From Chloroflexota bacterium (GTDB lineage: Bacteria; Chloroflexota; Limnocylindria; Limnocylindrales; CSP1-4): a DNA stretch of 10,197 nucleotides. The stretch lies in the NCBI GenBank assembly GCA_030271555.1, contig JARXKQ010000025.1:1-10197 (forward strand), given 5' to 3'. Numbering within the stretch: position 1 is the stretch's first letter; each line of letters starts with the position of its first letter. The notes under the pieces were generated by a model. It made no database searches. It was not told the DNA's origin and worked only from the letters and a program-made list of their open reading frames with translations. Shown here one piece after another: positions 1 through 10,197 of this stretch. The position numbers and the translations under genes are program-made.

Positions 1-248
1 CCCAGGACCAGGCCGCCGCGATCGGCGTGCTCGCGGACCGCGCCCATGACAGGTGAGAAGCGCGCGATCGCGCCTGACCGGAGGTAGTCGCCGTGGGCGA
101 AGCCACCCGGCAGGATTACCGCGTCCGCGCCACCCAGGTCAGTTCGCTCGTGCCACACGAGCTCTGCCGACCCGCCAGCCAGCTCAACGCCGTGAACCGC
201 GTCGCGATCGCAATTGGAGCCGGGGAAGACGACCACCGCGATTTTCAT
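1..248 (-). CDS. purQ: Phosphoribosylformylglycinamidine synthase subunit PurQ (glutaminase), N-terminal part, cut by the left edge
   Basis: Class I glutamine amidotransferase subunit of FGAM synthase. It releases ammonia from glutamine for the PurL subunit, turning FGAR into FGAM in cytosolic purine synthesis. Reading leftward from the ATG at 248, about 82 residues are visible. They begin [16 protein letters not shown], the characteristic PurQ N-terminus, and include [18 protein letters not shown] around residues 48-65, which matches the family's oxyanion-strand region; the usual Tyr before GDYLR is His here. The visible part ends at GLVLG, just before the nucleophile-elbow motif (usually CNGFQ), so the catalytic Cys and the later His/Glu lie outside the window. 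The ATG overlaps the purS stop as ATGA, which implies translational coupling; no clear Shine-Dalgarno sequence is seen. purL would be expected farther left, but that cannot be checked here. Confidence 0.93.
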
Positions 249-526
249 TTAGGTGGGCCCATTCGGGCCGTCACAGGCTGCGATTCGATCTGCCAACTTT
301 CGATCAGGGGGTTTGCGAACAGCTCCTTCGCCAGGCGATCGACAGTCGTCCAGGCTTCTGCCTCCGTGCCGGCCTCTACCTCCAGGTCCACCCTTCTGCC
401 AACGCGCACGTGATGAACGTTGACGGCGCCCAACTCGGGCAAAGCTGCCTCAACTGCACGACCTTGCGGATCGAGGATGCCGTCGCGCGGCATGATCGAG
501 ACGCTGAACCTGTACGCCGCGCTCAC
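245..526 (-). CDS. purS: Phosphoribosylformylglycinamidine synthase subunit PurS
   Basis: Small subunit of the three-part PurS/PurQ/PurL FGAM synthase found in Gram-positive and many other bacteria. It forms a dimeric scaffold joining PurQ to PurL. The 93-residue product has the PurS pattern: a first beta strand ([11 protein letters not shown]), the family hallmark LDPQG at residues 18-22, a helix ending in AALPELGA, then [18 protein letters not shown] and a C-terminal PLIESWQIE strand. The family is usually 80-90 residues, so the protein is complete. The start is GTG at 526, whose last bases overlap the purC stop (GTGA). No earlier methionine is available, and the next internal Met falls inside the first strand. 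Its position between purC and purQ agrees fully with the assignment. Confidence 0.94.
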
Positions 527-1437
527 GCGATCACGTCGTCTGACAGGTAGCGCTCGAACGAGCCACCGGTGATCCGCTCGAACGCCTCCGCGTAGCGCTT
601 GCGCGTACCGGCGACGACCTCGGCCGGCAGCTCCGGTCCGGGATAGGTCTTGCCCCAGTCGAGCGTCTCGAGATAGTCGCGCACGTACTGTTTGTCGTAC
701 GAATCCTGGGCTCGGCCGGGCTCGTAGCTTGACGCGTCCCAGAAGCGCGACGAATCGGGCGTGAGCACCTCGTCGATTAGGATCATCGGGCCGTCGTCGA
801 CGATGCCGAACTCGAACTTGGTGTCGGCGACGATGATGCCCGCGGGCTCCGCCGTCAACGTCGCGAACCTGTACAGCGCCAGCGCCTTGTCGCGTGCTTC
901 TTCCGCGCGAGCCGCGCCCACCAGCGCGACCATCTGGTCGAAGGAGATGTTCTCGTCGTGGCCCACCTCGGCCTTGGTCGACGGCGTGAAGATGGGCTCC
1001 GGTAGGCGGTCCGATTCGCGCAGGCCTGTGGCCAGCGGGATGCCGCAGACCGCGCCGGTGCGGCCGTAGTCCTTCCAGCCGCTCCCCGCCAGGTAGCCGC
1101 GCACGATCAGCTCGACCGGCAGCACCGTTGCCCGGCGACAGACCATGGAGCGGCCGCGCAGCTCGTTCGCCTGCGCAGCGAACGCGTCCGGCAGCCCCTC
1201 GACTGAAGTGGTCAAGAGGTGGTTGGGCATGATCCCGGCGCGCTGGGTTTCGCGGAACCAGTAGCGCGCGAGGCCGGTCAGGACGCGGCCCTTGTCGGGG
1301 ATGGGAGTGGGCAGGACGACGTCGAAGGCGCTGATGCGATCCGACGCCACGAGGAGGAGGCGCGACTCATCGAGCGAGTAGATGTCGCGCACCTTGCCCG
1401 AACGCAGGAACCCTGGTGCGACTTCAGCCAACGACAT
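523..1437 (-). CDS. purC: SAICAR synthetase (phosphoribosylaminoimidazole-succinocarboxamide synthase)
   Basis: Cytosolic ligase that joins CAIR and aspartate with ATP to form SAICAR. The 304-residue product is of the longer, yeast-like PurC form of about 300 residues, rather than the roughly 240-residue form of E. coli. The N-terminal SGKVRDIY (residues 13-20) and ASDRISAFDV (31-40) form the ATP-binding part. The family signatures LPVELIVRGYLAGSGWKDY (from residue 107) and LIDEVLTPDSSR (220-231) are intact. The ATG at 1437 is supported by the best Shine-Dalgarno sequence of the operon, AGGGGAGG, with a 6-base gap. The start lies inside the end of purB (14-base overlap), so the strong site may allow fresh initiation as well as coupling. 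The stop overlaps the purS GTG. Confidence 0.97.
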   Translation of the reverse strand: MSLAEVAPGFLRSGKVRDIYSLDESRLLLVASDRISAFDVVLPTPIPDKGRVLTGLARYWFRETQRAGIMPNHLLTTSVEGLPDAFAAQANELRGRSMVCRRATVLPVELIVRGYLAGSGWKDYGRTGAVCGIPLATGLRESDRLPEPIFTPSTKAEVGHDENISFDQMVALVGAARAEEARDKALALYRFATLTAEPAGIIVADTKFEFGIVDDGPMILIDEVLTPDSSRFWDASSYEPGRAQDSYDKQYVRDYLETLDWGKTYPGPELPAEVVAGTRKRYAEAFERITGGSFERYLSDDVIA

Positions 1438-2740
1438 TTGCAGCCTCCCCTTTTAGTCGGTCGATGATCAGCTCGACGTTGCGCAGCATTTGATCGATGT
1501 CGAAACAGGCGGCGATCTGGTCGGCCGACAACCGGCTGGTCACCGACTCATCCGCCTCGATGAGCTCGCGCAGCTGGCGCCGCTCGTCAGCGGCCTTGAG
1601 CGCTGCCCGCTGGACGATGGCGTACGCATCCTCGCGCGCCAGGCCGCCCTGCTCCACGAGCGCGGTCAGGAGGCGGCTGGAGGCGAACAACCCCAGGCCG
1701 CGGTCCAGGTTTTCGCGCATCCGCTCCGGCCGGACGATCAGCCCTTCGACGATGCGCGTCAGCCGCACGGTCATGTAATGCAGCAGCGTCGTTGCGCCGG
1801 GCAGCGCGACGCGCTCGACCGACGAGTGGGCGATGTCGCGCTCGTGCCACAGCGCCTCGTCTTCTAGCCCCGCCCCGGCATACCCGCGCACGAGGCGAGC
1901 GAGACCAGCCAGCCGCTCAGAGGTGATTGGGTTGCGCTTGTGGGGCATGGCGCTCGAACCCTTCTGGCCGGCGCGGAAAGGCTCCTGCAGCTCGCCGATC
2001 TCGGTGTGCTGGAGGTTGCGCACCTCAGTCGCGGCACGCTCGATCGAACCGGCGCAAACGGCGATGGCTGCCAGGAACGCGGCGTGCCTGTCGCGCGCCA
2101 CGACCTGGGTCGCGGCAGGCTCTATGGCGAGACCAAGTTCGGCCATCACCTCGGCTTCAATGTCGGGCCCAAGCTGGCTGTATGTGCCCACCGCGCCGGA
2201 CAGCTTGCCGACCGCGAGCTCCGTTGCCGCCGCCGCGATGCGCCGCCGACCACGGGCAAGCTCGAAGGCCCATGATGCGAGCTTCAGGCCAAAGGTGATG
2301 GGCTCGGCGTGGACTGAATGGGTGCGGCCCATCATCACCGTGGCCGCGTGCTCCCGGGCCTTAGCGGCGACGAGATCCACCAGCGCTGCCAGTGCGGCGT
2401 CGAGCAGGTCCGCCGCGGCCCGACATTGCAGCGCGAGTGCGGTGTCGACCACGTCCGACGACGTGAGCCCAAAGTGCAGGAAGCGGCCTTCCGGGCCGCA
2501 TGTCTCGGCAACCTGGCTGACGAAGGCGATGACGTCGTGGTCGGTGATCTTCTCAAGCTCGTTGATCCGATCGACGTCGACCGTCGCGGTGGCCTCGACC
2601 GCCGTCGTTGTACCGGCAGGGACCATGCCGTGGCGCTCGACCGCGCGAAGCGCCGCCAGCTCGACCCGCAGCATGTGCTCGAAGCGCGCCTGATCCGTCC
2701 AGAGCGCGCCCATCTCAGGCTGCGTGTAGCGCGCGATCAT
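1424..2740 (-). CDS. purB: Adenylosuccinate lyase
   Basis: Homotetrameric lyase of the fumarase/aspartase superfamily. It removes fumarate from SAICAR to give AICAR, and from adenylosuccinate to give AMP, so it acts after both PurC and PurA, which flank it. The 438-residue length is normal. Visible motifs are GLTSSDVVDT (residues 91-100), GRTHSVHAEPITFG (138-151) containing the catalytic His141, and the superfamily signature SSAMPHKRNP (262-271), whose mobile loop carries the catalytic serine. The ATG at 2740 overlaps the purD stop as ATGA, with GGAG about 8 bases upstream. At the other end purB overlaps purC by 14 bases. Confidence 0.97.
   Translation of the reverse strand: MIARYTQPEMGALWTDQARFEHMLRVELAALRAVERHGMVPAGTTTAVEATATVDVDRINELEKITDHDVIAFVSQVAETCGPEGRFLHFGLTSSDVVDTALALQCRAAADLLDAALAALVDLVAAKAREHAATVMMGRTHSVHAEPITFGLKLASWAFELARGRRRIAAAATELAVGKLSGAVGTYSQLGPDIEAEVMAELGLAIEPAATQVVARDRHAAFLAAIAVCAGSIERAATEVRNLQHTEIGELQEPFRAGQKGSSAMPHKRNPITSERLAGLARLVRGYAGAGLEDEALWHERDIAHSSVERVALPGATTLLHYMTVRLTRIVEGLIVRPERMRENLDRGLGLFASSRLLTALVEQGGLAREDAYAIVQRAALKAADERRQLRELIEADESVTSRLSADQIAACFDIDQMLRNVELIIDRLKGEAANVVG
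1444..1451 (-). promoter_or_regulatory. Strong ribosome binding site of purC inside the end of purB
   Basis: AGGGGAGG lies 6 bases before the purC ATG at 1437 and within the last codons of purB. It is a near-ideal complement to the 16S rRNA 3' end. The other operon junctions have only GGAG or no clear site, so purC may be translated more independently than its neighbours. Confidence 0.7.
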
Positions 2741-4029
2741 GCGGCCAGCTCCGCGGCCACGCGGCCGATATCGCGACGGACGATCTTGCCCGCAAAGTCG
2801 ATTCGCGCCGCCGCCTCATACGCAGCGTCGGCCGCCTCGGCTAGGTCGCTGCCCCGGCCGACCACGGTCAGCACCCGACCACCCGCGGTCACCAGCACGC
2901 CCTGGTCGTCCCGGGCGACACCCGCGCCAAAGACCAGCGCGCGGGCCGCGCGGGCATCGTCGATGCCGCGGATCTCGTCACCCGTTCGCGGCGCGGTCGG
3001 GTAGCCGGCGGCGGCCAGCGTCAACGCCACGGTGCTGTCAGCCATGGTGGAGATCGGCGGCAAGCCCATGAGCGAGCCGGTGGCCGCGGCCAGCAGAACC
3101 GGCGCGAGCGGGCCGGGCAGCCGGGGCAGGATGGCCTGCGTTTCCGGATCGCCGAGGCGCACGTTGAATTCCAGGACGCGCGGCCCATCAGCGGTAAGGA
3201 TCAGCCCTGCGAAGAGCGCGCCGCGAAATGGCGTCCCGCGCGAGGCCATGTGCGCCAGCACCGGCTCGAAGACCTGCCCGACGATCTCCTGGAGCCGCGT
3301 GTCAGCGAGGTCTGGCAGCGGCGAATAGGCGCCCATGCCGCCGGTGTTGGGGCCGCGGTCGCCCTCGTGCAGCTGCTTGTGGTCGCGCGCCGCGGGCAGC
3401 GCCAAGGCCGTCGTGCCATCGCAGATCGCGATGACGCTCGCCTCGCGGCCCGTCAGGAAGCGCTCGACAACGACGCTCGCACCGGCCGCGCCAAAGCGGC
3501 CATCTTCCAACGCCTCACGGATCGCCCGTTCGGCCTCGCCCAGGGTGGCGCAGATCGTCACGCCCTTGCCACCAGCCAGCCCGTCGGCTTTCACGACCAG
3601 CGGCAAGCCGATCTCCGCCGCGTACTCGATCGCACCCCTGGCGCTCGCAAATGCGCGGCCCATCGCCATGGGCACGACCGCCGCGCGGCAAATCTCGCGC
3701 GCGAACGCCTTGCTGCCCTCCAGCTGCGCGGCCGCGGCGCTTGGCCCAAAGCAGGCCACGCCTTCGCTTGCCAATCGATCTGCGAGACCGGCGACGAGCG
3801 GCGCCTCCGGGCCCACCACAACTAGGTCGATTCGCTCAGCGCGGTGCAGCGCCACGATGCCGTCGAAGTCGTCTGTGCGCACGTCTGGGCGCACATCGGC
3901 AACCGGCGCCATCAGCGGGTTGCCCGGCGCGACCAGGACGCGCGCCACGCCATCCTCAGTTGCGAGCCGCCACGCCAGTGCATGCTCGCGCGCGCCGCTA
4001 CCCACGACCAGGACGCGCAACCCACTCAT
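2737..4029 (-). CDS. purD: Phosphoribosylamine-glycine ligase (GAR synthetase)
   Basis: ATP-grasp enzyme that couples 5-phosphoribosylamine and glycine to form GAR, an early step of purine synthesis. The 430-residue product shows the N-terminal VLVVGSGAREHALAWRL (residues 6-22), the substrate-side VVGPEAPLVAGL (71-82), the ATP-grasp stretch LPLVVKADGLAGGKGV (142-157), RGPNTGGMGAYSP (225-237) and the metal-binding region VLEFNVRLGDPETQ (285-298). In that last motif the usual Phe is Leu, a mild change. A C-terminal glycine-rich domain follows. The ATG at 4029 overlaps the purA stop as ATGA, with GGAG about 8 bases before the start. Confidence 0.97.
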   Translation of the reverse strand: MSGLRVLVVGSGAREHALAWRLATEDGVARVLVAPGNPLMAPVADVRPDVRTDDFDGIVALHRAERIDLVVVGPEAPLVAGLADRLASEGVACFGPSAAAAQLEGSKAFAREICRAAVVPMAMGRAFASARGAIEYAAEIGLPLVVKADGLAGGKGVTICATLGEAERAIREALEDGRFGAAGASVVVERFLTGREASVIAICDGTTALALPAARDHKQLHEGDRGPNTGGMGAYSPLPDLADTRLQEIVGQVFEPVLAHMASRGTPFRGALFAGLILTADGPRVLEFNVRLGDPETQAILPRLPGPLAPVLLAAATGSLMGLPPISTMADSTVALTLAAAGYPTAPRTGDEIRGIDDARAARALVFGAGVARDDQGVLVTAGGRVLTVVGRGSDLAEAADAAYEAAARIDFAGKIVRRDIGRVAAELAA

Positions 4030-5348
4030 GCCGCGGCTCCGGCTCGGCGCCGCGCGCCCAGCACGCTTCCAGAGTTGACCATAAGCGTCTGATTCCGCTC
4101 CGGGCCTACGCTGATCACATCAATGGGCGCGCCGGCGCGCTCCTCGATCGCGGCAACATAGCGCCGCGCGGCGGCTGGCAGATCGGCGACCGACCGGCAG
4201 GCGCTGAGGTCCTCGCTCCAGCCTTCGAGCGTCTCGTAGACCGGCTCGGCGCGCTCGAGCTGCGCGACGTTGAGCGGCCACGAATCCACCAGCATCCCAT
4301 CGACCCGGTATCCGGTGCACACCTTGACCTGGGGCAGGCCGCTCAGGATGTCGATCTTGTTGAGCATCAGCGTGTTCACGCTGTTGACCTGGACGGCGTA
4401 GCGCAACGGCACGAAGTCCAACCAGCCTGAGCGCCGCCGGCGGCCGGTCGTCGTTCCGTACTCGTGGCCCTTCTCGGTCAAGTGCTCGCCCACGGCATCC
4501 TTCAACTCGGTCGGCAGCGGCCCCGCCCCGACGCGCGTCGAGTAGGCCTTCATGATGCCCAGCACCTGGTCAACCTGGAGCGGTCCGATGCCGCCGCCGG
4601 TGCACGCCCCGCCGGCAATCGGATTGCTCGACGTCACGTATGGATAGGTGCCATGGTCCAGGTCGAGCATCGTCCCCTGCGCGCCTTCGAAAAGGACGTG
4701 TTCGCCCCGGGCCAATGAGCCCTGCACCAGGGCGGTCGTGTCGGTGATCGCCCACGCCAGCTGGCGGCCCCAATCGAGGGCCAGCGCCAACAAGTCGTCC
4801 AGCGCGAACGTGGCCGCGCCGTAGGACGCGAGTAGGGCGTTCTTCTCAGCAACTGCCGCGGCCAAACGTGACCGCAACAAGTCGGGCTCAAGCAGATCAC
4901 CCATCCGGATGCCGCTGCGCCAGGCGCGGTCGCCATACGCCGGGCCAATGCCACGCCGCGTCGTACCGATAGCCGCTCCGCTGTCCGCGGCCGCGCCCTC
5001 GCGTGCTGCGTCGAGTGCCACGTGGTACGGCATGATCACGTGCGCCGCGTTGCTCACGCGCAGCTTCGCGGTTGCGATGCCGCGCTCATTGAGCATCTGC
5101 ATCTCGGTCAACAAGGTGCGCGGGTTGACCACGACGCCCGGTCCCACGATGGGCGTGATGTGCTCGTGCAGTACTCCGCTCGGGACCAGGTGGAGCTTGA
5201 AAACCTCATCGCCGACGACGACGGTGTGGCCGGCGTTGTCGCCGCCCTGGTAGCGGACGACGGCCGACACATCGGCGGACAGCAGGTCGGTCGCCTTGCC
5301 CTTGCCCTCATCGCCCCATTGGAGGCCGCAGATCACGGTCGCGGGCAC
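4026..5348 (-). CDS. purA: Adenylosuccinate synthetase
   Basis: GTP-dependent enzyme that converts IMP and aspartate to adenylosuccinate, the first committed step to AMP. PurB then completes the step. I place the start at GTG 5348, giving about 440 residues that begin MPATVICGLQWGDEGKGK. The frame stays open to an ATG at 5447, but those extra 33 residues are Arg-rich and unlike the family. With the GTG start, the catalytic Asp (D13 in WGDEGKGK) and His (H41 in GGDNAGHTV) fall at the canonical positions. GTTTGRRRRSGW and SVGPERNQTL near the C-terminus are also recognisable; the first differs slightly from the usual GTTTGRPRR form. Upstream of the GTG there is only a weak AGGG. This is the first gene of the operon and is preceded by a structured leader. 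Confidence 0.95.
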   Translation of the reverse strand: MPATVICGLQWGDEGKGKATDLLSADVSAVVRYQGGDNAGHTVVVGDEVFKLHLVPSGVLHEHITPIVGPGVVVNPRTLLTEMQMLNERGIATAKLRVSNAAHVIMPYHVALDAAREGAAADSGAAIGTTRRGIGPAYGDRAWRSGIRMGDLLEPDLLRSRLAAAVAEKNALLASYGAATFALDDLLALALDWGRQLAWAITDTTALVQGSLARGEHVLFEGAQGTMLDLDHGTYPYVTSSNPIAGGACTGGGIGPLQVDQVLGIMKAYSTRVGAGPLPTELKDAVGEHLTEKGHEYGTTTGRRRRSGWLDFVPLRYAVQVNSVNTLMLNKIDILSGLPQVKVCTGYRVDGMLVDSWPLNVAQLERAEPVYETLEGWSEDLSACRSVADLPAAARRYVAAIEERAGAPIDVISVGPERNQTLMVNSGSVLGARRRAGAAA

Positions 5349-5540
5349 GGCTAACGCCCTGCGCCGAATGTTTCTGGGGACGAGGCTGCGAAGGTTAGTC
5401 CGGTGCCCTGATCGACTCCGCTGAGCGTGAGTCGATTGTGGCTGCATGCCGGTCTCACGGGACCGACGCCGCCATCGGGCAACAAGACCTCCGCCTTCTG
5501 TGGCCGTGAGCTCACGGGCTCCCGCGCCGCCGAAGGGCGC
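5349..5540 (-). promoter_or_regulatory. Structured leader region of the purA operon
   Basis: About 190 bases between a possible -10 box and the purA start contain four inverted repeats. They are gcgcc/ggcgc at 5524-5540, a perfect 14-base palindrome ccgtgagctcacgg at 5504-5517, cggtc/gaccg at 5450-5465, and atcgactc/gagtcgat with a 10-base loop at 5411-5436. On the minus strand the loop of the third hairpin is CCGTGA, which also occurs in the palindrome, so alternative pairing is possible. I could not match the region to a known purine, guanidine, ZTP or PurR-box consensus. It may be an RNA control element or a set of protein binding sites; the function is inferred. Confidence 0.35.
5411..5436 (-). 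promoter_or_regulatory. Inverted repeat upstream of purA, possible operator or hairpin
   Basis: Perfect 8-base arms ATCGACTC and GAGTCGAT flank a 10-base centre, and the centre itself can form CGCT/AGCG. No T-tract follows, so it does not look like an intrinsic terminator. A TANNNT hexamer (TAACCT) lies downstream at 5392-5397, which would put the repeat over the -35 region of such a promoter and would suit an operator. This is inference from position only. Confidence 0.4.
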
Positions 5541-5546
5541 AGTCTA
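5541..5546 (-). promoter_or_regulatory. Possible -10 box for the purA operon
   Basis: TAGACT on the minus strand fits the TANNNT form of GC-rich bacteria and lies in the gap just after the GH114 gene. No convincing -35 is visible about 17 bases upstream. A second candidate, TAACCT at 5392-5397, is closer to the start codon. The choice between them cannot be made from sequence alone. Confidence 0.25.
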
Positions 5547-5572
5547 GCAGCGGGCCGTCGCCTACATGGGGC

Positions 5573-6373
5573 CTACGGACAAGCCCTTCGCCACGCGTCG
5601 AGTGCGAGCCGCTTGCGCATCGCGACGATGCCCAGCGTCGCCGCCTTGGCACAGAACTGGCCGCGCGTGAGCGAATACTCGATGTCGACGACGCTCTTGC
5701 CGGCGTCGACAAACGGCGTCACCAGGGCACATTCGCGGTACTGGAAGCACTGCTCCAGGATCGCGAAGTCAAAGTCCGGCTCGAGTTGGAGCGCCAGCTC
5801 CAGCGTGTTCTTGAAGCCCACGGCCAGCCCGCGCTCGTGGGCGCGCGCTGCCAACCAGCGGTCGAATGCGAGCTGGTCGGCCGCCGTCAGCGGGAAGCCC
5901 GAATCATTCGAATAGCCGTCGACGTTGTCGAACTCGACGCCGTCGAAGCCCTTGGCTGCGCACTGATCGAGTCGGCTGGTCAGGATCGGCCCGATGACAT
6001 CGATGCGGCGGATGTCGAGCCACTTCTCGCCCGGCCAGCCGTCGAGTCCGCGGCCCTTGACGATCCGCGGGTAGCGACCCGCGTCGGGCCGCCACTTTTC
6101 CCAAGCGCCCGCGTTGATGTAGCAAACGACGTGACGCCCATCGGCATGGAGTGCGGCAACGGTGCTCGCCGCGGTATCGAACATGTCAACATCCAACACG
6201 GTGGCATCAATTGAGGGATTGAGCCGGCCGCTGAACTGGATCTGCCACGTGGTCCCCAGACCGGGCATCCAGCGGGCCGCGGCAACGCCAGGTTCCGGCC
6301 AAGCGGCGAGTGCCGCGAGGACGGCCATTCCTAATATCGCGCTGCGCCTCATGACGCACATCTTGAGCAACAC
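5573..6373 (-). CDS. Secreted GH114-type glycoside hydrolase (endo-alpha-1,4-polygalactosaminidase-like)
   Basis: Predicted exported TIM-barrel hydrolase. GH114 enzymes cut alpha-1,4-linked galactosamine-containing exopolysaccharides; the actual substrate here is unknown. An N-terminal signal peptide (MRRSAILGMAVLAALAAW, residues 8-25) is followed by family landmarks: TTWQIQFSGRLN (41-52), VLDVDMFDT (59-67), VVCYINAGAWEKWRPDA (82-98), GWPGEKWLDIR (112-122), GFDGVEFDNVDGY (142-154) and FAILEQCFQYREC (203-215). D149 and E207 are the likely catalytic acids. At 266 residues it is a single domain. The start is uncertain: GTG at 6373, ATG at 6361 or ATG at 6352. None has a clear ribosome site, and the last gives the most typical signal peptide. 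It lies 224 bases upstream of purA on the same strand and is divergent from the NlpC/P60 genes. Confidence 0.85.
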   Translation of the reverse strand: MLLKMCVMRRSAILGMAVLAALAAWPEPGVAAARWMPGLGTTWQIQFSGRLNPSIDATVLDVDMFDTAASTVAALHADGRHVVCYINAGAWEKWRPDAGRYPRIVKGRGLDGWPGEKWLDIRRIDVIGPILTSRLDQCAAKGFDGVEFDNVDGYSNDSGFPLTAADQLAFDRWLAARAHERGLAVGFKNTLELALQLEPDFDFAILEQCFQYRECALVTPFVDAGKSVVDIEYSLTRGQFCAKAATLGIVAMRKRLALDAWRRACP

Positions 6374-6471
6374 CGCGTTGCGCGATGGGGCGACCGTGGG
6401 GTCAATCGGGCCGGACGATGGTCCGGGTTGTTCGCATTACAGCTCTGTTTCACAGTCGCGACAGCACTTAT

Positions 6472-6496
6472 TCGATCGTGCCCCAGCACTAATCGA
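6472..6496 (+). promoter_or_regulatory. Leader hairpin with GTGCCCCAGC core, before the first NlpC/P60 gene
   Basis: TCGAT (6472-6476) pairs with ATCGA (6492-6496), and GTG (6478-6480) with CAC (6487-6489), leaving CCCCAG as the loop. The 3' arm overlaps the first two bases of the Shine-Dalgarno sequence GAGGGG (6495-6500). The CCCC loop is complementary to the GGGG of that site. Two more copies precede the paralogous gene. A role in translation control is inferred. Confidence 0.5.
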
Positions 6497-6500
6497 GGGG
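6495..6500 (+). promoter_or_regulatory. Ribosome binding site that fixes the GTG start of the first NlpC/P60 gene
   Basis: GAGGGG is followed by a 6-base gap and GTG at 6507. The frame is open back to 6162, but this site, the signal peptide and the ungapped alignment with the second paralog all favour 6507. Confidence 0.7.
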
Positions 6501-6506
6501 ATTTTC

Positions 6507-7715
6507 GTGAACGTCGCACCAATAGGCACTCGCCGCTCCGACTACTCGGGCTTGCGGGGCCGGCTCATGCTGGTCCTCGCGATCTCTGTCGTCCTTATCG
6601 GCCTCCTGCCTGGCCCCGTCCAGGCCGGTTGGCTGACCGACGTATGGCCGGGTTCGACCGCTGAGCCAGGGTCTGAGGCCGCCCAGGTCCTCGATATTGC
6701 CCACCGCCAGGTTGGCAAGCCATACAAATTCGCCGCCGTGGGGCCCGACGCGTTCGACTGCTCCGGTCTCATCTGGTACGTCTTCAAGACGGCCGGGCTG
6801 GCCGATCGCATGGGCGACAAGCGCCGGGGCGCCACCGCCTATCTCAATTGGTTCAAGCTCAACCTGCCCAACCAGGTCTCACCGAATCTGGCCGACGCGC
6901 GGCCGGGTGACATCCTGATTTGGGGCGGCGGCAGGCACGCCGGCATCTACATCAGCGGCAACTGGGCCGTAAGCGCTCTGAATGAGCGCTACGACATACG
7001 CATTCACCGTGCCGACCCCATGGGCCTGCCCTTCACGGCAGTCCTCAAGGTCAACATGTCGCGCAACGCCGATCCGGATGCAACGCCCGATCCGAACGCC
7101 ACGCCCAGCCCTACGCCCGATCCCAACGCCACGCCCAGCCCCACCCCGGCGCCCGTAGAAGCGCCCATGCCGCCGACAAGCTTCAGCGCGGCAGCACAGC
7201 CCGAGCTGACCGTCGCGCTCGACTGGGACGGCGCGACCGGGACCGGCCCGCTCAAGTACCGCGTCTACCGCAACGGCGTCTATTACGTCGGCACCAAGCT
7301 GACGACCCTGCTTGATCACCCCTGGTTGCCAGGCAAGTACGACTATTCAATCCAGACGGTCGATGCCAATGGCGCGCACAGCTTCCGATCAGTCGTCAGG
7401 TCCGTGACCGTTCTCTCCGATGGGACGCCGGCCAACGTGACCGACACCACCGCGCCCACCGTGCCGACCGGCCTGACCGCCGAATCACTGGGCGACAAGC
7501 AGGTTGCCTTGAGCTGGCAGCCCAGCACGGACTCCGGCCCCTCGCCCGTTGGCTACCTGATCAAGCGCGGCACCAAGATCGTGGCCCGCGTGTGGACTCC
7601 GACCTACGTCGATCGGCCTACAACGACGGGCACCTACTCGTACACCGTCGTTGCCTTTGACGGATACGGCAACAACGTCGCTTCTGATCAGGTCGACGGC
7701 ACAGCCGACTGGTAG
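6507..7715 (+). CDS. Secreted NlpC/P60-family hydrolase with two fibronectin type III-like domains
   Basis: Predicted exported cysteine peptidase or amidase acting on peptidoglycan stem peptides or a related cell-wall substrate. From GTG 6507 the product has 402 residues. There is a basic N-terminus, a signal segment at residues 20-40 with a likely cleavage after PVQA, and an NlpC/P60 domain at about 55-185. A Pro/Thr/Asp linker follows at about 187-216, then two fibronectin III-like domains at about 222-303 and 316-400. The second of these has the typical APTVPTGLTA start and ALSWQPSTD strand. The catalytic Cys85 is in FDCSGLIW and His144 in GRHAGIYIS. By ungapped comparison with E. coli Spr, the third triad position is Ser156 instead of His. 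The domain is about 74% identical to that of the next gene over residues 15-186 (hand count). A strong hairpin follows the stop, so it is probably transcribed alone. Confidence 0.88.
   Translation: MNVAPIGTRRSDYSGLRGRLMLVLAISVVLIGLLPGPVQAGWLTDVWPGSTAEPGSEAAQVLDIAHRQVGKPYKFAAVGPDAFDCSGLIWYVFKTAGLADRMGDKRRGATAYLNWFKLNLPNQVSPNLADARPGDILIWGGGRHAGIYISGNWAVSALNERYDIRIHRADPMGLPFTAVLKVNMSRNADPDATPDPNATPSPTPDPNATPSPTPAPVEAPMPPTSFSAAAQPELTVALDWDGATGTGPLKYRVYRNGVYYVGTKLTTLLDHPWLPGKYDYSIQTVDANGAHSFRSVVRSVTVLSDGTPANVTDTTAPTVPTGLTAESLGDKQVALSWQPSTDSGPSPVGYLIKRGTKIVARVWTPTYVDRPTTTGTYSYTVVAFDGYGNNVASDQVDGTADW
7089..7148 (+). repeat. Two tandem 30-base units in the linker of the first NlpC/P60 gene
   Basis: Units at 7089-7118 and 7119-7148 differ at a few positions and encode the repeated peptide DPNATPSPTP. 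This is a typical slippage-prone low-complexity linker between the catalytic domain and the fibronectin III-like part. Confidence 0.8.
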
Positions 7716-7763
7716 GCCCCCCCCGCGCGCGTCGGCGGCCGCGTGACTAACGCGTCCCGCTGA

Positions 7764-7800
7764 GAGACCGGCCCTGCATGGGGCCGGTCTCGACCTTTGT
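7764..7800 (+). terminator. Likely intrinsic terminator after the first NlpC/P60 gene
   Basis: Perfect 11-base arms GAGACCGGCCC (7764-7774) and GGGCCGGTCTC (7781-7791) enclose a 6-base loop, followed by GACCTTTGT. The stem is very stable. The T-tract is short, as is common in high-GC genomes, so some read-through into the next gene is possible. Confidence 0.75.
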
Positions 7801-7804
7801 AAGG

Positions 7805-7834
7805 TTGCGCGATCGGGGCATAACCAAGTAAAGT
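7805..7834 (+). promoter_or_regulatory. Possible promoter of the second NlpC/P60 gene
   Basis: TTGCGC (7805-7810) and TAAAGT (7829-7834) are separated by 18 bases, an acceptable sigma-70-type arrangement just downstream of the terminator. Transcription would start near the cattacag at 7835-7842, which is also found before the first paralog, giving a leader of about 90 bases. Confidence 0.45.
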
Positions 7835-7853
7835 CATTACAGACGCCGGTCAA

Positions 7854-7873
7854 TCGAGTGCCCCAGCGCTCGA
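7854..7873 (+). promoter_or_regulatory. First leader hairpin with GTGCCCCAGC core, before the second NlpC/P60 gene
   Basis: TCGAGTG (7854-7860) pairs with CGCTCGA (7867-7873), with one G-U pair, and CCCCAG forms the loop. The loop and inner stem match the hairpin before the first paralog, while the outer stem sequence differs but remains paired. Confidence 0.5.
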
Positions 7874-7894
7874 ATGAACCCGTTTGGGAGCCAT

Positions 7895-7918
7895 CTGCTC
7901 GTGCCCCAGCATGTGCAG
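7895..7918 (+). promoter_or_regulatory. Second leader hairpin with GTGCCCCAGC core, next to the ribosome site
   Basis: CTGC (7895-7898) pairs with GCAG (7915-7918). The inner GTG (7901-7903) pairs with CAT (7910-7912), with one G-U pair, around the CCCCAG loop. The 3' arm touches the Shine-Dalgarno sequence GGGAGGGG (7918-7925), which is followed by a 5-base gap and GTG at 7931. The layout is the same as before the first paralog. Confidence 0.48.
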
Positions 7919-7930
7919 GGAGGGGATGCC

Positions 7931-8611
7931 GTGAAATTTGCGCATGCCAGGTTGCGCTCGCCCGCGCGGAGCGGGCTCCGGGGCCGACTCATGTTGGTCC
8001 TGTCAATGTCCTTGGTCCTGGTCGGTCTCCTGCCGAGCCCCGTTCAGGGCGGCTGGTTGTCATCCACGTGGCCGGACTACGGCGCGACGCCCAACTCAGA
8101 TGCGGCGCGCGTCCTTGAGATCGCCCATCAGCAGATCGGCAAGCGCTTCGTCATGGGTGGCATCGGGCCTGACACTTTCGATTGCTCCGGCCTCATCTGG
8201 TACGCGTTCAAGACGGCCGGCCTGGCTGATCGCATGGGCGGCAAGCGCCGCGGTGCCACGGCCTACCTGAGCTGGTTCAAGGAGAATCTGCCAAATCAGG
8301 TATCTAGCAACCTCGAAGACGCGCGACCGGGCGACATCCTGATCTGGGGCGGCGGGCATCACTCTGGATTGTTCATCAGCGGCAAGTGGGCGATCAGCGC
8401 GCTCAACGAGCGCTATGACATTCGGGTCCACCGTGCCGATCGCGTTGGATTGCCGTTCACCGCGGTCCTGATGGTGTCGATGTCGCGCAGCGACGACGGG
8501 TCGATCCCCACGCCACCACCCACGCCGACTCCGTCACCCACGCCGTCGGAGACACCTGCCCCCACGGCGACCCCGACGGCGACTCCGACCGCCACACCCC
8601 CAGCGCACTAG
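7931..8611 (+). CDS. Secreted NlpC/P60-family hydrolase, short paralog
   Basis: Second member of the tandem pair, 226 residues from GTG 7931, which follows GGGAGGGG. Signal segment at residues 20-40 (RLMLVLSMSLVLVGLLPSPV), NlpC/P60 domain at about 55-185, then a Thr/Pro/Ser-rich tail ending TATPTATPPAH with no further domain. Cys85 (FDCSGLIW) and His144 (GGHHSGLFIS) are at exactly the same residue numbers as in the first paralog, and Ser156 again replaces the usual third-triad His. The two align without gaps over residues 1-186. Either this copy lost the fibronectin III-like part or the other gained it. A cell-wall role is expected from the family; the substrate is unknown. The stop is shared within a CTAG with the convergent oxidoreductase gene. 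Confidence 0.87.
   Translation: MKFAHARLRSPARSGLRGRLMLVLSMSLVLVGLLPSPVQGGWLSSTWPDYGATPNSDAARVLEIAHQQIGKRFVMGGIGPDTFDCSGLIWYAFKTAGLADRMGGKRRGATAYLSWFKENLPNQVSSNLEDARPGDILIWGGGHHSGLFISGKWAISALNERYDIRVHRADRVGLPFTAVLMVSMSRSDDGSIPTPPPTPTPSPTPSETPAPTATPTATPTATPPAH
8564..8599 (+). repeat. Three degenerate 12-base units encoding TATP-type repeats
   Basis: ACGGCGACCCCG, ACGGCGACTCCG and ACCGCCACACCC are in phase with the reading frame and encode TATP repeats in the tail of the short NlpC/P60 paralog. This is low-complexity, probably surface-exposed or wall-spanning sequence. Confidence 0.65.
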
Positions 8612-9735
8612 TCGGGCAGCGGCCCGAACCTCCCAGGCGACAGCTCGCGCGGAATAGCCGGGTCGCGGCCCATCATCAGGTCGACGACCATGTGGGCCGA
8701 CGCCGGCCCGGTCGATATCCCCCACGGCCCGTGCCCGGCGCATATGTATAGCCCGTCGCGGCCGGGCAGCGCCCCGATCAGTGGTCGCCCATCCGCGCTA
8801 AGGGGCCGAGGACATGCCCGCACACCTCTGATTGGTGCATCGACCACGCCCGGCACGAACTTTGCCGCGAGGCGCAGTATGGGTTCCTGCCAGTCACGCG
8901 GGTTGGGCGCCTGGGCGAGGAAGGTCGAGCCGACGACTGACACCCCCGGCATGGACACGAGGCTGAAGTCGTGGTCGGGCCGCTCGTTCTCCATTGCGTC
9001 GGTGCCGATCGATGCCTCGATGCCGGCCTGCTCCAGGACGTAACGCGGCGGGTCGGCCAGCTCCACCTCCACGACTGCTCCCCAAAGCGCGCGTATGGGC
9101 TGCCACTGGCGGGTCGGGTCGATCAGCTCCGGTGACCACGGACCAGCCGCGACCAGCACCTGATCCGCGTCAATCCGCTCGCCGTTGACGGTCACGCCGG
9201 TGACCGCGCCACCCTCGCGGTTGAGCGTGGCCGCGCGGCCCTGGCGGATGGTTGCGCTGCGCTCCTCGGCCAGCGACGCGTACGCGTAGGTCGATGCGCC
9301 GGGCCAGACGGGGTAGCCGATGTCCACGCGGCAAGCCCACAGGTCGGGCGCCAGCGCGGGGTCAAGCGCCTGGAGCGCCGCGCCCCCAAGGACGTCAGCG
9401 CTCAACTCCGGGAATTGCGCCGCCACGGTCGACCCCTGGTGGCGTGCCGCGTCCTCGTGCTCAGTGACGAACAGCATCCCGCTGGGCCGCTCGGCCAGCT
9501 TGAAGCTCGTGGAGGTCAGGGACAGCTCGCGGTACAGCTCGATCGTCGCGCGATACAGCCCGGCCAGAACCGGGTCGAACGGGTGTTGTACGACACCCGA
9601 GTTGGCGCCGGACGCCGCAGACGCGAGCCCCTCGCGCTCAATCAGGATGACGCGCTTGCCTGCATCGGCCAGGAATGCCGCGGCCGACGTCCCGACTATC
9701 CCTCCCCCGATCACAACGACGTCGGCGCTCACCAT
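8608..9735 (-). CDS. FAD-dependent oxidoreductase of the D-amino-acid oxidase / glycine oxidase (DAO) family
   Basis: Predicted flavoenzyme that oxidises an amine or amino acid; the substrate cannot be read from the sequence. The 375-residue product begins with a Rossmann FAD site, DVVVIGGGIVGTSAAAFLADAG (from residue 5), followed by the ribose-binding Glu33 in ILIERE. SGANSGVVQHP (42-52) fits the flavin-contacting loop of the family. The C-terminal part has RPLSADGRPLIGALPGRDGLYICAGHGPWG (from about 310), the usual DAO closing motif. There is no signal peptide, so it is probably cytosolic. The ATG at 9735 has only a weak ribosome site, and a small hairpin ends next to it. A gene on the same strand lies 36 bases upstream, so the two may be cotranscribed. 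Confidence 0.88.
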   Translation of the reverse strand: MVSADVVVIGGGIVGTSAAAFLADAGKRVILIEREGLASAASGANSGVVQHPFDPVLAGLYRATIELYRELSLTSTSFKLAERPSGMLFVTEHEDAARHQGSTVAAQFPELSADVLGGAALQALDPALAPDLWACRVDIGYPVWPGASTYAYASLAEERSATIRQGRAATLNREGGAVTGVTVNGERIDADQVLVAAGPWSPELIDPTRQWQPIRALWGAVVEVELADPPRYVLEQAGIEASIGTDAMENERPDHDFSLVSMPGVSVVGSTFLAQAPNPRDWQEPILRLAAKFVPGVVDAPIRGVRACPRPLSADGRPLIGALPGRDGLYICAGHGPWGISTGPASAHMVVDLMMGRDPAIPRELSPGRFGPLPD

Positions 9736-9736
9736 C

Positions 9737-9753
9737 TGCCAGCCACGCCGGCA
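9737..9753 (-). promoter_or_regulatory. Small hairpin directly before the oxidoreductase start
   Basis: On the minus strand, TGCCGGC and GCTGGCA can pair as a 7-base stem with one G-U pair and a GTG loop. It ends one base before the ATG at 9735, where a ribosome site would be expected. It may limit translation or be chance in high-GC sequence. Confidence 0.25.
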
Positions 9754-9771
9754 GGTTAGCGCCGCGTGAGG

Positions 9772-10197
9772 CTAGATCACGTAGTAGTCGCCGCAGTAGT
9801 TGTGCAGAGTCGCGTCGTGGTTGCCGTAGTCGACGCTGTGGAAGATCTTGCGGTACCAGTCGACCTCGTGTGTCGCCTGACCGGTGACGGTCGTGCCGTC
9901 GGCCGCGTACCAGAACATGGCGATGCGGACGTGGAAGTCGGCACCGAATTGAGATGTCACGCCGTACGTGCGCGCGGACAGCGTCGCTGCCGTGTCATCC
10001 CAGGCGTTCGCGGTGTGCAGACCGCCGGTGGCGATCGTCACGAATGCCGCGGCACCGTGATTGCGCCGCTGGATCAGAGCGCGCCAGCCCACGAGCTGCG
10101 TGTCGCGCGCGCCCGTCTTGTTCACCGCGAACATGACCGGCGGCTTGACGGTCAGCTGGTACAGCACCTCTTCGCCACTGCCGCCGCCTTCCTGGTA
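9772..10197 (-). CDS. Unrecognised protein, C-terminal part, cut by the right edge
   Basis: The frame is open from the right edge to a TAG at 9772, giving 142 visible residues. The first in-frame GTG is at 10167, but residues YQEGGGSGEEV continue upstream without a stop, so the true start probably lies outside the window. The visible part alternates short hydrophobic and polar stretches, as in LYQLTVKPPVMFAVN, GAAAFVTIATG and DFHVRIAMFWYAADG, and ends HDATLHNYCGDYYVI. This suggests a beta-rich, possibly extracellular domain. The Gly-rich stretch before VLYQ could be a linker. I do not recognise a family, and no membrane segment is visible. The short gap to the oxidoreductase suggests one transcript, but no functional link is evident. 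Confidence 0.6.
   Translation of the reverse strand, partial: YQEGGGSGEEVLYQLTVKPPVMFAVNKTGARDTQLVGWRALIQRRNHGAAAFVTIATGGLHTANAWDDTAATLSARTYGVTSQFGADFHVRIAMFWYAADGTTVTGQATHEVDWYRKIFHSVDYGNHDATLHNYCGDYYVI

Follow-up and report, generated by a model that had tools for sequence, protein, structure and literature searches.

CCCA-loop hairpins in the leaders of secreted NlpC/P60 genes: a candidate RNA leader type in one Chloroflexota lineage

The window, as we refer to the whole stretch of 10,197 nucleotides analysed here (Chloroflexota bacterium, Limnocylindrales, CSP1-4; GenBank assembly GCA_030271555.1, contig JARXKQ010000025.1), encodes two secreted NlpC/P60 paralogs with 68% identity across their shared part. 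An initial annotation of the locus had noticed the 10-mer GTGCCCCAGC in the leaders of both genes, and proposed that it forms a hairpin with covarying outer stems, for which no match among known riboswitches could be named. This raises the question of whether the repeated 10-mer marks a genuine RNA element, how far such an element extends beyond these two genes, and by which route it may act on them.

Three hairpins ahead of two paralogous genes

A scan of the whole window recovered exact copies of GTGCCCCAGC precisely where they had been placed, at 6478-6487, 7858-7867 and 7901-7910, all on the forward strand and with no fourth exact copy on either strand. Three copies compare with 0.07 expected, and none of 200 shuffles reached that number. 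The first copy precedes the GTG of gene 1 and the other two that of gene 2, both start codons having been selected by their Shine-Dalgarno sequences (Table 1). The copies reside in hairpins, referred to as A, B and C, where a CCCA loop is in every case closed by GC/GC pairs, as part of the inner stems GUGC/GCAC, GUGC/GCGC and CGUGC/GCAUG, respectively. The outer stems exist as originally described, but two of them are imperfect, with a bulge in copy A and a U-U mismatch in copy C. The 3' arm of hairpin A extends into the Shine-Dalgarno sequence of gene 1, while hairpin C abuts that of gene 2, the end of its 3' arm being the first G of the site.

Table 1. Features of the two leaders and their genes in the window
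Feature	Position	Strand	Description	Basis
ATTACAG upstream of hairpin A	6436..6442	+	half 1 of possible direct-repeat regulator site 6436-6452	
Hairpin A	6471..6497	+	UUCGAU-C-GUGC [CCCA] GCAC-UA-AUCGAG	sequence, fold, motif
Shine-Dalgarno, gene 1	6495..6500	+	GAGGGG; part within hairpin A lower stem	sequence, fold
Gene 1	6507..7715	+	secreted NlpC/P60 protein, GTG start	PF00877, E 3.9e-10
ATTACAG upstream of hairpin B	7836..7842	+	sole other + strand copy	
Hairpin B	7854..7873	+	UCGAGUGC [CCCA] GCGCUCGA, 8 pairs; tandem member 1	fold, z -4.7
Hairpin C	7894..7919	+	UCUGC-U-CGUGC [CCCA] GCAUG-U-GCAGG; tandem member 2	fold
Shine-Dalgarno, gene 2	7919..7925	+	GGAGGGG; foot of hairpin C	sequence, fold
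Gene 2	7931..8611	+	secreted NlpC/P60 paralog, GTG start	PF00877, E 4.9e-10

Folding energies were compared with those of shuffled sequences, and only hairpin B folds better than its shuffles (z -4.7, against 0.00 for A, -0.05 for C and -1.31 for the stretch holding both B and C). Thus, folding energy alone is insufficient, and it is the comparison with relatives that makes the case. A search of 6350-7935 for an intrinsic transcription attenuator, recognised by a G+C stem with a T run behind it, gave no terminator-like site. The ATTACAG upstream of hairpin A may be one half of a direct-repeat regulator site.

The remainder of the genome, which is 62.8% complete, was also explored. Across it, GTGCCCCAGC occurs six times (five forward, one reverse) compared with four occurrences of the reversed control, and among the three copies outside the window (L001, L005 and L006) the first two fall in coding-like sequence as judged by eye. 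Two additional NlpC/P60 genes were found, on contigs C201 and C261. The leader of the former carries CAGCGCGCCCCAGCGUGCUG, an 8-pair stem with a CCCA loop, positioned far upstream of the likely start and off the Shine-Dalgarno sequence; the leader of the latter is without the hairpin motif. A 24-nt hairpin model, R1, placed the C201 hairpin and window hairpins B, C and A as its top four places in this genome, these being four of its own six seeds, and the next places start at E 0.065, with 11 such loci inspected.

Short and family-wide leaders in related genomes

Several simple searches of relatives were tried and set aside. R1 alone matched all 107 genomes at E 5, with most of the contexts inspected appearing as coding chance by eye, and this model was exploited for lead-finding only (L162 and L163). 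The pattern GATGTSCTGGTRG occurred in 88 of 107 genomes and was commoner than its reversed control, the 30 contexts viewed (L188-L217) being coding-like by eye; the tandem pattern GCCCCAGCN{10,40}GCCCCAGC was present in 81 of 107, with a reversed control that was frequent too; and CCGCCCCAGCGGTNGAG with one mismatch was found in 57 of 107, where 19 contexts from 16 of 20 loci were not leaders by eye. A broad scan of NlpC/P60 genes in named genomes of other lineages gave no GC-CCCA-GC hairpin with a stem of at least 5 pairs among the 80 loci listed.

The tandem arrangement of the gene 2 leader recurs in relatives. In genome G036, the NlpC/P60 protein of which is 36% identical to gene 2, the leader contains a pair of GCCCCAGC hairpins and then the ribosome site GGGGAG. 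Analogously, leaders of G111 (contig C21) and G108 (contig C468), two genomes of a different genus in which the genes were found via protein search alone, run hairpin, hairpin, ribosome site. The second loop in G108 is CUCA, and for G108 and G111 only, the predicted fold includes an outer stem that closes a three-way junction. Two CCCA-type hairpins, a Shine-Dalgarno sequence and an NlpC/P60 gene are hence laid out alike in window B and C, G036, G108 and G111. The folding energies of the G111, G108 and G036 leaders were no better than those of shuffles.

Compensatory changes were present in these relatives, congruent with the covariation that had been proposed from the window. Across 6 hairpins, 91.7% of cells are paired against 66.1% when shuffled, with 13 against 5.6 double changes. 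Both partners have changed in 6 of the 8 pairs, a number matched by 50 of 500 shuffles. For the 10 hairpins of the short-leader group, the paired cells amount to 86.3% against 61.5% and the double changes to 22 against 9.4. Here too both partners differ in 6 of the 8 pairs, as they do in 141 of 500 shuffles, and pairing is abolished when the partner is slid out of register. It is therefore the paired cells and the double changes that stand out from shuffles, and not the plain number of pairs altered on both arms. Related sequences, in these sets as in the wider comparisons below, are not independent of one another. We also weighed whether the window copies could be a product of chance or of copying between two paralogs. 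The identity of genes 1 and 2 means that their leaders could share ancestry, and the genome is GC-rich. However, the stems differ while pairing is kept, the shuffles failed to reproduce the three copies, and a like design precedes NlpC/P60 genes as distant as those of G036, G108 and G111, so that such an artefact is scarcely credible.

A tail, CYGGYAG..GGAG, following the hairpin is common to the R1 leads L162 and L163 and to several NlpC/P60 leaders. A second model, R2, comprises 45 positions built from 8 sequences, and with it the covariance-model search of relatives suggested by the initial annotation was carried out. At E 0.3, R2 has 83 matching places, distributed over 47 of the 107 genomes of the family, the E-values of all models used here (R1-R3) being rough since calibrated on little sequence. 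At E 0.01 it was found in 43 of 177 class genomes, every one of them within the family of the window. The leader type is best read as restricted to one lineage. Searches spanning more than 40 genomes operate with stricter filters, whereby weak matches are lost, and many of the genomes compared are incomplete. In the window itself the best R2 score was 11.3 bits (E 0.45), which is no real match, and none was found elsewhere in the same genome. Still, the window leaders resemble the wider set in having a hairpin, often with a CCCA loop, at the Shine-Dalgarno sequence of a secreted-protein gene.

The 83 places divide into 71 at E<0.01 and 12 weaker ones, and the analysis covered 70 of the 71, all but G030:C268, which is located near a contig end. 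Here 93.3% of cells are paired compared with 78.7% in shuffles, with 89 double changes compared with 28.9. Both partners have changed in 7 of the 8 pairs, as also happens in 33 of 500 shuffles. The alignment was made to R2 itself and is therefore biased towards the model structure. Taking the longest frame, 69 of 70 loci have a gene start 2-14 nt past the end of R2, the exception being L283, where none was found. The resulting proteins have a hydrophobic N-terminus in 66 of 69 cases, as compared with 30 of 280 mechanical control frames. Pfam assigned NlpC/P60 to 27 of the 69, SH3_3 to 22, SpoIID to 3, a transglycosylase-like domain to 3, matrixin to 2, and M23 and SLT to one each, and a further secreted family, with a core that lacks a Pfam name, has 24 aligned members. 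A structured RNA ahead of NlpC/P60 genes, as first suggested, is thus borne out in relatives, where either the hairpin or an R2 relative occupies this position. The link to NlpC/P60 leaders stands, but was drawn too narrowly, as the leader type is family-wide and also precedes other secreted proteins.

A protein search that is blind to the RNA gave a complementary view, yielding 40 NlpC/P60 matches from 32 of the 107 genomes. For 28 of the 40, seven R2 seeds included, R2 lies upstream on the strand of the gene, at a distance of at most 700 nt. Among the 12 without R2, five have a CCCA hairpin, namely the two in the window and those of C201, G111 and G108, and four (G026:C13, G117:C77, G114:C236 and G001:C46) have no CCCA hairpin with a stem of at least 4 pairs in the stretch scanned. 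The remaining ones are C261, G066:C476:5, which is at a contig end, and G032:C8, with a match to the upstream-domain model R3, described below, immediately upstream.

A recurrent loop and competing pairings

The loop itself was assessed in the 300-nt regions that precede R2. The sense strand of these 20,565 nt has 10 GC-CCCA-GC hairpins with a stem of at least 5 pairs and the antisense strand has none, compared with 3 in the 265,582 nt that make up the rest of the R2 loci. Among 4-nt hairpin loops in these regions CCCA ranks first, with 15 cases where the frequency elsewhere predicts 0.6, and a single antisense case. Hairpins as a whole, whatever their loop, show a 1.14-fold enrichment. Other C-rich loops are sense-biased too (TCCG 9 to 0, CCCG 6 to 0, CGCC 8 to 1), and the leaders are C-rich (C/G 1.27), so the strand bias of CCCA is partly a matter of composition; none of the other loops among the twelve listed approaches its ratio. 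CCCCAG is present in 38 of 69 leaders on the sense strand and in none on the antisense strand. Counted on 68 of the 69 leaders, one with an N being excluded, it has 64 copies against 16.9 in dinucleotide shuffles (shuffle maximum 29), and 51 against 12.1 once the R2 element is removed. CCCCA is unpaired with a value of 0.76 in the predicted ensemble compared with 0.59 in shuffled leaders, is absent from 18 of 68 leaders, and reaches up to 4 copies in a single one. In the 70 R2 hairpins, the loop holds CCCCA in 20, CCCA in 3, another CCA in 5 and none of these in 42.

The letters of the loop are kept while the arms vary and yet remain paired, which argues for recognition of RNA rather than DNA. 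This bears on the notion that the dyads are operators, bound by a transcription factor near a promoter. The hairpins are indeed near a likely promoter, ATTACAG lies upstream of both A and B, and the sense-strand bias is in part compositional, as TCCG, CCCG and CGCC lean alike. However, constant loops with changing arms are the opposite of a protein-bound dyad, CCCCAG is confined to the sense strand of the leaders at counts above dinucleotide shuffles, and hairpins A and C abut Shine-Dalgarno sequences, rendering a DNA-level operator quite improbable. Alternatively, the hairpins could be passive, merely tuning basal translation or shielding the mRNA end with no effector involved, congruent with the small size of the window form, its position on the Shine-Dalgarno sequence and the different loop there in 42 of 70 relatives. 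A passive stem has no need for a fixed loop, though, and yet CCCA stands out among 4-nt loops and CCCCA is repeated within single leaders; we regard this alternative as unlikely, if less so than an operator.

Two direct partners for the loop were considered and rejected as general rules. The CCCC of the loop can pair with GGGG of its own Shine-Dalgarno sequence in A, C and G036, but this fails in relatives with an AGAGGAG site. Pairing between CCAG in the loop and CUGG in the tail works for some leaders but not for those with a CCGG tail.

Many family-wide leaders are longer, with an upstream domain consisting of AACCGAAGA and a GCCG/CGGC stem, found near 42 of 70 R2 matches by a loose word search. 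Ten of these 42 are doubtful, being out of the domain alignment although kept in the A-B test below, and 21 of the other 32 built model R3. In 177 class genomes R3 matched 39 places at E<1e-3, of which 35 have R2 44-171 nt downstream (14 of 18 with the 21 seeds taken out), and at E 0.1 there was no match in 125 of the 177. The window leaders are without this domain: AACCGAAGA has no match in the window with up to one mismatch, and the best R3 score, 12.3 bits, falls at 2597-2632.

A segment termed B (distinct from hairpin B), situated between the domain and R2, has two alternative pairing partners, namely the tail with its GGAG and the upstream domain (A-B). Examples of pairing with the tail are CUCCGAUCU with AGAUCGGAG, CUCCUCU with AGAGGAG, and CCUUCCUGCC with GGUAGGAAGG. 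Own partners outperformed swapped ones for A-B pairing (0 of 2000 swaps as good), and likewise for B-tail pairing (0 of 2000 in 42 leaders, 2 of 2000 in 69). A stricter swap between tail types was close, with a mean longest B-tail helix of 6.42 compared with at most 6.35 in 200 swaps, and the helix is weak or poor in several leaders; the comparison of partner sequences hence supports a B-tail pairing for part of the leader set. As segment B may pair with domain or tail, the arrangement has the layout of an on/off switch.

Such a layout invites the proposal of a new class of metabolite riboswitch, where the AACCGAAGA domain would bind a small molecule that drives A-B or B-tail pairing, and where the window tandem would be a reduced or separate ligand-binding version. 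The conserved R3 domain with R2 regularly downstream and the two competing pairings speak for it, as does precedent: a translational c-di-AMP riboswitch is described ahead of nlpC in Corynebacterium glutamicum, in which CTCC is suggested to pair with GGAG of the ribosome site (PMC9960051). Against it, the window leaders have no upstream domain, the CCCCA copies are dispersed over the leader rather than limited to one domain, and the genes encode extracellular proteins of several families that point to no particular metabolite. We consider a riboswitch somewhat unlikely, although this proposal overlaps with the explanation favored below, from which it differs in the effector.

A cis-acting leader and its relation to known systems

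The comparisons show the place of these hairpins in front of the gene, a structure displayed by covariation, specificity of the loop, the type of gene and recurrence ahead of secreted-protein genes. The window copies are probably RNA hairpins in 5' leaders that constitute a cis-acting translational leader, and we infer that the element acts at the RNA level by controlling the initiation of translation. Its stem would compete with the ribosome for the Shine-Dalgarno sequence, and the like loops, often at least two per leader, would be read by a trans factor (an RNA-binding protein or a small RNA) or through tertiary contacts. In the long relatives, segment B may pick either the upstream domain, AACCGAAGA with its small stem, or the Shine-Dalgarno tail, thereby hiding or freeing the ribosome site, while the window leaders keep the loop hairpins only. 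The putative link between the window and the long form is suggested by the loop, place and gene type that they have in common.

More tentatively, the family may possess a regulon of secreted cell-wall enzymes under a new translational RNA code, in which repeated hairpins with CCCCA loops would be read by one putative RNA-binding factor, coupled in much of the family to a new switch, a competition of the AACCGAAGA domain and the ribosome site for one segment, and reduced in the window to the loop hairpins, as one copy or as a tandem. We see this extended version as possible, with the odds somewhat against it. The leaders would represent an undescribed structured type with a coherent gene set, covariation and two architectures, a coherence that makes the search for a ligand or binding protein directly feasible. 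They would moreover show translational coordination of wall hydrolases in this lineage, and provide an example of one recognition loop common to two designs, a short array of hairpins and a long switch with competing pairs.

How do these leaders compare to established RNA elements? With a limit of E 5, the window has two matches in Rfam 15, to mir-1268 (E 0.66) and to mir-598 (E 3.7), both outside the leaders and far below cut-offs. No match fell inside the leaders of 31 related loci (28 distinct places; E 1 and E 2); those outside them are a tRNA, overlapped by weaker matches, and weak matches to a fluoride riboswitch and to sRNAs. Among the open-licence papers listed by literature searches, none describes a CCCA-hairpin leader motif in its title or the start of its abstract. 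The NLPC-P60 RNA motif is called after the same type of gene; by name it was not found in open-licence literature, and if included in Rfam 15 it is without match in the window or related leader loci. The c-di-AMP (ydaO/kimA) riboswitch, RF00379, resembles the window leaders in preceding NlpC/P60 and other cell-wall genes, in Actinobacteria. It was absent from the window with a limit of E 5, from the genome of the window and from the 31 leader loci (28 places). Of the 81 genomes searched, 9 have members above the cut-off of the model, and the genome of the window is one of the 72 without. The three members in the family of the window with the downstream gene read precede, by eye, a transporter-like membrane protein. 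The initial view that the motif belongs to no known riboswitch, c-di-AMP included, is hence upheld for the window leaders by Rfam, with an RF00379 model that demonstrably works among the genomes searched.

Guanidine-II (mini-ykkC) elements likewise consist of two small like-looped hairpins in tandem. Their loops are ACGR, however, while loops A, B and C are CCCA, which are unable to kiss one another by Watson-Crick pairs, and Rfam has no guanidine-II match in the window. Leaders of the CsrA/Rsm type carry repeated hairpin-loop binding sites, and the leaders here are alike in having several like-looped hairpins each, one of them at the Shine-Dalgarno sequence, an arrangement that would fit a dimeric RNA-binding protein; the difference lies in the letters, as CsrA reads GGA whereas the loops presented here offer CCCCA.

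Hairpin between the NlpC/P60 paralogs and gene context

A strong hairpin, GAGACCGGCCC/GGGCCGGTCTC, separates both NlpC/P60 genes, suggesting that gene 2, the paralog preceded by hairpins B and C, has a promoter of its own; the element is devoid of a T run, and the terminator scan made no call there. Elsewhere, a GH114 gene adjoins the minus-strand gene run of the window that we take, from reading of its frames, to serve purine synthesis.

Locations of the features discussed
Feature	Location	Strand	Basis
ATTACAG-bearing stretch, 5′ of hairpin A	window 6436-6452	+	motif search of window
ATTACAG, 5′ of hairpin B	window 7836-7842	+	motif search of window
GAGACCGGCCC/GGGCCGGTCTC hairpin	window 7764-7791		read from sequence
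Presumed purine-synthesis run	window 3-5447	-	reading of frames
GCCCCAGC hairpin	G000 C151:5513-5536	-	R1 search, E 0.19
GCCCCAGC hairpin	G000 C308:267-290	+	R1 search, E 2.1
Weak fluoride riboswitch match	L042 2725-2786	-	30.9 bits
Example of secreted family	L229:646-1491	-	alignment A11

Further hairpins and the secreted family

Searching the window's own genome (G000) with R1, the 24-nt covariance model of the CCCA-loop hairpin, gave low-scoring hits to GCCCCAGC hairpins on two other contigs, which may represent further leaders or chance; a scripted frame scan detected no long open frame across either. In the same genome, the motif-less NlpC/P60 paralog L038 (contig C261) displays, by eye, a GATCGCA/TGCGATC stem immediately 5′ of its GGAGGAG site. 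The fluoride riboswitch match at L042 stays below the cut-off of 34 bits and contains a 15-nt insert.

The other large gene class downstream of leaders of the longer R2 model encodes a secreted family, of which 24 members were aligned (A11), with invariant HG (GHGNG) and CY motifs. Its core has no Pfam match; a caspase-like fold is a guess.

Candidate regulator site upstream of the hairpins

ATTACAG occurs on the plus strand of the whole window only twice, 5′ of hairpins A and B. Allowing up to two mismatches on both strands, the sole window match to DTWACA-N5-DTWACA is the stretch preceding hairpin A (one mismatch), and the leader of L163, an R1 lead from a related genome, carries a perfect match, ATTACAGAGACGTAACA. 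DTWACA-N5-DTWACA is a pattern of WalR-type regulators.
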